IMG/VR virus record: IMGVR_UViG_3300042387_000725
Span: 25,156 to 89,155 of that record
DNA from: a virus
Strand: one strand, 5' to 3'
Length of the DNA stretch: 64,000 nt
A program made the translations under genes and the position numbers. The notes under the pieces are model-generated. The model did not search any database. It had not been told where the DNA came from and was given only the letters and a program-made list of their open reading frames with translations. Positions 1 through 64,000 of the stretch are shown piece by piece (positions within the stretch are counted from its first letter, which is position 1; each line of letters begins with the position of its first letter).

Positions 1-3000
1 TCCCCCTTATTCTCTGTGAATCAATATTTTTTATTTCTTTCATAACTGATCTTGCAATATCATTAGCGTTTGAGCTAGACCCATTAATATTAAATCCTAA
101 AGTATAATTATACACTGCCGTTGAGCTATTATCCATTGATGTAGAATTATTAAGTACTGGAACATTTATTGATCTAGGCCCTCCTAGCATTGATGGATAC
201 TTTGACTCGTTTAATGACTGAAGCATTGGGCCTGCTGCACTTGCTGCATATTTATTAACTATAAACTCTCCAGGGGTGAGCATGGCTGGAACTGTATCGG
301 TGCCACGAGCAAATCCACCTGCTGCAAAATACTTAGGAACTAGTCCACCCCTAGACATCTTACCTACCTTACTTGATGCAGCAGCTAAAGCCCAAGGAGT
401 ATTTGAGCCAAACTGGGAGTTGTTTCCTGAAGTACCAGACTTTGGCTTAGATAGCGCTGCTGCTGCCTGGGCCCAAGGAGTGTTTGATCCAAATTGAGAG
501 TTACTTCCTGAAGTACCAGATGTTGTTCCAGATGATGTTCCAGAAGAGTTTGTTACTACATTATGAACTGTAGTAACTTCTCTATCTAAAGAAGCTATAG
601 CTGCAGCGATTCCTTCTGCATTTGCTAATTGCTTAATTAAAGTACTGTTATATTTTATTCCTGCTGCATCTGCTAAGCCTATTAATTCTTCTTGGTCAGC
701 AATTTGTTGTTTTGTTTGCCCAGCATAAATAGCTCCATCTTTTAGCTTTTGAGCTTCTGATTCTAGTGCAGCTATTTTTCTTTGAGTTGCTTCTATTTGC
801 CCCTCAATAGTTTTTTTCTGTGCTTCAAGAGTTAGTAGAGTTGTATTTTCAATAACACTAATCTGATATTGTAAATCTTTATTTTCCTTTTCAAGTTTAT
901 TTCTTCCAAGTCCTGCAATGGTTGCATCACGACTTGCTGTTAATCCATTTTTTAATCCAGCCAAAGCAGATTGAGCTTGTTGATCTCTTGCTTCTTGTAC
1001 TGCTGCTGCTGCTGCAGATATATCTCCACGAGTAATTGCATCTGCAATAGTCATTCTTTGTTTTTGTACATTTGCAATATCTTGATTTATTGTTTCAATT
1101 TTTTCTAATGCTGCTATTTGTGTATCATATTTTTCATTAACAATATCTTCTTGTCTTGATATTGCTTCAAGAGCAAAACTATTTGCATCAATTCTTGCAC
1201 GTAGTGGATCAAGTTGAGATTTTGTAACTTCATCAATTTTATCGTTTATAGATTGAAGAGAATCTTCTTGAGATTTTAATGCATCATTTTCTTTCTTTAG
1301 TTTTGGTGCAAAATCTATATCAATTAACTTTTCACGAAGAGCTATTAAAGCTGATGTACGTTCTACAAGAGACTTAAACTTTTCTTCTTCTGTCTGAAGA
1401 GATGTTTCAAAATCAAGTTTAGCAGTTCTATCCTGCATCGTAACTGTAATAATCTTATTAAGGTCTTCTGCTTGCAGTTTTCCATTTTTTACATTTTTAA
1501 TAAATTGTTGTGCAAAAGAAGGATCATCAAAAATATTTTTAATTTCTTCTGCATTTAACCCTAGATCTTTTAATACTGGAACTATAGCAGTAAACTGCCT
1601 TGTATAGTCTCTGTCTGCACGTAGCTCTGTAAGCTTACTCTTAACCAATGCTGCATCAGTTTCCTTAATTAACTTAATTAACTCTTTCCATTTTTTAGTT
1701 CCAACTTTTGTAGAGTTTATTCCTGCTGCTAGTATTGGATCTTTTGCTATTGCAAATGCTTTTCCTGCTGCAACTCCAGCATTTCTTAGAGTGCTGTAAG
1801 CTTTTGTTGTACCAACCATCTCTTTTCTTTGTTGCTTTAATTGTTCAATTGCTAGTTGAAATGGGCTTTTTTCTTTTGTGGTTGTATTTGTTGTTTCAAA
1901 AGGTTTTGTAGCAACAACTTGACTTGCAATGGCATCAGTAACAAGTCTGTATTTTTCTAGTTCTGCTTTTGCTGCTGCTATTTTAGCTGGATTCTTTGAC
2001 ATTAAGTCTGTAAAAATACTTTGAGCAACAGATGCATTAACCAAAGAAGCTCTTAACAATAACATCTTTGTATCATAGTCTGTTATGCCAGCAGCTGCTT
2101 TAGCAAACTCAGGATTTAAATTAGTCATGATCTTATCCATCAACATCATTCCTACGGTTCCTTGAGGAATGGTATTTGATATCTCTGCCATCTTTTTATT
2201 ATATTCGTCTGCTTTAATTGTTTGATTTCCAAATGCTGTAGTTAGCCCAGCAAAGGTGTTAGCAAGTGCTGCAGATGAAATGTTTAATTGTTTTTGCTGC
2301 TCTTTTGTTAATTCCATTTTAGATGTAGCAGTAGCACCTGCAGTCATATTATCTGATATTGGTAAAGGAATTATCTTTCCTTTAAATGCTTTATTAAGTC
2401 CTTTTGTTACATCTTTTGCTAAATCTACTACAGCCTTTTTGCCTGATTCGCTAGTAAGGTCAATCTTTTTAAATTTTAATGCAACATCTGTTTTACCAGC
2501 TTCTTCACCTAAAGCATCAATATAAGTTTTAATAGCCTCATCTGTAAAACCTTGTCCACTTAAGTCTAAAGCAATAGCATTAAAAGCAATTTCTGCCTCT
2601 CCTACTGTTGCCTGCTTAATTGCTTTAATTTCATTTTTATATTTATCTAAAAATTCTTGACTGCTTCTTAATTCATCTACAGCAGTTTGCTCTTTAGCGT
2701 CAAGCTGATTAGCGCTGACTCTTGCTCCAGAGCCTGCTCTTGCTGTAGGTGTTTGACCTAACAAGTCTGCTAAAATTTTAACCTTATCTTTTGATAAAGT
2801 CATTGCTTTTGCAAGCCCCTCAGCAGCAAATGCTGCTTGATCGCTTCTGTGCTTAAGGAACTTAAATGCTCCATAAGCTGCTACAACTGCTGTTGTTGCT
2901 AGGCCTATTGGACCAAGAAACTTTGTAATCCCAAGTCCAAGTCTTGCTATATTACCCATTAAACCAGACTTTCCAACAAGTCCAGGCATTGCAGCAATTC

Positions 3001-6000
3001 CTCCACCACCCTTAGCCATCTTCATTGCACTTGAAGCAATTGATAATCTTGTCGCAACTAACTCTGCCATTTTTGTTTGTGTTAGTAGTTGTGTAACAGA
3101 CATTAGTCCAAACAATAGTCCAGAGAACTTCATTACCTGTTGAGAAACGGTACCCATTGTTCCGCCAAACATAGAGCCAGCACCTGCAAGAGATGTCAGT
3201 GCAAAGGTTCCACCCATCAATCCTTTATTAAGCTGGTCCATTCTTTGATTCATGACCTGCATCTTGGTAGCTTGTTCTTTTACCTTGCTTCTCATCATGT
3301 CTTCTTGATAAGCCATTGATAGTAATGCTGGATCAGATATTGCTATACCTCTTGATAAAGGAGATCCCTGTGGTACTGATACTCTACGTGCTCCAGACTT
3401 ACGTACTCCAGACTGAGTTCCACCTGTTGCAGCTGTACCAAGTTGTTCTCCAGACCTTTGGACATCATCAACCTTGCTATCCATTCCAACTTCAAGTCCA
3501 CGACCAATATCTTGGCCAACCTTTATAGCCTTTTTTGAAGGAGACTTGGTTTCTGCTCCTATTGCAATTCCCTCTATTGTATATTGTCCTACATCAATTC
3601 CAGCTTTACGTGCTTCTTCTACAACCTTTTTAGACATTAACTTAATGTCACCAACATATGCATCAAGCATCTTCTTTGTTTCTTTACTTAATTTTGAGTA
3701 CATTTCTTTAATTGCTGCAGCATCTCTCATGCCTGCTTCTTGTGCTGCCTTTGTTGTAAACTTTCCTCCTTGCTGAGTAGGAAAACGTCCTGGCAATTGT
3801 TCTTGTACTACTTTATTAACTTTTCTTCTATTTGTTGAAGAGTTATACGCTCCTCTAAATTGAGTTCTTCCGCCAGTTTTTACTGCACCAAACTGCTCTT
3901 TCATTGCTCCAGGTTTTCTTAGTTCTTCACGAGCAGCTCTAACTTGTTCATTTGTTTTTGCGACAACATCATATGCGTCTTGTGTTATTTTATTAATTTC
4001 TTCTGCGGTAACAGTTGTTTGATCCTTTAAGCCGTCTATTCCTTTTTCAAACTCTTTTGCTAAATCTTTAACTGCAATCTCTAGCTCTTCTGGAGAAGCA
4101 CCAGCCTCTTGCATCTTAACAAGCAATGGAGCATTATATGCACCAGCACCAGACACTGCTTCCTGTTTAAATAATTCTGTTGATGCTCTTTTACCTGAGC
4201 CAACTTCTCCAATTGCTTGATTAAGGTCTGAACTTTGAACTACAACTTCATTTGAAAATACATCAAACGCATGCTCTAGTCCATCTTGAACTGAAGCAAT
4301 TAATGTATTAATAGTATCTTTAACGCTTTGAGTTTGTGTTTTAGCAAATTCTAGTAATTCTGATCCAGTCATTTTCATTGCTGGAGCGAAATGTCCTAAC
4401 TCATAAGAATCTTGAAGCCTAAACGCCTTGTCTCCACCAACAATTCCAGCTCTCTTAAATCCAGGTATGTTTCCAGAAATAAGTCCTTCAACTATTCCAG
4501 GATACTTTTTAACTATTTCTGCAGAAATAATTGCTTCTCCATTAGAAGCCATAATTGGAACTGAGTCAGAGGTTGGCCCTCCAGGTCCTGAAATTATTCC
4601 CCCCTGTGCAAACTTCTTTGCTCCTGTTCCTGGCATCATCATTCCAGGATTAGCTCTAGCAAAGTTTGCCGATGCTACTGCTGCCGAAGAATATGCTGCT
4701 ATAAGTTTTTGTATTGCTGCTGCTTCTGCCGTAAAGGTTTGTGTTAATGTTGCGTGTGTCTGATTAAGAGAGTGAGCTGCTGCTGCAGCATCTAGCTGCT
4801 CCATTGTCATGTACTGAGTTTGTTCGCCAAGTATTTGAGACTGACCAGTTAATCTTTGATACCCGTTACGAAGTGTCATAAATAGTTTAATTATATTTGC
4901 AACACCGTTGGCAAGCAAACCAAACGTCATAAGTAGTACTGGACCTACCGCTCCAATTCCAACAGTTAAAAGTGTTATTACTTTTTTAGTTCCATCTGAA
5001 AGATTTGCAAACTTTTCAAGTATATTTGCAACAAACTCAACAATTGGAGTTACTGCCTCTAGAAATGCTTTTCCTACAGGAATGATGGCAACTTTAAGAT
5101 CTTCAACTGTTTTCTTAAATTTATTCATTGCTGATTCTGCAGTTTGACCTAATTCTTTTTCAGATAGCGAAGAAAGTTCTTCTACTGATGAATTTGCCAA
5201 ACCAAGAACTCTTGCAGCTTGATTTCCTTCTTTGGTTACGTTTGCAAACAATGCTGATAGACGTGCAAACTGGAACTTGCCAAACATCTGCTCAATAACC
5301 TGGGCCCTGTTAAGTGGATCTAGTGCATTAAGCGCATTAGCAAATTCAATAACTGTTGCTTTAAGATCACCCTTATTATTCTCAACAATTGCAGTTGCAT
5401 TAATTCCAAAAGACTTAAGCATTGCACTTGCTTTACCTGTTGGATTAATTAAAGAAGCAAGACCAGACTTTAATGCGTTTGCTCCTTCTGATGCATTAAT
5501 TCCACCTTCTTTCATTGCTGCCATAAAAAATGCTAAGTCTTTAACATCTCCACCAAGTTGCTGGATTACTGGCGCTACCTTTGGAATAGCAGTAGTAATA
5601 TCATCAAGTGATACAACTGTTTGGTTTTCTACTGCGTTAAGGAAGTTAATAGAATCTGCAAGTTTTGCAGAAGACATTCCAAAAGCATTTTGTAAAGAGA
5701 TAGTAGTTTCAAGAGCCTGCTGACTTTCAATTTGTCCAAGAATAGAAAGACGTGTTGCTTCTGTTGTTTGTCTTTGAAGATCTAAACCTGAAAAACCTGC
5801 TGCAGCAGCATCTGCTGCTAATCCAACAGTAGTAGATACAGCAACTCCATATTTAGTAAACTGCTTACCAAGCTCTGTAATATTTGCTAAGGCTTGTTCT
5901 GTTTCTTCAGCTGGAGTAAATAAGTCTCCGTATACCTTTTTAAACTTAATCGCTTGAGCTTCCATGTCCATAAAAGATTTTGCTGCTGCTGTTCCAACAG

Positions 6001-6607
6001 CCATAAGTGGAAGGGTAAAACCAACCATAAGCTGACGACCAGCCCACTGAGTATTTTTACCAAAGTTAAGAAGGTTAGTAGAGCCCTGCTTCATTAGCTG
6101 ATTAAAGAGTGCCTGCTTCTGTGCTGCTAACTGAACCTGTGTTGCATAATCAGACATATCAAGCTTAGTAGGCATAATGGCCATTGCTTGCATTGCACCG
6201 TTTGTATCACGGCCCATCTTGATATACTGAGTTTGTAGCTTCTTTACACGTTCTTCTGCTACCCTGCCAATTGTGTCAAACTCAGATTTAAATAGACGAC
6301 CAAAGGTTTTAGTAGATGCTCCAGCATAACGGAAATACTCCCGCATTGAGAACTTATTTTTTTCTAATGAATTTGTAAAAGATTCTGCAGAAGTTTTTAC
6401 TGTTCGCATCTCAGCAGTGAGTCCACTGATTGCGTTAATACTATTTAAAAGATTTTTTTGCAAACCTCTTTGTGCGATAGCTGCAGATTCACTTGATTTG
6501 GCTACTGAGGTGTGGAACTGAGAGATTTGTCTTTGCAGTGACTTAAGTTGCGTCAGTGCATTAGACGAATCAATATTAATGTCAATATTAGCATTAACAT
6601 CAGCCAT
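1..6607 (-). CDS. Tail tape measure protein (C-terminus beyond window)
   Basis: The reading frame is open from ATG at 6607 to the left edge, at least 2202 residues. It should set tail length and guide tail-tube assembly. The N-terminal ~250 residues are a predicted coiled coil. Next comes a TP901-type tape-measure core with hydrophobic helices, including the GFTLPLMAVGTAAA segment and a later VITLLTVGIGAVG segment. An SPSKKAIKVGQDIG motif and two Gly-rich DSVP/DTVPAMLTPGEF-type motifs, common in tape measures, follow. The distal third is coiled coil. It sits 22 bp downstream of the tail chaperone gene, the classical order. No frameshift is apparent. Confidence 0.93.
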   Translation of the reverse strand, partial: MADVNANIDINIDSSNALTQLKSLQRQISQFHTSVAKSSESAAIAQRGLQKNLLNSINAISGLTAEMRTVKTSAESFTNSLEKNKFSMREYFRYAGASTKTFGRLFKSEFDTIGRVAEERVKKLQTQYIKMGRDTNGAMQAMAIMPTKLDMSDYATQVQLAAQKQALFNQLMKQGSTNLLNFGKNTQWAGRQLMVGFTLPLMAVGTAAAKSFMDMEAQAIKFKKVYGDLFTPAEETEQALANITELGKQFTKYGVAVSTTVGLAADAAAAGFSGLDLQRQTTEATRLSILGQIESQQALETTISLQNAFGMSSAKLADSINFLNAVENQTVVSLDDITTAIPKVAPVIQQLGGDVKDLAFFMAAMKEGGINASEGANALKSGLASLINPTGKASAMLKSFGINATAIVENNKGDLKATVIEFANALNALDPLNRAQVIEQMFGKFQFARLSALFANVTKEGNQAARVLGLANSSVEELSSLSEKELGQTAESAMNKFKKTVEDLKVAIIPVGKAFLEAVTPIVEFVANILEKFANLSDGTKKVITLLTVGIGAVGPVLLMTFGLLANGVANIIKLFMTLRNGYQRLTGQSQILGEQTQYMTMEQLDAAAAAHSLNQTHATLTQTFTAEAAAIQKLIAAYSSAAVASANFARANPGMMMPGTGAKKFAQGGIISGPGGPTSDSVPIMASNGEAIISAEIVKKYPGIVEGLISGNIPGFKRAGIVGGDKAFRLQDSYELGHFAPAMKMTGSELLEFAKTQTQSVKDTINTLIASVQDGLEHAFDVFSNEVVVQSSDLNQAIGEVGSGKRASTELFKQEAVSGAGAYNAPLLVKMQEAGASPEELEIAVKDLAKEFEKGIDGLKDQTTVTAEEINKITQDAYDVVAKTNEQVRAAREELRKPGAMKEQFGAVKTGGRTQFRGAYNSSTNRRKVNKVVQEQLPGRFPTQQGGKFTTKAAQEAGMRDAAAIKEMYSKLSKETKKMLDAYVGDIKLMSKKVVEEARKAGIDVGQYTIEGIAIGAETKSPSKKAIKVGQDIGRGLEVGMDSKVDDVQRSGEQLGTAATGGTQSGVRKSGARRVSVPQGSPLSRGIAISDPALLSMAYQEDMMRSKVKEQATKMQVMNQRMDQLNKGLMGGTFALTSLAGAGSMFGGTMGTVSQQVMKFSGLLFGLMSVTQLLTQTKMAELVATRLSIASSAMKMAKGGGGIAAMPGLVGKSGLMGNIARLGLGITKFLGPIGLATTAVVAAYGAFKFLKHRSDQAAFAAEGLAKAMTLSKDKVKILADLLGQTPTARAGSGARVSANQLDAKEQTAVDELRSSQEFLDKYKNEIKAIKQATVGEAEIAFNAIALDLSGQGFTDEAIKTYIDALGEEAGKTDVALKFKKIDLTSESGKKAVVDLAKDVTKGLNKAFKGKIIPLPISDNMTAGATATSKMELTKEQQKQLNISSAALANTFAGLTTAFGNQTIKADEYNKKMAEISNTIPQGTVGMMLMDKIMTNLNPEFAKAAAGITDYDTKMLLLRASLVNASVAQSIFTDLMSKNPAKIAAAKAELEKYRLVTDAIASQVVATKPFETTNTTTKEKSPFQLAIEQLKQQRKEMVGTTKAYSTLRNAGVAAGKAFAIAKDPILAAGINSTKVGTKKWKELIKLIKETDAALVKSKLTELRADRDYTRQFTAIVPVLKDLGLNAEEIKNIFDDPSFAQQFIKNVKNGKLQAEDLNKIITVTMQDRTAKLDFETSLQTEEEKFKSLVERTSALIALREKLIDIDFAPKLKKENDALKSQEDSLQSINDKIDEVTKSQLDPLRARIDANSFALEAISRQEDIVNEKYDTQIAALEKIETINQDIANVQKQRMTIADAITRGDISAAAAAVQEARDQQAQSALAGLKNGLTASRDATIAGLGRNKLEKENKDLQYQISVIENTTLLTLEAQKKTIEGQIEATQRKIAALESEAQKLKDGAIYAGQTKQQIADQEELIGLADAAGIKYNSTLIKQLANAEGIAAAIASLDREVTTVHNVVTNSSGTSSGTTSGTSGSNSQFGSNTPWAQAAAALSKPKSGTSGNNSQFGSNTPWALAAASSKVGKMSRGGLVPKYFAAGGFARGTDTVPAMLTPGEFIVNKYAASAAGPMLQSLNESKYPSMLGGPRSINVPVLNNSTSMDNSSTAVYNYTLGFNINGSSSNANDIARSVMKEIKNIDSQRIRG
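372..533 (-). repeat. 81-bp tandem duplication inside the tape measure gene
   Basis: Two adjacent copies of about 81 bp (27 codons) occur near the visible end of the tape measure gene. The clearest anchors are the CCCAAGGAGT matches at 391 and 472, with period 81. Both copies encode a SNSQFGSNTPWA-like peptide followed by Ala-rich sequence. The frame is preserved, so this is a length-changing in-frame duplication. Confidence 0.8.
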
Positions 6608-6629
6608 TTAGTTCCACACCTCTTTTAAG

Positions 6630-6959
6630 TTATTCAGCCATAGTTACGCCAAGAACGTCTGAAACTTCAGCAAGTTTAATTCCTGATGCTGCTTCTACGA
6701 TCTTGTAAACTGTTGGAAGATCTACGATTTCCTCAAGTTTTTCTACGTCTTCTGAGAGTTCTGGCTTGTACTGCTTCATTGCAATCTGAACACATTCCAT
6801 AAGAATGTCCATAGACTTTTCATTGTTTTCCGCCACTGCTCCCACACCCTCAAACTTCTTCATAAACGGACGAAGTAGAGAGATTTTTAGAGGACGTACT
6901 GTAATTTTTGTGCCATCAATTAACGTGAGGGTCGTGCCCTCATGTGTAGTTGTTGCCAT
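6630..6959 (-). CDS. Tail assembly chaperone, short form (G-like)
   Basis: A 109-residue protein directly upstream of the tape measure gene in transcription. It is clearly paralogous to the N-terminal half of the next gene (7009-7701): both start MATT and share LIDGT, PLKI, the MECV/VECV-RIAMKQ block, and MPT/LPT-YK followed by AGIK. Position and size match the G protein of siphophage tail chaperones. An AGGAGG ribosome site lies just before ATG and a TATAAT box at 6986-6991. Only 22 bp separate its stop from the tape measure start, so there is no room for the usual frameshifted T extension. Confidence 0.75.
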   Translation of the reverse strand: MATTTHEGTTLTLIDGTKITVRPLKISLLRPFMKKFEGVGAVAENNEKSMDILMECVQIAMKQYKPELSEDVEKLEEIVDLPTVYKIVEAASGIKLAEVSDVLGVTMAE

Positions 6960-7008
6960 TGTTCCTCCTATATAGGTTAATGTTAATTATAGCACGTTCA
7001 GGCTTATT

Positions 7009-7701
7009 TTAAGTTAAATTCTCATACTCTAGGCCAAGTCCAATTCCAAACCCTGCTTTTTCAGCATTATATCCCTGCAATGCTAAAATATCATTACTGT
7101 CTCCAGTTGCACCACGACTAAATACTCTAGCCTTCATGTCTTCCCACTCTTTTTGTCCTTTGCCAGATTCAGAGTTAGATTCTAGGTCAACTCCTTGAAT
7201 AGCAGCCAAAAACTTTTTCTCTTCGTAATCTAGTTCTCTTTTACTTGATAACGTAATCATTAACTCTGGCATAGACAAAGACTCTTCTAGTTCTTTATAA
7301 TCTTTCCATATTCCCAGCAAAAATACTTCAGATTCAATTTTTGCTAAGTCTAAATCAAGCCAGGATGACCCACTATCTGTTGCTTGATCCTTTACGGGTT
7401 CTTCTGACTTTTGATTTATTTTTATGCCTGCAGATACATCTAAAACCTTATATATGGTTGGCATATCAATGTTATCTTCTATATCTGATTTATTTTTAGA
7501 TATTTGTGGATAAAACTGTTTCATTGCTATTCTTACGCATTCAACTAAAAAATCAATTGCCTCATCATCATTTTTAGATTTTTTTACATCTTCAAATGAT
7601 TCCATGAATTCACGTAAATATTTTATTTTTAATGGAACTATTTCCAATTCTGTTCCATCAATTAGTTTTACATTTTTGCTTTGATATACAGTTGTTGCCA
7701 T
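7009..7701 (-). CDS. Tail assembly chaperone, long form (fused G-T-like)
   Basis: A 230-residue protein. Residues 1-105 are homologous to the short chaperone encoded downstream. Residues ~115-230 form an acidic C-terminal extension (SWLDLDLAKIESEVFLLGIW and onward) resembling the T part of GT chaperones. Here it is read in one frame with no slippage needed. The start has TAGAAT and AGAAAG elements just upstream, directly after a terminator, so this and the next two genes can form their own transcript. Confidence 0.7.
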   Translation of the reverse strand: MATTVYQSKNVKLIDGTELEIVPLKIKYLREFMESFEDVKKSKNDDEAIDFLVECVRIAMKQFYPQISKNKSDIEDNIDMPTIYKVLDVSAGIKINQKSEEPVKDQATDSGSSWLDLDLAKIESEVFLLGIWKDYKELEESLSMPELMITLSSKRELDYEEKKFLAAIQGVDLESNSESGKGQKEWEDMKARVFSRGATGDSNDILALQGYNAEKAGFGIGLGLEYENLT

Positions 7702-7724
7702 AATCTTTCTATTCTATCACAAAA

Positions 7725-7752
7725 ACAAAAAACCCACCTAGTTAAAGGTGGG
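7725..7752 (-). terminator. Rho-independent terminator after major tail protein gene
   Basis: Read leftward, CCCACC and GGTGGG (7733-7738, 7747-7752) form a 6-bp stem with an 8-nt loop, followed by a T-rich tract. It lies between the major tail protein gene and the tail chaperones. Confidence 0.8.
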
Positions 7753-7776
7753 CCTTTGTATTAATCTAATTATAGA

Positions 7777-8418
7777 TTATGACTGTCCGTATGTGCGATC
7801 TACGATCTTACCATATGAACCAGATGTATCCTCTGGAAGAAGACGGAAAGAAACTTCAAACATTGAAGCCTCATCACGCTTTGCAGATACTGTAACATTC
7901 TCAATTGAGAGTGCACGGTAAGCAGTGTAAACACGCTCTACTGTGTCAGCTGTTAGAGGATTACCTGTTCCTGGACCAACTGCTACGATACCACGCTCTA
8001 CAGGAACGTCGCCAATATCTCCAGCGGAAAGATTTAGTTCCCGTCCTGTAGATGCTGCCTTGTTTCCTGAGATTTCTTCTTCTTGGTATGCCAATGCAAC
8101 AAGTAGGTTTTCAAGTGTTGCTTCAGCAAATGCTGTTGCCATATTAACTTGCATACCCTGCTTGTATAGTCTTGCAACGTCAAGAATCTGATCTACCTGA
8201 ACTTCACCAAAATCTGGCTGGAACTGTAGTTCCAAACCATTCATTGTGTATCCTACGTTAGTGTAGGAATTTGATGCTGGTGATGTTGAGAGTGTATCCT
8301 TAAAAGATTCACTTGAATCAAAATCTTCAATAGTTGCAGGAGTTAGTGTTGTATCAGCAATAAAAAGTGCTGCTGCTCCAACAATGATGTTATTTGATGT
8401 ACCACGGCTATATGCCAT
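7777..8418 (-). CDS. Major tail (tube) protein
   Basis: A 213-residue protein located between the tail terminator-like gene and the chaperone/tape-measure genes, which is the canonical place for the major tail subunit. An AAGGAG ribosome site precedes ATG. It is followed by its own strong terminator, as expected for an abundantly expressed virion protein. No catalytic motif is seen. The assignment rests on size, order and terminator, not on a diagnostic motif. Confidence 0.75.
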   Translation of the reverse strand: MAYSRGTSNNIIVGAAALFIADTTLTPATIEDFDSSESFKDTLSTSPASNSYTNVGYTMNGLELQFQPDFGEVQVDQILDVARLYKQGMQVNMATAFAEATLENLLVALAYQEEEISGNKAASTGRELNLSAGDIGDVPVERGIVAVGPGTGNPLTADTVERVYTAYRALSIENVTVSAKRDEASMFEVSFRLLPEDTSGSYGKIVDRTYGQS

Positions 8419-8500
8419 ATTTTATCTCCTTTATGAAAGTTATATTAAGTTGTCTTGCAATGTACGGCGTTTGTTTCCTCAGACTAAATTATACAGCCTT

Positions 8501-9046
8501 TTATGTATATCTAGAATTTGGCTCAGTTTTGACGTGATAGTCATATTCTACAATAATCTTATTTACAAATAATGTTCTTGCTGAGGCTAGTTCTGCCACA
8601 TCCCTGCTCTCGTCTGCCTGATATACCCTTGTATTATGGAAAAAAATGTTAGGGGATTCAAGATTTGCTATGGACCAAGAATTGACATCTTGGGCTGAAG
8701 AGTCTTCACGATCTAAGGCGCTTGATATTACTCTTACTGAGTCTATGAGCTTAGCCACATCTGTAGAGTAAATAAAATATATCAACTGCTCTCTTTTGTG
8801 AGCATAAAATGGTGTTGGACGAAATCTCATCAGTCTGTCATAAACTATTAGTATAGGGCTATCTGTTTGTCTAATTGAAACGTTGTCATTATATAAGTCT
8901 TCAATATTGGTTGGAAATTGTGCAGGAACCATTGGGCTAGGACTGAGTAAATCGGCATCCGCAACTAATCCATGGAATGCTAGTTCTGAAAGAATGTATC
9001 CGTTTATTAGTGCTGGTGGAAATCCAGTATCTGTTGCTATAGTCAT
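8501..9046 (-). CDS. Probable tail terminator / tail completion protein
   Basis: A 181-residue protein between the HK97-gp10-like gene and the major tail gene. Size and position fit the tail-terminator or minor tail protein that caps the tube. The sequence includes a conserved-looking SPILIVYDRLMRFRPTPFYAHKREQLIYFIY segment near residues 60-95, typical of this neck module. The start is only 4 nt from the upstream gene's stop, so the two are probably translationally coupled. Confidence 0.55.
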   Translation of the reverse strand: MTIATDTGFPPALINGYILSELAFHGLVADADLLSPSPMVPAQFPTNIEDLYNDNVSIRQTDSPILIVYDRLMRFRPTPFYAHKREQLIYFIYSTDVAKLIDSVRVISSALDREDSSAQDVNSWSIANLESPNIFFHNTRVYQADESRDVAELASARTLFVNKIIVEYDYHVKTEPNSRYT

Positions 9047-9050
9047 AATG

Positions 9051-9728
9051 TTATTCTACACCAATTGTTGCATTTGTTATCCACTTAAACCCTGTTTCAA
9101 CACCCTTGCTTTTACCCATTCTTGAACCAGCCTTAAAGTTATTTTTATAAATAGTTGGCTTTTTAATATAGTCATATAGCCCTGAAGCTTTTAAAAATGA
9201 TTGTTTAAAGTATCTACTCATAAACTCATCAACTGCTGACTCAAAGCTCCCATAAACTTCATTTCCTCCAGGAGATTCTACAGTTATTGGCCTTCTTGTA
9301 AACACCTCTCCACTTGGACCGTTAAATCTTAACACACCTGATCTTTTTGGAGAAATAGTAACTGGTATTCCTTCTTCCATAATTTTTGCTTTATTATAAA
9401 ATGGTGTATTCATATTTTCTGAAACACTTCTTGATTGAGTAAAAGTAGAATTAACTGAAAGCCCCAGGTTGCTAACTTTATGCGTTAAATTAAATAGTCT
9501 TGATCCTGGACTACCAGTTTTATTCCATTCATAAACGTGATGCAAGGCGTTTGGATTTGATCTTGCTTGGACATCAACATATTGACCTAAAGCTTCAATA
9601 ACTCCTATGCCTAATTTATTAAAGAATATTTTTTTGCCACGTTCTACTCCATCTAAAAAACCAAAAGAATAATTTACTATATTATTTAGTTGAGCATTAA
9701 TTGATCTAGAGTTGGCTGTAATTATCAT
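9051..9728 (-). CDS. HK97 gp10-like head-tail connector
   Basis: A 225-residue product, starting at ATG 9728, which overlaps the upstream TAA as TAATG. An upstream in-frame start would add 12 residues but overlap the previous gene. The protein is basic, with FKAGSRMGKSKG near the C-terminus. It sits between the neck protein and tail terminator-like genes, where HK97-gp10-type proteins are found. The family call is by position and general character only. Confidence 0.5.
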   Translation of the reverse strand: MIITANSRSINAQLNNIVNYSFGFLDGVERGKKIFFNKLGIGVIEALGQYVDVQARSNPNALHHVYEWNKTGSPGSRLFNLTHKVSNLGLSVNSTFTQSRSVSENMNTPFYNKAKIMEEGIPVTISPKRSGVLRFNGPSGEVFTRRPITVESPGGNEVYGSFESAVDEFMSRYFKQSFLKASGLYDYIKKPTIYKNNFKAGSRMGKSKGVETGFKWITNATIGVE

Positions 9729-10174
9729 TAGTCGCCTACCGTTTGATTTTCGGTTCTGCGCCAAAGCATTTTATAATATTCTATTGAACCAAAGGCACCA
9801 GTAAACGGTTCTACTGTTGCTATTTCATAGATTGTTCCTCTGCCAGATCTTGGTCCAGCAGTTTCTATATAAATTATGCGATCACTTGAATCTCTTATGT
9901 TTGTTATTAATATATTGGTAATAGCATTACCTGAGTTGTTTGATGAAAATCTTGGGTCATTCTGTGTTCTTGCAATAAGTTTATTTTCATACTGTAAAAA
10001 GGTTTCTGGCTTAATGTCTTCACTTCCTGCTCCACCAACAGATGTAGCATTGCATGCAATTGTTCTATCAAATACCCAATCTTTTTTAGGCTGTCCATAT
10101 TCACCTTGTGTGATTATTGGAAAGTATATGTCTGCTTTCATTGGAAACATAAAAGTTGTAGTATCACAAGTCAT
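9728..10174 (-). CDS. Head-tail joining (stopper-like) protein
   Basis: About 148 residues, starting MTCDTTTFMFPMKADIYFP at ATG 10174; an adjacent GTG at 10177 is an alternative. The beta-rich N-terminus, followed by YGQPKKDWVFDRTI, resembles phage head-closure proteins in which a short Y-QPKK-W linker is common. It overlaps the following gene by TAATG. It likely seals the portal exit and bridges to the tail; this is inferred from order. Confidence 0.5.
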   Translation of the reverse strand: MTCDTTTFMFPMKADIYFPIITQGEYGQPKKDWVFDRTIACNATSVGGAGSEDIKPETFLQYENKLIARTQNDPRFSSNNSGNAITNILITNIRDSSDRIIYIETAGPRSGRGTIYEIATVEPFTGAFGSIEYYKMLWRRTENQTVGD

Positions 10175-10176
10175 CA

Positions 10177-11163
10177 CTATAAAACTCCAGGACGAACTAT
10201 GTTGTTTACATACTTAGACAAAATCTTGTCTACAATAATGTTTCCAGTACCTTCCATCATTCTCTTGTCATATTCAATCTTAAACTGATCTGTACTATAG
10301 TTCTTAACATATCTCTTGTAATAGTCTAATTTTCCACATTTAATGTCATCAATTAAAAGTGCTGTTGCATCTTGAATATCAATAGGTACCACTGGATATC
10401 CAACCTCTAGCAAAAATACATAGTCTGCTCCTGAAGGAAATCCAACCCCTGGAGTTATTGTTTGAGTATTTCCACTGTCTTCTGTGTCAAATATTCCATA
10501 GGAGTCTGAACTACCTAGAGGAATTCTAAGTGGGCTTCTCTCTGCTCTATTAATTGAATCTATTGCTGTTACTGGATCTTTTGTTATTGCTGACTTATCA
10601 GTAGTTATAATATAGTTGTATTCCCCAAGTATTGGGCCATCAGGATTTGCTATGTCATAAACTAGTTTTGAATTTTCATATGCTCTAACAATTTTATGTG
10701 TTCTATCCCAAAGAGGTATGTAGTCTGTTTGTTGTCCAACAACCTCTAAAAATTTTCTAGAATAATAAAAACCACCAACAATTGAATCAATAATTGCTCT
10801 AGCTAAAGATTCATGTTGTGTATATTCTTTTATTTCTGTAGCACTAGTTCCAAGTGTATTTGGATTAACGTATGGTCTTTCAATCTGTAGGTTATCTTCA
10901 ACAACAATGTTTCCACGATCTGCTAATACATTTCCACTTTCCATCAAATCTTCATATATCTTTACAGAGTATGACTTATCATATTTAACAAAATCTTCTC
11001 CAAGAGAATATACTATCTTGGCATTAGAGTTAGAGGTTACATACTCAACTAACTCTGACTGTTCTAGAACGTCATCAATAACTAGTATGTATCCTGTGTT
11101 AGCCTCTGGGACATTATATGTAACAGAAAGGGGATATGGTGGAAGACGAAGAATTACTGACAT
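10177..11163 (-). CDS. Neck / head-tail adaptor protein
   Basis: A 328-residue protein between the 117-aa HeH-like protein and the stopper-like gene. The N-terminal part looks globular. The last ~70 residues (helical DATALLIDDIKCGKLDYYKRYVK, then GTGNIIVDKILSKYVN) resemble head-tail adaptor proteins that end with a stretch for portal docking. It begins at ATG 11163, which overlaps the upstream stop. Longer than a usual gp6-like adaptor, so it may fuse an extra N-terminal domain. Confidence 0.5.
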   Translation of the reverse strand: MSVILRLPPYPLSVTYNVPEANTGYILVIDDVLEQSELVEYVTSNSNAKIVYSLGEDFVKYDKSYSVKIYEDLMESGNVLADRGNIVVEDNLQIERPYVNPNTLGTSATEIKEYTQHESLARAIIDSIVGGFYYSRKFLEVVGQQTDYIPLWDRTHKIVRAYENSKLVYDIANPDGPILGEYNYIITTDKSAITKDPVTAIDSINRAERSPLRIPLGSSDSYGIFDTEDSGNTQTITPGVGFPSGADYVFLLEVGYPVVPIDIQDATALLIDDIKCGKLDYYKRYVKNYSTDQFKIEYDKRMMEGTGNIIVDKILSKYVNNIVRPGVL

Positions 11164-11516
11164 TATTGTTTACCGTAGTATGAGGCTACTTCTTCAGGTG
11201 GTGCTATTCTGACCAACCTGTGGGATAACCACTTTTCCGATGCCTCCTTTGAGACGATGTTATATCCTACCTTTAAAGCCCCTAGATTATCCATGTGTAG
11301 GTTTCTATCTGAATATAGGGCTACTTTATCTGTCAAGTCACTTGACTTGCCTGCTTTTTCTACTACCTCTTTTGGTTTTGGTGGAATCCAACTAGCCAAA
11401 ATCTCTAAAATCTCAAGTTTAGTATTTGCTTCAAATAGTTCAATATTATTTTTCTTTGCATATGCTTTAAGTGCCATGACAGTTTTGCCTGATAATTCTT
11501 CTATTGTTAGAGTCAT
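11163..11516 (-). CDS. Small head protein with HeH/SAP-like motif
   Basis: A 117-residue protein. Residues 8-42 (KTVMALKAYAKKNNIEL...TKLEILEILASW) match the helix-extended-loop-helix (SAP/HeH/LEM-like) pattern found in many phage proteins next to the capsid gene. The rest is a small basic C-terminal domain. It has its own TATAAT box and a GGATAGGAG ribosome site, and lies right after the capsid gene terminator. Likely a head-tail joining or capsid-associated protein. Confidence 0.55.
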   Translation of the reverse strand: MTLTIEELSGKTVMALKAYAKKNNIELFEANTKLEILEILASWIPPKPKEVVEKAGKSSDLTDKVALYSDRNLHMDNLGALKVGYNIVSKEASEKWLSHRLVRIAPPEEVASYYGKQ

Positions 11517-11552
11517 AATTCTCCTATCCTCATTTGTAATTATACCAGAATA

Positions 11553-11585
11553 AAGAAAAAGGAGGGCAGCTTTAAACTGCCCTCC
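11553..11585 (-). terminator. Strong terminator after major capsid gene
   Basis: Read leftward, GGAGGGCAG (11561-11569) and CTGCCCTCC (11577-11585) form a 9-bp perfect GC-rich stem with a 7-nt loop, followed by TTTTTCTTT. It lies between the major capsid gene and the HeH-like gene. Confidence 0.9.
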
Positions 11586-11604
11586 CTTATACTTATTTTA
11601 GGAA

Positions 11605-12756
11605 TTATGAGTCTGCAGAGTCTGCATCAACGAATGCAACTGCATCTAGCTCTTCCCATTGTGTACCAAAACGTACGAAGACTGTGTATTCTACAGTATC
11701 CTTCTTTGGCTTGTATTCACGGTTAACAGTGATGTCACGCTGGAAGCCCCATACACGGTTCTGTGGGAATGTAAGATCTACATATCCTGCAGGGTAGTAA
11801 GGAACTTCAAGAACATCTACTCCTAGTACACGAGTTGTGCGTGTGTTTCCGAGAGTCTGTGCTGTTCCATCAAGGTATGCCTGACGGTTTGCCTGTGTGC
11901 TTCCTGGAGTCTGTCCAGCAAGTGCTTCTGCTACTGCATCAGCCAATGTACCGTTATTCTTTACGATACCAGCGAATGCATCAGTACCTGCGTAGAACTT
12001 AAGGTTTGACTTAAGTGCACGGTACTTACGTGGCATTGCCAAAAGCAATCCCTGCATAACAGATGTTGTAAACTCATTGTTTGCAACTGTTGCAGCATAC
12101 TCGTGTGCGTCGCTTCCGACTGTTCCACGTGTCTGCTTGATAAATCCAGGCATGATTGAAAGGAATGCGTTATCTCCTGAGCCTACACCGTTAATAGCAA
12201 GGTCTTCAAGGTCATTAGCAAAAGCATTTGTCATCAAGCGAACTAGACGATCTTCAAGGGCTGCACCCTCAATGTTATCTTCTAGTGATTCTGTAGCAAC
12301 TTCCCAGTCAAGACGAATCTTTTTGGTTGTAAGTTCTACCTTTGTAAATGTTGCGCCAACGTTGGTGTAATCTGGTGCTCCCTGTGCTGCTGCACGAATA
12401 ACACGCTCTCCAACGTTTACCTTCTCAATTTCCATTGTGTTGGCTCGCATTGTAACTCTACGTCCATCTTTAGCGAGAACGGTTGCGTCCCACACGTAAT
12501 CAATAAAACGACGTGCCTGCTCAGGTGCTAGAATACCACCAGCGACTCCAGTCGGATTTACTGCGTTTGGGCCAGATGTTGATCCAAATGCTGCTGTAGC
12601 AGTGTTACCTAGCTGATCTCCAACAGACTGTGCTGCAGAGTCCAAACCAGTTGCACCACCAATACCTCCAGATACGAATGCACCCTGAGAGTTAATCTCA
12701 TTGCCTGCTCCGCCTGATCCTGGATAGTTTTTTTCTATATTTGTTGATTCTGACAT
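11605..12756 (-). CDS. Major capsid protein, HK97 fold
   Basis: A 383-residue protein starting at ATG 12756, which follows AGGAGGT with 7-nt spacing; an in-frame GTG at 12765 is less likely. A flexible Gly/Ala/Ser-rich N-terminal arm (~residues 1-75) is followed by the shell domain, beginning ILAPEQARRFIDYVWDATVL. The TTKKIRLDWEVATESLEDNIEG segment and a C-terminal TVFVRFGTQWEELDAVAFVD strand are typical of phage HK97-like capsids. It is flanked by the protease/scaffold gene and a strong terminator. Confidence 0.9.
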   Translation of the reverse strand: MSESTNIEKNYPGSGGAGNEINSQGAFVSGGIGGATGLDSAAQSVGDQLGNTATAAFGSTSGPNAVNPTGVAGGILAPEQARRFIDYVWDATVLAKDGRRVTMRANTMEIEKVNVGERVIRAAAQGAPDYTNVGATFTKVELTTKKIRLDWEVATESLEDNIEGAALEDRLVRLMTNAFANDLEDLAINGVGSGDNAFLSIMPGFIKQTRGTVGSDAHEYAATVANNEFTTSVMQGLLLAMPRKYRALKSNLKFYAGTDAFAGIVKNNGTLADAVAEALAGQTPGSTQANRQAYLDGTAQTLGNTRTTRVLGVDVLEVPYYPAGYVDLTFPQNRVWGFQRDITVNREYKPKKDTVEYTVFVRFGTQWEELDAVAFVDADSADS

Positions 12757-12783
12757 ATTGTTCACCTCCTAGTGATATATACC

Positions 12784-13326
12784 TTAGTTAAATAGGTCGG
12801 AATTTGTGAGGAAACGTCCGCCCCATAGGGATTTTTGAATCACTTCTGGTGATTCCTGAACGATCTCGCCTAGATCGCCAGACTTTCGGAAAGCAGTATC
12901 TGCTTCTACAGCATCTACTCTCTTTCCAAACTCATTAAATGTCCCCTTAGCATCGGCAACTTCTGCCTTAACTGTTTCTAGAGACTTTGTTAGTGCTGCT
13001 ACCTGGTCATTAATAGACTTAACGGTTGCAGCTAGATCGCCAAAGGCATTAGTAAGAGAAGAATTAATTTCTGAAATTGCTTTTGCAAACTCTTCATTAA
13101 CTTGAATAGCAGCTGCTGCCACTACTTCTTCTGCTTTCTGTACTTCAACTGCTGCTTCTGCAACAGAAGAATCTGCACCACCGTCAACTGATTTTTCAAC
13201 TGCTGACTCTTCAGCAACTGTTTCAGCAACTACAGGTGTTTCAACAACATCTGCTGGTTGTGCCTCTGGAGCAACCTCTGCAACTTCAACTGCAACATCT
13301 GCTGTTGCTTCTGTTGATTCTGTCAT
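12784..13326 (-). CDS. Nested in-frame scaffold protein (internal start)
   Basis: Within the protease-scaffold gene, residue 252 is an ATG at 13326 preceded by AAGGAGGTAAATCAA, a near-perfect Shine-Dalgarno site at good spacing. The 180-residue product would be scaffold only: acidic, Ala-rich, with a central coiled coil. It ends with RFLTNSDLFN, possibly a capsid-binding tail. This is the same logic as lambda Nu3 within C. Its MTEST start resembles the MSEST start of the adjacent capsid gene. Confidence 0.7.
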   Translation of the reverse strand: MTESTEATADVAVEVAEVAPEAQPADVVETPVVAETVAEESAVEKSVDGGADSSVAEAAVEVQKAEEVVAAAAIQVNEEFAKAISEINSSLTNAFGDLAATVKSINDQVAALTKSLETVKAEVADAKGTFNEFGKRVDAVEADTAFRKSGDLGEIVQESPEVIQKSLWGGRFLTNSDLFN

Positions 13327-14079
13327 TTGATTTACCTCCTTAGTAATCTTAATTGTACTAATGCCTTTAGCACTATCAACTAAGAATTTTATCATTTGTG
13401 TTTTTTCAGTATCTGCTTTTTCAACAAAACCTATATTTGACATTGGGTCTCCAGTTATAGGACTAATCTCTGATTCGTTTTCAGATGCAATAACTATTCC
13501 TGACTCCTTGTCATAAAAAATATTCTCTAAGACTGTTTCGTCTCCCTTAATAATATCTACTCCATCAACCTTTTCAATAGACATGATATTTGCAAACTGA
13601 TTTGCTGGAGAGTCTACAAGACTTAGTTCAACTAAATCGTACTGCTTAATTACTCTAATTTTTTTATCTGCTTTTTCATCATAGGCATCATCCCACTTAT
13701 TCATTCTTCCCCCAATTGAAAAACCAGTCAAAGTTCCATCAAGAACTTTTTCCCATGTATCTTGTGCACCCTTTGAAACATATGCTGATACAAAAACGCC
13801 CTTATAAAACTTCTTTGATTCTGGATCAAAATATTTATCTTCTTTAAAATCTACCATTTTGCCAACTGCTAATGGTTGGTGCATCTCTCTTATGTTGCCA
13901 CGGAACTTTGCAAATGCATCCATAGACGCTTCAGCTGTTACAATGTCGTCTTGCTTATCTAGGTTGTCAAGTGATGCAAACCCTGATACAATACGACGTT
14001 CTTTGTCTACTTTTGTGAGTGGCATAGATAAGCGAACGGTGTCGCCTTCTGTTACCCAATGAGCTTTATTTATCAACAT
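12784..14079 (-). CDS. Prohead protease fused to scaffold domain
   Basis: A 431-residue protein. Residues 1-175 look like an XkdF/U35-type prohead protease: VSGFASLDNLDKQDDIVT, a His in REMHQPLAVG, the GFSIGGR Ser motif and LVELSLVDSPAN. Residues ~250-431 form an Ala/Glu/Val-rich acidic coiled-coil scaffold. The protease would cleave scaffold and capsid arms during head maturation. A TATAAT box lies 9 nt upstream of ATG with AGAAAGG between, so the start could be nearly leaderless. An internal start within the gene is described separately. Confidence 0.85.
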   Translation of the reverse strand: MLINKAHWVTEGDTVRLSMPLTKVDKERRIVSGFASLDNLDKQDDIVTAEASMDAFAKFRGNIREMHQPLAVGKMVDFKEDKYFDPESKKFYKGVFVSAYVSKGAQDTWEKVLDGTLTGFSIGGRMNKWDDAYDEKADKKIRVIKQYDLVELSLVDSPANQFANIMSIEKVDGVDIIKGDETVLENIFYDKESGIVIASENESEISPITGDPMSNIGFVEKADTEKTQMIKFLVDSAKGISTIKITKEVNQMTESTEATADVAVEVAEVAPEAQPADVVETPVVAETVAEESAVEKSVDGGADSSVAEAAVEVQKAEEVVAAAAIQVNEEFAKAISEINSSLTNAFGDLAATVKSINDQVAALTKSLETVKAEVADAKGTFNEFGKRVDAVEADTAFRKSGDLGEIVQESPEVIQKSLWGGRFLTNSDLFN

Positions 14080-14119
14080 AGCCTTTCTATTATATCATTA
14101 TGTTTATAGTTTTTCTCAA

Positions 14120-15736
14120 CTATTGAGATGATCTACCTTCACCCTGTGGATTTCTTCCAGCCACGGTTGTTGTAGAGTCTGAGTTATTATTTCTTCTCTC
14201 TGCATCCCGTGAACGATTGCCAGCAAGATTTGCCCTGCTGTCAGTTGCTTGTCTTGGACTCATTTGGAAAGGCTCATCACCGTCCTGTCTTTGTGGCAAG
14301 TCAATCATTTCACGAGCTTCATTTGGAGTGATTACCTGGGTCTTTACAAACCTTTCAATAATCTGAGATTGTGCGATTTCATCAGTTAAGGTTAACTCAT
14401 TAAATCTGAGCTCTAATATATCTGTTTTTTCTTTAATAATTTTATTTACTATTTTTTCAAGATGTTTTTGTGCTGGACGAGATACCTGCTCTTTAAAGGT
14501 ACGATCTTGTGATAAGGCTGCTGCTGATCCACCAGCATCAGAGCCACCCAGTTTAGACATTGGTACCTGGTGAGCAATTAAAATATCATCTCTATTCTGC
14601 TTGCGATATTCTTTAAATGAACCATCTTGGATTCCATTTTCAATAGGCTCCATCTTGAACTCTACCTTGTTGCCATCTGAATCTCCAGGAAGAGGGATGT
14701 AAAGAGTTCTGTGTGATTGTGCTTTTAGTCCTGTTTGTAAGAATCTAAACATTTTGTCTTCAGCATCCCCTGAAAGTTTTGCACCCTTTAGAGTTACAAC
14801 ATATCTTGGAACTGCCTTATTTTCAAAGTAATCAATGTTGTATTGTGATGCTAACTGGTCTCCAATAAGGGATGGCATAGCAGCCATAATGTCTGGAATT
14901 CCATAAAATGTATTTAGTGGAGAATATTCCTTAAGGTGAATAATTTCATTTGGACGAGCATCAGTTCCCATTGGATTTTGATTTTTAGCACCAAAGTTTC
15001 TAAAGTAAACAACCTTCTGTCCAATTATCTGAACAAATCCATCACGCAAACGACGAACACGAACAGTGGTTGCTGGAATATGACCAACGTATCCAATTTC
15101 TCCTGTAACTGTTCTTCCTATTTCAATAAAACCATTTCCTGTTGCTTGAAGATCTGTATAAACTTTTTCCATTGTTTTTGTAAAACTATCATCATCATTT
15201 AAGTTTTCTAGCCAGTCACGTAATTCAATCTTCATTCTTTCAATACGACGACGAGCACGAGCTACAGACTCTTTATCTTCATTTGTTTCAAATCTTAACA
15301 TTGTTCTATCTGTTAGATCAAAGCGATATCCAAGACCAACAACATTTTCCACCTTAGCATCAATAGCTGCATGGTTAGCAAAAGATGTGTCATAAAAGTT
15401 AGCCAACTCATACATGTTATATGGTGGAGTGATTACATCAAATAGTCCATATCCATTACGATATACAGTTCCAGGATTAATTTGTTTTGATGATGCATCT
15501 ACACCACTTGGGGTAACTCTGGCAGAATCTAAATACTGCTGATTTGTTTCTGGACTATTTACTGATCCAACATATTTAGCAAGATTGCGAGTTGTTCTAC
15601 GACGGAAGTTTTGATCAAGACCACTATAATCTTTTAGCATATCCCAAGACTTATTAAATGGATCTTGTGACTTAAAGATATTCTCTTCTTTTTTTTGTGT
15701 ATTTAATCCTACATTAATATATTCTTGATCACTCAT
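14120..15736 (-). CDS. Portal protein
   Basis: A 538-residue protein. ATG at 15736 is favoured because AGAGGTG precedes it and it overlaps the upstream stop by 8 nt; an upstream in-frame start adds 6 residues. The body shows portal hallmarks: a MVxxPxxxYELAxFYD region, WLENLNDDDSFTKTMEKVYTDL, the GYVGHIPATTVRVRR wing, IIHLKEYSPLNTFYGIPDI and a long C-terminal clip/crown tail. It immediately precedes the protease and capsid genes. No terminase is adjacent, which is unusual. Confidence 0.88.
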   Translation of the reverse strand: MSDQEYINVGLNTQKKEENIFKSQDPFNKSWDMLKDYSGLDQNFRRRTTRNLAKYVGSVNSPETNQQYLDSARVTPSGVDASSKQINPGTVYRNGYGLFDVITPPYNMYELANFYDTSFANHAAIDAKVENVVGLGYRFDLTDRTMLRFETNEDKESVARARRRIERMKIELRDWLENLNDDDSFTKTMEKVYTDLQATGNGFIEIGRTVTGEIGYVGHIPATTVRVRRLRDGFVQIIGQKVVYFRNFGAKNQNPMGTDARPNEIIHLKEYSPLNTFYGIPDIMAAMPSLIGDQLASQYNIDYFENKAVPRYVVTLKGAKLSGDAEDKMFRFLQTGLKAQSHRTLYIPLPGDSDGNKVEFKMEPIENGIQDGSFKEYRKQNRDDILIAHQVPMSKLGGSDAGGSAAALSQDRTFKEQVSRPAQKHLEKIVNKIIKEKTDILELRFNELTLTDEIAQSQIIERFVKTQVITPNEAREMIDLPQRQDGDEPFQMSPRQATDSRANLAGNRSRDAERRNNNSDSTTTVAGRNPQGEGRSSQ

Positions 15737-16130
15737 CCATTGCACCTCTACCATACTTGTCTAATGTTTGCTTTGCTGCATCCCACGCACCTAAGTCATT
15801 CATGCTTGGAATTAAACCATTTATCATTCTTTCCTTTTGTTCGGAATACTCTTCTTCACTAATTCTATGAAGTCCTGGAACGAATGTAGCCGTACCTTCT
15901 CCATCATCTCCATGGTGCATTGCTGCTTTTCTTAGTTCTGCAATCTTAGAAATATCTCCACGTTCAGCTGGGATATTTAAAACTGATCCAGTTCCATCTG
16001 TAAACCATGAACCATCTGCTTTTTTATATACGTACAATCCCCAGTCATAATGCTTCTCAATTACCTTTCGGCGGACATTTTGTACGTAGGGTTTACCAGT
16101 TTCTGGGTTAATTAGTGATTCCATAACCAT
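15729..16130 (-). CDS. Conserved-looking head-module protein, unknown
   Basis: A 133-residue protein just upstream of the portal, overlapping it by 8 nt, so probably cotranslated. Beta-rich N-terminus (KPYVQNVRRKVIEKHYDWGLYVYKK) followed by helical segments with HHGDDGEGTATFVPGLHRISEEEY. TATACT lies immediately before the first ATG. No family is recognised. A structural or portal-associated role is inferred from position only. Confidence 0.5.
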   Translation of the reverse strand: MVMESLINPETGKPYVQNVRRKVIEKHYDWGLYVYKKADGSWFTDGTGSVLNIPAERGDISKIAELRKAAMHHGDDGEGTATFVPGLHRISEEEYSEQKERMINGLIPSMNDLGAWDAAKQTLDKYGRGAMDE

Positions 16131-16142
16131 AAGTATATCAGA

Positions 16143-19100
16143 CTATACTGGTGTCAGTACACTAGTTTGCCACTCTATATCAGTATATATTTTTAGCTTT
16201 TCTGGCTGATAGACTAAGCCTTCTCCATCATCAATAATAATCTTATTAGTTCCAATATATGTTTTATATATATCTGTTGGATTAATCCCATAAAATTCTG
16301 TTGATTCTAATATAAGAACCTCGTCCCAGCTAAAGTTATTGTCCCAAAATAACCAGTCAAAAGTCTCTAGCCCATCAGTTAAGACTTTTATCCAAGGTCT
16401 TTGAGTACTACTTTCAATTTCTCTTAAGCTGCTTCCTTGGTAATAAGAAATGTTATTAAATAAAAGTGGCCCAGTTATGTTAATGCTTCCAAGATAGGAA
16501 TCAACTCTTAATGGCGATGCAAAAGAAATTCCTATGGATGCCCACTCCCTTAATGACAAAACTGGTCGCTTTACAAGGTTTCCATTTAAATAAAAAGATA
16601 ATCCGTTATATTCAATACCATTTTGATTTAATGCATAAATAGTTCCTCTATCTCCAACAGAGCTATTAGCTTTTAAGTAAAACTTTATAGTTTGTTTATC
16701 TTTATAATTAATTTCAAATACTTCTATTGGATTTTGAGGAAAAACATTTTTATCATATCTAGCCCATATCTGCATAGCACTGACGCTATATACGTTTGAC
16801 ATCTCTTTATTAATTGGTAAAGATAGACCACGATTTTCTAGAGGATTAAATTCTCCACGAACCGCTATTCCAGAGTTTTCAGTTAAATACAGGTATGGTG
16901 TACTTTCTTTATAAATGCTAAATGGATTTTTTGCTTTATAGTTGTAATAAATTCCAGTTTTTTTGTATGGGAAAAGATCTACACCAAATCTAGTACCAAC
17001 TGGATTTGATGAATTATCATTAAATGATTGAGATGCTATTTGCAATGTATTTAATGACAATGGCTTTGTTAATATTCCACGACTATTAAACTCAAGACTA
17101 TAAACTATTGCAATAGAGTTAAAGTCTGTAGTTTTATTTGGATATACTAATGTATTATTTAGTATTTCAAATCTAGTTGTTAGCCAATCTTCATTATTAT
17201 TAACATCAATAACCTTGTACTCATTTAATTCTTGTTGATTTGTAAATGGTATTGGATTGTTTGCACCATCTACTATAGGTTGAAAAGTTATATAGCTTTT
17301 AATTTGAGAGTTTTCTGTATTATAATAAAGATCAGAAGAGCCTTGACTTTCTACCAGACTGGTTACTGCTGGGTATCCAACATTAAACTGTAAGAAGTCT
17401 AAGTCATAAAAAATTTCTCCTTCTTTATTTCTCACAAATTGTGCAAAATATGATAATGGAAGATAGTCTTCCCAATATCCTGCAACTCCAATATCTAGAA
17501 AATATTTATCGTAGGCTATAGAAGGCAACAACGTATAGCTTGCTGTATAGTCAATTAGATCTTGTCCATTATCTATAAAAACAAATCCTTCATCATCAAA
17601 ATTATCAACATTCTTTGTAGAATTTAATTCAGTAGAAAAGCCAATAGAATATACCTTTCCAGTAAATGAGTACTGTCCAGTGTTATCTCCAGCAACATAC
17701 ATTTTTAAATTATTAGTATTCCCAAAAAATGAAGAAACATTATTTCCAAATCTATTAGATATTTTATTTATGTCAAACCCAACTGAAAATAATGTATTTG
17801 AGCCAATTTCATCTGTTGTGTGCAGAACCTCATTTATTCCATTATAGTTTAATGAATATTCAATTACATCATTATTTTTAAGTATTAAAAAGTAATCACT
17901 GTTTAGTTCGTTATATATTTTAAATAATATTTGATCTGAAGAAAGATCGCTTATGCTAAAAACTCCATAGAGGCTATGTAGTTCACTTGATAACAAATTA
18001 AATTTTGGAAAGTTTATATATGAGTTTATACTATTCCAAGTATTATTTGGTCTAAATGATAAAAATTGATTATCAATAAGTGCTCCAGAGTCGCTCTCTT
18101 GTATATTTTTGTTATCATTATATAGATTCTGAATAGTCTTATTTCCTATTGATATTTCTGGTAAAGAATATTCTGGAGTTCTTAAGCTTGTTGTTGTTGT
18201 TGATAAATTATCAAAACTTCCTTGATCCCATTTTGCAAAATCTGGATAATTATAGTTTACACTATAGTTGGCAAATGGATAATCTATAAAAGCTGTTGTT
18301 CCATTATAAGATGAGTTAATGCTTTCTGGAGAGGCAACACCTTGTCCATAAACCCATCTTCTCTTTGCAACAATCGTTGGTACTTGATATGAATATATAG
18401 CAACACAGTCAATTTCAATTTCGCATATATTTTCAGATGAGGCAAAATAAATCCAGTCTTGATTTTTCCCAAGCTCATCTAATTCATTTGGAAGTACTAA
18501 GTCATCTGTATTAAATGATAAAGAAATTACCTGTTCCCCATTTAATAACAATGATGCAGAATTTTTAATTATACGAAGATGAATTAGCATTGGTCTAGAC
18601 CACTCTGAAACAAAATATGACGCAAAGTTATTATTTATTACAACTGTTAAAAATCCATTTTCAACATATATTCCATCATCAGAATTAATTGGTCCAAAAA
18701 TTTTAAATGGTGAAGATGTAGTTGAATTTATTCTTGCCCAAAATTCAACTGTATAATCGTTATACTGTCCTTTTTTATTTAAAAATCCTTTACCTGGAAG
18801 TATTAGCTGCGGAATATCATTTGGTATTAATTTTGTTACACCACTTGCTCCATAAACCAAAGGCATACTAGTATTTTTGCAAGTAAGTTTGTTATTGTCA
18901 ATAATGTAATATCCTGAATCTTCTGCAATTCCATAAGCTTGAGCCTCTACAGCTTCTGATCCACCGTATACAGAAACATCACCTGGTATAGTAATCTTAT
19001 TAATACCATAGGAATTTGTATTAAACTCTTCATTCAGTTGGCCTAAAGTGATTCCATTAATATAGAATGAATTTTCTGATGGTAAAGATGAGCCTTCAAT

Positions 19101-19610
19101 CACTGTTACTTTTATGACTAATCTTAGTTCTGCATCAATGTTTGGTGTTTCAAATGTTTCAGATAAAAATGCCCATTTCCCATAGAATGTAGTTGTAAAG
19201 GTTTTAAGAACTTGAACTACTGACTCAGTATCTGGATCAGTATATTCATATCCAATTGATATGCTTTGCAAAAAGTTGCTATCTGAGTATATGTATGCTC
19301 CTATTGCAAATGTTGACGAGTCTAATAAATCGCTCAAATTAATAATATCTGAACTAATTAAAGATGCTTCTGTTGTATTTTCAGAAGGTACGTCTACTTC
19401 AAGCAGTGTTACTACGCTATCTGGAAATGGCTCTTTTATGTATTCTGTTTGTAAAGATGTTGATCCATTATCTACAGTCCAAGAATTTACAATATTTCTT
19501 TGCTGTTCAGAAATTAAACCAATATAGTCAACCTTATCATCTAATGCCCAAAGAACTAGCGGGTGTTCCGAATAAATCTTTTCAGCATACAGGTTTGATG
19601 GGTTAGACAT
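16143..19610 (-). CDS. Large virion protein with LamG/ConA-like domains
   Basis: A 1155-residue protein, rich in Asn, Ser, Tyr and beta strands. At least two concanavalin-A/LamG-like jelly-roll regions are visible: near residues 270-360 (YTVEFWARINSTTSSPFKIFG, LLLNGEQVISLSF) and near 960-1080 (VSAMQIWARYDKNVFP, GLSFYLNGNLVKRP). Such domains usually bind glycans, so it may be a minor tail, baseplate or head-decoration protein involved in host binding. Start ATG 19610 has AAGGAG and an upstream TATAAT. It lies between NrdJ and the portal module. Confidence 0.65.
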   Translation of the reverse strand: MSNPSNLYAEKIYSEHPLVLWALDDKVDYIGLISEQQRNIVNSWTVDNGSTSLQTEYIKEPFPDSVVTLLEVDVPSENTTEASLISSDIINLSDLLDSSTFAIGAYIYSDSNFLQSISIGYEYTDPDTESVVQVLKTFTTTFYGKWAFLSETFETPNIDAELRLVIKVTVIEGSSLPSENSFYINGITLGQLNEEFNTNSYGINKITIPGDVSVYGGSEAVEAQAYGIAEDSGYYIIDNNKLTCKNTSMPLVYGASGVTKLIPNDIPQLILPGKGFLNKKGQYNDYTVEFWARINSTTSSPFKIFGPINSDDGIYVENGFLTVVINNNFASYFVSEWSRPMLIHLRIIKNSASLLLNGEQVISLSFNTDDLVLPNELDELGKNQDWIYFASSENICEIEIDCVAIYSYQVPTIVAKRRWVYGQGVASPESINSSYNGTTAFIDYPFANYSVNYNYPDFAKWDQGSFDNLSTTTTSLRTPEYSLPEISIGNKTIQNLYNDNKNIQESDSGALIDNQFLSFRPNNTWNSINSYINFPKFNLLSSELHSLYGVFSISDLSSDQILFKIYNELNSDYFLILKNNDVIEYSLNYNGINEVLHTTDEIGSNTLFSVGFDINKISNRFGNNVSSFFGNTNNLKMYVAGDNTGQYSFTGKVYSIGFSTELNSTKNVDNFDDEGFVFIDNGQDLIDYTASYTLLPSIAYDKYFLDIGVAGYWEDYLPLSYFAQFVRNKEGEIFYDLDFLQFNVGYPAVTSLVESQGSSDLYYNTENSQIKSYITFQPIVDGANNPIPFTNQQELNEYKVIDVNNNEDWLTTRFEILNNTLVYPNKTTDFNSIAIVYSLEFNSRGILTKPLSLNTLQIASQSFNDNSSNPVGTRFGVDLFPYKKTGIYYNYKAKNPFSIYKESTPYLYLTENSGIAVRGEFNPLENRGLSLPINKEMSNVYSVSAMQIWARYDKNVFPQNPIEVFEINYKDKQTIKFYLKANSSVGDRGTIYALNQNGIEYNGLSFYLNGNLVKRPVLSLREWASIGISFASPLRVDSYLGSINITGPLLFNNISYYQGSSLREIESSTQRPWIKVLTDGLETFDWLFWDNNFSWDEVLILESTEFYGINPTDIYKTYIGTNKIIIDDGEGLVYQPEKLKIYTDIEWQTSVLTPV

Positions 19611-19645
19611 TTTGCTCCTTAGCCTTAATTATAGCAGGGCAAACC

Positions 19646-21676
19646 TTAATATAGTTTAATCTCACATGCATCTGTGCTGCAATATGCTTCACCCTGTGCT
19701 TCAAGATTTTCAACTCCATCATAAATAGCAGACCAGTCAATCTTACCAATTATTCCAACATATGCGTTGTATTCTTCTCTTGTGATTTCAGTATAAGGTT
19801 GCTGAGGATATGTTTGATTTCCCATTGGAAGGAATGATACTGCTTTTAGCTGTCCTTCGTACATATGAAGGGCAGGAGCAATAAACTTGGCCTCAGTTTC
19901 TTTATCAAATGAAAGTGTCACAGAAACACCATTATCTGACCAGTACTTCTGAGCAGTTGCTGCCAAACCAATTTTCTCAAATAGACTAACATTTTTTTCA
20001 GCACGTGGGTGACCAGACGCTACTGGGAAATACACTACTTGAGTATTTGCTGATACTAAATCTCTTTCAATTTTATATCCCGCTGCTTTAAACAAATGAA
20101 GCATTGGATCTTGGTCTCCAAAACGAATAGCACGAAGATAGAATGCTCCTCCTGGGCCCCAGTGAACCCCTGGAGTTGCACCAGACAGTAGTGATACAGA
20201 TCCTGATGGCTTAACGGTTGTCACACGAATTGACTCACGAACACATAGCCATTCTGAATATTGCTTGTCATAGCTACGAATCTTTTTGTATCCTTCATCC
20301 ATCCACTCACGAGTTATTGGCAAACCATTTTTATCAGCAAATGAGGCAATTCCTGTAAGGGATGTACCAATACGACGATTACGCTGCATAATTCCGTTTG
20401 TAGTTGGCCAGTGTGTTGGAAGAAGTGTTACAGTCTTTCCGTAAAGATATGCAAACTTCAATGTCTTAAGAAAGTCTTCCTTAGAATCATGACGATTTAG
20501 GTGAACTTCTACAAGAGTACAAAGTTCGTACGATTCCAATGGCTGCTCTGCACAAGGATTAAAGCCCATTACACGATAGTCTTTTCCGTCTGCAGGATCA
20601 GCAAGGCGACCATAATTACGAGCAACATCAAGCCAAATAAAACCTGGCTCTCCGTTATCTTTAATAAGGTCTACGTAGTCTTCATACTTTGTTCCGACTG
20701 TTGCAGAGATAGAGTTATTACTCATCCATGCCCAACCTGGTTTTTCTGGATCATATGAGTTACGTTCTGGAAATACTTCTGGATTCTTAAGATTAATAAA
20801 GTCTTCATCTTCTGGAGTACCAAGTGCTAGTGTTGCAGAACGACGAACATTTCCAGAAACAACACATGTTCCAATAAGATTAATGATATCTGTAATTGCA
20901 CGTGAGTCAAGGTTTTCCCCTGCTCTTCCTCCAATTACTTTATCAATTCTATTATGTAAATCAATTAGTGGTTGTGGTCCAGATGCTACTCCGCCAAACC
21001 CCTTAATTGGTGCACCTAATGGGCGAATCTCAGAATAATCAAACTTTTGAATATTTTGATTTTGACGAAGGTATGAGTTTAAAAGCATTTTTACTGACTC
21101 TACCCAGCCTTCACGAGTATCAGGAATAACATAGGTATTTACAGGCTCTGTAGGGCTGTAGATAGGCATTTCTTTATCTTGACCTAATGTATCAAACCCT
21201 ACTCCAATACCCAGCATAAGGGCATCCATAACCCACGAGAACAGGGCTCCTGGGTCATTGCGGTCAATATCTCTAGTAGATACCATTGCACAGTTTTGAA
21301 GGGCTGCAGAGTTACGCTTCTCCATAGTCATAGGAGTTCCAAATGTCCACATACCACGACCTGGGGGTGTCCACTTTAATTCAAACATTCTTTGAAAGGC
21401 TTCTTGTGCTGACTTCTGTGCCTTATTATCATTCCAAGGCAAACGATTCTCTTTGGCATGGTTCTTCTGTACTGAGTACATTCCTTCAATTACACGCTTA
21501 CAAACCTCATGCCATCTTTCTTTTGTTCCATCTTCCTTCACACGGGAATATGTACGAATAAACGTAATTTCTCCAAGTGAGTTAGATCCTGCATCTTGAT
21601 ATCCAAACGGAGCTGGAAGTGTTGAATATTTATTTACAAAATCTTCTGTTAAACGAAAAGAAAATATATCTGACAT
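19646..21676 (-). CDS. nrdJ: Class II (B12-dependent) ribonucleoside-triphosphate reductase
   Basis: A 676-residue protein converting ribonucleotides to deoxyribonucleotides using adenosylcobalamin. It has TPPGRGMW near residue 104, LQNC with Cys ~129 (one of the redox pair) and NPCAEQPLESYELC near 373-386 with the thiyl Cys ~375, Glu ~377 and partner Cys ~386. The C-terminal CSTDAC pair is used for re-reduction. The 11-residue spacing of the two active-site Cys matches Lactobacillus RTPR. No intein or split is seen. It makes phage dNTP supply independent of oxygen but dependent on B12. Confidence 0.93.
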   Translation of the reverse strand: MSDIFSFRLTEDFVNKYSTLPAPFGYQDAGSNSLGEITFIRTYSRVKEDGTKERWHEVCKRVIEGMYSVQKNHAKENRLPWNDNKAQKSAQEAFQRMFELKWTPPGRGMWTFGTPMTMEKRNSAALQNCAMVSTRDIDRNDPGALFSWVMDALMLGIGVGFDTLGQDKEMPIYSPTEPVNTYVIPDTREGWVESVKMLLNSYLRQNQNIQKFDYSEIRPLGAPIKGFGGVASGPQPLIDLHNRIDKVIGGRAGENLDSRAITDIINLIGTCVVSGNVRRSATLALGTPEDEDFINLKNPEVFPERNSYDPEKPGWAWMSNNSISATVGTKYEDYVDLIKDNGEPGFIWLDVARNYGRLADPADGKDYRVMGFNPCAEQPLESYELCTLVEVHLNRHDSKEDFLKTLKFAYLYGKTVTLLPTHWPTTNGIMQRNRRIGTSLTGIASFADKNGLPITREWMDEGYKKIRSYDKQYSEWLCVRESIRVTTVKPSGSVSLLSGATPGVHWGPGGAFYLRAIRFGDQDPMLHLFKAAGYKIERDLVSANTQVVYFPVASGHPRAEKNVSLFEKIGLAATAQKYWSDNGVSVTLSFDKETEAKFIAPALHMYEGQLKAVSFLPMGNQTYPQQPYTEITREEYNAYVGIIGKIDWSAIYDGVENLEAQGEAYCSTDACEIKLY

Positions 21677-21707
21677 TTTAAACCTTTCAAAGTTAAATTA
21701 AGCTGAG

Positions 21708-21741
21708 TACTTCATGTTTTCTGAAGTAGTCTCTAAGTATA
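21708..21741 (-). promoter_or_regulatory. Promoter and 5' leader hairpin of nrdJ
   Basis: Leftward TATACT at 21736-21741 lies in the 148-bp gap before nrdJ. TACTTC and GAAGTA (21708-21713, 21723-21728) form a 6-bp inverted repeat right at the predicted transcript start. The nrdJ ribosome site is AAAGG before ATG. No riboswitch consensus (cobalamin) is recognised. Confidence 0.5.
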
Positions 21742-21824
21742 ACACAACTTTTGTTTTATTTTAAGCACAAAATAAAAAGTCTAAATGATTACATGATAGT
21801 AGAGCTTTAGATTTACAATAGTTG

Positions 21825-22493
21825 TTATCTAAACATTGTATTATTTATATGGCTAATGTTTATACTATTTACATTAAAATGTTTAGGCAATGATGATACC
21901 CACAAAATAGACTGAGCAAGATCATTTGCGGTCAGTGCATCATTTTTCTTTTCTGCCTGAGTATCAATTGTTCCAGGACATATCTCAGTAATCTTAATGC
22001 CATATGCTGGAAACTCTAGTCTCATTGTTTCCAATAATCCAATTTCTCCCCTTTTAGCATTTGTATAGTTACCGCCACCAGGATAGGGAACGTTTCCACC
22101 TATTGATGTTACAAAAATTATTGTTGGAGAATTTGATCTTTGCATACAAGGTACAAATAGCTGAGAAATATACATTGGGCCAGTTACGTTTATGTCATAA
22201 GCTCTTCTAAAGTTTTCTGGAGTTTCATTAATAATTTGTGTTGGCCCAGCTCCTCCACCTGCATTATTTACTAAAAGATCAAGCGTAATGTCTTTGTATT
22301 TTTCAAAGAATAACTCTATGGCTTTTGAGTCTGTTATATCTAGTTGATAAACCTCAACGTTATCAGATACAAGATCAGATACCTTAGATAGGTCTCTTGA
22401 AACAGCAATAACCTTGTAACCATTTTCAGATAGTAGTTTTACTGTTTCTAGTCCAACGCCCTTGCTTGCCCCAGTTACAATTGCTGTTTTCAA
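21825..22493 (-). CDS. Short-chain dehydrogenase/reductase (SDR)
   Basis: A 222-residue Rossmann enzyme. TGASKGVG at residues 6-13 is the NAD(P) glycine motif, LLVNNAGGGAG lies near 80, and TSIGG with YTNAK provides the Ser-Tyr-Lys catalytic triad. The C-terminus ends in FNVNSINISHIN, typical of classical SDRs. It is the last gene of the oxygenase cluster and starts next to the upstream stop. Its substrate is unknown; it could interconvert a hydroxyl and a ketone produced by the neighbouring oxygenases. Confidence 0.85.
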   Translation of the reverse strand: MKTAIVTGASKGVGLETVKLLSENGYKVIAVSRDLSKVSDLVSDNVEVYQLDITDSKAIELFFEKYKDITLDLLVNNAGGGAGPTQIINETPENFRRAYDINVTGPMYISQLFVPCMQRSNSPTIIFVTSIGGNVPYPGGGNYTNAKRGEIGLLETMRLEFPAYGIKITEICPGTIDTQAEKKNDALTANDLAQSILWVSSLPKHFNVNSINISHINNTMFR

Positions 22494-23228
22494 TTACATA
22501 CTCTGATTTTTATTAATGTCCATATTGTTATGAATCCAATGGCCAGGTATCATATACTTAACCCCAGATTTTACAATATGGGCTGTATGAAAATACGGTG
22601 GAAATGCTGGAAATATAATAACACTATTTTCTTTTGGCTTTAGCCCAAAATCAATTGCTTTATTTTCAACAGATATATCATAGTCTAAATCTACAGCTGG
22701 TGCTGATCCTTTAGAAAAACCGTCAGCACTAGTCCATCCTCCATCATAATCCTTTAACTGGAAAGATATTTCTCCGCCTTCACAGTCATCATTTAGATAC
22801 ATAACTAGAGAGTATCTTAAAGTTTTGTCTCCATCTAGTTGGTCAAAATGTGCACCCATTCCCATTCCAGTGTTGTATTTCTTTATATTAAAGGTTGGAA
22901 AAAGTCTTGGCTCATCAAAATCACCCAATGAAGAAGCATAGTCCTTACATACATTGTACATTGTAGTCATGATAGCGTCATATATATATTTGCTTTTTTC
23001 CGCTACCTCACCAGTAAGGTTATTTATCGCATTGATGTCAAAAGTTTTTGTCTCTCCATAAATAAAAGTTTTATCGTTAGAAGAAGTCCAGGGATTCCAA
23101 ACGTTTACCCCTGACTCTGTGTATTGCTCAAGAGTATCTAACTCTTTCCATACTTTTTTAAAAGTATCAAAGTCTTCAATAGCATCAGTGTAGTAGTATA
23201 CTTTTGGGTCTAGTTTTTCTTTATTCAT
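22494..23228 (-). CDS. 2OG-Fe(II) oxygenase, P4H-type (1)
   Basis: A 244-residue dioxygenase. The HFD iron motif (MGMGAHFDQLDGD) is followed by SLVMYLNDDCEGGEISF, the P4Hc signature. The distal FHTAHIVKSGVKY supplies the third His ligand and a Lys for 2-oxoglutarate. A ~30-residue insertion, YDGGWTSADGFSKGSAPAVD, lies between the strands and is absent from the paralogs. The protein abuts the SDR gene. Target unknown. Confidence 0.88.
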   Translation of the reverse strand: MNKEKLDPKVYYYTDAIEDFDTFKKVWKELDTLEQYTESGVNVWNPWTSSNDKTFIYGETKTFDINAINNLTGEVAEKSKYIYDAIMTTMYNVCKDYASSLGDFDEPRLFPTFNIKKYNTGMGMGAHFDQLDGDKTLRYSLVMYLNDDCEGGEISFQLKDYDGGWTSADGFSKGSAPAVDLDYDISVENKAIDFGLKPKENSVIIFPAFPPYFHTAHIVKSGVKYMIPGHWIHNNMDINKNQSM

Positions 23229-23239
23229 ATTTTTCTCCT

Positions 23240-23899
23240 CTAGTACTTGTTATTAACGTAAAAATCTTTTACTTTTATAAAGGCTGTAATGACATGTCTT
23301 ATTGGACCATCCCCCACATGCTTTACTCCATGCTCATGTTCTGGGTCACCTGGAAAAACAAGCAATGACCCTGGTTTTGGTCTTAACGTGATGTCAAAAT
23401 TTTTAAAGAAAAGTTCTCCATCAGAATAATTTTCATTAATATATAGGATTGCAGCATATCTAATAGATGGGTCTGTGTCTTGATCCACATGAGATTTTAA
23501 TTCAACACCAGTTTGCATTCTTTGTATAGTTCCCATGCCACCTACTATTAAATTTTCATCTGCTCTTTTAACTAAATCTTGTATTCTTTCTTGAAGTACT
23601 CTAGCTATATCATATTGCTGAATTTCAAGAATTTTATCATCCCATCCTTTAGTAACTTCATATTTGCCTTCATCAACTAGCTTTTGAACATCCGTTGTAC
23701 CAAATTTTTCTAAACAAAACTCAGCCAAACTTTTCTGATAAGCAACGTGCCACTCTGTTTCTTCTGTGGAGTTAATTATGTCTAATACTTGATGCAGTTC
23801 TTCTTTAGAGATAAAATCTTCTACTAGCAAAATGCTATCTGAAATATCTACAACGCTATAGTTGTCCTCAATAAGTTCTTTTCTTAAGAAACTACTCAT
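23240..23899 (-). CDS. 2OG-Fe(II) oxygenase, P4H-type (2)
   Basis: A 219-residue dioxygenase. LKSHVDQDTDPSIRYAAI carries the HxD pair. ILYINENYSDGELFFKNF is the P4Hc strand, and HEHGVKHVGDGPIRHV gives the distal His and an Arg for 2-oxoglutarate. It overlaps the upstream oxygenase by 8 nt. Arg instead of the Lys of several siblings suggests a distinct sub-lineage. Confidence 0.88.
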   Translation of the reverse strand: MSSFLRKELIEDNYSVVDISDSILLVEDFISKEELHQVLDIINSTEETEWHVAYQKSLAEFCLEKFGTTDVQKLVDEGKYEVTKGWDDKILEIQQYDIARVLQERIQDLVKRADENLIVGGMGTIQRMQTGVELKSHVDQDTDPSIRYAAILYINENYSDGELFFKNFDITLRPKPGSLLVFPGDPEHEHGVKHVGDGPIRHVITAFIKVKDFYVNNKY

Positions 23900-24650
23900 T
23901 GCGATTTAACTCCTCTATCTTATACTTATTACCATCTTTATCTATTTTATAGCCCTTTTTAATAAGGTCCTGCCACTCTGCTCTTTCAATCTCTTGCTGT
24001 TCTCTTGTTGCTTTCATTTCTGCTGCCCAAGCATCTCTTAGCTCTTGCGGATAAGCATCTTCTTCTCTGTCATCCCAGAATGAACCTATGGTGTATCTTA
24101 CTCCGCTTTCAATTAAAGTAACTTCATGCATATTGTTAAAGCCACCGTCAAAGACAGCAAGCATTCCAACTTTTGGCTCAATTTCTATTTCTTGTCCTGG
24201 GAATCTTAATAGTCCACCTTTAAAATTATCATTTAGATAAAGGAACCCAGCATATCTACTTCTTGTAAATGCGCCAGAGTTTCCTTCAGCATCAGTATTG
24301 TCTGAGTGTACTCTTGCGTATGCTCCAGGTTCCCATTTTTGTGTGTGATATCCAATTTTACAAATTGTTTTTGGATCAAGATCGTGAACTGAAGCAATTG
24401 CTTCTGGCATTGTTTTTTCAATGTCTGAAAAAATAGTTGGAGATAATCCAGCATCAAGTACCTCTTGATCGTTATCTTGTGGAAGAACAGAAGAATATGA
24501 TTCATAAAATGAAATAGGCATCCATGACAACTTTCCACCTTCTGCTTGAGCATCAAGTGCCTGAATCATTTTTTTACAATCTTCATCACTAATAAAGTTT
24601 TCATAAATAACAATATCTTTTGTGATTCTTTTTTTATTGTTTAGATTCAT
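23892..24650 (-). CDS. 2OG-Fe(II) oxygenase, P4H-type (3)
   Basis: A 252-residue dioxygenase. HSD in YARVHSDNTD, GFLYLNDNFKGGLLRF, NNMHEVTLIESGVRY with the distal His and Arg. A charged C-terminal helix of ~50 residues (RDAWAAEMKATREQQEIERAEW and onward) follows the catalytic core and is not found in the siblings; it may mediate complex formation. Overlaps both neighbours by a few nt. Confidence 0.88.
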   Translation of the reverse strand: MNLNNKKRITKDIVIYENFISDEDCKKMIQALDAQAEGGKLSWMPISFYESYSSVLPQDNDQEVLDAGLSPTIFSDIEKTMPEAIASVHDLDPKTICKIGYHTQKWEPGAYARVHSDNTDAEGNSGAFTRSRYAGFLYLNDNFKGGLLRFPGQEIEIEPKVGMLAVFDGGFNNMHEVTLIESGVRYTIGSFWDDREEDAYPQELRDAWAAEMKATREQQEIERAEWQDLIKKGYKIDKDGNKYKIEELNRNE

Positions 24651-25513
24651 TTTATCCTTCTTTCTTTGTCAGCGCTAATTTTATTTGGATTATCTAGTCT
24701 AAATTCTTCTATAATAGATGGTTGCATTTCTGCCCAAACTTCTTTACCAAACTCTTTTTCTTTTTCAAACCACTCAGGACTGCCTACAGAATATTTCATC
24801 CAATACATTCTAGAAAGATACTTGTTTGCTCCCGTTGCAGGCATTACGCCATGTATGTAAACAGATCCATTTTTTGTTAATACATCTGGGTGACCTGATG
24901 GGAAAATCAAAAAATCTCCAGCCTTTGGCTTATACATGTATGCTTCACCATCAACAATAAAGTCTATCTCTCCACCTTCATAGTCGTCATTAAAATAACA
25001 AAGAGCAGTTATTGCAAACTTATACCCTGGACTTGTTATTGGCTCACGAATATAATCAGAATGATAGGTCATTGCTAGTGGGTCTTCAATATCTGTTTTA
25101 TATCTTGCTATAGATGGTCCAGTCATTTGCCATTCTTCCATAAGTTGACCATTATTTGCTAATACCGTTTTTGTTTTGTCAAGTTCTATACCATTACGTA
25201 AAGCATAGTCTTCAGTAGCTAAATAAAAATTTTTAAAAAGTTCAAGGATTGCAAGCTTTTGAAGTTCTTGTTTTTCTGTTTTTGTTTCTATTTCCTCAAT
25301 TAAGTCAATTCTTAAATTAGATTGGTAACCCTTAAACATAGGACTTAAATATTCTCCGAAATGAGCCCATTGAGTCCATGGACTAAAAATACCATCTTCT
25401 TCTCCTGTAGAATTTTTTAACAACTCATAGGTTTGTTCTATATTCTTAAAAAGATTTTTATATACAAATATTTTAGGATATATTTCAATGGCTTCTAAAG
25501 TATTTTGACTCAT
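24647..25513 (-). CDS. 2OG-Fe(II) oxygenase, P4H-type (4)
   Basis: A 288-residue dioxygenase. ATG at 25513 is chosen because AGGAGA precedes it and it overlaps the upstream TGA; an upstream start would add 16 residues. HSD in MTYHSDYIRE, CYFNDDYEGGEIDF, and IHGVMPATGANKY with the distal His and Lys. It is the longest of the group, with an N-terminal helical domain of ~110 residues. Overlaps its neighbour by 4 nt. Confidence 0.88.
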   Translation of the reverse strand: MSQNTLEAIEIYPKIFVYKNLFKNIEQTYELLKNSTGEEDGIFSPWTQWAHFGEYLSPMFKGYQSNLRIDLIEEIETKTEKQELQKLAILELFKNFYLATEDYALRNGIELDKTKTVLANNGQLMEEWQMTGPSIARYKTDIEDPLAMTYHSDYIREPITSPGYKFAITALCYFNDDYEGGEIDFIVDGEAYMYKPKAGDFLIFPSGHPDVLTKNGSVYIHGVMPATGANKYLSRMYWMKYSVGSPEWFEKEKEFGKEVWAEMQPSIIEEFRLDNPNKISADKERRIK

Positions 25514-26190
25514 GGCTTTCTGTCTCCTGTATGTGCCGTAATTTCCCAAAAAAATGGACATGTAAATCTTAATCCACTTTTTATTTCACTTACTCCATGG
25601 ATATAGTTTTTATCTCCTGGGAAAAAATAAGCAGCACCTTTCTTAGGTTTAAATTGCACACCTTGCAGAGGAAAATATAATTCTCCCCCTTCATAATCAT
25701 CATTTAAATAAAACAAACTTGAAAGATCATAGTTTGGAAAATCATTTGGAAGTCCAGCATCTGGTCCTTCATGAAGTTCTTTGTCTGCATGAGGCTTTTG
25801 AAATTGCCCTGGAAGCCATTTAACAATTGTAGTTCCAGTTGGTACAACTTCTACCTTATAAAAATCTTCAACAATTGGTTTTAGTCTTTGAAATAAACCA
25901 GCTATAACTGGGGCAATTCTAGGATCATTTTTGTCAAGACTAGGAGTTGTTGCTACTCTATCTTTCCAGTAGTCTGAGTCATATACAACAGTGCCGTTTT
26001 CATTTACATGGCTTTGTGTTACATCCCAGATAGTTAGAGATTTTGCTGCTTTTTCTAAAAACTCAATCTCTTCTTCAGTCATGAAGTTTTCTAGCTCTAC
26101 AATCATGTCTTTGCTGTCTCCAAACCATCCAGATGGGGTTATTGACGGAGATCTTTTTACTACTGTATATTCATCTTTGTTTTGTTCCAT
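25510..26190 (-). CDS. 2OG-Fe(II) oxygenase, P4H-type (5)
   Basis: A 226-residue dioxygenase. HAD in FQKPHADKEL, SLFYLNDDYEGGELYFP, then YIHGVSEIKSGLRF with the distal His and Arg. TATAAT lies 6 nt before ATG (26197-26202), so the gene can be transcribed as a leaderless mRNA, and this would also feed the four genes downstream. Confidence 0.88.
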   Translation of the reverse strand: MEQNKDEYTVVKRSPSITPSGWFGDSKDMIVELENFMTEEEIEFLEKAAKSLTIWDVTQSHVNENGTVVYDSDYWKDRVATTPSLDKNDPRIAPVIAGLFQRLKPIVEDFYKVEVVPTGTTIVKWLPGQFQKPHADKELHEGPDAGLPNDFPNYDLSSLFYLNDDYEGGELYFPLQGVQFKPKKGAAYFFPGDKNYIHGVSEIKSGLRFTCPFFWEITAHTGDRKP

Positions 26191-26192
26191 TT

Positions 26193-26915
26193 TTATATTA
26201 TATCATCCTTCGTATTATCTATTACTCCAAGCTTTATGGTTTTAGCCTCATGGCTACCCAAAGATTCACCTTTTTCATTTACTGCATTTCTATACCAGTC
26301 TGTCCATTTTCCTACCTTGTTAATTTCTTGTGCTGCATCTCCATAAGATTTATTTGCTGCTTGTTTTTTTCCATCTGGATCCGTGTATTTGTTAATTTGA
26401 ATAACAGTATTATTTAAGCTTGTTAAAGAGATAGGAATTATTGTTGCAAGTGGGGTTCCTGCCTTTATTGTTGTAATTTTATTTGCTGCTTTTGCTTTTG
26501 CTTTAATTGCTAATGGCAGAGGATTGTCATAAAAAGATGTACTTATAACGTTAGACATAGTTTCAAACTCGTCGCTATAATAATTGACTGGATTTATTGT
26601 AATAATGCTAAAATTTTCTTCTGTTCTAAAGTATAGACCAGTATCAAAACTTATTGATGACTGACCTCTTCCAGAATAAGCTCTATCTGGTCCAAAAACT
26701 TTTACATTGTCTGGACGCTCACTATTGATCCCATCCCACTCAAAACATACATCTTGTTTACAAAAAATACTCCAACCAATTGAATTTGCCTGTGTTACAG
26801 GAAAACAATGGTATGCATGTTTTTCTGATGAGACATCCATCCAGTCTCTCTTAATAGACATAGGAGAAATATCAAATAAAGAGTGTGAGTCTTTTTCAAT
26901 TATAACATTTATCAT
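26193..26915 (-). CDS. DUF6065-like protein (1)
   Basis: A 240-residue protein. The pattern RDWMDVSSEKHAYHCFPV, ANSIGW, then GLYFRTEENFSIITINPVN and IKAGTPLATIIPI matches the phage/bacterial family annotated DUF6065, whose function is unknown. The start overlaps the upstream oxygenase stop as TAATG. It resembles the product of 28593-29360 in its C-terminal half, so the cluster carries two members. It could be a sugar- or peptide-binding cupin-like fold, but this is a guess. Confidence 0.6.
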   Translation of the reverse strand: MINVIIEKDSHSLFDISPMSIKRDWMDVSSEKHAYHCFPVTQANSIGWSIFCKQDVCFEWDGINSERPDNVKVFGPDRAYSGRGQSSISFDTGLYFRTEENFSIITINPVNYYSDEFETMSNVISTSFYDNPLPLAIKAKAKAANKITTIKAGTPLATIIPISLTSLNNTVIQINKYTDPDGKKQAANKSYGDAAQEINKVGKWTDWYRNAVNEKGESLGSHEAKTIKLGVIDNTKDDII

Positions 26916-27571
26916 TAGTCTGCCTCTGCGCTATACATTTCTGGAGTATGAAACTTTTTACTGTAATCAAGCATTGTAACAATAGAGTACTTGAGTCCAG
27001 ATGTTACTGGCATTGCCTGATGAGGATACATGTAGTTTGATGGAAACACAAAAAGATCTCCTGCTTCTGGCTTAACCTTTAGGTTTTGAAGTCTAAAGAA
27101 TAACTCTCCACCCTCATAGTCATCATTTGGATATCCTACAAGTGATACAGTACAGTTATATGAGAATCCATGATCATGGTGTTCCATAAAGTGCTGTCCT
27201 GGACCATACTTAATAAAATTAAATGCTTCCCAATATTTTAGGTTATGAATATTGTGCATCTTGCAATAGTCTTCTACTACTGGAGACTTAACATCGTATA
27301 GATCTTGCCATAGTGACTGAAGGTTTAAGCTTGTTTCACTTGTATCATTTTCAATGTCTGTTTTCTTGAACTTAAAATCATTGCAATCTCTGTAGTCTGG
27401 CATTAATTGTTTATATCCAACATAGGCAGGCTGCCAACTGTATCCAGTCGTATCTCCTACTGGCTTAAGGTTTTCTTCAATTCTTTTAATTACTTCAATT
27501 TCTTTTTTAATTACACCTTTGTAACAGAATATTCCATTTCCAAGATTTTGTTTTTCTGTCCACGTTTGCAT
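26915..27571 (-). CDS. 2OG-Fe(II) oxygenase, P4H-type (6)
   Basis: A 218-residue dioxygenase. HHD in FMEHHDHGFSYN, GYPNDDYEGGELFFRL and PHQAMPVTSGLKY with the distal His and Lys. It is close to the oxygenase at 29360-30088: both have KYWEAFNFIKYG / VYYEAFNFVKYE, CTVS and VFPSNY, so the pair arose by duplication. GGGAG ribosome site before ATG. Confidence 0.88.
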   Translation of the reverse strand: MQTWTEKQNLGNGIFCYKGVIKKEIEVIKRIEENLKPVGDTTGYSWQPAYVGYKQLMPDYRDCNDFKFKKTDIENDTSETSLNLQSLWQDLYDVKSPVVEDYCKMHNIHNLKYWEAFNFIKYGPGQHFMEHHDHGFSYNCTVSLVGYPNDDYEGGELFFRLQNLKVKPEAGDLFVFPSNYMYPHQAMPVTSGLKYSIVTMLDYSKKFHTPEMYSAEAD

Positions 27572-27645
27572 TTATTGCTCCCTCTTTATATTTTTAGACT
27601 ATATTGCTATCTAACAGTTTACCATATTTATAGCAATTATATTTA

Positions 27646-28581
27646 TTATTCCTTCCAAACTGCATGAACACAGCTTGTGCAAAAATTTTCATAAGAATTT
27701 TTAATCATATTTTTGCGTTCTTGGCTTTCCCATATTTCCTTTATTGGCTTTTCATTAATATTAGCAAATATTGTTTCAAACTCATAGTCATTGCAGCATA
27801 AGAATACATCTCCATTAGCATTTATATGTATCCAATCTTCAGTCCTACTTCCCATATTATTGCAGCCAATAACCTTGCCCTTTTTATTTATTTTATTTTT
27901 CATTATTTTACGAGTATCTAAATTTCCTGCTCTGTCAACTAAAGATATATTTGGAAATATTCTAATTTCTGGGAATGACTCTTTCATTTGCTTAAGAGCA
28001 ATTGCTGTATCTCCAGTATTATCATCTAAATTTATTTCAGGAGCATTTTCCAATAACTCTGTATATCTAAGTGAACTTTGGTTAATTCCATTAACTTGCA
28101 TTGAAATTTTTTCAACAGGAAAATTATCTATAGCGTATCTAATGTTGTCCATAACTCTTTGGTGCATTTTTTCAGGTTTACCTGTCATTTTTGACCAGGT
28201 AGCAGCATCAGCGGAAGGTGTATTAAAGTGGATTAAATCAACTACATCACTATATTCTTTGATAATGTCCATCTTTTCTTTTGTTAATGGAGAACCATTT
28301 GTTAGTACAACTGTTCTAACTCCATGCTCTCTAAACAAATCAAGCATTTCTTTAAAATGCTCATAAAGCAAAACTTCGTTATAGTGTGCTGTATAAATAA
28401 AAGAAAACTGTGGATCTACAAAATCTCCAATACCAGCCTTTAGCTGTTCAAGAATAGACCTAATTGTTTCAATAGACATGGTTTTTCTACCAATTGCTGG
28501 GTTTCCATCATATGCTACAGGACAAAACCAACAACCAAGATTACACAAACCATTAGGATCTAATTGAACTAACTTTATCAC
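27646..28581 (-). CDS. Radical SAM enzyme with SPASM-like C-terminus
   Basis: A 311-residue protein. Cys 13, 17 and 20 in NGLCNLGCWFC form the CxxxCxxC [4Fe-4S] site for S-adenosylmethionine cleavage. The C-terminus has GCNNMG, FLCCND and ENFCTSCVHAVW, giving a SPASM-type auxiliary cluster set as in peptide-maturing radical SAM enzymes. Start codon is GTG at 28581. Placement among oxygenases suggests modification of a peptide or sugar. No precursor peptide is recognised nearby. Confidence 0.85.
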   Translation of the reverse strand: MIKLVQLDPNGLCNLGCWFCPVAYDGNPAIGRKTMSIETIRSILEQLKAGIGDFVDPQFSFIYTAHYNEVLLYEHFKEMLDLFREHGVRTVVLTNGSPLTKEKMDIIKEYSDVVDLIHFNTPSADAATWSKMTGKPEKMHQRVMDNIRYAIDNFPVEKISMQVNGINQSSLRYTELLENAPEINLDDNTGDTAIALKQMKESFPEIRIFPNISLVDRAGNLDTRKIMKNKINKKGKVIGCNNMGSRTEDWIHINANGDVFLCCNDYEFETIFANINEKPIKEIWESQERKNMIKNSYENFCTSCVHAVWKE

Positions 28582-28592
28582 ATTGTTACCAT

Positions 28593-29360
28593 CTATCTAT
28601 ATTCTCTTCTTGACCATACTTTATTTTTATATATACCGCCATCTGGTTGACGATAAAATTTTGAATTATCAACCATATTACCATATATCTCTGATTGATT
28701 CAAAATCTCTATATTATGATCCCAGTTTTCTCTTTTAAATGGCAAAATCTGAAGATACGGAGTTCCTGCTGGAATTGTTCCTTCCCAACCATCTGCAATA
28801 AAAAATGGAAAACTTCCAAGAAGATGAACTTTATCTGAATCAACAACACCAGTGGTATTTAAAAATGGAAGATCAAATCTATTCATTGGTGTCATGAATA
28901 GTGCACTATATCCTTCTGGTAGTTTTAATCCCCAGTCAGCAGACCATGCAAAATGATACTTGTAGTATCCATGCGGATGTTCAAACTGTGGCATAGGAGG
29001 TCTCTGAGTACAAAAGTCTTGATACTTAGAGTCTTCAATCTTTACATTAATTATACCCTGCGAGTTTTTAAAAAATGTTAAGTCACAAGGGGTTTTAAAA
29101 ACATATCCAGTTGAAAATGCATCCATGATTGCAGGACATGCTTTCCATGTTGGAATCTTTCCATAATCATCAGTAGTTCCCTCTTTTGGAAATGGACAAA
29201 CCTCTTTTGGCGCTTTATAGTATTCCCCATTTGGCATCTTTGCAAATCTATCTGCATCTTTGTACCAGTCTGGAATTTCTTTTTGTGTTGGAACAGGAAC
29301 AGAAATACTTTCTTTATTTAGCCATGGCCTATAAGATTTAAATGTAGCTATTAGTGACAC
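28593..29360 (-). CDS. DUF6065-like protein (2)
   Basis: A 255-residue protein starting at GTG 29360, overlapping the upstream TAG. Segments YKYHFAWSADWGLKLPEGYSALFMTPMNRFDLPF and IPAGTPYLQILPFKRENW align by eye with the GW, NPVN and AGTPLATIIPI blocks of the DUF6065-like protein at 26193-26915. Function unknown. I infer a shared fold, probably a beta-barrel. Confidence 0.5.
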   Translation of the reverse strand: MSLIATFKSYRPWLNKESISVPVPTQKEIPDWYKDADRFAKMPNGEYYKAPKEVCPFPKEGTTDDYGKIPTWKACPAIMDAFSTGYVFKTPCDLTFFKNSQGIINVKIEDSKYQDFCTQRPPMPQFEHPHGYYKYHFAWSADWGLKLPEGYSALFMTPMNRFDLPFLNTTGVVDSDKVHLLGSFPFFIADGWEGTIPAGTPYLQILPFKRENWDHNIEILNQSEIYGNMVDNSKFYRQPDGGIYKNKVWSRREYR

Positions 29361-30088
29361 TACTTATGACCTAGCTCGTTAATATCTGTCATTACCACAA
29401 CACAGTACTTTGTACCTGACTTCATCGGAAGAGATGCATGCTCATAAATATAGTTTGAAGGAAATACTGCTATATCTCCAACTCTTGGTGTATGAACATA
29501 GTTGTCTAGTCTTGGGAACTTTATTTCTCCACCTTCGTAATCATCATTAATATAGATTACTGCAGATACTGTGCAATTGTAGGCTGGACCATGATCAGCA
29601 TGAATATTAAAGTGTGTTCCTTCTCCTTCATACTTTACAAAATTAAATGCTTCATAATAAACAACATTGATTCCCCAGTATGCAGCGTAATCATCAATGC
29701 AGTACTTTAATTTTTGATAGATCTCTTCATGAAGATCTAAAAGTTCTGAGTTTGTTTCATCTCTTGGTCCTAAGTTTTCCTGCTTGTACTTAAAGTCTAC
29801 ACAGTCTCTAGCCTTCTTGATAGGAGTTGTAGAATTAGTTACCTGAGCTTCTGACCATTTATGTTTTTTGTCACCAGACAGATTTGACTCAAGAATATTT
29901 ATGTATCTATCAGCATCTGCTTTAGAAAATGTATCATGATATACATGCAGGCCTAATCCAAGATTCTCAGCGACAATGCCATCTTTGAGCTGTCGTGGAG
30001 GGATTCTGTTTGATGCTGTTTCTGATCTATCTTTAGTAAACCAGTAGTTTGAGTTTTCATCTTGTACTTGTAAGTTATTATATTCCAT
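29360..30088 (-). CDS. 2OG-Fe(II) oxygenase, P4H-type (7)
   Basis: A 242-residue dioxygenase. HAD in FNIHADHGPAYN, VIYINDDYEGGEIKFPRL and YEHASLPMKSGTKY with the distal His and Lys. Paralog of 26915-27571. The start lies inside the end of the upstream glycosyltransferase gene (11-nt overlap), tying oxygenation and glycosyl transfer to one transcript. Confidence 0.88.
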   Translation of the reverse strand: MEYNNLQVQDENSNYWFTKDRSETASNRIPPRQLKDGIVAENLGLGLHVYHDTFSKADADRYINILESNLSGDKKHKWSEAQVTNSTTPIKKARDCVDFKYKQENLGPRDETNSELLDLHEEIYQKLKYCIDDYAAYWGINVVYYEAFNFVKYEGEGTHFNIHADHGPAYNCTVSAVIYINDDYEGGEIKFPRLDNYVHTPRVGDIAVFPSNYIYEHASLPMKSGTKYCVVVMTDINELGHK

Positions 30089-30887
30089 TTGTTTCTCCCT
30101 TTTTTTCTGTTAAATTTAATTGCTTAGCCATATATTTTTTAGTTAAATACCCAATTAAAGTATTTTCTTGTGGAGTAGAAGACATGCTTGGAATTTCTAC
30201 CTGATGTCTTTTCCAAGAAGAAGAAAATAAAGATACAGCAACACTATTACGTATTAATTTTTTACTATATTCAAAACTTATTGGATCTAAAAAGCTATCT
30301 ATATGTGAATACCTTATTGGATTAAACACACTCTCTTCTTTGGCAAAACTTGTTAAATTGTTTTTTTCAATTATTTTTGTAAGTAGCTCTGGACCATTTG
30401 CAATTTGATCCTTTTGTGATCCATTTGGTATAAAAACAAAATTATCAATTAATTCATTTAAAATCTTTTTATCATTTATATACAAAATACCATTGCCAAT
30501 TCTTACTGGCTCTTTTGCTGGGTAAGGCTTGTCTATAAGAAATCCAAAAAGATATGGTTCTGGATCTGGCCACTCATCTTTTAAACAGACGGAATCAGAA
30601 TCTGTCCAAATAAGATTTGTGTTTTTTAACATATGCAATCTAAAGAAATCAGCAAACTGTGCATGCCCACCTCCAAAGAGTTCATTATCAAATTTTGTTA
30701 GAAATATATCTTTTTCTAATACAATTTCATTGGCATCTTTTTTTATGGCACCCTCTGGTACCTCAATAGACATATCATATAAATATATATTTAGTTCATG
30801 TCCATGATAAATATATGAATTCCATGAGAGTTGCTGTAACAATGTTGGTTTATTTCCAAACCACAATGTACCAAACTTTAAACCCAT
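30078..30887 (-). CDS. Glycosyltransferase-like protein (GT-A, DxD)
   Basis: A 269-residue protein starting at ATG 30887; an upstream TTG would add 5 residues. FGTLWFGNKPTLLQQLSWNSYIYHGHELNIY at the start and LIWTDSDSVCL near residue 105 fit the GT-A fold of capsular-polysaccharide/GT32-type transferases, with DSD as the metal-nucleotide-sugar site. It is probably the first gene of the accessory cluster. Acceptor unknown. Confidence 0.7.
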   Translation of the reverse strand: MGLKFGTLWFGNKPTLLQQLSWNSYIYHGHELNIYLYDMSIEVPEGAIKKDANEIVLEKDIFLTKFDNELFGGGHAQFADFFRLHMLKNTNLIWTDSDSVCLKDEWPDPEPYLFGFLIDKPYPAKEPVRIGNGILYINDKKILNELIDNFVFIPNGSQKDQIANGPELLTKIIEKNNLTSFAKEESVFNPIRYSHIDSFLDPISFEYSKKLIRNSVAVSLFSSSWKRHQVEIPSMSSTPQENTLIGYLTKKYMAKQLNLTEKKGETNGI

Positions 30888-30946
30888 AAGTTTATGCCCC
30901 AATCTTATTTAATCAATCATACCATATAGTTGATTTATAAGAATAA

Positions 30947-31228
30947 TTATTTATTTTTTAATGTATTTAGTTCGTCTTCTAGTTTTTCTATTTTTTGCAT
31001 TAAGATCTTTAAAACTTCTACTGCATAAACAGAAAGAATGTCATACCTAAGAGCCATAGGCTTATCTTCTTTATCTAAGATAACCATATACTTTAAAGAG
31101 TCTACCTCATTAACCTCTTCTGCTATATATCCTAGTTGCCTAATATTTTTAGGATCATTATTATATATCCAGGTTACTGGGTTTAAAGCTTGTATGGCTT
31201 TTTCAAAATCAATTTCAGTTGACCCCAT
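30947..31228 (-). CDS. S74 intramolecular-chaperone-type domain, stand-alone piece
   Basis: A 93-residue protein. FEKAIQALNPVTWIYNNDP, RQLGYIAEEVNEVD, ALRYDILSVYAVEVLKILMQKIEKLEDEL is the typical endosialidase-type (Peptidase_S74) chaperone domain that trimerises fibre C-termini. It lacks the N-terminal Ser motif, which is found at the end of the upstream Fn3 protein in the same frame, separated by two stops. AAGGGG lies 12 nt before ATG and TATAAT at 31272-31277. Confidence 0.75.
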   Translation of the reverse strand: MGSTEIDFEKAIQALNPVTWIYNNDPKNIRQLGYIAEEVNEVDSLKYMVILDKEDKPMALRYDILSVYAVEVLKILMQKIEKLEDELNTLKNK

Positions 31229-31246
31229 GTTATTTAACTACCCCTT

Positions 31247-32095
31247 TTATGAATTGATGTTTACAACCCTCATTATACTGTGCTTAAACCTCGCAGATGA
31301 GTATCCAAATCTTGGGAAGAACGGGAAGAATGGAGGGAAGAACGGTGGGAAGAACGGTGGGAAGAACGGTGGGAAGAACGGGAAGAAAGGTGGGAAGAAC
31401 GGTGGGAAGAACGGGAAGAACGGGAAGAAAGGTGGGAAAAATGGAGGGAAGAACGGGAAGAATGGTGGGAAAAATGGAGGGAAAAATGGTGGAGTTGTTG
31501 TAATAGAACCAGAAGCATCTGAAGTTTCAGAATTTCCATTAGCATTTGTTGCATAAACTGTGTATGTCTGAGAAGTGCCACCTTCTTGAGCTACTGCAGC
31601 GCTTAGAGTTGATCCTGATACTGTTGCTCCCTTAGAATCAGAAGATGCCCAAGTATATCCAGTAATCGCAGAACCACCATTTGCTGGGGCAGACCAAGAA
31701 ACGTTATCTTGATTAACCTGTGTAGTTACAGTTGGTGCTGAAGGTTTAGCTGGAACTGTTGTTGCAGTAATTGAAGCAGATTCTGACGAAGCAGTAGATG
31801 TTCCTGCAGCATTTGTTGCTGTTACTGTAAATGTATAGGCAGTATTAGATTGAAGACCAGTTACAGTGACTGGAGAAGTTGCACCAGTACCTGTAAAACC
31901 TCCAGGAGATGAGGTAGCTGTAAAAGATGTGGCTGCAGGAGAAAGTGCTGGTAGAGAGAAAGAAACAGTTGCTGCACCATTATTAAATGCTCGTGCAGTT
32001 CCAACATTTGTTGCTGTAACATCTGTTGGAGCTAATGGTTCTAAGAAGTCATTTGATGCCTGAGACTTCTTACCCGCTTTTTTCCCTGCTGCCAT
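31247..32095 (-). CDS. Fn3-repeat fibre protein with FFPP tail
   Basis: A 282-residue protein. A basic start (MAAGKKAGKKSQ), then two fibronectin-type-III-like domains (~residues 20-115 and 116-205, with PTDVTATNVG, VTGLQSNTAYTFTVTATN, WSAPANGGSAITGYTW). Then ~60 residues of PPFFPPFFP-type repeat. The end, RFGYSSARFKHSI, looks like the start of an S74 domain and is followed by a stop. Predicted virion fibre or host-attachment protein. Good AGGAG before ATG. Confidence 0.75.
   Translation of the reverse strand: MAAGKKAGKKSQASNDFLEPLAPTDVTATNVGTARAFNNGAATVSFSLPALSPAATSFTATSSPGGFTGTGATSPVTVTGLQSNTAYTFTVTATNAAGTSTASSESASITATTVPAKPSAPTVTTQVNQDNVSWSAPANGGSAITGYTWASSDSKGATVSGSTLSAAVAQEGGTSQTYTVYATNANGNSETSDASGSITTTPPFFPPFFPPFFPFFPPFFPPFFPFFPFFPPFFPPFFPFFPPFFPPFFPPFFPPFFPFFPRFGYSSARFKHSIMRVVNINS
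31313..31493 (-). repeat. Low-complexity DNA encoding FFPP repeats (copy A)
   Basis: Around 180 bp of near-perfect 9- and 12-bp units built from TTC, TTC, CCA and CCN codons on the minus strand. Units differ mainly by omission of one Pro or one Phe codon pair, so slippage can change length without frameshift. Confidence 0.9.
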
Positions 32096-32117
32096 TTTTA
32101 TCTCCTAGTTTATTGTA

Positions 32118-33497
32118 TTACGCTGTTAAATCGCCGTAGACAACCCAAGTATTTTCTGCTCTTTTGAAAAGAGTTGCAGATGACCACTGAGTTCTTAGCT
32201 TTAATCCTGGTGTTGCATTTACTGTTACTCCTACTGCTCCTGCAATTGTAACCTGTCCTGTTCCCGTCTGAAGAATATCTAGTGATGTTCCGATTGGGTA
32301 TGCAATTGTTGCATTTAGAGGAATTGTTAATGTAAGTGCTGAAGAGGATCCCATTTCAATTAAATCATCTCTGTGATCCAATGTTGAAAGTGTGTATGAA
32401 GCAGTCTTTTGAGTAATAGGTGTTAAAGAGTCTACCTTTAATCCAAGGCTAGTTGTTACTGTTCCTGCAAAATCAGCGTCGTCTCCGAGTGCTGCAGCAA
32501 GTTCATTAAGAGTATTAAGTGCTGCTGGTGCGCTATCAAGAACTGCATTTACCTGAGCAGTTGCATCTGCAATTGCTTCTGTCTTAGCAGTTTCAATCGC
32601 TGTAGCCTGTGCGGTTGACACTGGCTTATCTGCATCTGCTGTGTTATCAACATTTCCAAGCCCTACATCCGCTTTTACAATCCCTACTGGAGATGTAATT
32701 GTTTTATTTGTTAAAGTTTGTGTTCCAGTTGTTGTAACTAGTATGCTAGTGTCTGCAATGCCGTGTACGTTTGTTGTATCATCATTGTGTGTTGTAACAT
32801 ATCCAGATGCTGTTGATTCTGCTTCTGATTTAGCAGTTGCAACATTTGATGTAGTTGCAAGAACTGAAGTATCTGCAATACCATGAACGTTTGTTGTGTC
32901 GTTATTGTGTGTTGTTACTGCTCCATCTGCATATGTCTTTGTTGCTACTGTGCTATCAATATCAAACTGATCTGTGTCTGCATTCCAGTCAATTCCTGTT
33001 CCTGCAAGTTCTGACTGATCAACTGTTGCATTTCCAACTGCAGTTCCAACATACTCTTCCATACCATCTTGTGTTACGAGAACTGAGGTGTCAGTAATTC
33101 CATGAACGTTTGTTGTGTCGTTATTATGTGTTGTTACTGCGCTATTTGTAAAAGACTGAGTTGCAAGGTCTGCCGTATTAGCAATTCCGTGAATATCTGT
33201 TGTATCAGATTGGTGATTAGATAGGTTTGTTGCTACTGTTGAGAAAAAGTTTGGATCATCATTTATTGCTGCTGCAAGCTCATTTAGAGTATCAAGTGCT
33301 CCTGGTGCTCCAGCAATAAGGTTAGATATTGAGTCACTATCTGAGAAGTATGAGAGGTCTGACCAGTGGTTAGTTCCATCACCAATCTTAAACTTATTTG
33401 TGTCTGTTTCGTATCCAATTTCTGCTACGTTTAGAATTGGATCTGCAGAGGTCCACTGAGAAGCAGTTCCTCTGCGCTGTTGCATTCTTGTTGCCAT
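32118..33497 (-). CDS. Tail fibre with Mtd_N-type N-terminus and NVHGI repeats
   Basis: A 459-residue protein. MATRMQQRRGTASQW...EIGYETDTNKFKIGDGTNHWSDL is the N-terminal beta-domain seen in phage fibres (major tropism determinant-like). Then come four or five repeats around THNNDTTNVHGIADTS, plus LDSAPAALNTLNELAAALGDD-type helical repeats. A C-terminal beta domain (ALTLIPLNATIAYPIGTSLDILQ) ends it. Likely adhesin. Confidence 0.8.
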   Translation of the reverse strand: MATRMQQRRGTASQWTSADPILNVAEIGYETDTNKFKIGDGTNHWSDLSYFSDSDSISNLIAGAPGALDTLNELAAAINDDPNFFSTVATNLSNHQSDTTDIHGIANTADLATQSFTNSAVTTHNNDTTNVHGITDTSVLVTQDGMEEYVGTAVGNATVDQSELAGTGIDWNADTDQFDIDSTVATKTYADGAVTTHNNDTTNVHGIADTSVLATTSNVATAKSEAESTASGYVTTHNDDTTNVHGIADTSILVTTTGTQTLTNKTITSPVGIVKADVGLGNVDNTADADKPVSTAQATAIETAKTEAIADATAQVNAVLDSAPAALNTLNELAAALGDDADFAGTVTTSLGLKVDSLTPITQKTASYTLSTLDHRDDLIEMGSSSALTLTIPLNATIAYPIGTSLDILQTGTGQVTIAGAVGVTVNATPGLKLRTQWSSATLFKRAENTWVVYGDLTA

Positions 33498-33537
33498 TTT
33501 TATACTCCTCTAGTATTTGTATATTATATCAGACAAT

Positions 33538-33990
33538 TTAGTTAAAATTATCTATTGCTTCTCCACCAACCCATGTGGCTTCCCATGAATTAGTATTGTA
33601 TTGTCCAGCACTTACCAAATACCCTGGCTCATCATATGAACCACCACTGACGAAAACACTTGCAATTAAACCATTTCCATCAATAGATGTATCGTGAATG
33701 TGGTCTTGCAAAACTTCTGAATCCTCAAGAGTTGCAATAGCAATCCACTGAGAACTATAGTAAACATGAACTCTTTCGGTTATGGTGTCAAACCATAAAT
33801 CTCCATTTTCTGGAGATACTGGAGGGGTATCAGAAACATCAATTCCTCCAGCTACACTATCTACATAGTCTTTAGTTGCTGCGTGTGTACCTAATGTAGG
33901 ATTTGATACTGTTACTGTACCGCCAAAAGATCCACCAAGGGCAACGCTTAACCCATTTTTAACTTTAAAGTCTTTGTTTACCGTTGCCAC
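33538..33990 (-). CDS. Short fibre-associated protein
   Basis: A 150-residue protein whose N-terminus (MATVNKDFKVKNGL) is nearly identical to the next gene's MATVNKDFKIKNGL, a shared virion-docking peptide. ATKDYVDSVAGG is a common fibre collar motif; GDLWFDTITERVHVYYSSQW is a typical fibre strand. Probably a small tail-fibre or decoration subunit. Confidence 0.6.
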   Translation of the reverse strand: MATVNKDFKVKNGLSVALGGSFGGTVTVSNPTLGTHAATKDYVDSVAGGIDVSDTPPVSPENGDLWFDTITERVHVYYSSQWIAIATLEDSEVLQDHIHDTSIDGNGLIASVFVSGGSYDEPGYLVSAGQYNTNSWEATWVGGEAIDNFN

Positions 33991-34010
33991 TTAGTGTCTC
34001 CTTTAGTTAA

Positions 34011-35858
34011 TTATGCTAGTAGTGTTCCGAAAACAGTAACTGTTGAATTGTTTTCAGTAGTTGTTACATCAATATTTACGTAAGTCATTCCAGAAGGAGT
34101 ACTTATTCTTGGCGCAATGGACATAAGCGGACCATTGGTTGAGATATTTGCATATTCTGTAATTGCTACGTTATTTGATGAATCTAATGTTAGTAATACT
34201 TCTGAAACTTCTGAATGAGAAGCAGTTGAGGTTTTTACTAACAGTTTAGCACTTCTGCCTTGCGATACATTCCATGAAAGTGGTGTTACAGTTTGCGGTA
34301 CAGAAATTTCTGTTCGCTGACCTGCAACCTGCTTAGTAACTCCATCAATAGTAACAGAAGCTGGAGTAATTGGAGATCCATTTATTGCATCTAGTGCTCT
34401 CTGGGTTGTAAAGTAGAGGTTTGAAGTACCTTCTGTTAGATCATCAGTATCAGAATCTGCTACACCGTTTTCTGCGGTGATTACAAGAGTTCCAGCATTA
34501 TCAGTAATTGTGATATTTGTCTTATCTGCATTAACCAATACATCTCTTACTCTTTGTGATGTGAAGTACTGGTTTGTTGAACCTTCTTCAATATCGTCTG
34601 AGTCAAGTTGTGATGCATCTACTGCAATTTCGCCTGTTCCGTTATTGTAACTAATTGCATTTCCTGCAGATAGTGATTGACGAGCACGAGCCTGTGTGAA
34701 GTACTCGTTTGTACCTTCAGCAATATCTGAAGTTGTAAGTGCATCTGCGTATGCCTCTGCATCTTCAAGAGCCTGTGCTGCTGCACCTGCTACATCGTAT
34801 GCTGCTGATGTTGCGTCAAGTGCTCTTTGGTTTGTGAAGTATAGTCGTGAAGCATCTTCTGCAACATCTGCTGTGTCAAGACCAGTTACAGAAATTGTTA
34901 CTCCAGTAATGTCAATGTTGTCGCCTGCAGTTAATGTATCTTGCTTGCCTGCTGCAATGTCTTGAAGATCACCAATAACATCTGGATTATCATCAAGTGC
35001 TGCTGCCAACTCATTAAGAGTATTGAGAAGATCAGGTGCTCCATCTACAAGTGCTGCTACTGCTGCGTCTGCATATGCAGTTGTTGCAACCTGTGTAGAG
35101 TTAGTTCCTGGTGCTGCTGTTGGGGCAGTAGGTGTACCAGTTAGTGCTGGTGAAGCCAGTGGCGCCTTATCATCAAGTTGATTTTGAATGTTAGATGTTA
35201 CACCATCAAGGTATGCAATTTCAGTGGTATCAATAGTAATACCTCCTGCTCCACCACCAATTAGAAATGTTGGGTCCTGAATAGTCTTATTAGAAAGTGT
35301 CTGTTGGGCGCTTGTACCTACAACATTTCCATCTCCTACCACAAGTCCATGAACACCTGAAGAAGCGTTTGTGTGGCTATCAAGGTTGTCTTGAACATCT
35401 TCTGCTGCGCCGTTTGCATCGTACCAATCATCTACTATTGGACGATCTACAACAATTTGACCACTTACAATTTCAAGACCTACTCCAAGGTCTGCAGAAA
35501 TTGTTCCCTGTGAGTATGTGATTCCATCTCCACCTGAAAGGTGTGAATCAACTCTTGCTGTTGTAAAGTACTGGTTTGTTACACCTTCTTCAATGTCTGC
35601 TGTTGTAAGTGCATCAATTGCTGAAGTAATATCACCATCTCTTGCAATATCTGAACCTGCTGCAATTGTAAGTTCTCCAGCAGTTACTGTAAAGTCATCG
35701 CTATCAACAGATGTGATAAGTGTTTCTCCGCCAATGAGGTCAAGAATGTATTCGTCTCCAGCGCCTTCTGTAAGAATGTTTTCGCCGTTGATTGTACCTG
35801 TTTGACCTTCAACTACCAGGCCATTTTTAATTTTAAAATCTTTATTTACTGTTGCCAT
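34011..35858 (-). CDS. Long tail fibre protein
   Basis: A 615-residue protein. Docking peptide MATVNKDFKIKNGL at the start, then several repeats of ALTTADIEEGVTNQYFTTARVD / LYFTTQRALDA, plus LVDGAPDLLNTLNELAAALDDNPD, ATTAYADAAV. A ~90-residue C-terminal module (GRSAKLLVKTSTASHSEVSEVLLTLDSSNN) is shared with the following gene. Such repeats form trimeric shafts. Host-recognition role inferred. Confidence 0.8.
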   Translation of the reverse strand: MATVNKDFKIKNGLVVEGQTGTINGENILTEGAGDEYILDLIGGETLITSVDSDDFTVTAGELTIAAGSDIARDGDITSAIDALTTADIEEGVTNQYFTTARVDSHLSGGDGITYSQGTISADLGVGLEIVSGQIVVDRPIVDDWYDANGAAEDVQDNLDSHTNASSGVHGLVVGDGNVVGTSAQQTLSNKTIQDPTFLIGGGAGGITIDTTEIAYLDGVTSNIQNQLDDKAPLASPALTGTPTAPTAAPGTNSTQVATTAYADAAVAALVDGAPDLLNTLNELAAALDDNPDVIGDLQDIAAGKQDTLTAGDNIDITGVTISVTGLDTADVAEDASRLYFTNQRALDATSAAYDVAGAAAQALEDAEAYADALTTSDIAEGTNEYFTQARARQSLSAGNAISYNNGTGEIAVDASQLDSDDIEEGSTNQYFTSQRVRDVLVNADKTNITITDNAGTLVITAENGVADSDTDDLTEGTSNLYFTTQRALDAINGSPITPASVTIDGVTKQVAGQRTEISVPQTVTPLSWNVSQGRSAKLLVKTSTASHSEVSEVLLTLDSSNNVAITEYANISTNGPLMSIAPRISTPSGMTYVNIDVTTTENNSTVTVFGTLLA

Positions 35859-35874
35859 TTTTTATCTCCTTTGT

Positions 35875-36321
35875 CTATGCCTTCAAGCCCATACGTGCAT
35901 AACGTACGGTTATAGGGGTTTGTCCAGCTACTGGTGTCACAGTGAGGGCAACTGTGTCGCTGACCCTGGAGACGCTAATGGTGCCAATATTCCCATCGTT
36001 GTCAATTGTTCCATATTCGCTAACCGATACATTTGTACCGTCAACGAGGATTGTCATTTCTGTGGCATAAAACTTATTTGCGCCAGCAGAAGTCTTTTTA
36101 ATGGAGATGATATATTTAACCATTCTCCATACTGTTGCATCAAAATTATCAATGACTGTTGCATTCTCAATTCCAGTGATTGTATTTTCGTTATTACCAG
36201 CAGAACCTAAATCTGTTGACTGCGCTGCTGTTGTGTCAATAAGGTTTTCGTAGTCAGTTTGACTTGGACGATCACCAGTTTGGAAGTAAGTCTTCAAACT
36301 TGATAATGATAATTTTGCCAT
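35875..36321 (-). CDS. Fibre/baseplate module protein
   Basis: A 148-residue protein. Residues 65-148 (VWRMVKYIISIKKTSAGANKFY...TVRYARMGLKA) are the same module as the C-terminus of the long fibre. N-terminus LSSLKTYFQTGDRPSQTDYENLIDT is typical of phage fibre-associated proteins. TATAAT lies 6 nt before ATG (36328-36333): leaderless candidate. Confidence 0.6.
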   Translation of the reverse strand: MAKLSLSSLKTYFQTGDRPSQTDYENLIDTTAAQSTDLGSAGNNENTITGIENATVIDNFDATVWRMVKYIISIKKTSAGANKFYATEMTILVDGTNVSVSEYGTIDNDGNIGTISVSRVSDTVALTVTPVAGQTPITVRYARMGLKA

Positions 36322-36351
36322 GTCTGTATTATAACATAATTATTTATACAA

Positions 36352-36576
36352 TTAAATGATGTAGTTTGAGAACCCAATTATTTGGATTCCAATTCCTGGA
36401 GGGTTTGAAGAAGAAAACCCTTCAATCATTACAGTACTGATTTTAACCCTAAATGGAAGTATAGACTCAACCCTAGTAAGTGGTGCAGAATATTCTATTT
36501 GTGTTATTGGATAATTAACGGCATTAGGAATTGCTACCCTCTTACTGTAATCGTCAATAATTACAGCAGTTGCCAT
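36352..36576 (-). CDS. Small virion-module protein, unknown
   Basis: A 74-residue beta-rich protein (MATAVIIDDYSKRVAIPNAVNYPITQIEY). It overlaps the preceding BppU-like gene by 1 nt, so it is cotranslated. No family recognised; structural role inferred from position. Confidence 0.5.
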   Translation of the reverse strand: MATAVIIDDYSKRVAIPNAVNYPITQIEYSAPLTRVESILPFRVKISTVMIEGFSSSNPPGIGIQIIGFSNYII

Positions 36577-36980
36577 TAGTCAGTTACATCCTCAATAACT
36601 ATCATTCTACCCTGACAAACTGTCCAGACTCTATCAGCATCACTTAGCTCAACATCAAATACGTCACCAGTACGAAGTTGAATTGTCTGAGCAGATGTTA
36701 GAGAAACAGTAAATTCACCAATTTCATCATTTGGAGTTGGACCTGGAACAACAGTAAAAATAGTTCCAGCAGAGTCTTGATCTATGTTATTTTGAATATC
36801 TGGACGACGGAACTCACAGCGAATATCCCAGTCCTCAATAATCAGTGGATCTTTATTATCGTCCGTTGTATAAACTCTAAATGCTGCTGTGTCGCCTTTA
36901 ACTACCGTCCAACTTACCATTGGTGGTCGTAATCCAACATCGTAAGAACTCTTTGATTCTTGTCCTCTATAAGTAGCCAT
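36576..36980 (-). CDS. BppU-like baseplate module protein (1)
   Basis: A 134-residue protein starting at ATG 36980 (MATYRGQESKS). TATAAT is 9 nt upstream; an upstream in-frame start would add 15 residues and remove the promoter from its place. MVSWTVVKGDTAAFRVYT is the KGDTxxF motif of BppU-type N-terminal domains. It resembles 40637-40984 and 41817-42221. Confidence 0.65.
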   Translation of the reverse strand: MATYRGQESKSSYDVGLRPPMVSWTVVKGDTAAFRVYTTDDNKDPLIIEDWDIRCEFRRPDIQNNIDQDSAGTIFTVVPGPTPNDEIGEFTVSLTSAQTIQLRTGDVFDVELSDADRVWTVCQGRMIVIEDVTD

Positions 36981-37041
36981 AGTATTTCTATTATACCACC
37001 TTGAATTATAACAAAATGATAACAATATAAAAAAATGTCAA

Positions 37042-37101
37042 GAATTTGCTTTTGAAGGCAAATTCGTGTTATACTTAGATTATGCTACCAACAGGTAGCA
37101 T
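37042..37101 (+). promoter_or_regulatory. Promoter with operator-like palindrome and 5' hairpin
   Basis: TTGCTT (37046-37051), 18-bp spacer, TATACT (37070-37075). GAATTTGC and GCAAATTC (37042-37049, 37058-37065) form an 8-bp perfect inverted repeat covering the -35 region, suggesting an operator. ATGCTACC and GGTAGCAT (37082-37089, 37094-37101) form an 8-bp hairpin starting at the predicted transcript start. It drives the lytic transglycosylase gene. Confidence 0.65.
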
Positions 37102-37125
37102 TTGTTCTCTAGGAGGTATTTTACA

Positions 37126-37674
37126 ATGAGAGAAGCAAATGTTTGGTTAGGGGTTTTATTGTTGGTCATTAGTAGTGCCATTTTTTCTGGTAATGCTAGT
37201 GCAACTAATGAAAACAACCTTTTGACTAAGAAATCTATGGAAACCTCTGCCACCCAAAAGGTGGCTTTTTTGGTTTCTAAAGAGCAAAAACTTGAAAAGT
37301 ACGAAAATGCTCACGCTTTGACTGATGAGCAACTAGTTGAAATGTTATCGGCTGTAGGCTTTACTGGAAAATCTTTAAGGACTGCTTGTGCAATTGCTAA
37401 AGCAGAATCTAATGGTCGTCCACTAGCCTTCAATGGTAATACTAAAACTGGCGATAGCTCCTATGGCGTATTTCAAATAAATATGCTTGGGAAACTTGGA
37501 TCAGATCGTAGGGAGAAATTTGAGCTAGATGCAAATGCTGATTTACTAAATCCAGTAACTAATGCACAGATTGCCCTACATATGACTAAGGGTGGAGAAG
37601 ACTGGTCATCATGGAGTTCCTTAAATGGAAAGCGGTACCTAGAGTGGTACAACAAATATCCATGTAAAAAATAA
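37126..37674 (+). CDS. Lytic transglycosylase-like endolysin with N-terminal signal/anchor
   Basis: A 182-residue protein starting at ATG 37126 after TAGGAGGT. Residues 1-26 (MREANVWLGVLLLVISSAIF and SGNASA) are a signal peptide or signal anchor. Residues ~75-182 resemble an SLT/lysozyme-like domain: CAIAKAESNGRP with the likely catalytic Glu, SSYGVFQINM, NPVTNAQIALHM, WSSW and EWYNKYPCKK. Degrades peptidoglycan. It is the only rightward gene among leftward virion genes, with its own promoter and terminator, so timing can be separate. Confidence 0.85.
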   Translation: MREANVWLGVLLLVISSAIFSGNASATNENNLLTKKSMETSATQKVAFLVSKEQKLEKYENAHALTDEQLVEMLSAVGFTGKSLRTACAIAKAESNGRPLAFNGNTKTGDSSYGVFQINMLGKLGSDRREKFELDANADLLNPVTNAQIALHMTKGGEDWSSWSSLNGKRYLEWYNKYPCKK

Positions 37675-37688
37675 AGTTAAATAAAAAT

Positions 37689-37722
37689 ACCCCCCTTGGA
37701 TATTTTCCTTGGGGGGTTTTTT
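37689..37722. terminator. Bidirectional terminator between convergent genes
   Basis: ACCCCCC (37689-37695) and GGGGGGT (37711-37717) pair over a loop with an extra GGA/TCC helix. T-tracts follow in both directions (TTTTTT rightward; TATTTTTATTT leftward). It lies after the transglycosylase and after the FFPP fibre gene read from the other side. Confidence 0.85.
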
Positions 37723-37745
37723 ATGCTGCTTTTAAAATTTGTAGA

Positions 37746-38804
37746 TTAGTATCCTCCATATGAGAATCTTGGGAAGAATGGGAAGAACGGCGGAAAGAAT
37801 GGAGGGAAGAATGGAGGGAAGAACGGCGGAAAGAATGGAGGGAAGAACGGTGGGAAAAATGGTGGGAAGAATGGAAAGAACGGAAAGAATGGTGGGAAAA
37901 ATGGTGAGGTAACCACGAGATTAGATGGATCTGAAGTTGGAGAATTTCCAATTGCATTTGTAGCATAAACGGTATATGTTTGTGAAGTATTAACTTCTTG
38001 ATCAACTTCAACTGATAGCGTTGTTCCAGAAACTGTACCAGTCTTACCGTCAGAAGATGCCCAGGTGTAACCAGTAATTGTAGATCCACCGTTTGCTGGA
38101 GCAATCCAAGAAACGATATCTTTAGATGATCCTGTTGTTACTGTTGGTGCTGCTGGTTTAGCTGGAACGGATGTGTCTGTAACATAAGGTTCGCTTGCAG
38201 AACTAAACAATCCAGATCCATTGGCATTATTTGCACAAATAGTAAAAGTATAAGATGTTCCTCCATTAAATGCACCAGTGGCAGTTAATGGACTATTTAT
38301 TCCTGCCTGAGTTGTTATTGATACAGAAGGAGATGAAGCAATGGTATAACCTGTTATTTCGCTTCCTCCAGATTCTGGGGGAGTAAATGTTAAGCTTACT
38401 ACTGTATTGCTAACTTTAGTTGGTACACCAATGGTTGGAGTTCCTGGAACAGTAGTTGCTAGAATTGAATTAGAACTTATACTTGGTAGATAAGAACTTC
38501 CAAGTGAGCTATTTCCTTTTGATGTAAAAGTATATGAAGTATTAGACTGTAATCCTGTAATTGTTAATGGTGAAGAACCTGTTGCTGTAAATGATCCTGG
38601 ATCTGATGTTACCGTATAGCTTGTAGCTGGACCACCTGTTCCTGGAGCAGCTAAAGAAATAGTAGCAGATCCATCATTAAATGGACGATTTGTACCAACA
38701 TTTGTTGCAGTTGGAACTGCTCCGTCTGGAAGATCATTTATTGGGGTAGTGTACTGTATCTTTCTTAATAATAAGCTTAGTAAAGATACTTTTGAAATTG
38801 TCAT
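37746..38804 (-). CDS. Fn3-repeat fibre protein with FFPP tail (2)
   Basis: A 352-residue protein. Three Fn3-like domains (~residues 30-115, 120-210, 211-300). Then ~45 residues of PFFPFFPPFFPP-type repeat and the end RFSYGGY. Homologous to 31247-32095 in its last Fn3 domain and FFPP tail. No S74 remnant follows. Predicted fibre or adhesin. Confidence 0.75.
   Translation of the reverse strand: MTISKVSLLSLLLRKIQYTTPINDLPDGAVPTATNVGTNRPFNDGSATISLAAPGTGGPATSYTVTSDPGSFTATGSSPLTITGLQSNTSYTFTSKGNSSLGSSYLPSISSNSILATTVPGTPTIGVPTKVSNTVVSLTFTPPESGGSEITGYTIASSPSVSITTQAGINSPLTATGAFNGGTSYTFTICANNANGSGLFSSASEPYVTDTSVPAKPAAPTVTTGSSKDIVSWIAPANGGSTITGYTWASSDGKTGTVSGTTLSVEVDQEVNTSQTYTVYATNAIGNSPTSDPSNLVVTSPFFPPFFPFFPFFPPFFPPFFPPFFPPFFPPFFPPFFPPFFPFFPRFSYGGY
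37771..37905 (-). repeat. Low-complexity DNA encoding FFPP repeats (copy B)
   Basis: Around 135 bp of TTC/TTC/CCN/CCN codon units on the minus strand, of the same type as copy A six kilobases away. CCG and CCA wobble variation is present, so it was not generated by a single recent expansion. Confidence 0.9.
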
Positions 38805-38807
38805 TGT

Positions 38808-39140
38808 TTAAGAAAGTTCTGATCCATATGCTGCAAAAGATATATTTGCGGTTGATGGATAAACCAAAATTTTATCTGACGCAGCAAGAGTTACTCCCAT
38901 TGTTAAAATGACAGTATCATTTGCAGCAACTGTTGTTCCATAAACTAAATAATGTTTTGCTGTAGTTGTAGAGTCTGCAGCAGGTCTTACTGCAATTCTA
39001 AAAGTTGCAGATGTTCCAGCCTGATTACAAATTACAATACTTGAAACTATTGACTGAGTAAGCGATGGAACTGTATATAGAGTTGCTTCTGTCGTTGCAG
39101 AAGGATTTGACTGACCTAATACTTTATATGTTGTTGGCAT
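38808..39140 (-). CDS. Small beta-rich virion protein
   Basis: A 110-residue protein: MPTTYKVLGQSNPSATTEATLYTVPS, then SSIVICNQAGTSATFRIAVRPA and ALAASDKILVYPST. This pattern is common in small phage decoration or fibre-base proteins with an Ig-like beta-sandwich. Adjacent upstream of the Fn3-FFPP fibre (3-nt gap), so coexpressed. Confidence 0.6.
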   Translation of the reverse strand: MPTTYKVLGQSNPSATTEATLYTVPSLTQSIVSSIVICNQAGTSATFRIAVRPAADSTTTAKHYLVYGTTVAANDTVILTMGVTLAASDKILVYPSTANISFAAYGSELS

Positions 39141-39169
39141 TTTTTCTCCCTAACCTTTATTTTATCACA

Positions 39170-39538
39170 CTAACAGCCCATAAGCATAAATATGTTTGGG
39201 GTTGGATCTGAATCTGCTGCCACCTGTACCCAAGCAGATCCGCTATAGTACTGAAGCTGATTTATTGTATTGCCAGAAGAATCTTGACGTAAAAATGCAA
39301 GAGTTCCTGAAACTGGAGAGGGTATTGCTGTATCACGTGCAGCTGGATTAAGATAATTATTTATACCCTTTTTTGCAATAAATATATCTGATGCGGTAAG
39401 GGATGAAAGATGATTATGTGTTCCAGTCCACTCAAAAGTTCCAGATATATCTGTTTTTCCAGAGACTTGATACCAAGTATCATCTGCTAGGCTATATACG
39501 TATGCTGCCTTACCGTCTGAATCAAATGCTGTTGGCAT
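39170..39538 (-). CDS. Fibre-associated protein, unknown
   Basis: A 122-residue protein. WYQVSGKTDISGTFEWTGTHNHLSSLTASDIFIAKKGINNYLN and QLQYYSGSAWVQVA are typical of phage fibre beta modules. Start overlaps the upstream stop by 1 nt. Confidence 0.5.
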   Translation of the reverse strand: MPTAFDSDGKAAYVYSLADDTWYQVSGKTDISGTFEWTGTHNHLSSLTASDIFIAKKGINNYLNPAARDTAIPSPVSGTLAFLRQDSSGNTINQLQYYSGSAWVQVAADSDPTPNIFMLMGC

Positions 39539-40020
39539 TATGCACCTATCTCATCCCACTCTGAAGTATCTGCATTCCAAACATACATAGTTAATGGACT
39601 AGATCCTTTTTCAATCCAAATTAAACCATTTGCAAGATTTGTTGTTGGTGCAGTTTCTGTATAAACAGATGTTGCAGAATAGTACCCAACTCCAGCAGAA
39701 GAATCTTTATCTAACCAAACATACCCATTTGGTATTGTGTTAGAAAATGCTGTAAAAGCTGACGATGTAGGAGCTGTAGTGCTTACTCTTGAAATATCTC
39801 TTGCTGCAACTTCTAGTGCGGCTTTTGTAGTAATTTGATTTTGTAAACTATTAATTGTATAGGCAATTGATGGATTTAAAAGTTCTGAAGCTTCAGTTTC
39901 TGCTGTATCAAAATCATAGGATCCATAGTGATATGCCCTAAGAGCATCCTGAATATTAGCATCATCAATTAATGCTGGAATCTTTGTTGGTACCAGATTT
40001 CCTATATTTTCTACAGCCAT
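39538..40020 (-). CDS. Fibre-associated protein, unknown
   Basis: A 160-residue protein: MAVENIGNLVPTKIPALIDDANIQDALRAYHYG helical start, then VWLDKDSSAGVGYYSATSVY and GLIWIEKGSSPLTMYVWNADTSEWDEIGA, a repeated VW-DK-GSS / IW-EKGSS motif. The repeat suggests two tandem beta units. GAGGTG ribosome site and TATAAT further upstream. Confidence 0.55.
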   Translation of the reverse strand: MAVENIGNLVPTKIPALIDDANIQDALRAYHYGSYDFDTAETEASELLNPSIAYTINSLQNQITTKAALEVAARDISRVSTTAPTSSAFTAFSNTIPNGYVWLDKDSSAGVGYYSATSVYTETAPTTNLANGLIWIEKGSSPLTMYVWNADTSEWDEIGA

Positions 40021-40055
40021 TTATCTTCACCTCTTTTAAGATTATACCATTTTTA

Positions 40056-40634
40056 TTAAACTATGGATATAAAAACGTGTACCTTTCTTAATCCATTAGG
40101 AAGTGTTGCCCAACTTCCAGAACTATAGTGAGCTGCATTTATATTAATTACTAGGTTTGTTCCTGATCCAGCAAGTTCTGGAATTTCTAATGAAGAAGCA
40201 ATTGGAGTAGTTCCCTCAATTTGATACTGAATACTAAAGTTTGAAGCAGAAAGTGGTGATCCAGTAACAGTAACAATATTAGAAATAGGAATGGTTATTG
40301 ATCCAGATCCAGATGTAAACTGAACAGTTTTAATTGATGAGTAAATTGCTGGGCTAACTCGCAAAGCCTCGTCCCAGGTATTTCCTCCAGGAGCAGAGAT
40401 GTACTGATACATATATCCATAGTCAGCACCTGGAGATGTATTAATATAGATATCATTTAAAATTAACGATTGTTCTAAAATAACTCCATCAGTTGTTATT
40501 TCATTTGGATTACCTTCGCCAACTATAATCTTGTTTCCACGAATTCCTTGTGGACCAATATCAACTAGAACATCAATTTGATCTGGTGGACCTAATACTA
40601 CAACATTTTCGGTATTTAATAGAACGTCAACCAT
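40056..40634 (-). CDS. Fibre protein with short collagen-like start
   Basis: A 192-residue protein. VDIGPQGIRGNKIIVGEG near residue 30 is a single collagen-like turn. GADYGYMYQYISAPGGNTWDEALRVSP and a C-terminal beta domain follow. Adjacent to the BppU-like and collagen-like genes, so probably part of the same adhesion device. Confidence 0.55.
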   Translation of the reverse strand: MVDVLLNTENVVVLGPPDQIDVLVDIGPQGIRGNKIIVGEGNPNEITTDGVILEQSLILNDIYINTSPGADYGYMYQYISAPGGNTWDEALRVSPAIYSSIKTVQFTSGSGSITIPISNIVTVTGSPLSASNFSIQYQIEGTTPIASSLEIPELAGSGTNLVININAAHYSSGSWATLPNGLRKVHVFISIV

Positions 40635-40636
40635 GT

Positions 40637-40984
40637 TTATGAAACTGCCCCAGTAATATCATCTGTAACAGTTATAGATCCTGTTAAAATTGTATAAATT
40701 ACTGATGGCCCACTAGTTATTTGAACATCATAAAGATAAGTTCCAGCGACTAAGTTTCTTCCTACACCTGGCAAAATTGTACAAGTGACTGTAGCTGCAG
40801 ATGAGCTCACAACTGCCTGTGCTTCATACTGTGTTGCACCTGCTCCTCTGGCTGTTGCAATAAAAAACTTTCCAGTGAATCCACTTAAATTGAAGGCTTC
40901 TCCATTTGATGTTTTAGGACGTATGACAAACTCAGCTGTATCACCACGATAGTAATTAAAATTATATGAACCTGGAAATGACAT
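40637..40984 (-). CDS. BppU-like baseplate module protein (2)
   Basis: A 115-residue protein. YYRGDTAEFVIRPKTSNGEAFNLSGFTGKFFIATA is a good BppU_N-type pattern (RGDTxxF then LSG-T). GGAGGA before ATG and TATAAT further upstream. One of three related modules in this region. Confidence 0.65.
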   Translation of the reverse strand: MSFPGSYNFNYYRGDTAEFVIRPKTSNGEAFNLSGFTGKFFIATARGAGATQYEAQAVVSSSAATVTCTILPGVGRNLVAGTYLYDVQITSGPSVIYTILTGSITVTDDITGAVS

Positions 40985-41009
40985 TTTTTCCTCCTCTATT
41001 ATTATACCA

Positions 41010-41726
41010 TCAAGAAACTGATATATGTAAAGATTTTAACCTTACAGCGCTTGGGCTATCTGTTCTTATCTGTGGTATTCCACCAAAAATTTGAGACTGT
41101 TTGTCTGTTACTGCAAAATTTTGTTCTATAGAAAAATTATAAACATATTGATATTTTAACATTCCAACATAAGTGGTAGGTGTATAGATAATGTCTGACA
41201 ATAGGGTTCTCATCCAAACTTCAACTCCATTTGAAAAGGGCTCTATTTCTATATCATAGCGAACCGATATCATTGCGCCAATATTTAATGTTTTAAAATT
41301 AATTCTTTTAGCTTCTTGATTCCATAAAGAAATTGAGCCTTTTGGAATATAATCTTCTATTGTGTTTTTACCAATACCATCAATAAATACATTGACCCAT
41401 CCATCTTCTCCTTGATCTGCACCAAGTCTAAAAACTTTTTCTTTTAGACTATCGTAAAATGCCCAACCAATACTTTGCTCTGAAGGAGATAAAACATCTC
41501 TACCATTTTTTCCATCTTTTCCATTTTTACCTGGATCTCCTTTATCACCTTTAGGACCAGCAGGTCCTTCTTTTCCAGGCGATCCAGAATCTCCTTTAGG
41601 ACCTCTTTCTCCTTGAGGTCCAGGGACTGGAAGAAAACTTAATGCATTAGCTTCAAAGCTTTCAACATTTTTTGCATAGTTGTTTTTATTGCTAAATGGT
41701 GAATCCATGTTCTTAGAAATAGACAT
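41010..41726 (-). CDS. Collagen-like fibre protein
   Basis: A 238-residue protein. Residues ~35-75 are GxY repeats: GPQGERGPKGDSGSPGKEG and PAGPKGDKGDPGKNG, then KDGKNGRD. A globular beta C-terminus of ~160 residues follows (VWMRTLLSDIIYTPTTYVG). It should form a trimeric triple-helix shaft. Several Pro residues occupy the Y-position-like slot of the triplets, making them formal candidates for prolyl hydroxylation. Confidence 0.8.
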   Translation of the reverse strand: MSISKNMDSPFSNKNNYAKNVESFEANALSFLPVPGPQGERGPKGDSGSPGKEGPAGPKGDKGDPGKNGKDGKNGRDVLSPSEQSIGWAFYDSLKEKVFRLGADQGEDGWVNVFIDGIGKNTIEDYIPKGSISLWNQEAKRINFKTLNIGAMISVRYDIEIEPFSNGVEVWMRTLLSDIIYTPTTYVGMLKYQYVYNFSIEQNFAVTDKQSQIFGGIPQIRTDSPSAVRLKSLHISVS

Positions 41727-41736
41727 GGGTTATAGA

Positions 41737-41820
41737 TTACCTTTTTACTTTAAAGAACGTGTTTTTAATTTTAATCAATGGTGGAAGTTTGGTTTTAACT
41801 TCAGTAACTTTAACTATCAT
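41737..41820 (-). CDS. 27-residue basic protein
   Basis: ATG at 41820 overlaps the upstream TGA as ATGA. Product MIVKVTEVKTKLPPLIKIKN plus TFFKVKR, strongly basic. Too short to classify; kept because it fills the gap exactly between two genes and is coupled to the one upstream. Confidence 0.45.
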   Translation of the reverse strand: MIVKVTEVKTKLPPLIKIKNTFFKVKR

Positions 41821-42221
41821 AGACCTGATCCAAAAGTTACATCGCCTAGAACGCATATTCTTCCTATGACTGGAGTCCAAACAGTATCTGATATTTCTCC
41901 AGACTCTGCTGGAATTGTTACCTCAAGATCAAAAATTAATTCTGCAACAATGTTTCTATAAGCAGTACCCCAGTTTGATGTTACTGAGCTAGGAGCAGTT
42001 ATAATTACATAACCGTCTCCAGGAGTCACTTCTAGTTGGTCAAGTAGGTCTCCGCTAGGATCATATGCTGTAGCAATGTATGTCCAGTCAGATGTGTCAA
42101 ACAATGTCTCTTCGTCGTTTTCAAAAAAATCTACACGGAACTCTGAGGTATCTCCACGGACAACGGTCCATTGTATATTTGCTGGGGAAGCCCCAAATTT
42201 TTCTATTGAAGGAGAGCACAT
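41817..42221 (-). CDS. BppU-like baseplate module protein (3)
   Basis: A 134-residue protein starting at ATG 42221 (MCSPSIEKFG). TATAAT is exactly 7 nt upstream (42229-42234), so the mRNA would be leaderless; an upstream in-frame start is rejected on this ground. IQWTVVRGDTSEFRVDFF matches the motif of the other two BppU-like proteins. Confidence 0.65.
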   Translation of the reverse strand: MCSPSIEKFGASPANIQWTVVRGDTSEFRVDFFENDEETLFDTSDWTYIATAYDPSGDLLDQLEVTPGDGYVIITAPSSVTSNWGTAYRNIVAELIFDLEVTIPAESGEISDTVWTPVIGRICVLGDVTFGSGL

Positions 42222-42521
42222 AATAAAGATTATACCATTAAATAAAATGCTGAACACCTAGACGCAGTGGGGTGGGGTAGAATCTAGGTGCCAGCGCTCT
42301 AAATTATATATGATTATTTAAATAAAACCAGATATACAATAGTTTTATAACAAATAGTTATGTAATTAATATCGTTATAAAAGAGTTATAAAAGTATATA
42401 TAACAAATGTCCGTTTTGTCTAAATAGGCCAGAGTATTGATGGTGTATACTTAAAATATATAAAGAAAAGAAATAACTAACTAGTAAGGTTTTTAATATA
42501 TCTTATATATTATATATATAG
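42222..42521. other. Non-coding AT-rich stretch with an 8-bp hairpin
   Basis: CACCTAGA and TCTAGGTG pair near 42256-42291 around a G-rich loop. The rest is very AT-rich. One copy of AAATGTCCGTTTTGTC lies at 42405-42420, a motif otherwise found in the rightward early arm. A TATACT near 42450 has no ORF behind it. No gene is supported. Confidence 0.5.
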
Positions 42522-42734
42522 TTACTTGTTATGATCTTTAATATGTTCAATCAAAAGATCAAACATTTTGTCAGTTTTATCTTCAAGTCTGGTGACTGAA
42601 TCTTTTAATGATGATCCTGAGTTCGGTTTAAGTTCGCTTAGATAATGTTTAATCAAAAAATTAATAACACCGAATATAACTCCGCCGATTGAGAGTACTG
42701 TAAGAATAAATGCTGCCCAGTCTTGTGGAGTCAT
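42522..42734 (-). CDS. Holin-like small membrane protein
   Basis: A 70-residue protein starting at ATG 42734 (MTPQDWAAFILTVLSIGGVI). TATAAT is 7 nt upstream (42742-42747), so leaderless; an upstream start adding 10 residues would place the promoter inside the gene. One hydrophobic segment (residues ~7-29), then a charged amphipathic tail (SLKDSVTRLEDKTDKMFDLLIEHI). Fits a class III holin or a membrane anchor. Confidence 0.55.
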   Translation of the reverse strand: MTPQDWAAFILTVLSIGGVIFGVINFLIKHYLSELKPNSGSSLKDSVTRLEDKTDKMFDLLIEHIKDHNK

Positions 42735-42894
42735 AAGATGAATTATATCATTATATAAGATCAATCCTTAAAATTCGGCGGGATACGAGTCAAGCCGAAA
42801 AATAGAGGTAACAAACCACATAAGACATATATGAGTAGTACCTACTCAATAGCGTCTAATAGGATGGATTTCTATACTTGCTTGATATCCCGTT
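42735..42894. promoter_or_regulatory. Divergent control region
   Basis: Contains the leftward TATAAT (42742-42747) and a rightward TATACT (42873-42878). Two inverted repeats lie between: TTCGGC/GCCGAA near 42776-42801, and GAGTAG/CTACTC near 42832-42846. They may be operators or RNA hairpins. Confidence 0.45.
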
Positions 42895-43515
42895 ATGGAG
42901 TATACTTTAAAAGTGCTAGATACAATAAGACAAATCCTAACTTCTGGTTTGATAGAGAAACTAAAAATACATCACAGTGTATATCGCCTTCCCTGTACAT
43001 CTGAATTTCTAGAAGAATTAATATCAAATGTTCTGGCAGAGAATGGTTTTGCAAATGACTGGAAACCCAATAGGAGCCATTCTGTCAGTGTAGATATGAC
43101 TTTGGACAGTGGAGCTACCCTTTCTATCAAGTCAGGCGTGTATGACCCTGCTAAGGGCGTTTTAAAGTTCTCTGGATCAAGGCTTGGTAAACACAATAGC
43201 TTAGAAGATATGTTAAGTCATGTTGTGTCTACTAGTGCGGATTACTATGTATGTGTTTCTAAAGCAGACCAGGATTGGTCTTCTATCCCCTCGCAAAATG
43301 AGAAAAAGACATATTATTTATTTGTATTTGATAAAACCAATTTAAATTATCAAACCGATACATGGTTTAAAAAAGAAAATAAAGATGGTGGATTTAAATA
43401 TCACATGGAGATAGATGGAATGAATGCCTCTATTGTTCCTAGCTTGTCTTACCAGTTATGGACTACTGTTTCAGAGTCTCTTATTGGTTCCCCGACAAAA
43501 CTTGAAATTCAATAA
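42895..43515 (+). CDS. Possible PD-(D/E)XK-type endonuclease
   Basis: A 206-residue protein, transcribed opposite to its left neighbour. HSVSVDMTLDSGATLSIKSG contains an Asp followed by an SxK motif, which could be a PD-(D/E)XK metal site. LKFSGSRLGKHNSLEDML, ADYYVCVSKADQDW and KKTYYLFVFDK look like the core strands of some type II restriction enzymes. No methyltransferase is adjacent, so it could be a phage-borne nuclease acting on host DNA. The call is tentative. Confidence 0.35.
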   Translation: MEYTLKVLDTIRQILTSGLIEKLKIHHSVYRLPCTSEFLEELISNVLAENGFANDWKPNRSHSVSVDMTLDSGATLSIKSGVYDPAKGVLKFSGSRLGKHNSLEDMLSHVVSTSADYYVCVSKADQDWSSIPSQNEKKTYYLFVFDKTNLNYQTDTWFKKENKDGGFKYHMEIDGMNASIVPSLSYQLWTTVSESLIGSPTKLEIQ

Positions 43516-43530
43516 TGTCTTTGATATACT
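43502..43530 (+). promoter_or_regulatory. Sigma70-like promoter
   Basis: TTGAAA, 17-bp spacer, TATACT; it drives the 61-aa gene at 43561 and overlaps the end of the preceding gene. Confidence 0.6.
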
Positions 43531-43560
43531 TAATATAGCCAAACAAAAGGAGAAAATAAT

Positions 43561-43746
43561 ATGAACAGAGAAGAAGTTATAGATCTTATGATCGCAAGCA
43601 TTAATGCTGACAATCGTGAAATTTGTCAAAGAGGAAGTATGCCAGAAGAGCAGATTGAAAAGTCTATAGAAGAGAGCCAGCCTTCACTATACTTCATAGT
43701 AGGCAATCTTTATGATAAGCTAAAAGAGCTTAACGTAATTTCCTAA
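43561..43746 (+). CDS. Small acidic protein, unknown
   Basis: A 61-residue, mostly helical protein (MNREEVIDLMIASINADNRE). AAAGGAGA ribosome site at good spacing and own promoter. No family recognised. Confidence 0.55.
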   Translation: MNREEVIDLMIASINADNREICQRGSMPEEQIEKSIEESQPSLYFIVGNLYDKLKELNVIS

Positions 43747-43756
43747 GCTTTAGTTG

Positions 43757-43873
43757 TTATGGGATTGGAAAGTCTGGTGCATCAAGTGGCACAGATGAAT
43801 GAGGATTGGTGCAAGTACATTCGTTGCAGCAAAGTCCATAAATTCTTTTTTCTGTTGTAGTTTCTTCGCTCAT
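43757..43873 (-). CDS. Cys-rich 38-residue micro-protein
   Basis: Reads MSEETTTEKRIYGLCCNECT and continues CTNPHSS...FPIP. Cys 15, 16, 19 and 21 with a His at 25 suggest a metal site. TACAAT (43880-43885) lies 6 nt before ATG, so leaderless. It lies just downstream of the CDGSH-oxygenase gene. Confidence 0.55.
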   Translation of the reverse strand: MSEETTTEKRIYGLCCNECTCTNPHSSVPLDAPDFPIP

Positions 43874-43893
43874 AGATCTATTGTATCAGATTT

Positions 43894-44592
43894 CTAATTA
43901 AAAGTATTTTTTCTTGGAAATAAGAAAGCAAATGATGTAGCGACATACTTTGTTCCGCTGACAATTGGAGTTGTTCCATGTGTGAATTCTTTACTTGCAC
44001 CATGAATTACTAGATCGCCAGATTGTGGACGATATGTAATATTTTTTTCTGGATAGTAAAGCTCTCCGCCTTCAAAGTTATCATTGATATACAATACCAA
44101 ACCCCAATCAGATTCTATTGGGCAATATTCACTTGAGTCGTGATGTGGAGGAAATACATCTCCAATCTCATACTTCATAATGTTCATAATTGGTAGAGGA
44201 CTGTACAAACCATCAAATAGAGGATTAAAGTCTATGTCGGAAATGCTAAGTCCTTTTCCAACAATATCAATAAGCCTATTGTCCATCATTTTAGGATTTG
44301 GATTTGTTTCATCTACCCTAAATGTGTTATTTTTATTTTCTTTTAAAAAGTCCATAACTTCTTTTACTTGATCTTGCGAGATAAAATCGCTAATAACGTA
44401 TATACCAGGAATTACTTCTTCAAGGTTTGGATGCTTAGGCACTGTTCGTATTTTGTAATCCCAGTCCTTTTTAAATTTTTCATTTATCTTAAGGTGAGTG
44501 TTGTCGCAAAAAGGATAGTTAGCAGAATAGCCACATATGCATTCTGTTTTATCTGTTTTCTTATATCCACCATCAACTTCTGAATTACTCAT
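43894..44592 (-). CDS. CDGSH iron-sulfur domain fused to 2OG-Fe(II) oxygenase (8)
   Basis: A 232-residue protein starting at ATG 44592; an upstream in-frame extension exists but overlaps a better gene in another frame. Residues 18-33, CICGYSANYPFCDNTH, match the CDGSH [2Fe-2S] motif (C-x-C-x2-S-x3-P-x-C-D-x-T-H). Residues ~60-232 form a P4Hc oxygenase: HHD in FPPHHDSSEY, YINDNFEGGELYYP, and FTHGTTPIVSGTKY. A redox cluster on the same chain could feed the iron centre or sense redox state. I do not know a described fusion of this kind. Confidence 0.8.
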   Translation of the reverse strand: MSNSEVDGGYKKTDKTECICGYSANYPFCDNTHLKINEKFKKDWDYKIRTVPKHPNLEEVIPGIYVISDFISQDQVKEVMDFLKENKNNTFRVDETNPNPKMMDNRLIDIVGKGLSISDIDFNPLFDGLYSPLPIMNIMKYEIGDVFPPHHDSSEYCPIESDWGLVLYINDNFEGGELYYPEKNITYRPQSGDLVIHGASKEFTHGTTPIVSGTKYVATSFAFLFPRKNTFN

Positions 44593-44722
44593 GTTTATTA
44601 CTTGGCTTTTCTGTATCTTCCCAGAAAGCAGCTCTACCCATGTTGTCTGTTGGTATGATTGGCTTTGATTCAAAGTGGAACTCTTCGTCCCAGGCATTTT
44701 CTAAATTGTCTAATATTCCCAT
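44585..44722 (-). CDS. 45-residue acidic protein upstream of the fusion oxygenase
   Basis: Starts MGILDNLENAWDEEFHFESK and ends EDTEKPSNKHE. ATG at 44722 lies 7 nt after TATAAT (44730-44735), so leaderless. Its stop overlaps the start of the CDGSH-oxygenase gene (ATGAGTAA), hence the two are coupled. Acidic with an aromatic DEEFHF motif; no known family. Confidence 0.6.
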   Translation of the reverse strand: MGILDNLENAWDEEFHFESKPIIPTDNMGRAAFWEDTEKPSNKHE

Positions 44723-44729
44723 ACCGTCC

Positions 44730-44735
44730 ATTATA
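44730..44735 (-). promoter_or_regulatory. -10 box for leaderless transcript
   Basis: Leftward TATAAT with 7 nt to the ATG of the 45-aa gene. No convincing -35 element is seen. Confidence 0.6.
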
Positions 44736-44820
44736 CCTGAAATCTGAAAAATTTTTCATTTTGAGAAAATCTGAATATTTTGTTCATATGTACGATATGT
44801 AATTTAAAAAAAATAAATAG

Positions 44821-44842
44821 AAAAAATTAGTGAGCACACTAA
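44821..44842 (-). terminator. Rho-independent terminator of the micro-protein operon
   Basis: Read leftward, TTAGTG-TGCT-CACTAA is followed by TTTTTTC. A second GGGG/CCCC hairpin lies just before it (44843-44857 region). It isolates the upstream operon from the CDGSH-oxygenase transcript. Confidence 0.8.
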
Positions 44843-44856
44843 GGGGATCACTCCCC

Positions 44857-45030
44857 CTAGGCGACTCCTTGCATATAGCCATCTATGCCTAGCAAGTCAC
44901 AAGTAATCTTGACTCTTTGATTTTTGTGCAATGTTGATTTAAATAATTCAATAAAGTCATAGACCTCTTGCTTATTGTTTAGCGTAATGTTGCGAGTGTT
45001 ACCCGCCATAGATGTTAGTGTTATTTTCAT
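44857..45030 (-). CDS. 57-residue protein, paralog of the 48510 gene
   Basis: Reads MKITLTSMAGNTRNITLNNK and ends YMQGVA. RVKITCDLLGIDG aligns with SVKIACDTLGITG of the rightward gene at 48510-48692, and the N-termini match in pattern, so the phage holds this family on both strands. Start overlaps the upstream TGA (ATGA). Function unknown. Confidence 0.6.
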   Translation of the reverse strand: MKITLTSMAGNTRNITLNNKQEVYDFIELFKSTLHKNQRVKITCDLLGIDGYMQGVA

Positions 45031-45194
45031 TTAGTTACCTTGATTTCTTGAACGTTAGCAGAGAACTTAACTTTTTTTCCTAGGTCGCTATCATTTAGCG
45101 TATTGACTACCTTGTCAATATCCTTGATATCTGTAGCGATGTTATCAATAGATAGCAAACGGCTACCCTGCCATAGTGAGTATGTGATTGTCAT
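45027..45194 (-). CDS. 55-residue protein, unknown
   Basis: Reads MTITYSLWQGSRLLSIDNIA and ends EIKVTK. Alternating beta-helix-beta pattern. GGAG ribosome site before ATG. Part of a four-gene leftward operon. Confidence 0.55.
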   Translation of the reverse strand: MTITYSLWQGSRLLSIDNIATDIKDIDKVVNTLNDSDLGKKVKFSANVQEIKVTK

Positions 45195-45302
45195 TTAGTT
45201 ATTCTCCTTAGTAGTGCATAGACATGGTGTGATTGTAATTGTGTTACCCTGTTGGATAACCTGTGCAAGTGTATTGCATGAGTCGCATAGATAGATGTGC
45301 AT
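45195..45302 (-). CDS. 35-residue zinc-ribbon micro-protein
   Basis: Reads MHIYLCDSCNTLAQVIQQGN and continues TITITPCLCTTKENN. CxxC (6, 9) and PCLC (28, 30) give four Cys as in rubredoxin-like or desulforedoxin-like knuckles. One nt from the next gene in the operon. Confidence 0.5.
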   Translation of the reverse strand: MHIYLCDSCNTLAQVIQQGNTITITPCLCTTKENN

Positions 45303-45479
45303 TTATTTAATACCTACAATCTTATCCGCATGGATAGCGTTATCCGCACACCATAGGTTGCATGAGCAAGTATCCTTACCTAAACGCATATTGTTTAGTA
45401 GGTGGCGCTTATACTGTTGTATAAAGCCAAAGTTGTGAAGTACAGGATGTACATATCCTGATTTGTTTAGTGTAGTCAT
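45303..45479 (-). CDS. 58-residue Cys-containing protein, first gene of operon
   Basis: Reads MTTLNKSGYVHPVLHNFGFI and ends ADKIVGIK. Contains CSCNLWC near 38-44. AGAAAGGTGG ribosome site, the same type used in the rightward early genes. It follows the tandem promoter pair. Confidence 0.55.
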   Translation of the reverse strand: MTTLNKSGYVHPVLHNFGFIQQYKRHLLNNMRLGKDTCSCNLWCADNAIHADKIVGIK

Positions 45480-45621
45480 TGTGTGACCACCTTTCTTTTA
45501 ATGTGTTAGCGATTTGCTAACGCTTTCCTTGACCTAGGTTATTTGCTCTTATTTGCTACGCTCACCCTATTGCTAGGTTTATTTGGTAGGCTCAGAGGCT
45601 CACTAGGATTTCTTATTTAAT

Positions 45622-45662
45622 TTTATAGTAGTAATACTAGCACACATTTGGCTAAAAGTCAA
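45622..45662 (-). promoter_or_regulatory. Leftward promoter, copy 1 of a duplicated 41-bp element
   Basis: TTGACT at 45657-45662, 17-bp spacer, TAGTAT at 45634-45639. It continues to CTATAA. About 70% identical over 41 bp to the element exactly 100 bp upstream. Confidence 0.75.
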
Positions 45663-45721
45663 GCATTTAGGGGTGTGTTTCGTATCACATTTTAGGGGGT
45701 ATTTCCTAAGCACTATTTAAT

Positions 45722-45762
45722 TGTTATAGGAGTATCCTATCACATACCCTGCCAAAAGTCAA
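45722..45762 (-). promoter_or_regulatory. Leftward promoter, copy 2 of the duplicated element
   Basis: TTGACT at 45757-45762, 17-bp spacer, TAGGAT at 45734-45739, ending CTATAA. Both copies share TTGACTTTT then GC and TGTG just before the -10. Drives the same micro-protein operon. Confidence 0.75.
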
Positions 45763-45809
45763 GTCCTAGCACGGCGTGTCGCATGTGATATACACCACAC
45801 GACCCGAGG

Positions 45810-45860
45810 TTATCCACATGACGCACATCACACCCCTATTTCACGCTCAAGTTATCCACA
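45810..45860. promoter_or_regulatory. Two perfect DnaA-box sequences
   Basis: TTATCCACA at 45810-45818 and 45852-45860, each followed by a TGA-N6-TCACA half-palindrome. They lie in the divergent control region between leftward micro-proteins and the rightward arm. Confidence 0.55.
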
Positions 45861-45913
45861 TGACCTAAGTCACATTTCAAAATGTCCGTTTTGTCCTACT
45901 TACTGGCTGGTAG

Positions 45914-45936
45914 ATGTCAGACCCCCCTGTTATACT
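45914..45936 (+). promoter_or_regulatory. WTGTCA-N11-TATAAT promoter 1
   Basis: ATGTCA at 45914, 11-bp gap, TATACT at 45931; TGGTAG at the -35 position is poor. Serves the 45992 operon. AAATGTCCGTTTTGTC lies at 45880-45895. Confidence 0.7.
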
Positions 45937-45991
45937 TACAGTATCAAAAGAAAATAAAGATTTAGAAAAAAAAGAAAGGTTAGGTCTAAAA

Positions 45992-46267
45992 ATGACTAAC
46001 ACTAAAGTAAATAAGTGCAAAGATATCTCTTGCACACACTCTGCAACATTCGCAGAGCGTTGGGTTATAAACGCTAATGGTAGCGTTACCCTAAAGCATG
46101 GTCAGAAGTGGCACTTCTGCACTACATGCGACAAGGTAGTCCATAAGGACTACATTCGCCACCATGAAGTAAAATGTGCTTCATTCTATAAAATGCAAGA
46201 AAATTGCATAGCAAAAAATCACTATGGACTAGGTTTCCATAGCGAAGGTATCGCTTGCAATATGTAA
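45992..46267 (+). CDS. Zinc-binding small protein, first gene of rightward arm
   Basis: A 91-residue protein starting at ATG 45992 after AGAAAGGT; an upstream in-frame start is inside the promoter region. CKDISCTHSATF, HFCTTCDKVVHKDYIRHHEVKC and a C-terminal NCIAKNH contain many Cys/His; a C2H2-like or zinc-ribbon element is likely. Function unknown. Confidence 0.65.
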   Translation: MTNTKVNKCKDISCTHSATFAERWVINANGSVTLKHGQKWHFCTTCDKVVHKDYIRHHEVKCASFYKMQENCIAKNHYGLGFHSEGIACNM

Positions 46268-46316
46268 GCAATACTTAAAATAAAATAAAATTAACTAAAA
46301 AGAAAGGTGGTTCAAA

Positions 46317-46547
46317 ATGAACTACACACTAAACACTCTCCCAGTAGAGTATGCAAACAGAATTGTTTGCTGTTTCTGTTCAAAATATTCAACAGATGAT
46401 TTCTGTTGGAATTGCATGGAATACAAGGGCTTAATGACCCTTGCTGAATTCATGTCTATCTACTCAATAAGTGAGTGGGTTGCTGATGAAGCAGATGAAT
46501 TATCTGCTAAGTTAGATTCACTAATTGCGAAAGGAGAATATAAATAA
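46317..46547 (+). CDS. Zinc-ribbon small protein
   Basis: A 76-residue protein: IVCCFCSKYSTDDFCWNC gives CxxC...CxxC (residues ~18-34), then an acidic helical tail. AGAAAGGTGG ribosome site. Its stop overlaps the next start by 1 nt. Confidence 0.65.
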   Translation: MNYTLNTLPVEYANRIVCCFCSKYSTDDFCWNCMEYKGLMTLAEFMSIYSISEWVADEADELSAKLDSLIAKGEYK

Positions 46548-46756
46548 TGAGTATTGAAATCTTTCGCATGAACGAATCTGGCGCAGGCTGGGTTGATATT
46601 GAATCTGCAACTACTGTAGAATTGCTAGACTTAGAATTAGCAATAACATTTAATGCACCAATGCAAATGCTTTGCTTTAAATGCCATACACCAATTCCAA
46701 AAGGTAATGTGTGTGCATCACATAAAAATATTCGTGGCGCAATTTATTTTGAATAA
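46547..46756 (+). CDS. Zinc-ribbon small protein
   Basis: A 69-residue protein: LCFKCHTPIPKGNVCASH forms a CxxC...CxxH site near residues 44-61. N-terminal half is acidic. TAATG-type overlap with the previous gene. Confidence 0.65.
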   Translation: MSIEIFRMNESGAGWVDIESATTVELLDLELAITFNAPMQMLCFKCHTPIPKGNVCASHKNIRGAIYFE

Positions 46757-46792
46757 ATAATTTTTGCGATCACTGAAAAAATCCCGAGCACC

Positions 46793-46801
46793 TGTGGATA
46801 A
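46793..46801 (-). promoter_or_regulatory. DnaA-box sequence
   Basis: TGTGGATAA (TTATCCACA on the minus strand) in the 254-bp gap before the 47011 operon. The same gap holds one ACGGCGTGTC motif and CRP-like sites. Confidence 0.4.
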
Positions 46802-46884
46802 CTTTGTCAAGTTCATCTACGGCGTGTCGCAAAAAATCTTTGAAAATGACCAGATTGTGACCAGTCCATGTGACCTACATCTCA

Positions 46885-46900
46885 TGTGACCTACCTCACA
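46885..46900 (+). promoter_or_regulatory. CRP/GlxR-like box
   Basis: Exact TGTGA-N6-TCACA palindrome, with a near match directly before it (46869-46884). Centred about 70 bp upstream of the predicted start of promoter 2. Confidence 0.6.
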
Positions 46901-46932
46901 AAGTCCTAAATGTCCGTTTTATACCCCTCAAA

Positions 46933-46955
46933 ATGTCAGACCCCTCTGTTATACT
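46933..46955 (+). promoter_or_regulatory. WTGTCA-N11-TATAAT promoter 2
   Basis: ATGTCA at 46933 and TATACT at 46950. It is preceded by AAATGTCCGTTTT at 46908. Drives the six-gene cluster from 47011. Confidence 0.7.
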
Positions 46956-47010
46956 TCTATATATAGAAGGTTGAAAAAGAAGTAAACCCCTTAAAGAAAG
47001 GAAGTCCAAA

Positions 47011-47196
47011 ATGACTTCACTAAACACAATAGTATGCGATACGCATACACCTCAAATGTCCGCTGTTTCAACTGTCTGCAATATGGCATTTGATGAACAA
47101 TTTACTTTCTGCACTACATGTGAACAGAATATTGAAAGATGGGCTGATATTGATAACCCATTCTCTCCATGGTCTAAGTGGAAGGTGTCTAACTAA
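47011..47196 (+). CDS. Cys-rich small protein
   Basis: A 61-residue protein: IVCDTHTPQMS, VCNMAFDEQFTFCTTCEQN. A CxxH plus CxxC pair could bind one zinc. AGAAAGGAAG ribosome site. First of six overlapped genes. Confidence 0.6.
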   Translation: MTSLNTIVCDTHTPQMSAVSTVCNMAFDEQFTFCTTCEQNIERWADIDNPFSPWSKWKVSN

Positions 47197-47381
47197 TGAG
47201 TACACCTACACTTATTCTTTCTCATATGCCTTTAACAAAAGTTTTCTTGCGTGGCACAAAACAATTCTTGTGTTGCGAGGAAATGCAAACAGCAATTTAT
47301 TGCGATGAACATTTTCAATTTCAAGGTTGCCAATATTGCAACTTTGACCTAACTGCCTCAGAATGTGAGTGTGAAAAATAA
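47196..47381 (+). CDS. Cys-rich small protein
   Basis: A 61-residue protein: FLCCEEMQTAIYCDEHFQFQGCQYCNFDLTASECECEK. Cys pairs CDEH and CQYC suggest a zinc ribbon or B-box-like site. Overlaps both neighbours at TAATG. Confidence 0.6.
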   Translation: MSTPTLILSHMPLTKVFLRGTKQFLCCEEMQTAIYCDEHFQFQGCQYCNFDLTASECECEK

Positions 47382-47545
47382 TGAGTACACTATATGCTCT
47401 CCGTAGTATCTGCGGAAAAACAACTTCATATGTAGACGCATATGACATAAACCTAAACCCTGAAGGGTCTATCTGTTGCGATAATTGCAACTCAATTCTA
47501 ATCTGCCGTAAGGCTTGGGACTATCTCTATAAGGAGGTCAAATAA
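47381..47545 (+). CDS. Zinc-ribbon micro-protein
   Basis: A 54-residue protein starting MSTLYALRSICGKTTSYVDA. ICCDNCNSILIC near residues 31-42 is CxxC with additional Cys. TAATG coupling at both ends. Confidence 0.6.
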   Translation: MSTLYALRSICGKTTSYVDAYDINLNPEGSICCDNCNSILICRKAWDYLYKEVK

Positions 47546-47691
47546 TGACTAAATACAATGTGCTTATATCTTATGTCGTAGAGGCAGAAGATGAAATGAG
47601 AGCGGTATTCGCTCTGCAAAAATCACTCTACCCACTTAGCGAAAATGAAATTGCTAAGTTTGACGCTTTCCATGTTGAGGAGGTTCAATAA
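47545..47691 (+). CDS. 48-residue protein, ferredoxin-like fold pattern
   Basis: MTKYNVLISYVVEAEDEMRA, ending AFHVEEVQ. A beta-alpha-beta pattern reminiscent of the 55059 gene (VVEYFYEVEADNAEQAEE). AGGAGG ribosome site inside the previous gene's end. Confidence 0.55.
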   Translation: MTKYNVLISYVVEAEDEMRAVFALQKSLYPLSENEIAKFDAFHVEEVQ

Positions 47692-47789
47692 TGATAACAA
47701 TTAACTGTCGCACTTGCGATGAACCTGTTGAGTCAATGTGGCTTGATGTGAATGATGTTGTTACTTGCCCTGATTGTTGGGGTGAGTAA
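47691..47789 (+). CDS. 32-residue zinc-ribbon micro-protein
   Basis: MITINCRTCDEPVESMWLDV then NDVVTCPDCWGE. Two CxxC knuckles (6/9 and 26/29) 17 residues apart form a minimal zinc ribbon. AGGAGG ribosome site, TAATG overlaps. Confidence 0.6.
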   Translation: MITINCRTCDEPVESMWLDVNDVVTCPDCWGE

Positions 47790-47965
47790 TGACAAGCACT
47801 CAGTTGATAGATGTACTTAATACATGCCGCAAAATCCGTGGCAACAATCATGATTCAGGCACTCACTATTTGCTTGGATATCTTTGGGCAAGTTTTTCAG
47901 ATAAAGAAAAATTGCGTATTGCAAAATTATTTGAAAAAGATTTAAAAGAAATTCAAAACGAATAA
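47789..47965 (+). CDS. 58-residue helical protein
   Basis: MTSTQLIDVLNTCRKIRGNN then HDSGTHYLLGYLWASFSDKE and a basic/acidic helix. Last gene of the 47011 cluster. Function unknown. Confidence 0.55.
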   Translation: MTSTQLIDVLNTCRKIRGNNHDSGTHYLLGYLWASFSDKEKLRIAKLFEKDLKEIQNE

Positions 47966-47993
47966 AAATTCATAACACTGCATAAATATTTGG

Positions 47994-48106
47994 GGCCGAG
48001 CTGCTCGGCGCAGACGGCGTGTCGCTTTAAGACAAATGTAGTTAAGATCACAAAAAATATTTTCCCATTTTACGGCGTGTCAATTTGACAGACAAAACGG
48101 ACATTT
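47994..48106. promoter_or_regulatory. Intergenic repeats before promoter 3
   Basis: GCCGAG-ctg-CTCGGC hairpin near 47994-48009; ACGGCGTGTC at 48014 and 48072; GACAAAACGGACATTT (inverse of the AAATGTCCG motif) at 48091-48106. No gene in this 264-bp gap. Confidence 0.5.
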
Positions 48107-48110
48107 TTTG

Positions 48111-48126
48111 TGTGACCTTTATCACA
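48111..48126 (+). promoter_or_regulatory. CRP/GlxR-like box
   Basis: Exact TGTGA-N6-TCACA, centred about 83.5 bp upstream of the predicted start of promoter 3. Confidence 0.65.
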
Positions 48127-48172
48127 AATGCCACGCTCCACATAGTGAGACAAATGCCCCTAGAATTGGAAA

Positions 48173-48195
48173 ATGTCAGCCCAAAATGCTATACT
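48173..48195 (+). promoter_or_regulatory. WTGTCA-N11-TATAAT promoter 3
   Basis: ATGTCA at 48173, TATACT at 48190; upstream of the 48230 gene. Confidence 0.7.
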
Positions 48196-48229
48196 TAGAA
48201 TATAAAGAAACAGAAAAGAAGGTGACACC

Positions 48230-48442
48230 ATGTCAGCAAATGTATACACAATAAAAGACCTACTAGTAGGCACTAACTATCACTCACGCACCCTACAAGG
48301 TGAAATTGTATCAGCAGAGGAACACCCTCACGCTGTATGGTATGAGGGTTGCGAAACCTATCTAGTAGAGGTTGCCCCTAATAGCGGTTACAATAATTGG
48401 GGTCGCAAGACCTACCGCACTGTAGCGGTTCGCACCTCATAA
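48230..48442 (+). CDS. 70-residue protein, unknown
   Basis: MSANVYTIKDLLVGTNYHSR, with EGCETYLVEVAP and NNWGRKTYRTVAV; a small beta-barrel (SH3-like) is plausible. GAAGGTGA ribosome site. Monocistronic between two promoters. Confidence 0.6.
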   Translation: MSANVYTIKDLLVGTNYHSRTLQGEIVSAEEHPHAVWYEGCETYLVEVAPNSGYNNWGRKTYRTVAVRTS

Positions 48443-48443
48443 A

Positions 48444-48466
48444 ATGTCAGTGCCCCTTGCTATAAT
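48444..48466 (+). promoter_or_regulatory. WTGTCA-N11-TATAAT promoter 4
   Basis: ATGTCA at 48444, TATAAT at 48461; begins 2 nt after the previous stop codon. Drives the 48510 operon. Confidence 0.7.
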
Positions 48467-48509
48467 TAAATAATCAAACAAACAAAAAAAAGAAAGTAGG
48501 AAACTAACT

Positions 48510-48692
48510 ATGTATAAAGTTAAACTAGAGTCATTTAATGGCTCAACTAAGGAAATCTCGCTACCCTCAAAGGGTGCGGTTGCTCAATTCATCTCAACAT
48601 ACCCAACGCAATTACCTGTTGGCGTATCCGTAAAAATCGCTTGCGATACTCTTGGAATTACTGGAACACTACGAGGAAAGGCTTCTCTCTAA
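48510..48692 (+). CDS. 60-residue protein, paralog of the 44857 gene
   Basis: MYKVKLESFNGSTKEISLPS, VSVKIACDTLGITG. Shares its fold pattern with the leftward gene at 44857-45030. AGAAAGTAGG ribosome site. Confidence 0.6.
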   Translation: MYKVKLESFNGSTKEISLPSKGAVAQFISTYPTQLPVGVSVKIACDTLGITGTLRGKASL

Positions 48693-48898
48693 TGGTAAAA
48701 ATTGAACATAACTTAAAATTCGTAACTGAGGTTGATGAAACCCACCCAGTAGGCATTCGCCTGCTAGAACTACCTAATGAAATGCAGATAACATTCCTTG
48801 AAAGCATGCTAAAGGATTTGCTTGTACCATACATTAAGCCTGAAATTGACCGCATAAATGAGGGTGGCTCTTATGCAATTCTAAAGGTGGCAGAATAA
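48692..48898 (+). CDS. 68-residue protein, unknown
   Basis: Starts at ATG 48692 (MVKIEHNLKFVTEVDE) overlapping the previous stop as TAATG; an upstream in-frame start is ignored. Helical C-terminal half (MQITFLESMLKDLLVPYIKP). Function unknown. Confidence 0.6.
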   Translation: MVKIEHNLKFVTEVDETHPVGIRLLELPNEMQITFLESMLKDLLVPYIKPEIDRINEGGSYAILKVAE

Positions 48899-49068
48899 TG
48901 ATGACACGCAAAGACTATGTAGCGGTTGCAGAAATTCTATCGTCTTATAAAGATTTAATAGGTGATGAATTTACTTTTGAGGATTTGGTAGAGGATTTTT
49001 CTGCAATGTTTTCAGATGACAATGCAAACTTCAAACATGAAAAATTTAGAGAGGCGTGTATGAAATGA
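48898..49068 (+). CDS. 56-residue acidic protein
   Basis: MMTRKDYVAVAEILSSYKDL then GDEFTFEDLVEDFSAMFSDD. Helical and acidic, with a terminal NFKHEKFREAC. Overlaps both neighbours. Function unknown. Confidence 0.55.
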   Translation: MMTRKDYVAVAEILSSYKDLIGDEFTFEDLVEDFSAMFSDDNANFKHEKFREACMK

Positions 49069-49190
49069 ATCGCTTACTAACTTCACTGGTGCAATTATTT
49101 TTAGCAGGTAGCGTAATTATTTTATTTCGCATGATGTTGCCAATGCTAAAAGAAGATTGGCAAGAAATAAAAAACGATTTGCGAAAGTAA
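49065..49190 (+). CDS. Small membrane protein (41 aa)
   Basis: MNRLLTSLVQLFLAGSVIIL then FRMMLPMLKEDWQEIKNDLRK. One transmembrane segment (residues ~4-22) and a charged cytoplasmic helix. ATGA overlap with the upstream gene. Confidence 0.55.
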   Translation: MNRLLTSLVQLFLAGSVIILFRMMLPMLKEDWQEIKNDLRK

Positions 49191-49200
49191 ATCATGATCC

Positions 49201-49223
49201 TGAGCAAGATATAAAACTGCTCA
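49201..49223 (+). ncRNA. Conserved hairpin family member 1
   Basis: TGAGCA, an 11-nt loop ending AAAAC, TGCTCA. CC precedes the stem. Same geometry as four other copies; not followed by a T-run. GGGCCGAGG follows at 49229. Confidence 0.6.
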
Positions 49224-49239
49224 ATTTTGGGCCGAGGCG

Positions 49240-49260
49240 TTTTCCACAGGTTTATCCACA
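49240..49260 (+). promoter_or_regulatory. DnaA-box pair
   Basis: TTTTCCACA (one mismatch) at 49240-49248 and perfect TTATCCACA at 49252-49260, direct repeats 12 bp apart. A degenerate CRP-like box follows at 49271-49286. Confidence 0.45.
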
Positions 49261-49324
49261 GGCTATTAAGTGTGATTAAAAACACACCCCCAAAATCCCT
49301 GAAACTAGGGTTAAGAAGTTGAGT

Positions 49325-49347
49325 TTGTCACCCCCATAGTGTAGGAT
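49325..49347 (+). promoter_or_regulatory. WTGTCA-N11-TATAAT promoter 5
   Basis: TTGTCA at 49325, TAGGAT at 49342; TTGAGT in the true -35 position. Drives the 49384 operon. Confidence 0.65.
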
Positions 49348-49383
49348 ATTTATATCAAGTTAATTAAAGAAAGAAGGCTCACC

Positions 49384-49530
49384 ATGACCTATACATGTAT
49401 GCAGTGTAATGAAAATGCAGTAGATGTAACTGAACTCTATTGCTTCCGTTGCTATCTTGACCGTGAGGTAGAAGCGATGATAGAGTATGACTATATCAAT
49501 TCACTATTCACCACTCAGGAGGCTAAGTAA
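49384..49530 (+). CDS. 48-residue zinc-ribbon protein
   Basis: MTYTCMQCNENAVDVTELYC then FRCYLDREVEAMIEYDYINS. CxxC at 5/8 and 20/23 form a zinc ribbon, followed by an acidic helix. AGAAGG ribosome site. Confidence 0.6.
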   Translation: MTYTCMQCNENAVDVTELYCFRCYLDREVEAMIEYDYINSLFTTQEAK

Positions 49531-49634
49531 TGAACTACTATGACGACTACTATGAAAATCCAGAACCTGTATATGCAGGTTGCTATTGCAAACTAAACTA
49601 TCTATGCTCAGAATGTAAAGGAAGTTATAACTAA
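49530..49634 (+). CDS. 34-residue Cys-rich protein
   Basis: MNYYDDYYENPEPVYAGCYC then KLNYLCSECKGSYN. Cys 18, 20, 26 and 29 form a compact metal site. TAATG overlaps on both sides. Confidence 0.55.
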   Translation: MNYYDDYYENPEPVYAGCYCKLNYLCSECKGSYN

Positions 49635-49849
49635 TGGAATACTTATACTCAGTAACTTGCACATATGACGGAGACCGCTCACCTCATTGGGTTGGTCGTT
49701 TTGATAACGCTATTGACGCAGTTAATTCATGGAATAAATTTGTTGATTGGGGCATGGCTCAGGAATATTCAACAGTTAATTTCTCAGAGCCTTCAGGCAA
49801 AATGCACACCAAAATCTTTTATCGCAACGGAAATGTAGGGGGTAAGTAA
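49634..49849 (+). CDS. 71-residue protein, unknown
   Basis: MEYLYSVTCTYDGDRSPHWV, then GRFDNAIDAVNSWNKFVDWG and a beta hairpin. A beta-alpha-beta pattern. Function unknown. Confidence 0.6.
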   Translation: MEYLYSVTCTYDGDRSPHWVGRFDNAIDAVNSWNKFVDWGMAQEYSTVNFSEPSGKMHTKIFYRNGNVGGK

Positions 49850-49850
49850 T

Positions 49851-50189
49851 ATGGGTTCAGTTACAGCACTAGGAATTCAGGATACAGTCTTGGACTTGGA
49901 GACTCAGATTCTCTATCACCTTAAAGGTAATCACTATCCACCTGTACCCGCAGAAATGGTAGCGCCATGCATTGAAGCCATTGACGCATACTACGATGAG
50001 GACTATGACCGCATGATTGACATGCCAAAGGTTGGTGACTTTCAGATTCTCTACAAGAATTCAACAGTTGCACCTGCATGGGCTATCGTAGAGCAACACC
50101 ACCTTCAGACTTTCATTGACTCAGTAGATGATTGGCAAGATGGGTCAGACGACTTCCCACTCTCACTAGAATATGATGAGGGGGAATAA
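49851..50189 (+). CDS. 112-residue protein, unknown
   Basis: MGSVTALGIQDTVLDLETQI, HYPPVPAEMVAPCIEAIDAYYDEDYDRMIDMP and a C-terminal acidic stretch. Mostly helical. Proximity suggests coupling to the previous gene (AGGGGGTAAGT ribosome site). Confidence 0.6.
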   Translation: MGSVTALGIQDTVLDLETQILYHLKGNHYPPVPAEMVAPCIEAIDAYYDEDYDRMIDMPKVGDFQILYKNSTVAPAWAIVEQHHLQTFIDSVDDWQDGSDDFPLSLEYDEGE

Positions 50190-50190
50190 A

Positions 50191-50433
50191 ATGAGTGCTA
50201 CAATAAAGAATATGGAACTAGTATGGGCAGATAAATTAACGCCAGGGTCACTGATGGAAGGTGACTTAATTAAAGTTGATGGCGATCTAATTGAAGTTAT
50301 TAGCATTAATTCTGATTCAACAGGTGATAACTATTTTATTGAATATGCTGATCCATATGGCGAACAAGATACATTAACAATTTTATATGACACATATGTT
50401 GATTTATATGTGTATGTAGATTTAGACGATTAG
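50191..50433 (+). CDS. 80-residue beta-barrel-like protein
   Basis: Starts at ATG 50191 (MSATIKNMELVWADKLTPGS) after GAGGGGGAA. LMEGDLIKVDGDLIEVISI resembles an SH3/KOW barrel. Acidic C-terminus. Last gene of the operon. Confidence 0.6.
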   Translation: MSATIKNMELVWADKLTPGSLMEGDLIKVDGDLIEVISINSDSTGDNYFIEYADPYGEQDTLTILYDTYVDLYVYVDLDD

Positions 50434-50452
50434 CAGTTGGGCTCGGGGGCCC

Positions 50453-50468
50453 TGTGAGATTCATCACA
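50453..50468 (+). promoter_or_regulatory. CRP/GlxR-like box
   Basis: Exact TGTGA-N6-TCACA, centred about 54.5 bp upstream of the predicted start of the 50515 gene. A GGGC-tcgggg-GCCC hairpin lies just before it. Confidence 0.6.
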
Positions 50469-50479
50469 ATTAAGAGGAT

Positions 50480-50508
50480 TTGATATTTTTCCCAATTCTT
50501 GCTAAAAT
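50480..50508 (+). promoter_or_regulatory. Sigma70-like promoter, leaderless
   Basis: TTGATA, 17-bp spacer, TAAAAT, then 6 nt to the ATG at 50515. Confidence 0.65.
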
Positions 50509-50514
50509 TATTAC

Positions 50515-50664
50515 ATGAAAAAAACACCAGAGGAATTAAGGCGACTAATGGAGCTTCGCCGTTCTAATGCTGCCTCTGCAGTCCCCAACAAAAAGAAATA
50601 TGACAGAAAGAAATGTCAGTCCCAAATGCTAAAATTAATAAAAGAAAGAGGCCACCATGACTAA
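50515..50664 (+). CDS. 49-residue basic protein
   Basis: MKKTPEELRRLMELRRSNAA then SAVPNKKKYDRKKCQSQMLK. Helical and strongly basic: may bind nucleic acid. Leaderless start. It overlaps the GP88 start by 8 nt and contains the next promoter inside its reading frame. Confidence 0.55.
   Translation: MKKTPEELRRLMELRRSNAASAVPNKKKYDRKKCQSQMLKLIKERGHHD
50613..50635 (+). promoter_or_regulatory. WTGTCA-N11-TATAAT promoter 6
   Basis: ATGTCA at 50613, TAAAAT at 50630, inside the 49-aa gene; drives the GP88-like gene. Confidence 0.65.
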
Positions 50665-51379
50665 ACTACTACGCTCTAAAGATAGAAAAGTTGCAAACCT
50701 TGTAACACCTAACGGTAAGCAAGCAAGCATTGCTAATACATTTGGATTACCTGCAGGCAAGGCATACTCATGTCCTGGTGCTACTAGCGTATGCGAAAGT
50801 GTATGCTATGCAGGTAAGTTAGAAAAAGTATTCCCAACAGTTAAAGTTAATCTATTGCATAACTGGAATCTACTTAAAGACGCAGACTATGAAACCATGG
50901 TAGCGCTACTTAAAGAAATGATAGTAGATTTTATTAAAGATTGTGCAAAGAAAGACGCACCATTGCTATTCCGTATCCATTGGGACGGAGATTTCTTTAA
51001 CGATACCTACGCATATGCATGGAAGCAAGTAATCATGGATTATCGCCATGTACAGTTCTGGGTATATACACGTGTAGAGACAGCAGCGGTAATGCTTAAA
51101 GACCAACCTAATCTATCTTTATATTATTCTACAGATAGTGAGAATAAGGCTACAGGTATTGCACTTAAAAATGATCATGACATATCCCTTGCATACCTTG
51201 CAAAAAATTTCTTAACAGGGCAAGCAGACATGAAAGAATTAACAGGCAAGCCTGGTGCTAAATGTCCTGAGAATAAAAAAGCAATTCCACTTATCTCACA
51301 ACAGGGCTCTGCGTGTGCAACCTGCAAATTGTGTATTTATGAGAAGTCTGATATAGTATTTAGCGCAACCAAAAAGTAA
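50657..51379 (+). CDS. GP88-like phage protein
   Basis: A 240-residue protein of the gene-product-88 family. KQASIANTFGLPAGKAYSCPGATSVCESVCYAG carries the family Cys motif, HWDGDFFNDTYAYAW is the central block, and CATCKLCIY near the C-terminus adds two Cys. Such Cys arrangements suggest an iron-sulfur or zinc site. The family occurs in actinophages and other bacterial viruses; its biochemical role is unclear. AGAAAGAGG ribosome site. Confidence 0.75.
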   Translation: MTKLLRSKDRKVANLVTPNGKQASIANTFGLPAGKAYSCPGATSVCESVCYAGKLEKVFPTVKVNLLHNWNLLKDADYETMVALLKEMIVDFIKDCAKKDAPLLFRIHWDGDFFNDTYAYAWKQVIMDYRHVQFWVYTRVETAAVMLKDQPNLSLYYSTDSENKATGIALKNDHDISLAYLAKNFLTGQADMKELTGKPGAKCPENKKAIPLISQQGSACATCKLCIYEKSDIVFSATKK

Positions 51380-51388
51380 GGGCTACTT

Positions 51389-51454
51389 ATGGAATATCTA
51401 ATACTAGTTATCCTATTATTCATAATCCTACTGGCGGGTATGGGGCATGAGTGA
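51389..51454 (+). CDS. 21-residue membrane peptide
   Basis: Reads MEYLILVILLFIILLAGMGH followed by E. Entirely hydrophobic after the start. It lies 10 nt after the GP88-like gene in the same transcript. GGG-CTACTT spacer could act as a weak ribosome site. Confidence 0.4.
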   Translation: MEYLILVILLFIILLAGMGHE

Positions 51455-51465
51455 CCTATATCACA
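51450..51465 (+). promoter_or_regulatory. CRP/GlxR-like box (one mismatch)
   Basis: AGTGA-N6-TCACA, centred about 84.5 bp upstream of the predicted start of promoter 7. Confidence 0.5.
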
Positions 51466-51512
51466 CCAAAAATGTCTCAAAATATGAGATTTTTAGGGTT
51501 TGGATTTGATAA

Positions 51513-51535
51513 ATGTCAGAGCATAAATGTATAAT
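51513..51535 (+). promoter_or_regulatory. WTGTCA-N11-TATAAT promoter 7
   Basis: ATGTCA at 51513, TATAAT at 51530; TTGATA lies 18 bp upstream of the -10, so a classical -35 is also present. Confidence 0.7.
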
Positions 51536-51573
51536 ATAAATATAAGCAAAACCAACTACAAAGGAGAAACACA

Positions 51574-51738
51574 ATGTCAGTAGCAACATCAACATACAAG
51601 GTAGGCGACACTTTCACCACACAGAAGTCAAAGGTCACAGGAACTATTGAGGAAATTATCCCTCAGCCAAATGGTAATGTGCGTGTGAAGTTAATGGTAG
51701 ATGGAAAGCCACGCTATACAACTTGGACAGCCAAGTAA
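51574..51738 (+). CDS. 54-residue KOW/SH3-like protein
   Basis: MSVATSTYKVGDTFTTQKSK then VTGTIEEIIPQPNGNVRVKL and a beta strand to WTAK. Beta-barrel pattern resembling a small SH3-like or RNA-binding fold. AAAGGAGA ribosome site. Confidence 0.6.
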   Translation: MSVATSTYKVGDTFTTQKSKVTGTIEEIIPQPNGNVRVKLMVDGKPRYTTWTAK

Positions 51739-51739
51739 G

Positions 51740-51831
51740 TTTGGCAATAACGCCAAAAAACACACGCCCCACAGAAATGCGTGTCTAAATAAATAGAGTG
51801 GGACAACCTGAGCAAGTTGTCAAAAGGCTCA
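51740..51831 (+). other. Non-coding gap with three hairpins
   Basis: TTTGGC/GCCAAA near 51740-51757; ACACGC/GCGTGT (51762-51767, 51779-51784); and TGAGC/GCTCA (51809-51813, 51827-51831), the last a looser relative of the conserved hairpin family. Confidence 0.5.
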
Positions 51832-51836
51832 CCATA

Positions 51837-51859
51837 ATGTCAGTACCACCCCCTATAAT
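51837..51859 (+). promoter_or_regulatory. WTGTCA-N11-TATAAT promoter 8
   Basis: ATGTCA at 51837, TATAAT at 51854; drives the 51895 gene. Confidence 0.7.
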
Positions 51860-51894
51860 AGAAATATCAACCACCAAAGAAAAGAGAGCAACAA

Positions 51895-52320
51895 ATGGCA
51901 ACAAGAGGAAAAGCAATCTCAGTAAAAATCGCAACAACAAAGGTAATCAACGCACTAGAAGGCGCACTCGCTAAACTAGAACTTGACTACACAACACAAG
52001 AAGCCAACGAAGCAAAGCATGAAATTGCTCGCAAGGCTTGGCAGAACGAACTTATTGCTTATGCTACTAAGCATATTGCAAATGCAGAAAACTTCCGCAC
52101 ATCATATCGTTCATGGAACAATCAACTCAACATTGACTTTGACCTAACAGTTTCAGAGTCAGAGTTGCCAGCGCAACCTGAAAAGGACTTCATCACAATG
52201 AGCCAATACGAATACAAGGAAAAGCGTGAGGAACTCTCAAACGCAATTCGTATTCTCAAAATGACAGATGAGGAAGTTGTAAATACTTCCACATACAATG
52301 CGGTGGCTCGCTACCTATAA
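51895..52320 (+). CDS. 141-residue helical protein, unknown
   Basis: MATRGKAISVKIATTKVINA, then a coiled-coil-like EGALAKLELDYTTQEANEAK stretch, a YRSWNNQLNIDF beta element and KEKREELSNAIRILKMTDEE at the end. Strong GAGAG-type ribosome site. No family recognised. Confidence 0.65.
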   Translation: MATRGKAISVKIATTKVINALEGALAKLELDYTTQEANEAKHEIARKAWQNELIAYATKHIANAENFRTSYRSWNNQLNIDFDLTVSESELPAQPEKDFITMSQYEYKEKREELSNAIRILKMTDEEVVNTSTYNAVARYL

Positions 52321-52560
52321 AACTTAGGGGGGCAACTTAAAGTCCTGAACCCTAACGACCTAAGTAAGTCGCAAAACTGCTTAACAGAGTTACTGCCAGT
52401 GCTATAGCGAGGCAAGTGCATTCCTGAGTAAGAATTAAAACTGCTCAACTTCGCCAGGCTGATTAGGGCGATAATAGAAATACTATAGAGCAAGGGTACT
52501 GCAGCCCTAAAGAAGCAGACATCCTGAGTATGATCCAAAACTGCTCACCAATATTTATTC
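52321..52560 (+). ncRNA. Non-coding block with three conserved hairpins
   Basis: No ORF fits. Hairpins at 52361-52383 (TAAGTA/TGCTTA), 52425-52447 (TGAGTA/TGCTCA) and 52525-52547 (TGAGTA/TGCTCA), all with 11-nt loops ending AAAAC. The region also holds AGGGCTGCAG-like inverted stretches. Candidate structured 3' UTR or small RNA. Confidence 0.45.
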
Positions 52561-52593
52561 AGCTGATTGCATAAGTATGCGGGGCCGAGATAA

Positions 52594-52609
52594 TGTGAGA
52601 TTAATCACA
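52594..52609 (+). promoter_or_regulatory. CRP/GlxR-like box
   Basis: Exact TGTGA-N6-TCACA, centred about 83.5 bp upstream of the predicted start of promoter 9; GGGGCCGAG precedes it. Confidence 0.65.
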
Positions 52610-52655
52610 CCCATTAAGTCTCACTATTTAAGATTCCTGGAATTACGTCTTGCAT

Positions 52656-52678
52656 TTGTCAGTGGCCATTGCTAGAAT
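52656..52678 (+). promoter_or_regulatory. WTGTCA-N11-TATAAT promoter 9
   Basis: TTGTCA at 52656, TAGAAT at 52673; TTGCAT in the -35 position. Confidence 0.65.
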
Positions 52679-52709
52679 TATATTATTAACTAAACAGAAA
52701 GAGGCCCCC

Positions 52710-53171
52710 ATGGACCACGAAAAGCCAACACTAACAAACGAATACTACATGACAAGAGAATTTCTTGAGCGACAGATTGCTGCACTAACAGAGTCAATTG
52801 AGAAAAAGGATGCATTGATTATTTCATTGCAGGACCGTTCATCAGAACATTCATCAACTCTTCTTACAGAGCGCCGTGCACATCTAGCAACTATGAATTC
52901 AATTAAAGAATATGTAGTTGAATCAGTCCGTAATGGAGAAATGAATCATTCAGTTGCAGAAGCGCTTGCTGAGATTTGTGAGTTTGAATTAACTAAGACT
53001 GTAACTGTTACTGCAACAGTTGAGTTTGAAGTTGAACTAGAGGTGCCATTTGAAGTAGATGCAGAAGAAGTTGCTAACACTCTTGAATTCAGTGTTGACT
53101 CATTTGATTATTCAATTGATGACTTCAGCGTTGATACCCGCTCAATTCAAGCAGAGGATAATATTTCATAG
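52710..53171 (+). CDS. 153-residue coiled-coil plus beta protein, unknown
   Basis: Starts at ATG 52710 after AGAAAGAGG; an upstream in-frame start lies within the promoter. Residues 12-80 form a coiled coil (REFLERQIAALTESIEKKDA). Residues 100-150 are a strongly acidic beta region (TVTVTATVEFEVELEVPFEV). Function unknown. Confidence 0.65.
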   Translation: MDHEKPTLTNEYYMTREFLERQIAALTESIEKKDALIISLQDRSSEHSSTLLTERRAHLATMNSIKEYVVESVRNGEMNHSVAEALAEICEFELTKTVTVTATVEFEVELEVPFEVDAEEVANTLEFSVDSFDYSIDDFSVDTRSIQAEDNIS

Positions 53172-53306
53172 GGGGCTATGAGATAAGACCTACCGCATGT
53201 CTTTAAACTAGGTTAGCGGACCTGAGCATTGTCCACGTAAACGGCTCACTTTTTATTGCAAAAAAAATCTCGGGGGCAAAAACTTTCATTTGTCAAATTA
53301 AGAGGG

Positions 53307-53322
53307 TATGATTAAGATCACA
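53307..53322 (+). promoter_or_regulatory. CRP/GlxR-like box (two mismatches in left arm)
   Basis: TATGA-N6-TCACA, centred about 82.5 bp upstream of the predicted start of promoter 10. AAATGTCCGATTTA follows at 53327. Confidence 0.4.
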
Positions 53323-53367
53323 GAAAAAATGTCCGATTTATGCCTATTTAACTATCCTGATTTGCAT

Positions 53368-53390
53368 TTGTCAGTCCATGGGTGTATAGT
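53368..53390 (+). promoter_or_regulatory. WTGTCA-N11-TATAAT promoter 10
   Basis: TTGTCA at 53368, TATAGT at 53385; TTGCAT in the -35 position. Drives the DUF932-like gene. Confidence 0.65.
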
Positions 53391-53422
53391 TATCTTATCA
53401 ACAACAAAAAGGAGAAACACTC

Positions 53423-54445
53423 ATGGCACATGACCTAGAAACACAAAACGGCAAGACATCTTTTGCATCTTTCCGTGAACCTGCATGGCATGGATTGGGT
53501 ACTGTATTCACAGAAGAAAAAACAACCGCAGAAATGCTAGAGGCTGCAAGCCTTAATGGTTGGAATGTTCGTCTTGAGGATATGCCAATTCCATCACATC
53601 TTACAAGCGACAAGGCATATCAGTATGTCCTACGCACTAACCCTACAGATAACACACAGACAGATGTTCTTGGTGTTGTAGGTGAGCGTTATCATGTATT
53701 GCAAAATGAAGATTTATTTTCATTTGGTGATAATATTCTTGACGGCGGTGGTCGTTGGGAAACCGCTGGCGCTATCAAGGGTGGGCGTGTAGTATTTGGC
53801 TCACTTGCACTAGAGCGTGAGACAGTTCTTGACCCTAGCGGTGTTGCAGATAAGGTAAAGACTTATTTGCTCATCAACACATCACACGATGGTTCTATCG
53901 CAATTCAAGCAAGCATTACACCTGTTCGTGTAGTGTGCGCTAACACTCTTAACCTTGCGCTAGGTGGCGTAGGTCGTAAGAAAAATAAGGGTATCAAGCA
54001 ATCATTCAAGATTCGCCATACTCAGACCGCTAATGGCAAGGTGCAAATTGCTCGTGAGACTCTTGGTCTTGCTAATGCGTACATGGACGAATTTGATATC
54101 ATGGCTAAGGCTATGTTTGAGAAGGAAGTCAATGCTAAGCAATTCAATGACATCATTCTTGCTGCTTACCCTAAGCCTGAAAAGGATTCTAAGGGTGCGT
54201 TCAAGAAGTGGGAAAACAAGGTAGATGTTATTAACGATATCTACACTGGCGAATTTAATGGCATGATTGCTGGCTCTGCATGGGGCGCTTTCAATGCACT
54301 TACAGAACGCCTTGATTGGTATCGCACTGCAAGAGGTGGTTCTAACGAATCTATCCTTGCAAGCGCAAGTGGTTTTGACCCTGCAATTAACGCAGAGAAA
54401 AATCGTTTGCTAAAAGTTGTGCAGAATGTAATGTCAATCGCATAA
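53423..54445 (+). CDS. DUF932 (phage/plasmid-like) protein
   Basis: A 340-residue protein matching the TIGR03299/DUF932 pattern: SFREPAWHGLGTVF at the N-terminus, VVGERYHVLQNEDLFSFGDNIL, GGRVVFGSLAL, LLINTSHDGSIAIQASITPVRVVCANTLN and KIRHTQTANGKVQIARETLG. The family is common in phages and plasmids; its function is not firmly established, though DNA-related roles have been suggested. GGAGAAA ribosome site. Ends just before a conserved hairpin and a tRNA. Confidence 0.85.
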   Translation: MAHDLETQNGKTSFASFREPAWHGLGTVFTEEKTTAEMLEAASLNGWNVRLEDMPIPSHLTSDKAYQYVLRTNPTDNTQTDVLGVVGERYHVLQNEDLFSFGDNILDGGGRWETAGAIKGGRVVFGSLALERETVLDPSGVADKVKTYLLINTSHDGSIAIQASITPVRVVCANTLNLALGGVGRKKNKGIKQSFKIRHTQTANGKVQIARETLGLANAYMDEFDIMAKAMFEKEVNAKQFNDIILAAYPKPEKDSKGAFKKWENKVDVINDIYTGEFNGMIAGSAWGAFNALTERLDWYRTARGGSNESILASASGFDPAINAEKNRLLKVVQNVMSIA

Positions 54446-54456
54446 CAAAAAAATCC

Positions 54457-54479
54457 TGAGCAAGATTTAAAACTGCTCA
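54457..54479 (+). ncRNA. Conserved hairpin family member 5
   Basis: TGAGCA, 11-nt loop ending AAAAC, TGCTCA, preceded by TCC. It lies between the DUF932 stop and the tRNA-Asp, separated from the latter by 4 nt. Confidence 0.6.
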
Positions 54480-54483
54480 CCAG

Positions 54484-54557
54484 GATCTCATAGCTCAATT
54501 GGTTAGAGCGCTACCCTGTCACGGTAGAGGTTGCGAGTTCAAGTCTCGTTGGGATCG
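54484..54557 (+). tRNA. tRNA-Asp (GTC)
   Basis: Acceptor GATCTCA/TGGGATC, D-stem GCTC/GAGC, anticodon stem CTACC/GGTAG with loop CTGTCAC (GTC), T-arm with TTCAAGT. CCA is not encoded. It sits alone in the early arm, 9 kb from the main tRNA cluster. Confidence 0.93.
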
Positions 54558-54661
54558 CAAAAGTTGGGCTCGGGATTTTTCTAAACTAAACAATTTAATG
54601 TCAAACCTTATTAAGATGAAATGACATTTTTCCCTGAAATTCTATTAAGAGGGACTTGAAT

Positions 54662-54684
54662 TTGTCACCGTTCTTGGCTATAAT
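54662..54684 (+). promoter_or_regulatory. WTGTCA-N11-TATAAT promoter 11, leaderless
   Basis: TTGTCA at 54662, TATAAT at 54679, TTGAAT in the -35 position; ATG follows 6 nt after the -10 box. Confidence 0.7.
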
Positions 54685-54690
54685 TAATAT

Positions 54691-54852
54691 ATGACTACAC
54701 CATACAGCCCATATACCATAAACGAACTCGTAAATGCTATTTATGAGGATAACCTATCGCACTTTGAATTTGAGGAGAACATGGGTGGAGAACCCTGTGA
54801 CTGCCACCTACATATTACCATGGAAACTATTGTCAAGTATTGGGGAGAGTAA
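54691..54852 (+). CDS. 53-residue acidic protein
   Basis: MTTPYSPYTINELVNAIYED, ENMGGEPCDCHLHITMETI. Has CDCHLH, a possible metal site. Leaderless start. Overlaps the next gene by TAATG. Confidence 0.6.
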   Translation: MTTPYSPYTINELVNAIYEDNLSHFEFEENMGGEPCDCHLHITMETIVKYWGE

Positions 54853-55010
54853 TGTTAGGTTATACTAAAACAGATCTAGATGAGATGACTAATGCTATTG
54901 ATTCTGCTATGACTACCGTCAATCCTGACGATGACCCTTGGCTACATTCAAGACTGTTTATGGCCAGGGATTTCTTAGATGGCCTATGGGCAGAAGGCTA
55001 CTTTGACTAA
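54852..55010 (+). CDS. 52-residue acidic protein
   Basis: MLGYTKTDLDEMTNAIDSAM then NPDDDPWLHSRLFMARDFLD. Helical. Its last codon overlaps the next promoter. Function unknown. Confidence 0.6.
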   Translation: MLGYTKTDLDEMTNAIDSAMTTVNPDDDPWLHSRLFMARDFLDGLWAEGYFD

Positions 55011-55032
55011 TGTCAGTGGCTACCTCTATAAT
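55010..55032 (+). promoter_or_regulatory. WTGTCA-N11-TATAAT promoter 12
   Basis: ATGTCA at 55010, TATAAT at 55027; TTGACT lies 18 bp upstream of the -10. Drives the 55059 cluster. Confidence 0.7.
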
Positions 55033-55058
55033 TAATACATACACCAAAGGAGAAATAA

Positions 55059-55238
55059 ATGGCAACATTTGATATCAAAGTAGTAGTAGAGTATTTCTAC
55101 GAAGTAGAAGCAGATAACGCAGAACAAGCAGAAGAACTAGGCTGGCACTATGAGGACTATGCTTTCTCAGGTGAGGTTTATTCTATTGATGTAACTCAGA
55201 CCTCTGAAGATGATGAGGATGAAGAAGATGACAACTAA
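55059..55238 (+). CDS. 59-residue acidic protein
   Basis: MATFDIKVVVEYFYEVEADN then AEQAEELGWHYEDYAFSGEV and a poly-acidic end. Similar pattern to the 47545 product. AAAGGAGA ribosome site. Confidence 0.6.
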   Translation: MATFDIKVVVEYFYEVEADNAEQAEELGWHYEDYAFSGEVYSIDVTQTSEDDEDEEDDN

Positions 55239-55326
55239 TGTAGTTTATGTTCCTTACTGTGGGGATTGTGACGCACAGTTAATTGATATGCCGTCATTTA
55301 TTGAAGGGCACAACTGCGATGAATGA
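55228..55326 (+). CDS. 32-residue zinc-binding micro-protein
   Basis: MTTNVVYVPYCGDCDAQLID then MPSFIEGHNCDE. C11/C14 plus H28/C30 could form a zinc site. It overlaps its upstream neighbour by 11 nt and the next gene by 8 nt. Confidence 0.5.
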   Translation: MTTNVVYVPYCGDCDAQLIDMPSFIEGHNCDE

Positions 55327-55498
55327 GTTCATTGAATATATAAAGATACATATCATTAGCCTAGAGCAAGACCTAGAGGCTGCACAGAATCATGAGCCTT
55401 TGGCTGAGGATGAGTACGATGAATCAGATGATTACTTATATGGTTCCATTGAGACAGCCAAACACCTTTTGTCAGTGGCAGAGGGTATGATTAAATAA
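55319..55498 (+). CDS. 59-residue acidic helical protein
   Basis: Starts at ATG 55319 (MNEFIEYIKIHIISLEQDLE). Upstream in-frame starts are inside the previous gene. Function unknown. Confidence 0.6.
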   Translation: MNEFIEYIKIHIISLEQDLEAAQNHEPLAEDEYDESDDYLYGSIETAKHLLSVAEGMIK

Positions 55499-55782
55499 TG
55501 GAAACAACACAACTAGAACCAAGACTACAAAAACTGGTTGACCTAGGTGAATCAGGCACAGATATCCTACATGGAGAACTAAAGAATATGATGTATGAGT
55601 GCGAGAAGATTCTTGTACCCCTACTAGAAAACTCTAATGAGTTAGGCTCTGATGAAGAGTATGACGACACAGTTGAGCGTTTATATAATGAAGGATATAT
55701 GGACGCTTTGACTTCAGTATATGCTTTAACATATCAGTTAGCATTTGCTATTAACGATAGGAGACAAAATGGGAATGCGTGA
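55498..55782 (+). CDS. 94-residue acidic helical protein
   Basis: METTQLEPRLQKLVDLGESG, CEKILVPLLENSNELGSDEE and a C-terminal helix. TAATG overlap with the previous gene. Function unknown. Confidence 0.6.
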   Translation: METTQLEPRLQKLVDLGESGTDILHGELKNMMYECEKILVPLLENSNELGSDEEYDDTVERLYNEGYMDALTSVYALTYQLAFAINDRRQNGNA

Positions 55783-56029
55783 TGAGTCATGGTGTAACTC
55801 TTGTGGCTGTTCTATTCCATACACAGAGGAAGAAGACTACAATGCCTACTGTGGAGAGTGTGCCTCTATATCTGTTATAGATGACCTCCGTGCTTTTGTA
55901 GAGGGTCGTATCAAAGAGCTAACAGAATTGCGTGAGAAGTATCAGGCAGAGGGCGATCATGAACTAGATGATTACTCAGCAGGGGCTATTGACGCATACG
56001 ATATTGTCCGTATGAAGTTGACAGATTAA
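55769..56029 (+). CDS. 86-residue zinc-ribbon protein
   Basis: Starts at ATG 55769 (MGMRDESWCNSCGCSIPYTE) after AGGAG; the upstream in-frame start is rejected. CNSCGC and YCGEC (residues ~9-37) form a zinc ribbon, followed by a helical tail. The promoter for the next gene is inside its 3' end. Confidence 0.65.
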   Translation: MGMRDESWCNSCGCSIPYTEEEDYNAYCGECASISVIDDLRAFVEGRIKELTELREKYQAEGDHELDDYSAGAIDAYDIVRMKLTD

Positions 56030-56046
56030 TCTTGACCCTGTAAAAT
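56018..56046 (+). promoter_or_regulatory. Sigma70-like promoter
   Basis: TTGACA, 17-bp spacer, TAAAAT. Drives the Api92-like gene. It carries no TGTCAG element. Confidence 0.75.
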
Positions 56047-56080
56047 TAATATATAAACCACCTAGTAGAAAGAGACCACC

Positions 56081-56797
56081 ATGCCAAATTGGGTATATAA
56101 CGGATTAACCATTGAGGGTAATCCAGAGCAAGTCAAATCACTAATAGCACAGATGAACAAACCATTTGTGGATTCTATTAAACCTAATGGAGACCTTGCT
56201 TACTCTATTCAACAGCGTAAGTATGTTAATCCTATCTTTTCATTTAGGAACATCATTGCTCCTACAGATATGGAAGCGTATCATTCTGTTCCTGTATTCC
56301 CTGAAAAATTTAGCCTAGCATTTGAGGGCAACGATTGGTACAACTTTAACAACCGTGAGTGGGGTACTAAGTGGGACGTAGCAGTAGTAGAGGGCGATGA
56401 GTATCCTACTACAACCATTCAAGAATCAGAAAACGGTGAGAACTATGTAGTTTATTATAGTTTTGAAACAGCATGGTCAAGACCTGTTCCTGCCCTTCAG
56501 AAACTATCTAGTCAGTATCCTAACCTACTTATGACATTATCATATGAGGAAGAGACTGGCTGGGGTGGGGAAATGGAATTCCTGCGTGGTGAGATTATTT
56601 CTGAATCAGAGTATGACAGTATGTGTAGAGATTGTGATGCTACAGACCAAATGGATTTCTGCGAGGACTGTGAAGAAACAATCTGCAGCAATTGTAACTG
56701 GCTAGGAGAGGCTGACCTACAGGCAGTTGCACAATGTGATACCCACAAGATATACTTAGATACTAAGGTCCCTGAGTACAGAAAGGTTTCTAACTAA
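56081..56797 (+). CDS. Api92-like ferredoxin-fold protein with zinc ribbon
   Basis: A 238-residue protein. MPNWVYNGLTIEGNPEQVKS is the hallmark N-terminus of the DUF1281/Api92-like family (ferredoxin-like domain). Residues ~100-170 carry WGTKWDVAVVE and SFETAWSRPVP. The C-terminus adds CRDCDATDQMDFCEDCEETIC and CNW, a zinc-binding extension. The family is typical of phages and mobile DNA; role unknown. Confidence 0.75.
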   Translation: MPNWVYNGLTIEGNPEQVKSLIAQMNKPFVDSIKPNGDLAYSIQQRKYVNPIFSFRNIIAPTDMEAYHSVPVFPEKFSLAFEGNDWYNFNNREWGTKWDVAVVEGDEYPTTTIQESENGENYVVYYSFETAWSRPVPALQKLSSQYPNLLMTLSYEEETGWGGEMEFLRGEIISESEYDSMCRDCDATDQMDFCEDCEETICSNCNWLGEADLQAVAQCDTHKIYLDTKVPEYRKVSN

Positions 56798-56925
56798 TGC
56801 AAACATATTTACTTGAAATGCGGGTAGATGAAGAATGGCTCAAAGTTCTTGACAAGATAACTAATGATGTATATGACGGCGAAGTATGCCAATGGCTAAG
56901 ACTACAAGCAGAGGGAGAAAACTAA
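56797..56925 (+). CDS. 42-residue protein, unknown
   Basis: MQTYLLEMRVDEEWLKVLDK then ITNDVYDGEVCQWLRLQAEG. TAATG overlaps on both sides confirm the frame. Function unknown. Confidence 0.55.
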   Translation: MQTYLLEMRVDEEWLKVLDKITNDVYDGEVCQWLRLQAEGEN

Positions 56926-57293
56926 TGGGAGCACGTATTAACTTTGTATTCAAGGACTCAGAGACTGCAATTGGGGAACCTTCCTCATCTGTAGTTCTAT
57001 ACAGTCACTGGGGACAAGACTCATGGGAAACAGACATTGCAGAAGCAATACACCACGCCAAGCCTAGGTGGGACGACTCTTCATATGCAACACGTATGAT
57101 GATTAGTTATCTTATTCAAGATAGCGTTCTTGATGAAACAGGGTTTGGTATTTATTCTATCAGCGGTACCAACTATGACCTAGGTGAGCAGACTATCGTA
57201 ATTGACCTTGCTAACAAGACTGTTACTGATTCAGTGCCTGTATCATTTGAGGCATTTATTAATGCATATGGTCCACAACCAATAACTATCTAA
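56925..57293 (+). CDS. 122-residue protein, unknown
   Basis: Starts at ATG 56925 (MGARINFVFKDSETAIGEPS); upstream starts are inside another frame. SSSVVLYSHWGQDSWETDIAEAIHHAKP and YGIYSISGTNYDLGEQTIVIDL suggest an alpha/beta fold. Common as a hypothetical in phages. Function unknown. Confidence 0.65.
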   Translation: MGARINFVFKDSETAIGEPSSSVVLYSHWGQDSWETDIAEAIHHAKPRWDDSSYATRMMISYLIQDSVLDETGFGIYSISGTNYDLGEQTIVIDLANKTVTDSVPVSFEAFINAYGPQPITI

Positions 57294-57304
57294 GGAGAAA
57301 TAAC

Positions 57305-57469
57305 ATGGCAGCAAAGAAGAAAAATAAACTAAAGACAATTCCATATCTAGAAACTTGGGACACACGCTACGGTAAGTCACAGCGTATTGTCTATCGCAAG
57401 GGTGGTAAGTTCGTGGATAATACATCCCTTACCGCTCTCAAAGCGGGGGCCAGGGTCGCCTCTCGCTAA
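57305..57469 (+). CDS. 54-residue basic protein
   Basis: MAAKKKNKLKTIPYLETWDT then RYGKSQRIVYRKGGKFVDNT. Basic start, beta-rich; nucleic-acid binding is possible. AAGGAGA ribosome site. Confidence 0.6.
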   Translation: MAAKKKNKLKTIPYLETWDTRYGKSQRIVYRKGGKFVDNTSLTALKAGARVASR

Positions 57470-57475
57470 GTAACA

Positions 57476-57508
57476 GGGGAGCGTAATTTGTGGTGGGTTG
57501 CGCTCCCC
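57476..57508 (+). terminator. Possible terminator hairpin
   Basis: GGGGAGCG and CGCTCCCC form an 8-bp perfect stem with a 17-nt loop after the 54-aa gene. No T-run follows; the 3' arm overlaps the next promoter, so it could also be regulatory. Confidence 0.45.
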
Positions 57509-57526
57509 ACCTACTTTTGCTATAAT
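57498..57526 (+). promoter_or_regulatory. Sigma70-like promoter
   Basis: TTGCGC, 17-bp spacer, TATAAT; drives the 57550 gene. Confidence 0.6.
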
Positions 57527-57549
57527 TAAAAGTTACCATTGGAGAATAA

Positions 57550-57768
57550 ATGTATAAGGTAGTAAAGTTAGCAAAGAGTCCAGAGGAGAAGGTGGCTAAC
57601 AAGATTGTTGTCTTGCTCTCTGACCTATCGCTAGACTTAGAGGCTGTTGGACTTTATCTTGCCAGAATTGCTCCACACATTATTTATCGCAGGGGATTAG
57701 AAGTCTTAGAAGCAATGGAGTATAATAAAGAGGTTCAGGAATTAGACAGAGGAGCATATCGTGAATAA
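57550..57768 (+). CDS. 72-residue helical protein
   Basis: MYKVVKLAKSPEEKVANKIV, VLLSDLSLDLEAVGLYLARI and a helical end. TTGGAG ribosome site. Overlaps the next gene by 8 nt. Function unknown. Confidence 0.6.
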   Translation: MYKVVKLAKSPEEKVANKIVVLLSDLSLDLEAVGLYLARIAPHIIYRRGLEVLEAMEYNKEVQELDRGAYRE

Positions 57769-58021
57769 CTTTGAAAACAAAATTACTATCCTTGCTGAGC
57801 TTTGGATGAACTATCGTGATGATGATCAAATAAAAGATTTTGTAGAATACAATGATTTGGGTTTGCCACTTGCATATTTGCTAACCAATGAAATTGTTTT
57901 TCCAACAGCCCAAGCAGAAATATATATTAACGAAACCTACGACCTGCTCATCGCCGCCCTTGATGTGGAAGACCTGGAGTATGAATCACTTGATGAGATG
58001 ATGGGCTACGCTGAGGAGTAG
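57761..58021 (+). CDS. 86-residue acidic helical protein
   Basis: MNNFENKITILAELWMNYRD, DFVEYNDLGLPLAYLLTNE, EDLEYESLDEMMGYAEE. Acidic and helical; resembles small host-interaction proteins, but no family is recognised. Confidence 0.6.
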   Translation: MNNFENKITILAELWMNYRDDDQIKDFVEYNDLGLPLAYLLTNEIVFPTAQAEIYINETYDLLIAALDVEDLEYESLDEMMGYAEE

Positions 58022-58197
58022 TGGGGCCCCGAGGAAATCATATCAAAACGGACATTAAGGACAAACCTTATTTTCCCCAAACCACATTACGAAAGCGCTA
58101 GAATTTTCCCGAAAAAACATTAAGAACCAACTTTGAAAAATCCCTGAACTTTCCCAAACCTTATACCATACAAACCATATATTTGTCAAACCAGGTG
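58022..58197. other. Non-coding gap opening the repeat-rich region
   Basis: Holds a CAAAACGGACATT motif (58044), CAAACCTTA at 58062 and 58155, and CATTACGA at 58085. These motifs recur downstream. Confidence 0.5.
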
Positions 58198-58209
58198 TAT
58201 AATTATATT

Positions 58210-58371
58210 ATGACAAGAAATCATTTCTCCAAGCGAGGTGGACCTTACTTTGTCAATGATGGTTTTCCTAAGTATGTAAAACAAAAACCAAATAAAGGTT
58301 TGTCTATTGTTTCTACTATAGGTAAGATTAGATCTCTCTTCAAATTCCCCCGATCCAAGCCAGCTAAATAG
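58210..58371 (+). CDS. 53-residue basic protein, leaderless
   Basis: MTRNHFSKRGGPYFVNDGFP, then KYVKQKPNKGLSIVSTIGKI and a basic end. TATAAT (58198-58203) lies 6 nt before ATG 58210; an upstream in-frame ATG would be inside the promoter. Basic, may bind nucleic acid near the candidate origin. Confidence 0.6.
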   Translation: MTRNHFSKRGGPYFVNDGFPKYVKQKPNKGLSIVSTIGKIRSLFKFPRSKPAK

Positions 58372-58558
58372 TCCTGTTAGACATTACGATCCCCTGCGTT
58401 TTTGGCGGGGGATTACGAAAGTATAACCATTTCCCCTAGTATAATAAACATTACGATATCAAACCTTTTCTCCTGGTTTTTAGATATTATCCAAACCTTT
58501 TAAATCTTTTTGCTGGATTTTTGATCAATTTTGCTACATTTTTTTAGGCTATAAAGGT

Positions 58559-58587
58559 TTGACAAATAGAAGGTTTGGAGGTATAAT
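58559..58587 (+). promoter_or_regulatory. Perfect consensus sigma70 promoter without an ORF
   Basis: TTGACA, 17-bp spacer, TATAAT. A partial direct repeat of the same element lies 49 bp downstream (TTGACA at 58608, then TAGGAG). The next credible ATG with an ORF is about 250 bp away, so a non-coding RNA or replication primer is likely. Confidence 0.7.
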
Positions 58588-58745
58588 CCGCTATCCAGAT
58601 ATAAGGTTTGACAAATGGAAAGGTTTGTGATAGGAGGTTTGGCCCGTTAGACATTACGAACCCTTTTGTATAAATGCTCAATAACCCACTTCACTCCACT
58701 TTCCTCCACCAAGACCATATCTAAAAAATATCAGTAACATTTAAT

Positions 58746-58820
58746 TGTGGATAAACCTGTGGATAACTCTTAAGTAAAGGCTAACAAACCTTAAGTAAAG
58801 GCTAAGAAACCTGTGGATAA
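58746..58820 (-). promoter_or_regulatory. Cluster of three DnaA boxes
   Basis: TGTGGATAA at 58746-58754, 58758-58766 and 58812-58820, all in the same orientation. The last two flank two 21-bp direct repeats containing AAGTAAAGGCTAA. Confidence 0.65.
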
Positions 58821-58840
58821 CTATCTGATATCATAGACAC

Positions 58841-58927
58841 ATGAAACTTATTTTGATCATATCACTAGGTATATTTATCTTTCTCAACTACATGGCATAT
58901 CTCCAGCAACTCCGTATGACTGGATAA
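58841..58927 (+). CDS. 28-residue membrane peptide, leaderless
   Basis: MKLILIISLGIFIFLNYMAY then LQQLRMTG. One transmembrane helix. TATCAT lies 6 nt before ATG. The N-terminus has one Lys, topology N-in is expected. Confidence 0.45.
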   Translation: MKLILIISLGIFIFLNYMAYLQQLRMTG

Positions 58928-58938
58928 AAACCAGGGAA

Positions 58939-58967
58939 TAGACAAACCACGCCATCTGGCGTATACT
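58939..58967 (+). promoter_or_regulatory. Sigma70-like promoter, leaderless
   Basis: TAGACA, 17-bp spacer, TATACT, then 6 nt to ATG 58974. Confidence 0.6.
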
Positions 58968-58973
58968 TAATAT

Positions 58974-59069
58974 ATGCGTATCGTGATATGTCCTAAATGC
59001 AAAAGAGAAATCCAGGTTAAATCCCCATTCGCCTATATGACCTTAAATAACCATAGTAAGGTTTGTTAG
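58974..59069 (+). CDS. 31-residue zinc micro-protein, leaderless
   Basis: MRIVICPKCKREIQVKSPFA then YMTLNNHSKVC. CPKC at 6/9 and H27/C31 give a C2HC-type zinc knuckle. It resembles half of a zinc ribbon. Confidence 0.5.
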   Translation: MRIVICPKCKREIQVKSPFAYMTLNNHSKVC

Positions 59070-59127
59070 TTATACTAGGGATTACGAAGCTCTCTTTTAT
59101 TTCCCCGAAATTTGGTATACTTTAATT

Positions 59128-59268
59128 ATGCCTAAAGTATTATGCTTTAATTGTGGTGGGTCTTTTGATCTGCCTTACTACCTTGGAACTCCAACAAAAG
59201 CCTGTCCAAAATGTTATCCAGAATATTACCATGAGGTAAACTGCGCTTGCACGAAATGTATGCCATAG
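59128..59268 (+). CDS. 46-residue zinc-ribbon protein, leaderless
   Basis: MPKVLCFNCGGSFDLPYYLG then TPTKACPKCYPEYYHEVNCA and CTKCMP. CxxC at 6/9, 26/29 and 39-44 could bind zinc. TATACT lies 6 nt before ATG. Stop is next to the glycosyltransferase start. Confidence 0.6.
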   Translation: MPKVLCFNCGGSFDLPYYLGTPTKACPKCYPEYYHEVNCACTKCMP

Positions 59269-59269
59269 T

Positions 59270-59953
59270 ATGATACCTAAGATAATCTGGCAAACCCATG
59301 AATGGGAATATGAGGACTTGCCATATGATTTTAAGATGGCTTCTTTGACTTGGAAAAACCTAAACCCAGATTGGCAGCATAAGTACGTAAGCAAGAAGGA
59401 TAGAGAAAAACATATAGCAGAATACGACAAAAATCTTTTAAGGTTTTACAATAGCTGTGATGGCATAACTCAGTCAGATATCTGGAGATATGTAGTTCTA
59501 TATCTTCATGGTGGTGTTTATGTTGATATGGATACCCTGGCCTGTGGAAAACTAACTGAGATTCTACCTGAGTTTGATAAGGGCAAAGATTTTTTCTGCA
59601 TGCCTTATTTTTATATTGATGGCAAAAAATCAGTAGTAACTGGTGCACATGCTGCACCTAGAAATTCACACATTGCTAATAAACTTGCTAGAGATATCTG
59701 TTTAACCAAAGACGAGAAAGCCCTTTCAGATGATTTTATGTTTGATCAAGAGGAAAAGCTTCGCTTTGGTTGGAACCTTATAAGCGATTGCATACTAAAA
59801 TATGAAGATAGTATAGGATTTAACTTTACAGATCAAGTTATTAGACACTGGCCATCTGGACAAGAGTTTAAATATAACCCAGGCATTATGGTATTTTTTG
59901 ATTTTAATTGGTACTCATATGAAGATTTATCAAGTCTGCACGGTTGGAAATAA
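59270..59953 (+). CDS. GT32-type glycosyltransferase
   Basis: A 227-residue protein. MIPKIIWQTHEW at the N-terminus, then SDIWRYVVLYLHGGVYVDMDT near residues 70-91 with the DxD metal motif, match OCH1/capsular polysaccharide-type glycosyltransferases that use a nucleotide-sugar. The 3' end overlaps the convergent 2OG oxygenase gene by 24 nt. It may act on a phage glycoprotein or on a host glycan. Confidence 0.85.
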   Translation: MIPKIIWQTHEWEYEDLPYDFKMASLTWKNLNPDWQHKYVSKKDREKHIAEYDKNLLRFYNSCDGITQSDIWRYVVLYLHGGVYVDMDTLACGKLTEILPEFDKGKDFFCMPYFYIDGKKSVVTGAHAAPRNSHIANKLARDICLTKDEKALSDDFMFDQEEKLRFGWNLISDCILKYEDSIGFNFTDQVIRHWPSGQEFKYNPGIMVFFDFNWYSYEDLSSLHGWK

Positions 59954-60673
59954 ATCACTAAAATCAATCTGACTTTCTGCCATTAGATTACTAACCACAT
60001 TTGTATAGCTTTCACAAATAGCGTGTGAATATCTGAACTTACTGTGTATATAAAAAAATATAAAGTATTTATTTCCAGATGTTACTGTATGACCTGTATG
60101 TACCTCATCAGTTGAAAAGAATACAACGCTTCCAGCCTTTGGAGATATGCTGTATCCAAGGTCATTAAACTCCAATTTTCCGCCCTCATAATCGTCATTT
60201 AAATAGACTAAAGCAGTCCAGTCATGAGGGTGTATACCACCGTTATGGTCATTATCAGTATGTGGGCCAAAAGTCTCTGAGGTCTTATACTTCTTTATTG
60301 TATAATTTTTTGTTATTATATCTGGCACCTCATTGTTTGTTATTTCAGCCCATACCTTTAAGACCTCTTTATATGGCTCATCAATCATTTTTATAATTTC
60401 ATAGCTATTTAAGTGATCTTCATCATAGTCTTTATCAACATGTTTTAGTGGCCAGCGATTATAGTTAATATAATAATCCCAGTTTATTTTTTTAACCCAC
60501 CCTTTATTGTGTGTTATTACCCAAGTGCCATTTTCAGCATGACCCTCTAGCCATTCATCCCACTTAGGAATAACAGTATTAGTATTATTTTCAATAGCCT
60601 CAACAAAGTCTTTAGCTAAAGGAAAAGCATCTTCTATGTATATAACATTACCTTTTAGTATATTGACCTTCAT
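59930..60673 (-). CDS. 2OG-Fe(II) oxygenase, P4H-type (9)
   Basis: A 247-residue dioxygenase, convergent to the glycosyltransferase. HTD in FGPHTDNDHN, VYLNDDYEGGKLEFND and HTGHTVTSGNKY with the distal His and Lys. N-terminal ~120 residues are helical. TATAAT (60681-60686) is 7 nt before ATG: leaderless. It is the only leftward gene between 45.5 kb and the right edge. Confidence 0.88.
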   Translation of the reverse strand: MKVNILKGNVIYIEDAFPLAKDFVEAIENNTNTVIPKWDEWLEGHAENGTWVITHNKGWVKKINWDYYINYNRWPLKHVDKDYDEDHLNSYEIIKMIDEPYKEVLKVWAEITNNEVPDIITKNYTIKKYKTSETFGPHTDNDHNGGIHPHDWTALVYLNDDYEGGKLEFNDLGYSISPKAGSVVFFSTDEVHTGHTVTSGNKYFIFFYIHSKFRYSHAICESYTNVVSNLMAESQIDFSDLFPTVQT

Positions 60674-60739
60674 ATCAAATATTATACCATTTTGCTTAAT
60701 ATGCTATAATCTTTGTATAGATAAAGATAGAGGTGTAAG

Positions 60740-60925
60740 ATGGGCATAGCTGATAGTACTTTTCGTGGAGCAGCCACAAGGTATATGGAGTCTTTGAAGA
60801 AAAAAGAAAAATGTTATTTCTGCGACCACAAGGCTGAGTATAATCAGGTGATAGATTTAGGTCAACATGGATACTCTATATCTGGTGTATGCAAGTCTCA
60901 CCTTGAGATGGGTCTTTCTTCTTGA
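60740..60925 (+). CDS. 61-residue zinc-finger protein
   Basis: MGIADSTFRGAATRYMESLK, CYFCDHKAEYNQVIDLGQHG, VCKSHL. A CxxC plus CxxH (residues ~26-55) zinc site. AGAGGTG ribosome site. TATAAT (60705-60710) overlaps the opposing promoter region of the oxygenase. Confidence 0.6.
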   Translation: MGIADSTFRGAATRYMESLKKKEKCYFCDHKAEYNQVIDLGQHGYSISGVCKSHLEMGLSS

Positions 60926-61024
60926 GCAATTTTAGTATGTTAACCGATAGTGCCCTTTAGGGCATATGTAGGTATATAACTTCTATTTTGCGCCGAACTT
61001 TAAAAGAATGGTATTATTCAATAT

Positions 61025-61699
61025 ATGGAAGATAAGAAAGTTTTTATAGATAAAGATTTATGGTACATACCAAATTTTTTGACTGAAGAAGAGTCTGCTG
61101 CTTTAAAAAAATATTGCGATGATCCAAATGAATGGTACATCACCTCTAGATCACCATCTATACGAAATAAATTTATTGGTGTAAAAACTGATACCCATCC
61201 ACAAGGAACTGTGTGCCCTACAAGAGGAATTGACTTAAGCCTAAGTGCAGTTTTCCCAACAGATAAAAACTTAAGGTATTATGATATATTGTTTTGGGGT
61301 GCTGGAGGATTACTAGAAAGACTATCAGATGTTCTGCCTAAAGATTTAGTAAAAAATACAACCCTTCAATCTTTTTGGCCATTTGAAGAAGGCGTTGATA
61401 AATATGGTGCATTTAGATGGCATCATGAAAAGGGTAATCCAGGTCAAAAAGATGATGGACTAACAGGAGCTTGGTCTTTATATTTAAATGATGATTTTGA
61501 AGGTGGTGAGTTACTATTTAAGTATAAGCCAGAAATTAGAATCAAACCTAGTCCTGGTATGCTTGTAAATATTCCAATAACAAAAGAGTTTACGCACAAA
61601 GTCACCCCTGTAAAATCTGGCATAAGACATACACTATACGGCATCTGCTATGATGATCAATATGCTGATCGCACAGTATCCAGTGCAGATAATTGCTAA
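61025..61699 (+). CDS. 2OG-Fe(II) oxygenase, P4H-type (10), HxE variant
   Basis: A 224-residue dioxygenase. Iron motif is HHE (FRWHHEKGN) in place of HxD, then YLNDDFEGGELLFKYKP and FTHKVTPVKSGIRH with the distal His and Arg. TATTAT lies 7 nt before ATG, so leaderless. Rightward, so expressed with the early arm rather than with the cluster of seven. Confidence 0.85.
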   Translation: MEDKKVFIDKDLWYIPNFLTEEESAALKKYCDDPNEWYITSRSPSIRNKFIGVKTDTHPQGTVCPTRGIDLSLSAVFPTDKNLRYYDILFWGAGGLLERLSDVLPKDLVKNTTLQSFWPFEEGVDKYGAFRWHHEKGNPGQKDDGLTGAWSLYLNDDFEGGELLFKYKPEIRIKPSPGMLVNIPITKEFTHKVTPVKSGIRHTLYGICYDDQYADRTVSSADNC

Positions 61700-61707
61700 A
61701 TACGCAT

Positions 61708-61736
61708 TTGACTTAAGTAACCCTAAAGGGTATACT
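61708..61736 (+). promoter_or_regulatory. Sigma70-like promoter, leaderless
   Basis: TTGACT, 17-bp spacer, TATACT, then 6 nt to ATG 61743. Confidence 0.75.
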
Positions 61737-61742
61737 TGATAT

Positions 61743-61889
61743 ATGACTAGAAAATGCTATGTTTGCCGTAGGCATATTGATGACAATAATACTTTCTTTG
61801 TAAATCCCGCCAATGGTAGGGTGGCTGCAAATGGCGTTGCATTCTGTATGGAATGTATCCCAGCACAGGATGTTGCAGATGTTAACTAG
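61743..61889 (+). CDS. 48-residue zinc-ribbon protein, leaderless
   Basis: MTRKCYVCRRHIDDNNTFFV, then NPANGRVAANGVAFCMECIP. CxxC at 5/8 and 35/38. First of a micro-protein operon that overlaps at each junction. Confidence 0.65.
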   Translation: MTRKCYVCRRHIDDNNTFFVNPANGRVAANGVAFCMECIPAQDVADVN

Positions 61890-62088
61890 TCTTGAGATTC
61901 CTGATCCATTTGAAACCTTTGTAGCTAAAAAGTATGCAAGCGCTAAAGGATTAGTGTATGACTTCTTTGCTAAGGAGTGGTATCTTAAGGCTGCTTGTTG
62001 TGGTGAAGAATTGTATGCCCCGAACAAAAAGACCATGACCAAGATTCGCCTTTACCATAGTAGGAATGAGTGTCTAAATGGCTATTGA
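61879..62088 (+). CDS. 69-residue protein, unknown
   Basis: Starts at ATG 61879 (MLTSLEIPDPFETFVAKKYA). Carries AACCGEELYAPNKKTMTKIR and ends with HSRNECLNGY; Cys/His could bind metal. It overlaps both neighbours. Confidence 0.55.
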   Translation: MLTSLEIPDPFETFVAKKYASAKGLVYDFFAKEWYLKAACCGEELYAPNKKTMTKIRLYHSRNECLNGY

Positions 62089-62338
62089 TTGGGATAAGCC
62101 AATACCAGAGAAACTATTTGAAGACTGTATTAGATGTGGTGAGTTTATTATTTCTGATGACAAAGCTGAGATAGCCTTATTTATGATAGATCATTACGGA
62201 GAAACCCGTACGTGCAAGGCTAATTGGGTTATATTCTGCAATACTTGTGGAGATGACTATAGTTCTATTGACTTCTGGGATGTTCATCAGACAATGGAAC
62301 AGGGAAAGATTTGGTGTGTAAGTGACAAAAGAATGTAG
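62078..62338 (+). CDS. 86-residue zinc-ribbon protein
   Basis: MAIDWDKPIPEKLFEDCIRC, HYGETRTCKANWVIFCNTCGDDY. CxxC at 17/20 and 57/60. An 11-nt overlap with the previous gene. Function unknown. Confidence 0.6.
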   Translation: MAIDWDKPIPEKLFEDCIRCGEFIISDDKAEIALFMIDHYGETRTCKANWVIFCNTCGDDYSSIDFWDVHQTMEQGKIWCVSDKRM

Positions 62339-62417
62339 CCATACTTGGTATATGCGTGAAGAAGGTATACAATGTACTAAGTGCCTAATTATATGGGAGA
62401 GCGATGAAAGAACCTAA
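62322..62417 (+). CDS. 31-residue zinc micro-protein (GTG start)
   Basis: GTG at 62322, reading VTKECSHTWYMREEGIQCTK followed by CLIIWESDERT. C5/H7 plus CTKC suggest a zinc ribbon. Overlaps the previous gene by 17 nt. Confidence 0.45.
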   Translation: MTKECSHTWYMREEGIQCTKCLIIWESDERT

Positions 62418-62535
62418 GATTATGAAGATGGATTGGAAATCACTAGGATATGAAAGAGAGTATAAAGATGGAAGATTACGATGGGTACCTAGGGAAGTTT
62501 ACCAAGCAGCACAGGACGAAGATACTTCCGCTTAG
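62404..62535 (+). CDS. 43-residue basic protein
   Basis: MKEPKIMKMDWKSLGYEREY then KDGRLRWVPREVYQAAQDED. Overlaps the next gene by 68 nt in another frame. Either this or the N-terminus of the next product may be the wrong call. Confidence 0.4.
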   Translation: MKEPKIMKMDWKSLGYEREYKDGRLRWVPREVYQAAQDEDTSA

Positions 62536-62722
62536 GTGGATATCCAATGGCTGTGAGTTTATTGGTAGTTATCATTTAATCAAAGCTTTGCGTTTGGATC
62601 ATGTAGGTAATTTTGGTTTTGCTAATAAATACCATTCGTTTATGTCAGACTTATTCTATAAGCCTTACTTTAAGTGGGGCACAGTATATGAGTTAGACCA
62701 TGACAAACCTGATGTTGCTTAA
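62468..62722 (+). CDS. 84-residue protein, unknown
   Basis: Starts at ATG 62468 (MEDYDGYLGKFTKQHRTKIL). A second half, RWISNGCEFIGSYHLIKALR then HVGNFGFANKYHSFMSDLFY, looks globular. Overlap with the 43-aa frame leaves the start uncertain. Followed by the glycosyltransferase promoter. Confidence 0.5.
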   Translation: MEDYDGYLGKFTKQHRTKILPLRWISNGCEFIGSYHLIKALRLDHVGNFGFANKYHSFMSDLFYKPYFKWGTVYELDHDKPDVA

Positions 62723-62743
62723 ATATTTAGGCTATGGTAAAAT
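62715..62743 (+). promoter_or_regulatory. Sigma70-like promoter
   Basis: TTGCTT, 17-bp spacer, TAAAAT; drives the glycosyltransferase gene at 62791 with a ~36-nt leader and an AGGGG ribosome site. Confidence 0.6.
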
Positions 62744-62790
62744 AGATTGTATCTTATATCACAAATAATATGAACAGGGGTTAGTACCAA

Positions 62791-63621
62791 ATGAATGCAA
62801 TTGTATATTCTGTTTACGTTGAAGGTGCAGACCTTTGCGATAATTATAACTTTGAGCAATTTAAAACATCTTATAAAACTTTGAGAAAGTTTAATAAAGA
62901 ATTGCCAGTGAAAGTATATCTTTGTGCGCCATCTGCAACGGACATTGACCAGATATATTCATACAATGACGATAATTTAGAGTTTATCCTTTTTAATTTA
63001 TCTATTGATGAAAGACTAACTGGTGGTATATATGCTAGATGGACTGGTCATAAGTGGCCAAATACCATTGCTGCATTAAAGACTTTTGACTTTGACAATG
63101 TTCTGTATATAGATACCGACACATTTTTCCAAAAAGATCCAGCGTACCTTTTTGATAAATATGGCTACACAGATAGCATAATCGGTAAAGAAGAGGGTCA
63201 AGATAAGTGGACAAAAAAGTTTAATCATCCATATCTAGGTATGAATGATGGTCAGCAACTAGTCAGTAAACTATGCCTTCCCTATCTTAAGGACCTAATA
63301 CAGTATAGAGACGATGCAGTATATAAGCTTCAAGAAGAAAATAAAGATAATCCAGATAAAGAGTTTAATATTGCTATTCAGTATGTATATGGGCAGTATG
63401 CGGTTTCAGACTTTTTGCTTTCAATTAATAAACCATTAAAGCAATTTGATAACTCAGATGTAATGGTAATATCTTATCCAGATAGGTTCTTTAGTATGGG
63501 TGATGCTAAAGATGACATATGCCTGTTACACTATTTTAATACTAATATGGCAATCTTTGATCCTGCTGCATATGAAGTATATAGAATAAATAATCTAAGT
63601 GGTTCTAGGAAAAAAAGATAA
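62791..63621 (+). CDS. Glycosyltransferase (GT-A, DTD)
   Basis: A 276-residue protein. NVLYIDTDTFFQKDP near residues 104-118 contains the DxD metal-nucleotide-sugar motif; LPVKVYLCAP and GGIYARWTGHKWPNTIAALKTFDF fit a GT-A/GT8-like fold. Basic C-terminus SGSRKKR. It directly precedes the tRNA cluster. Sugar and acceptor unknown. Confidence 0.75.
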   Translation: MNAIVYSVYVEGADLCDNYNFEQFKTSYKTLRKFNKELPVKVYLCAPSATDIDQIYSYNDDNLEFILFNLSIDERLTGGIYARWTGHKWPNTIAALKTFDFDNVLYIDTDTFFQKDPAYLFDKYGYTDSIIGKEEGQDKWTKKFNHPYLGMNDGQQLVSKLCLPYLKDLIQYRDDAVYKLQEENKDNPDKEFNIAIQYVYGQYAVSDFLLSINKPLKQFDNSDVMVISYPDRFFSMGDAKDDICLLHYFNTNMAIFDPAAYEVYRINNLSGSRKKR

Positions 63622-63641
63622 TAGCAGTAACTGTTTTATTG

Positions 63642-63715
63642 GTGCCAGTAGCTTAGTTGGTTAAAGCCCCAAACTCATAATTTGGTAATCGTAGGTTCAA
63701 GTCCTACCTGGCACA
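63642..63715 (+). tRNA. tRNA with CAT anticodon (Met-elongator or Ile)
   Basis: Acceptor GTGCCAG/CTGGCAC, anticodon stem CCAAA/TTTGG with loop CTCATAA, T-loop TTCAAGT. G1-C72 is paired, so it is not an initiator. It could be elongator Met or lysidine-modified Ile. CCA is not encoded. Confidence 0.9.
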
Positions 63716-63719
63716 CTAG

Positions 63720-63792
63720 TGGTCTGTAGCTCAGTTGGTAGAGCGCCGAACTGTTAATTCGGATGTCGCAGGATCGTGACCTGCCAGACCAG
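63720..63792 (+). tRNA. tRNA-Asn (GTT) with unusual T-loop
   Basis: Acceptor TGGTCTG/CAGACCA, anticodon stem CCGAA/TTCGG with loop CTGTTAA. The T-stem GCAGG/CCTGC encloses loop ATCGTGA instead of TTCRANY; the T54-A58 pair is swapped to A54-T58. Confidence 0.85.
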
Positions 63793-63796
63793 CAAT

Positions 63797-63867
63797 GCGG
63801 ATGTTGCATAATGGTAGTGCCTCTGCCTTCCAAGCAGATAGTGCCAGTTCAATTCTGGTCATCCGCT
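63797..63867 (+). tRNA. tRNA-Gly (TCC)
   Basis: Acceptor GCGGATG/CATCCGC, anticodon stem TCTGC/GCAGA with loop CTTCCAA, T-loop TTCAATT. CCA is encoded at 63868-63870, unlike its neighbours. Confidence 0.92.
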
Positions 63868-63871
63868 CCAA

Positions 63872-63944
63872 GTCCTTATAGCTCAGTTGGTAGAGCAGCA
63901 GACTTTTAATCTGCGGGTCACTGGTTCAAGCCCAGTTGGGGACA
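63872..63944 (+). tRNA. tRNA-Lys (TTT)
   Basis: Acceptor GTCCTTA/TGGGGAC, loop CTTTTAA in the anticodon arm, T-loop TTCAAGC. CCA is not encoded. Confidence 0.92.
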
Positions 63945-63945
63945 C

Positions 63946-64000
63946 GCCTTTGTAGCTCAGGGGATAGAGCGACGGACTTCTAATCCGCAGGTCGCAGGTT
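63946..64000 (+). tRNA. tRNA-Arg (TCT), cut by window end
   Basis: Acceptor GCCTTTG, D-stem GCTC/GAGC, anticodon stem CGGA/TCCG with loop CTTCTAA (TCT). The T-arm continues beyond 64000. Confidence 0.85.

Follow-up and report, generated by a model that had tools for sequence, protein, structure and literature searches.

What does a CDGSH motif do on a phage oxygenase? The question is raised by gene P0001 (43894..44592, minus strand), which lies in the window, the whole 64,000-nt stretch analyzed here, taken from a virus record of 89,155 bases. The ORF and its translation, together with two orthologs (L009 and L010), define a 232-aa fusion of a CDGSH module to a 2OG oxygenase. An upstream 48-aa ORF (44585..44731, minus strand), evident in the sequence and from comparison with L009 and L010, runs into the fusion gene, its stop codon overlapping the ATG (CATGAGTAA). 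This overlap, together with an ATG at the corresponding position in both L009 and L010, supports the assigned start and rules out a wrong start codon. The capsid protein of the phage is closest to those of Streptomyces phages (44%), so its host is likely, judging by sequence, to be actinobacterial. No second CDGSH motif was found in the 25 kb of the record outside the window.

Residues 18–33 of P0001 (44494..44541, minus strand) read CICGYSANYPFCDNTH and fit the pattern CxCxx(S/T)xxxPxCD-x-(S/T/A)-H, with Asn for Gly. The match to the CDGSH signature includes the four presumed ligands (C18, C20, C29 and H33) and the Ser, Pro, Asp and Thr positions, and the protein has all the residues by which the 17-residue motif is defined (three Cys and one His, Ser/Thr, Pro, Asp). 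Pfam zf-CDGSH matched residues 1–56 alone at 30.0 bits (E = 6.5e-7), above its cut-off of 29.5, and the full protein at 27.1 bits, just under it; only the C-terminal 18 of the 48 profile positions are covered. The reading frame, its coordinates and the motif are as originally predicted, and the N-terminus (residues 1–56) passes a profile search of the kind that had been suggested as a check.

The original prediction was to fall if homologs lacked the ligands. Two close homologs from IMG/VR, L009 (90% identity) and L010 (83%), were retrieved with peptide patterns that left the motif out, and both retain its ligands and structural residues. Between the window and L010, the motif codons show three synonymous and no nonsynonymous differences, versus two synonymous and 15 nonsynonymous for residues 1–17. 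Residues 1–17 diverge between P0001 and its close homologs, but every ligand is kept. These codon counts indicate that the motif is under purifying selection. A chance motif is ruled out by the codon-level conservation and the two homologs.

The remainder of the protein is a P4H-type 2OG/Fe(II) oxygenase domain (residues 57–228; 43909..44424, minus strand), as had been predicted. Pfam 2OG-FeII_Oxy_3 matched P0001 with 33.3 bits (E = 9.6e-8), the oxygenase core was modeled by AF2 with pLDDT above 90, and the nearest PDB structure in Foldseek was the Bacillus P4H 5hv4 (E = 2.2e-11). In a 25-protein alignment, the HxD iron ligands H150 and D152 (44137..44145, minus strand) and the distal iron ligand H205 (43978..43980, minus strand) are invariant. 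All oxygenases aligned have Lys or Arg at the position of K215 (43948..43950, minus strand), whose expected role, judging by known P4H enzymes, is to hold 2OG by its carboxylate. The HxD...H ligands and the basic 2OG ligand are all present in a double-stranded beta-helix; the active site is intact. A charged linker (residues 34–56; 44425..44493, minus strand) separates module and enzyme. It has low confidence in both AF2 models and is unconserved across modules; the low-confidence model fits a mobile tether but is no proof of one.

Several neighboring genes are worth recording. A collagen-like protein with GPxGxx repeats (41010-41726, minus strand) is encoded ∼2.2 kb from P0001, and another lies near the ortholog (L009:3743-4465), so that in both phages it shares a gene module with the CDGSH–P4H fusion; P4H-type enzymes act on collagen-like sequences in other systems. 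Two FN3-like proteins (31247-32095 and 37746-38804, both minus strand) end in long PPFFPPFFPFF repeats, and these could be substrates of prolyl-hydroxylase-like enzymes. The phage record has at least nine 2OG-oxygenase-like ORFs (22494-30088, minus strand; 59930-60673, minus strand; 61025-61699, plus strand), several nearly back to back, adjoining genes for an SDR and a radical SAM enzyme as well as glycosyltransferase-like genes.

How much of a CDGSH domain does the phage protein carry? CDGSH proteins comprise seven types (Lin et al. 2011, PMC3174974). In all solved structures, the 17-residue motif comes after an N-strand that contributes a hydrophobic residue to a beta-sandwich, a strand with the P-motif (GP-phi-x-phi) covers the cluster, and two modules make up a dimer or pseudo-dimer (PMC3174974). 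The phage module shares with CISD/NEET proteins the spacing C-x-C-x8-C-x3-H and the conserved Ser, Pro and Asp, but it is without N-strand, P-motif and beta-sandwich, and Asn often replaces Gly. The residue preceding the first Cys is hydrophobic in 40/40 cellular CDGSH proteins versus 0/30 fused modules, where it is polar instead (Glu in P0001, Arg in L009 and Gln in L010). Among 54 aligned modules, only C18, C20, G21, S23, P27, C29 and H33 are conserved, D30 nearly so, with neither conserved flanks nor a P-motif. An AF2 model of residues 1–60 contained no strand of three or more residues near the motif, and neither this model nor the full-length one gave a confident structure for the module. 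Of the 'CDGSH domain' that had been proposed, then, the Fe–S-binding loop is there, but the beta-sandwich common to all solved CDGSH structures is not.

As to ancestry, a profile of the module matched CDGSH chains in the PDB (best E = 2.3e-10), and zf-CDGSH matched 54/54 modules. Template-free AF2 modeling of residues 1–60 gave a pLDDT of ∼78 at residues 21–30, and the 40 structures retrieved with this model by Foldseek were all NEET structures, each a weak match (E from 1.6 to 9; Foldseek also uses sequence). By these profile and model comparisons the module is clearly CDGSH-derived, and its binding of a [2Fe-2S] cluster is probable but not established. Because only the Fe–S-binding loop is present and the beta-sandwich is missing, cluster binding is not to be assumed.

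Zinc-binding families were considered as well. SEC-C (C-x-C-x8-C-[CH]) matched neither the 54 modules (E up to 0.1) nor P0001 (E up to 10), and no other competing zinc family had a profile match in the 54 modules. One of the two main rivals to an iron-related role is nonetheless that the module works as a terminal zinc-binding tag, like SEC-C of SecA, recruiting the oxygenase to a protein substrate or the virion with no part in redox chemistry. Such a tag would account for a module that is very short, sits at either terminus, has a charged tail and lacks the fold that shelters [2Fe-2S] in known CDGSH proteins; the module also occurs on small Sm/SH3-like phage proteins and as 24–70 aa proteins. 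However, the non-ligand Ser, Pro and Asp are conserved too, the CDGSH profile matches where SEC-C does not, and the module's partners in long proteins are, among matches listed, 2OG oxygenases only. We regard the zinc tag as unlikely, though it deserves to be taken seriously.

The choice of partner became clear from a survey of viruses. We scanned IMG/VR viral contigs with DNA patterns; the pattern demands the motif, so the counts are biased, and conservation was therefore tested by searches with the oxygenase only. Among the matches listed, a bare 16–17-residue CDGSH module is joined to seven groups of 2OG oxygenases. The ∼46 distinct viral CDGSH proteins of at least 200 aa (42 distinct complete proteins listed, three window-family members and the L032 protein) all fall, among matches listed, within these seven groups, with representatives of each group, not every member, checked for the assignment. 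N-terminal modules are found on P4H-type oxygenases (the window family; L103; L094/L110; L102/L114/L174 and others; L115/L207 and others) and on a JmjC/cupin-type oxygenase (L032, L206 and L208; JmjC_2). Outside the window family, the motif of N-terminal fusions starts at residue 4–7. In another 2OG group (L104, L135 and others), the module is C-terminal, with the motif at residue 249. This group has no significant Pfam oxygenase match; it aligns with the window oxygenase at 23% identity over residues 6–205 (E = 4e-10) and has HxD...H. Module and oxygenase must have been joined independently at least three times: at the N-terminus of P4H-type enzymes, at the N-terminus of the JmjC type, and at a C-terminus. 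What the original prediction could not see is that the window gene exemplifies an arrangement that recurs among viruses.

In the oxygenase-only searches, the exact motif was present in 39/39 complete members of the C-terminal family and, for a 291-aa family, in 15/15 members of a clade of 85–100% identity. Relatives of the 291-aa family at 40% identity or less are without the module, as are most viral homologs of these oxygenases. That so many viral oxygenases of the same families do without it might suggest that the module only aids folding or solubility, or is a relic of evolution, and takes no part in catalysis. We find this very improbable, given that oxygenases of different folds have acquired it, some at the N-terminus and others at the C-terminus, that every ligand is kept in the 39/39 and 15/15 complete ORFs, and that the window motif codons are under purifying selection.

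A 280-aa family occurs in three states: with the module fused (L367 and L368), with the module encoded by its own gene immediately upstream of the oxygenase (L371, L373 and L384), and as an oxygenase without a module. In L371 and L373, the module gene encodes 39 aa and has an ATGA overlap with the oxygenase gene. In L369, L370 and L372, it is instead a different oxygenase gene, 0.9–1.6 kb upstream, that carries the fused module. The module is also found as a standalone protein of 24–70 aa, often adjoining a 2OG gene. Among matches listed, 19/32 distinct sequences of standalone GRS-type modules lie within 300 bp of a 2OG gene on the same strand, versus 175/888 control small ORFs of the same loci (Fisher P = 1.7e-6, uncorrected for shared ancestry). 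For canonical NEET-like viral proteins the count is 0/9, likewise uncorrected for shared ancestry.

Small phage proteins with the module at the C-terminus were also seen, of 123 aa (L100, L117, L143 and L152), 112 aa (L111, L126 and L197) and 72–73 aa (L129, L158, L137, L191 and L192); one small module-bearing protein has a WYL_2/Sm-like SH3 barrel. A separate orphan phage family of 52–64 aa, MxCxCGFSTEYPxCNGTHK... (L023:7664-7846 and most of L029–L093), has CDGSH spacing from residue 3 and Asn for Asp (CNGTH), with a weak zf-CDGSH match and no PHROG match. The related phage contig L023 carries, at 10212-11463, genes resembling AhpC and AhpD of the peroxiredoxin system by sequence, an unusual redox cargo for a phage.

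Partners among long proteins that are, among matches listed, 2OG oxygenases only, attachment at either terminus and to different folds, and the fused or split gene arrangement all point to the oxygenase as what the module acts on, or works for. Fe(II) is the simplest requirement that these enzymes have in common. Our preferred reading, held tentatively and a little short of probable, is that P0001 is a P4H-type 2OG/Fe(II) oxygenase with a tethered 'mini-NEET' that serves its own iron. The module would be the CDGSH Fe–S-binding loop alone, tethered to the oxygenase by the charged linker, and would bind a labile 3Cys-1His [2Fe-2S] cluster, whose site a paired second module or the surface of the oxygenase might complete. 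Electrons from the cluster could restore Fe(II) when uncoupled turnover has left Fe(III), replacing ascorbate; electron supply was also a proposal of the original prediction. Alternatively, the cluster might be a local iron reserve that hands over iron rather than electrons. Both cluster binding and the transfer of electrons or iron are put forward here as what the motif and its partners suggest.

Several points speak against the mini-NEET reading. The cluster may be unstable or absent, because the N-strand, the P-motif, the hydrophobic residue before the first Cys and the beta-sandwich are missing. Coupled 2OG turnover requires no external electrons. Moreover, most viral homologs of these oxygenases work without a module, and the module also occurs on small phage proteins that are not oxygenases.

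The other main rival is a switch that responds to redox state, oxygen or nitric oxide, with the state of the [2Fe-2S] cluster turning the oxygenase on or off during infection; redox gating had likewise been proposed in the original prediction. Redox activity, lability and electron transfer are established for NEET clusters, and how readily these are lost depends on pH and redox state (PMC6006223, PMC3174974); strict retention of the ligands would suit a sensor of this kind. But a linker that is variable and modeled with low confidence, attachment at either end, and partners with unrelated oxygenase folds are unlike a docked allosteric switch, and we think a switch distinctly unlikely.

The mini-NEET reading extends to a broader proposal, which we consider possible but rather doubtful: the minimal 17-residue [2Fe-2S]-binding loop may be a portable cofactor cassette that viruses use for 2OG oxygenases, at either end, on different folds or as a separate mini-protein, and that, in the infected cell, holds the catalytic iron in its ferrous state or keeps the site loaded. 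What CDGSH proteins do at the molecular level is a matter of debate, and we know of no 2OG oxygenases described with built-in iron–sulfur modules. The recurrent joining in uncultivated viruses suggests that the motif serves such oxygenases. Fusion, again and again, to one enzyme superfamily gives this poorly understood motif a first concrete, testable partner, and raises the question of whether a mononuclear iron site receives electrons or iron from a cluster. If the proposal holds, the minimum size for a biological unit that binds [2Fe-2S] would be lowered, to below that of every solved CDGSH unit, and many small phage proteins now called 'hypothetical' would gain a suggested function.

The original prediction knew of no characterised protein with this architecture, and we too found it described neither in annotated phages nor in the open-access literature. 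With the window protein, its N-terminus, a family D protein, a family G protein and a standalone module as tblastn queries, no CDGSH–2OG fusion was detected in 50,697 annotated phage records; a literature search for CDGSH with phage or 2OG oxygenase returned no relevant open-access paper. A cellular origin of the fusion was rejected on a scan of 84,980 genomes, where none of 41 CDGSH loci was fused to a 2OG oxygenase, under a strict module-type pattern that could miss variants. Both halves belong to known families, and the module–2OG fusions are apparently an undescribed class.

Comparison with known systems places the fusion more precisely. CDGSH fusions described previously involve an FMN-binding glutamate synthase domain (type 5) or DUF1271 (type 7) (PMC3174974), whereas the phage partner is a 2OG oxygenase. 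The 2OG-Fe(II) oxygenases of T4-like cyanophages (PMC3037559; PHROG 61 and 2297) are likewise phage-encoded and present in multiple copies per genome, but have no CDGSH module by tblastn in annotated phages, and the window phage looks actinobacterial. Bacillus P4H (PDB 5hv4, 3itq and 5v7y) has the same beta-helix core, HxD...H and 2OG-binding Lys, at about 24% identity; these entries differ in being without a CDGSH module. In Rieske non-heme iron oxygenases, a His-ligated [2Fe-2S] module is coupled to a mononuclear iron oxygenase, with obligate electron input. Their folds are unrelated to those of P0001 and Rieske ligation is 2Cys-2His; we claim no homology, and the likeness is one of analogy, an iron–sulfur module set beside a mononuclear iron site.

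Follow-up and report, generated by a model that had tools for sequence, protein, structure and literature searches.

A PafBC-type -26 element in an array of predicted phage promoters and its probable dependence on a host DNA-damage activator

In the viral record IMGVR_UViG_3300042387_000725, of which a stretch of 64,000 nucleotides was analysed (the window), a short hexamer recurs before gene after gene at a fixed distance from the -10 box, which raises the question of what protein reads it. A first-pass annotation had listed twelve such promoters, and all 12 carry WTGTCA exactly 11 bp before a TAnnnT box (TATAAT in five, TATACT in three, and TAGGAT, TAAAAT, TAGAAT and TATAGT in one each). The hexamer is mostly followed by G, as had been claimed (10/12, with C at 49325 and 54662); counting a further site described below, the 13 sites of the window comprise 11 with TGTCAG and two with TGTCAC (Table 1). 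The genes behind them lie in a rightward, early-type region; apart from a gp88-family gene and a DUF932 gene, most are small ORFs of unknown function. A megablast search of the region against phages gave no match.

Table 1. Predicted promoters (-26 element and -10 box) and CRP/GlxR-type palindromes in the window. The last column gives the orthologous genes preceded by the 11-bp arrangement (N11).
Feature	Gene or relation to promoter	Position	Strand	Matrix score	Orthologs with N11
ATGTCAG..TATACT	ORF 45992-46267	45914..45936	+	34.6	
ATGTCAG..TATACT	ORF 47011-47196	46933..46955	+	31.1	34/41
ATGTCAG..TATACT	ORF 48230-48442	48173..48195	+	34.6	63/71
ATGTCAGTG..TATAAT	ORF 48510-48692	48444..48466	+	33.3	54/74
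TGTCAC variant, TAGGAT	ORF 49384-49530	49325..49347	+	23.5	12/17
ATGTCAG..TAAAAT	gp88-family gene 50657-51379; weakest case	50613..50635	+	29.4	66/80, partly coding
ATGTCAG..TATAAT	ORF 51574-51738	51513..51535	+	24.0	46/79
ATGTCAGT..TATAAT	ORF 51895-52320	51837..51859	+	27.7	37/78
TTGTCAGTG..TAGAAT	ORF 52710-53171	52656..52678	+	37.7	34/38
TTGTCAG..TATAGT	DUF932 gene 53423-54445	53368..53390	+	25.6	70/73
TGTCAC variant, TATAAT	leaderless, ATG 54691 at predicted +1	54662..54684	+	26.8	7/46, leaderless 7/7
ATGTCAGTG..TATAAT	ORF 55059-55238	55010..55032	+	27.0	1/15
TTGTCAGTG..TATGAT	13th site, not in first-pass annotation; leaderless, ATG 55498 at predicted +1	55469..55491	+	29.3	19/42
Palindrome, 2 mismatches	centre 47 bp above element 45914	45859..45874	+		
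Two palindromes, 1 and 0 mismatches	centres 56 and 40 bp above element 46933	46869..46900	+		
Palindrome TGTGACCTTTATCACA	centre 54 bp above element 48173	48111..48126	+		
Palindrome, 1 mismatch	centre 46 bp above element 49325	49271..49286	+		
Palindrome, 0 mismatches	above conventional TTGATA-N17-TAAAAT promoter of mini-ORF 50515	50453..50468	+		
Palindrome, 1 mismatch	centre 55 bp above element 51513	51450..51465	+		
Palindrome, 0 mismatches	centre 54 bp above element 52656	52594..52609	+		
Palindrome, 1 mismatch	centre 53 bp above element 53368	53307..53322	+		

The fixed spacing is far from what base composition would produce. On the plus strand between 45500 and 56000, WTGTCA occurs 21 times and is followed by TAnnnT at spacing 11 in 14 cases, while 2000 dinucleotide shuffles of the same region, a control similar to the shuffling of intergenic sequence proposed in the first-pass annotation, gave a mean of 0.16 and a maximum of 3; over all spacings from 0 to 30, no shuffle exceeded 3. 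For the exact form WTGTCA-N11-TATAAT, five copies in the window compare with 0.10 expected from shuffles. Two of the spacing-11 matches lie beyond the original twelve: 55469 was accepted, and 53290 was rejected, scoring 12.3 with a TATGAT that is the left half of the CRP-like site at 53307. A second peak at 17 bp (six cases in 45500-56000) was considered as a -35/-10 spacing and discarded, as it is due to a second AT-rich TAnnnT box 6 bp below the -10. With a 38-bp scoring matrix built from the sites of relatives, the 13 sites score between 23.5 and 37.7 and the rest of the 89 kb record never rises above 13.7.

Both remarks of the first-pass annotation on promoter geometry proved sound. At the regular -35 distance of 17 bp, between 0 and 4 of six positions agree with TTGACA, and the conserved element is centred near -26/-27, WTGTCA-G occupying -29 to -24 when +1 is set at the first base of the ORF in the leaderless cases. 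Such a layout is known from actinobacteria. PafBC is a WYL activator that reads a -26 element; it is the main DNA-damage activator of mycobacteria and is itself activated by single-stranded DNA. Published work gives the PafBC/RecA-NDp consensus as tTGTCRgtg-8 nt-TAnnnT (PMC5656591) and describes the M. tuberculosis element as tolerating TGTCGG, TGTCAG or TGTCAC, followed by N10-TA-N3-T (PMC8151990). All 13 sites in the window fit the -26 element as TGTC(A/G)G or TGTCAC, and the PafBC spacing of 10 bp from TGTCRG to TAnnnT (11 from WTGTCA) and the weak or absent -35 are found here as well. Judged by sequence and spacing, the element is thus the RecA-NDp/PafBC promoter element of actinobacteria, sharing with the P1-type promoters of that class the motif, the -26 position, the weak -35, the sigma-A-type -10 and even the TGTCAC variant. 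It differs from them in being phage-borne and placed before small early-type genes rather than DNA-repair genes, in commonly having A at the first position and in often being accompanied by a CRP-type site.

The same element stands before genes of the candidate host. An actinobacterial order was taken as the presumptive host because a phage contig was present in an actinobacterial MAG; this was one of three MAG contigs of mixed taxonomy that a gp88 search of genome_contigs returned, the other two being from a cyanobacterial and a Phycisphaerae bin. The leaderless form TGTCRGTG-N8-TAnnnT-N6-ATG occurs in 142 of 296 genomes of this order, against one match for the reversed control. Among 30 host loci read, the element precedes the DNA-repair genes radA (one), recR (one) and a DEDD exonuclease (three), besides DUF3263 (one) and a conserved small Cys-rich protein (about 20). 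The first-pass annotation had proposed a phage-specific element for a phage-encoded activator or a modified RNA polymerase; an activator-type promoter is borne out by these results, whereas phage specificity is contradicted by the PafBC match and by the element's presence before host genes. WYL genes were found in all 101 sampled genomes of the plausible host order, commonly as two adjacent ORFs, and one such pair matches the solved structures of PafB (E 9e-47) and PafC (E 7.5e-25), with the stretch RMFERDK identical in the host protein, M. smegmatis and A. aurescens. A genome-wide spacing scan of G012 (1.24 Mb), the single host genome analysed in full, showed no enrichment of the element. Nor did a matrix scan, whose gene signatures did not pick up lexA, uvrA, uvrB, radA and polA, find it before recA, recN, ruvC, ruvB and uvrD, which suggests that the host regulon is small or that its sites are more degenerate.

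The arrangement is common to 80 related viral contigs, in which WTGTCA-N11-TAnnnT occurs 630 times on the gene strand; the other spacings give 3-89, apart from a secondary peak of 191 at spacing 17. A consensus from these relatives (521 sites, 161 of them non-redundant) was derived after removing, by pattern, the sites upstream of gp88, because these overlap a conserved mini-ORF. For the same reason the conservation of site 50613, which overlaps the 3' end of the mini-ORF starting at 50515, may be partly coding. After TGTC the 161 sites have A in 0.91 and G in 0.09, a choice of two bases fixed by the search pattern, and the next base is G in 0.89; TTGTCG is also enriched at spacing 11 (26 against 1.7). 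Of 671 sites in the relatives, 34 have an ATG at offset +29 and none has one at 28, 30 or 31. Individual genes do not always keep the arrangement: the orthologs of the gene at 55059 mostly have another promoter type, 12 of 15 carrying a CRP-type site without the N11 element. In the Streptomyces phage Jay2Jay, a cultured phage among the closest DUF932 matches, a scan of 50 kb found the 11-bp spacing not to be enriched.

A second signal, absent from the first-pass annotation, lies further upstream. Palindromes of the CRP/GlxR type (TGTGA-N6-TCACA, up to two mismatches) are found 40-56 bp above the element at seven of the 13 promoters and not at the other six; four exact and six one-mismatch copies are confined to 45.6-53.4 kb, the rest of the window containing none with 0-1 mismatch. 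The 80 relatives contain 400 copies of TGTGA-N6-TCACA, compared to 0-8 for each of the other 19 gap lengths, and 94 of 165 palindromes have an 11-bp element no further than 150 bp away, compared with 54 of 400 random places. The distance from palindrome to element is helically phased in a first set of relatives (Rayleigh 3.6e-12, 84 sites, period 10) and in a second (Rayleigh 3.5e-17, 75 loci, period 10.5); the second set consists of 75 of the 80 listed motif loci, five on contigs of the first set having been dropped, and since contig names were compared by eye with part of the first set only, some overlap may remain. These steps of about one helical turn fit a contact with RNA polymerase from upstream. 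In the palindrome itself, its TA-rich centre and upstream steps of about 10 bp, the phage sites resemble the CRP (Rv3676)/GlxR promoters of actinobacteria, from which they differ in that the palindrome is paired with a -26 element, which replaces or accompanies the -35 box. A further difference is that G012 contains no exact copy of TGTGA-N6-TCACA. It encodes a protein matching M. tuberculosis CRP (E 2e-78).

Taken as a whole, the phage promoters of the array likely belong to the PafBC (RecA-NDp) class and depend on the host, often with the assistance of host CRP. By analogy with mycobacteria, the HTH of host PafB would read the -26 element while PafC would hold domain 4 of sigma-A, so that the housekeeping RNA polymerase could start at TAnnnT without a good -35 (sigma adaptation). 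As PafBC is activated by single-stranded DNA, the phage genes would be expected to switch on once such DNA is exposed, which might come from phage DNA entry, replication or damage to the host genome, and a CRP/GlxR-type host regulator at the upstream sites might make a class I-like contact with RNA polymerase. With a host DNA-damage signal before a dozen small genes, the virus probably turns them on through the alarm of its host. No report of phages using PafBC was found in the literature, full texts, preprints and most subscription papers lying outside the search.

The strongest competing explanation, though an unlikely one, is that a phage-encoded activator reads the -26 element, either the WhiB-like protein that relatives encode or else a small MotA-like protein. 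WhiB works through sigma-A as well, and 22 of 25 long relatives have a match to it above the cut-off. It was not found in the 89 kb phage record, which is probably incomplete (relatives reach 116 kb), so that an own WhiB could be missing. Two whiB loci of relatives were scored and have no element within 300 bp, and in eight that were read apparent coding sequence lies upstream. The T4 middle promoters (MotA/AsiA) offer a precedent for the layout, with an activator box near -30 in place of the -35 beside a sigma-70 -10, but the sequence of that box differs, and the element here is that of host PafBC and precedes the host's own repair genes, making a host protein the most likely reader. As for other regulators, neither the phage record nor the 25 long relatives contain a WYL protein or, above cut-off, a sigma-70 region 4, and a cNMP-binding protein (CRP) is found in none of the 26 phage records.

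Less probable still is that CRP alone activates a plain sigma-A promoter with an extended -10 (TGnTATAAT), in which case WTGTCA would be a preferred spacer sequence that no dedicated protein reads. The extended -10 positions are indeed T in 61% and G in 69% of the relatives' non-redundant sites, and in relatives CRP sites also stand above TTGnnn-N17 promoters; yet WTGTCA-G and the -10 are conserved to a similar degree and stand at an invariant distance (WTGTC and the spacing are fixed by the pattern, the 11-bp peak is not), and six of the 13 promoters lack a CRP-like site at 40-56 bp. That the element is a repressor-type operator like the stoperators of L5-like phages, which contain TGTCAAG, is the least credible reading despite its many copies per genome on one strand near gene starts, given that it is locked to the -10 at 11 bp, that TGTCA is followed by G in 89% and not by A and that nothing outside the promoters scores above 13.7.

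Returning to promoters of the PafBC class, a possible but more tentative extension is that a freshwater actinophage lineage has placed its early region under host PafBC (single-stranded DNA) and CRP/GlxR (nutritional state) together, so that the promoters would act as gates opening on exposed phage DNA and the right metabolic state, with -26- and -35-type promoters swapping before the same gene between relatives. If the PafBC reading is true, many uncultured freshwater actinophages would make the host alarm an infection switch, and the element would predict damage-inducible phage genes, serve as a sequence signature for actinobacterial hosts and reveal the PafBC regulon of the host itself, in an order that is mostly uncultured. 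In viral_contigs the motif was found in at least 120 stretches, while a control with one extra base gave 64 stretches with one match each.

The virus record is 89,155 bases long, and the window (G+C content 36.8%) comprises its bases 25156-89155. All twelve promoters listed in the first-pass annotation are present, each with a gap of 11 bp between WTGTCA and TAnnnT. Across all spacings from 0 to 30, such pairs occur at spacing 11 14 times on the + strand and twice on the - strand, compared with 0-4 pairs at other spacings, save 10 at spacing 17. In a region of 10.5 kb the box lies 11 bp from 14 of 21 WTGTCA hexamers, and the excess holds against shuffled sequence, as 2000 shuffles of this region gave at most 3 pairs at every spacing. 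A further site at 55469 was accepted, raising the total to 13 promoters with matrix scores of 23.5-37.7; in the rest of the record, beyond 45.9-55.5 kb, no score exceeds 13.7. The match at 53290 was rejected as a promoter.

Features of the window and occurrence of the 11-bp element upstream of orthologs among the relatives listed
Feature	Window position	Orthologs with element	Leaderless ATG
Promoter	45914	no ortholog	
Promoter	46933	34/41	
Promoter	48173	63/71	
Promoter	48444	54/74	
Promoter	49325	12/17	
Promoter	50613	66/80	
Promoter	51513	46/79	
Promoter	51837	37/78	
Promoter	52656	34/38	
Promoter	53368	70/73	
Promoter	54662	7/46	54691
Promoter	55010	1/15	
Promoter	55469	19/42	55498
Mini-ORF	50515-50659		
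CCTGAGCAAGAT-TAAAACTGCTCA repeat	49198, 51806, 52359, 52422, 52522, 54454		
AAATGTCCG repeat	42405, 45880, 46908, 47054, 53327; complement 48098		
GCGTGTC repeat	45774, 46822, 48017, 48075, 51779		

The element is a known kind of promoter sequence in a new place. LexA/RecA-independent DNA-damage promoters are described with the consensus tTGTCRgtg-8 nt-TAnnnT (PMC5656591), and PafBC sites of M. tuberculosis are given as TGTCGG, TGTCAG or TGTCAC followed by N10-TA-N3-T (PMC8151990); at this spacing the window sites carry TGTCAG (n=11) or TGTCAC (n=2). PafB is reported to read the -26 element and PafC to contact domain 4 of sigma-A in a complex activated by ssDNA (PMC11804915), and RecA-NDp, the promoter through which PafBC works, is also described from further actinobacteria (PMC6789036, PMC8223512). 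The proposal that the element is phage-specific was not borne out, since its sequence and spacing are of the known PafBC/RecA-NDp type and are also seen in genomes of an actinobacterial order.

With the gp88-family protein encoded at 50657 as query, at least 80 related viral loci were found. The 80 listed contain 630 copies of the 11-bp pair on the gene strand versus 58 on the opposite strand, counts that are not independent because many loci are near copies. After removal of the gp88 mini-ORF sites and collapse of similar sites, 161 sites gave the consensus (t)gcAw-W-TGTC-R-G-t-s-s...TGn-TAtaaT-t. Throughout the whole viral collection, WTGTCAGTG-N8-TATAAT is found in at least 120 stretches, several with 2-7 matches, and the N9 control in 64 stretches with 1 match each.

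The gp88 relatives in the phage collection (371 records, by name 270 Mycobacterium, 99 Streptomyces, 1 Fromanvirus and 1 Synechococcus) lie nearly all in Mycobacterium- or Streptomyces-named records, which makes a host among the actinobacteria likely. A phage-bearing contig in one actinobacterial MAG led to the order sampled, and from its small genomes and low G+C we infer that it is Nanopelagicales. WYL genes are present in 101/101 of its genomes, and one adjacent WYL pair, which adjoins a predicted methyltransferase gene, matches the structurally solved PafB and PafC. The strict element pattern has 22 matches in 21/101 genomes versus 2 in the control, and the leaderless form TGTCRGTG-N8-TAnnnT-N6-ATG occurs in 142/296 genomes, its reversed control giving one match. 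Genes behind it in the 30 loci listed (L399-L428) include RadA, RecR, three DEDD exonucleases, a cytosine methyltransferase and a DUF3263 protein, in front of which five genomes retain the element despite differing flanks. The commonest gene, at about 20 of these loci, encodes a small conserved protein; it starts MIIDC(D/E)xC (L404 among them), and the copy tested matched no Pfam or NCBIfam family. In G012, a genome of the order taken whole, the element is not enriched, and recA, recN, ruvC, ruvB and uvrD have no element site. TTG(A/C)nn-N17-TAnnnT is strongly depleted in the same genome, with 180 copies where other spacings give 311-568, as though promoters arising by chance had been purged.

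As to the protein reading the element, neither WYL nor sigma region 4 was detected in the virus record; in 25 long relatives WYL was found in 0, as was sigma region 4 above cut-off (9 sub-threshold). With neither found above cut-off in these phages, PafBC would be the most economical reader, a regulatory step which, like all others here, we infer from the sequence, position, conservation and gene presence or absence observed directly. The chief rival is a WhiB protein, found above cut-off in 22/25 long relatives; WhiB and sigma-70 genes are also reported in two isolates of Nanopelagicales phages (PMC10202952). The record's own WhiB-like signal is one sub-threshold 22-residue stretch within a longer ORF. 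The relatives' WhiB proteins (L391-L398 and 14 more) form two length classes, with open frames of about 94-100 and 131-144 aa, both missing from the window's record.

Among the relatives listed, an ATG lies 29 from W in 34/671 sites and in 0 at 28, 30 or 31, which fits leaderless transcripts that would start seven bases downstream of the last base of the -10 box, like the host pattern. A start at offset 29 would place WTGTCA at -29 to -24; the earlier positional reasoning, which centred the hexamer near -27, was judged good. Two window promoters have the leaderless form.

A second host regulator probably acts alongside the element. In the 80 relatives listed, CRP/GlxR-type palindromes (TGTGA-N6-TCACA) occur 400 times at gap 6 versus 0-8 times at other gaps counted. 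For 92/167 non-redundant palindromes, an 11-bp element lies no more than 150 bp away on the same strand. A second count on both strands (165 palindromes) gave 94 with the element, 13 with a weak one, 24 with a TTGAC-type promoter and 34 with none, the same classes numbering 54, 8, 20 and 318 at 400 random places. Palindrome-to-element distances cluster near 35, 45, 55 and 70-74 in the first set and near 25, 35, 45, 55 and 66-77 in the second; Rayleigh tests are strong in both, with p-values overstated by descent among sites. All window palindromes with 0 or 1 mismatch (n=10) lie within 45.6-53.4 kb, and 7/13 window promoters have a palindrome (at most 2 mismatches) at 40-56 bp. A cNMP-binding protein was found in 0/26 phage records; G012 encodes a CRP matching that of M. 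tuberculosis. The exact palindrome is absent from G012, and GTGA-N6-TCAC is rarer there than at other gaps (5 versus 13-29). Orthologs of the gene at 55059 have a palindrome without the 11-bp element in 12/15 cases, and in most of those listed a TTG-type hexamer stands some 17 bp upstream of TATAAT or TATACT, at the place where TGTCAGTG is found in this phage; promoter types are thus exchanged in front of these orthologs. The conserved mini-ORF directly before the gp88 gene is preceded by a separate CRP palindrome and by a promoter of the form TTGATA-N17-TAAAAT, and its start codon lies at the predicted +1.

Other repeats were also noted. The intergenic element CCTGAGCAAGAT-TAAAACTGCTCA, with GAGCA/TGCTC arms and five to six copies, is perhaps a processing or termination hairpin; parts of it are enriched upstream of promoters in relatives. 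AAATGTCCG/ATGTCCG is a possible third operator, ATGTCCG occurring upstream of the element in 38/161 regions of relatives versus 6.2 expected. GCGTGTC, which recurs in intergenic stretches, is likewise enriched in the relatives' sequence ahead of the element. Among the record's genes, 2OG-Fe(II) oxygenases (PF13640) show an unusual expansion, with 10/131 ORFs scanned (7/75 and 3/56), and the record also encodes RecA, a B12-dependent ribonucleotide reductase and a DNA polymerase III alpha subunit.
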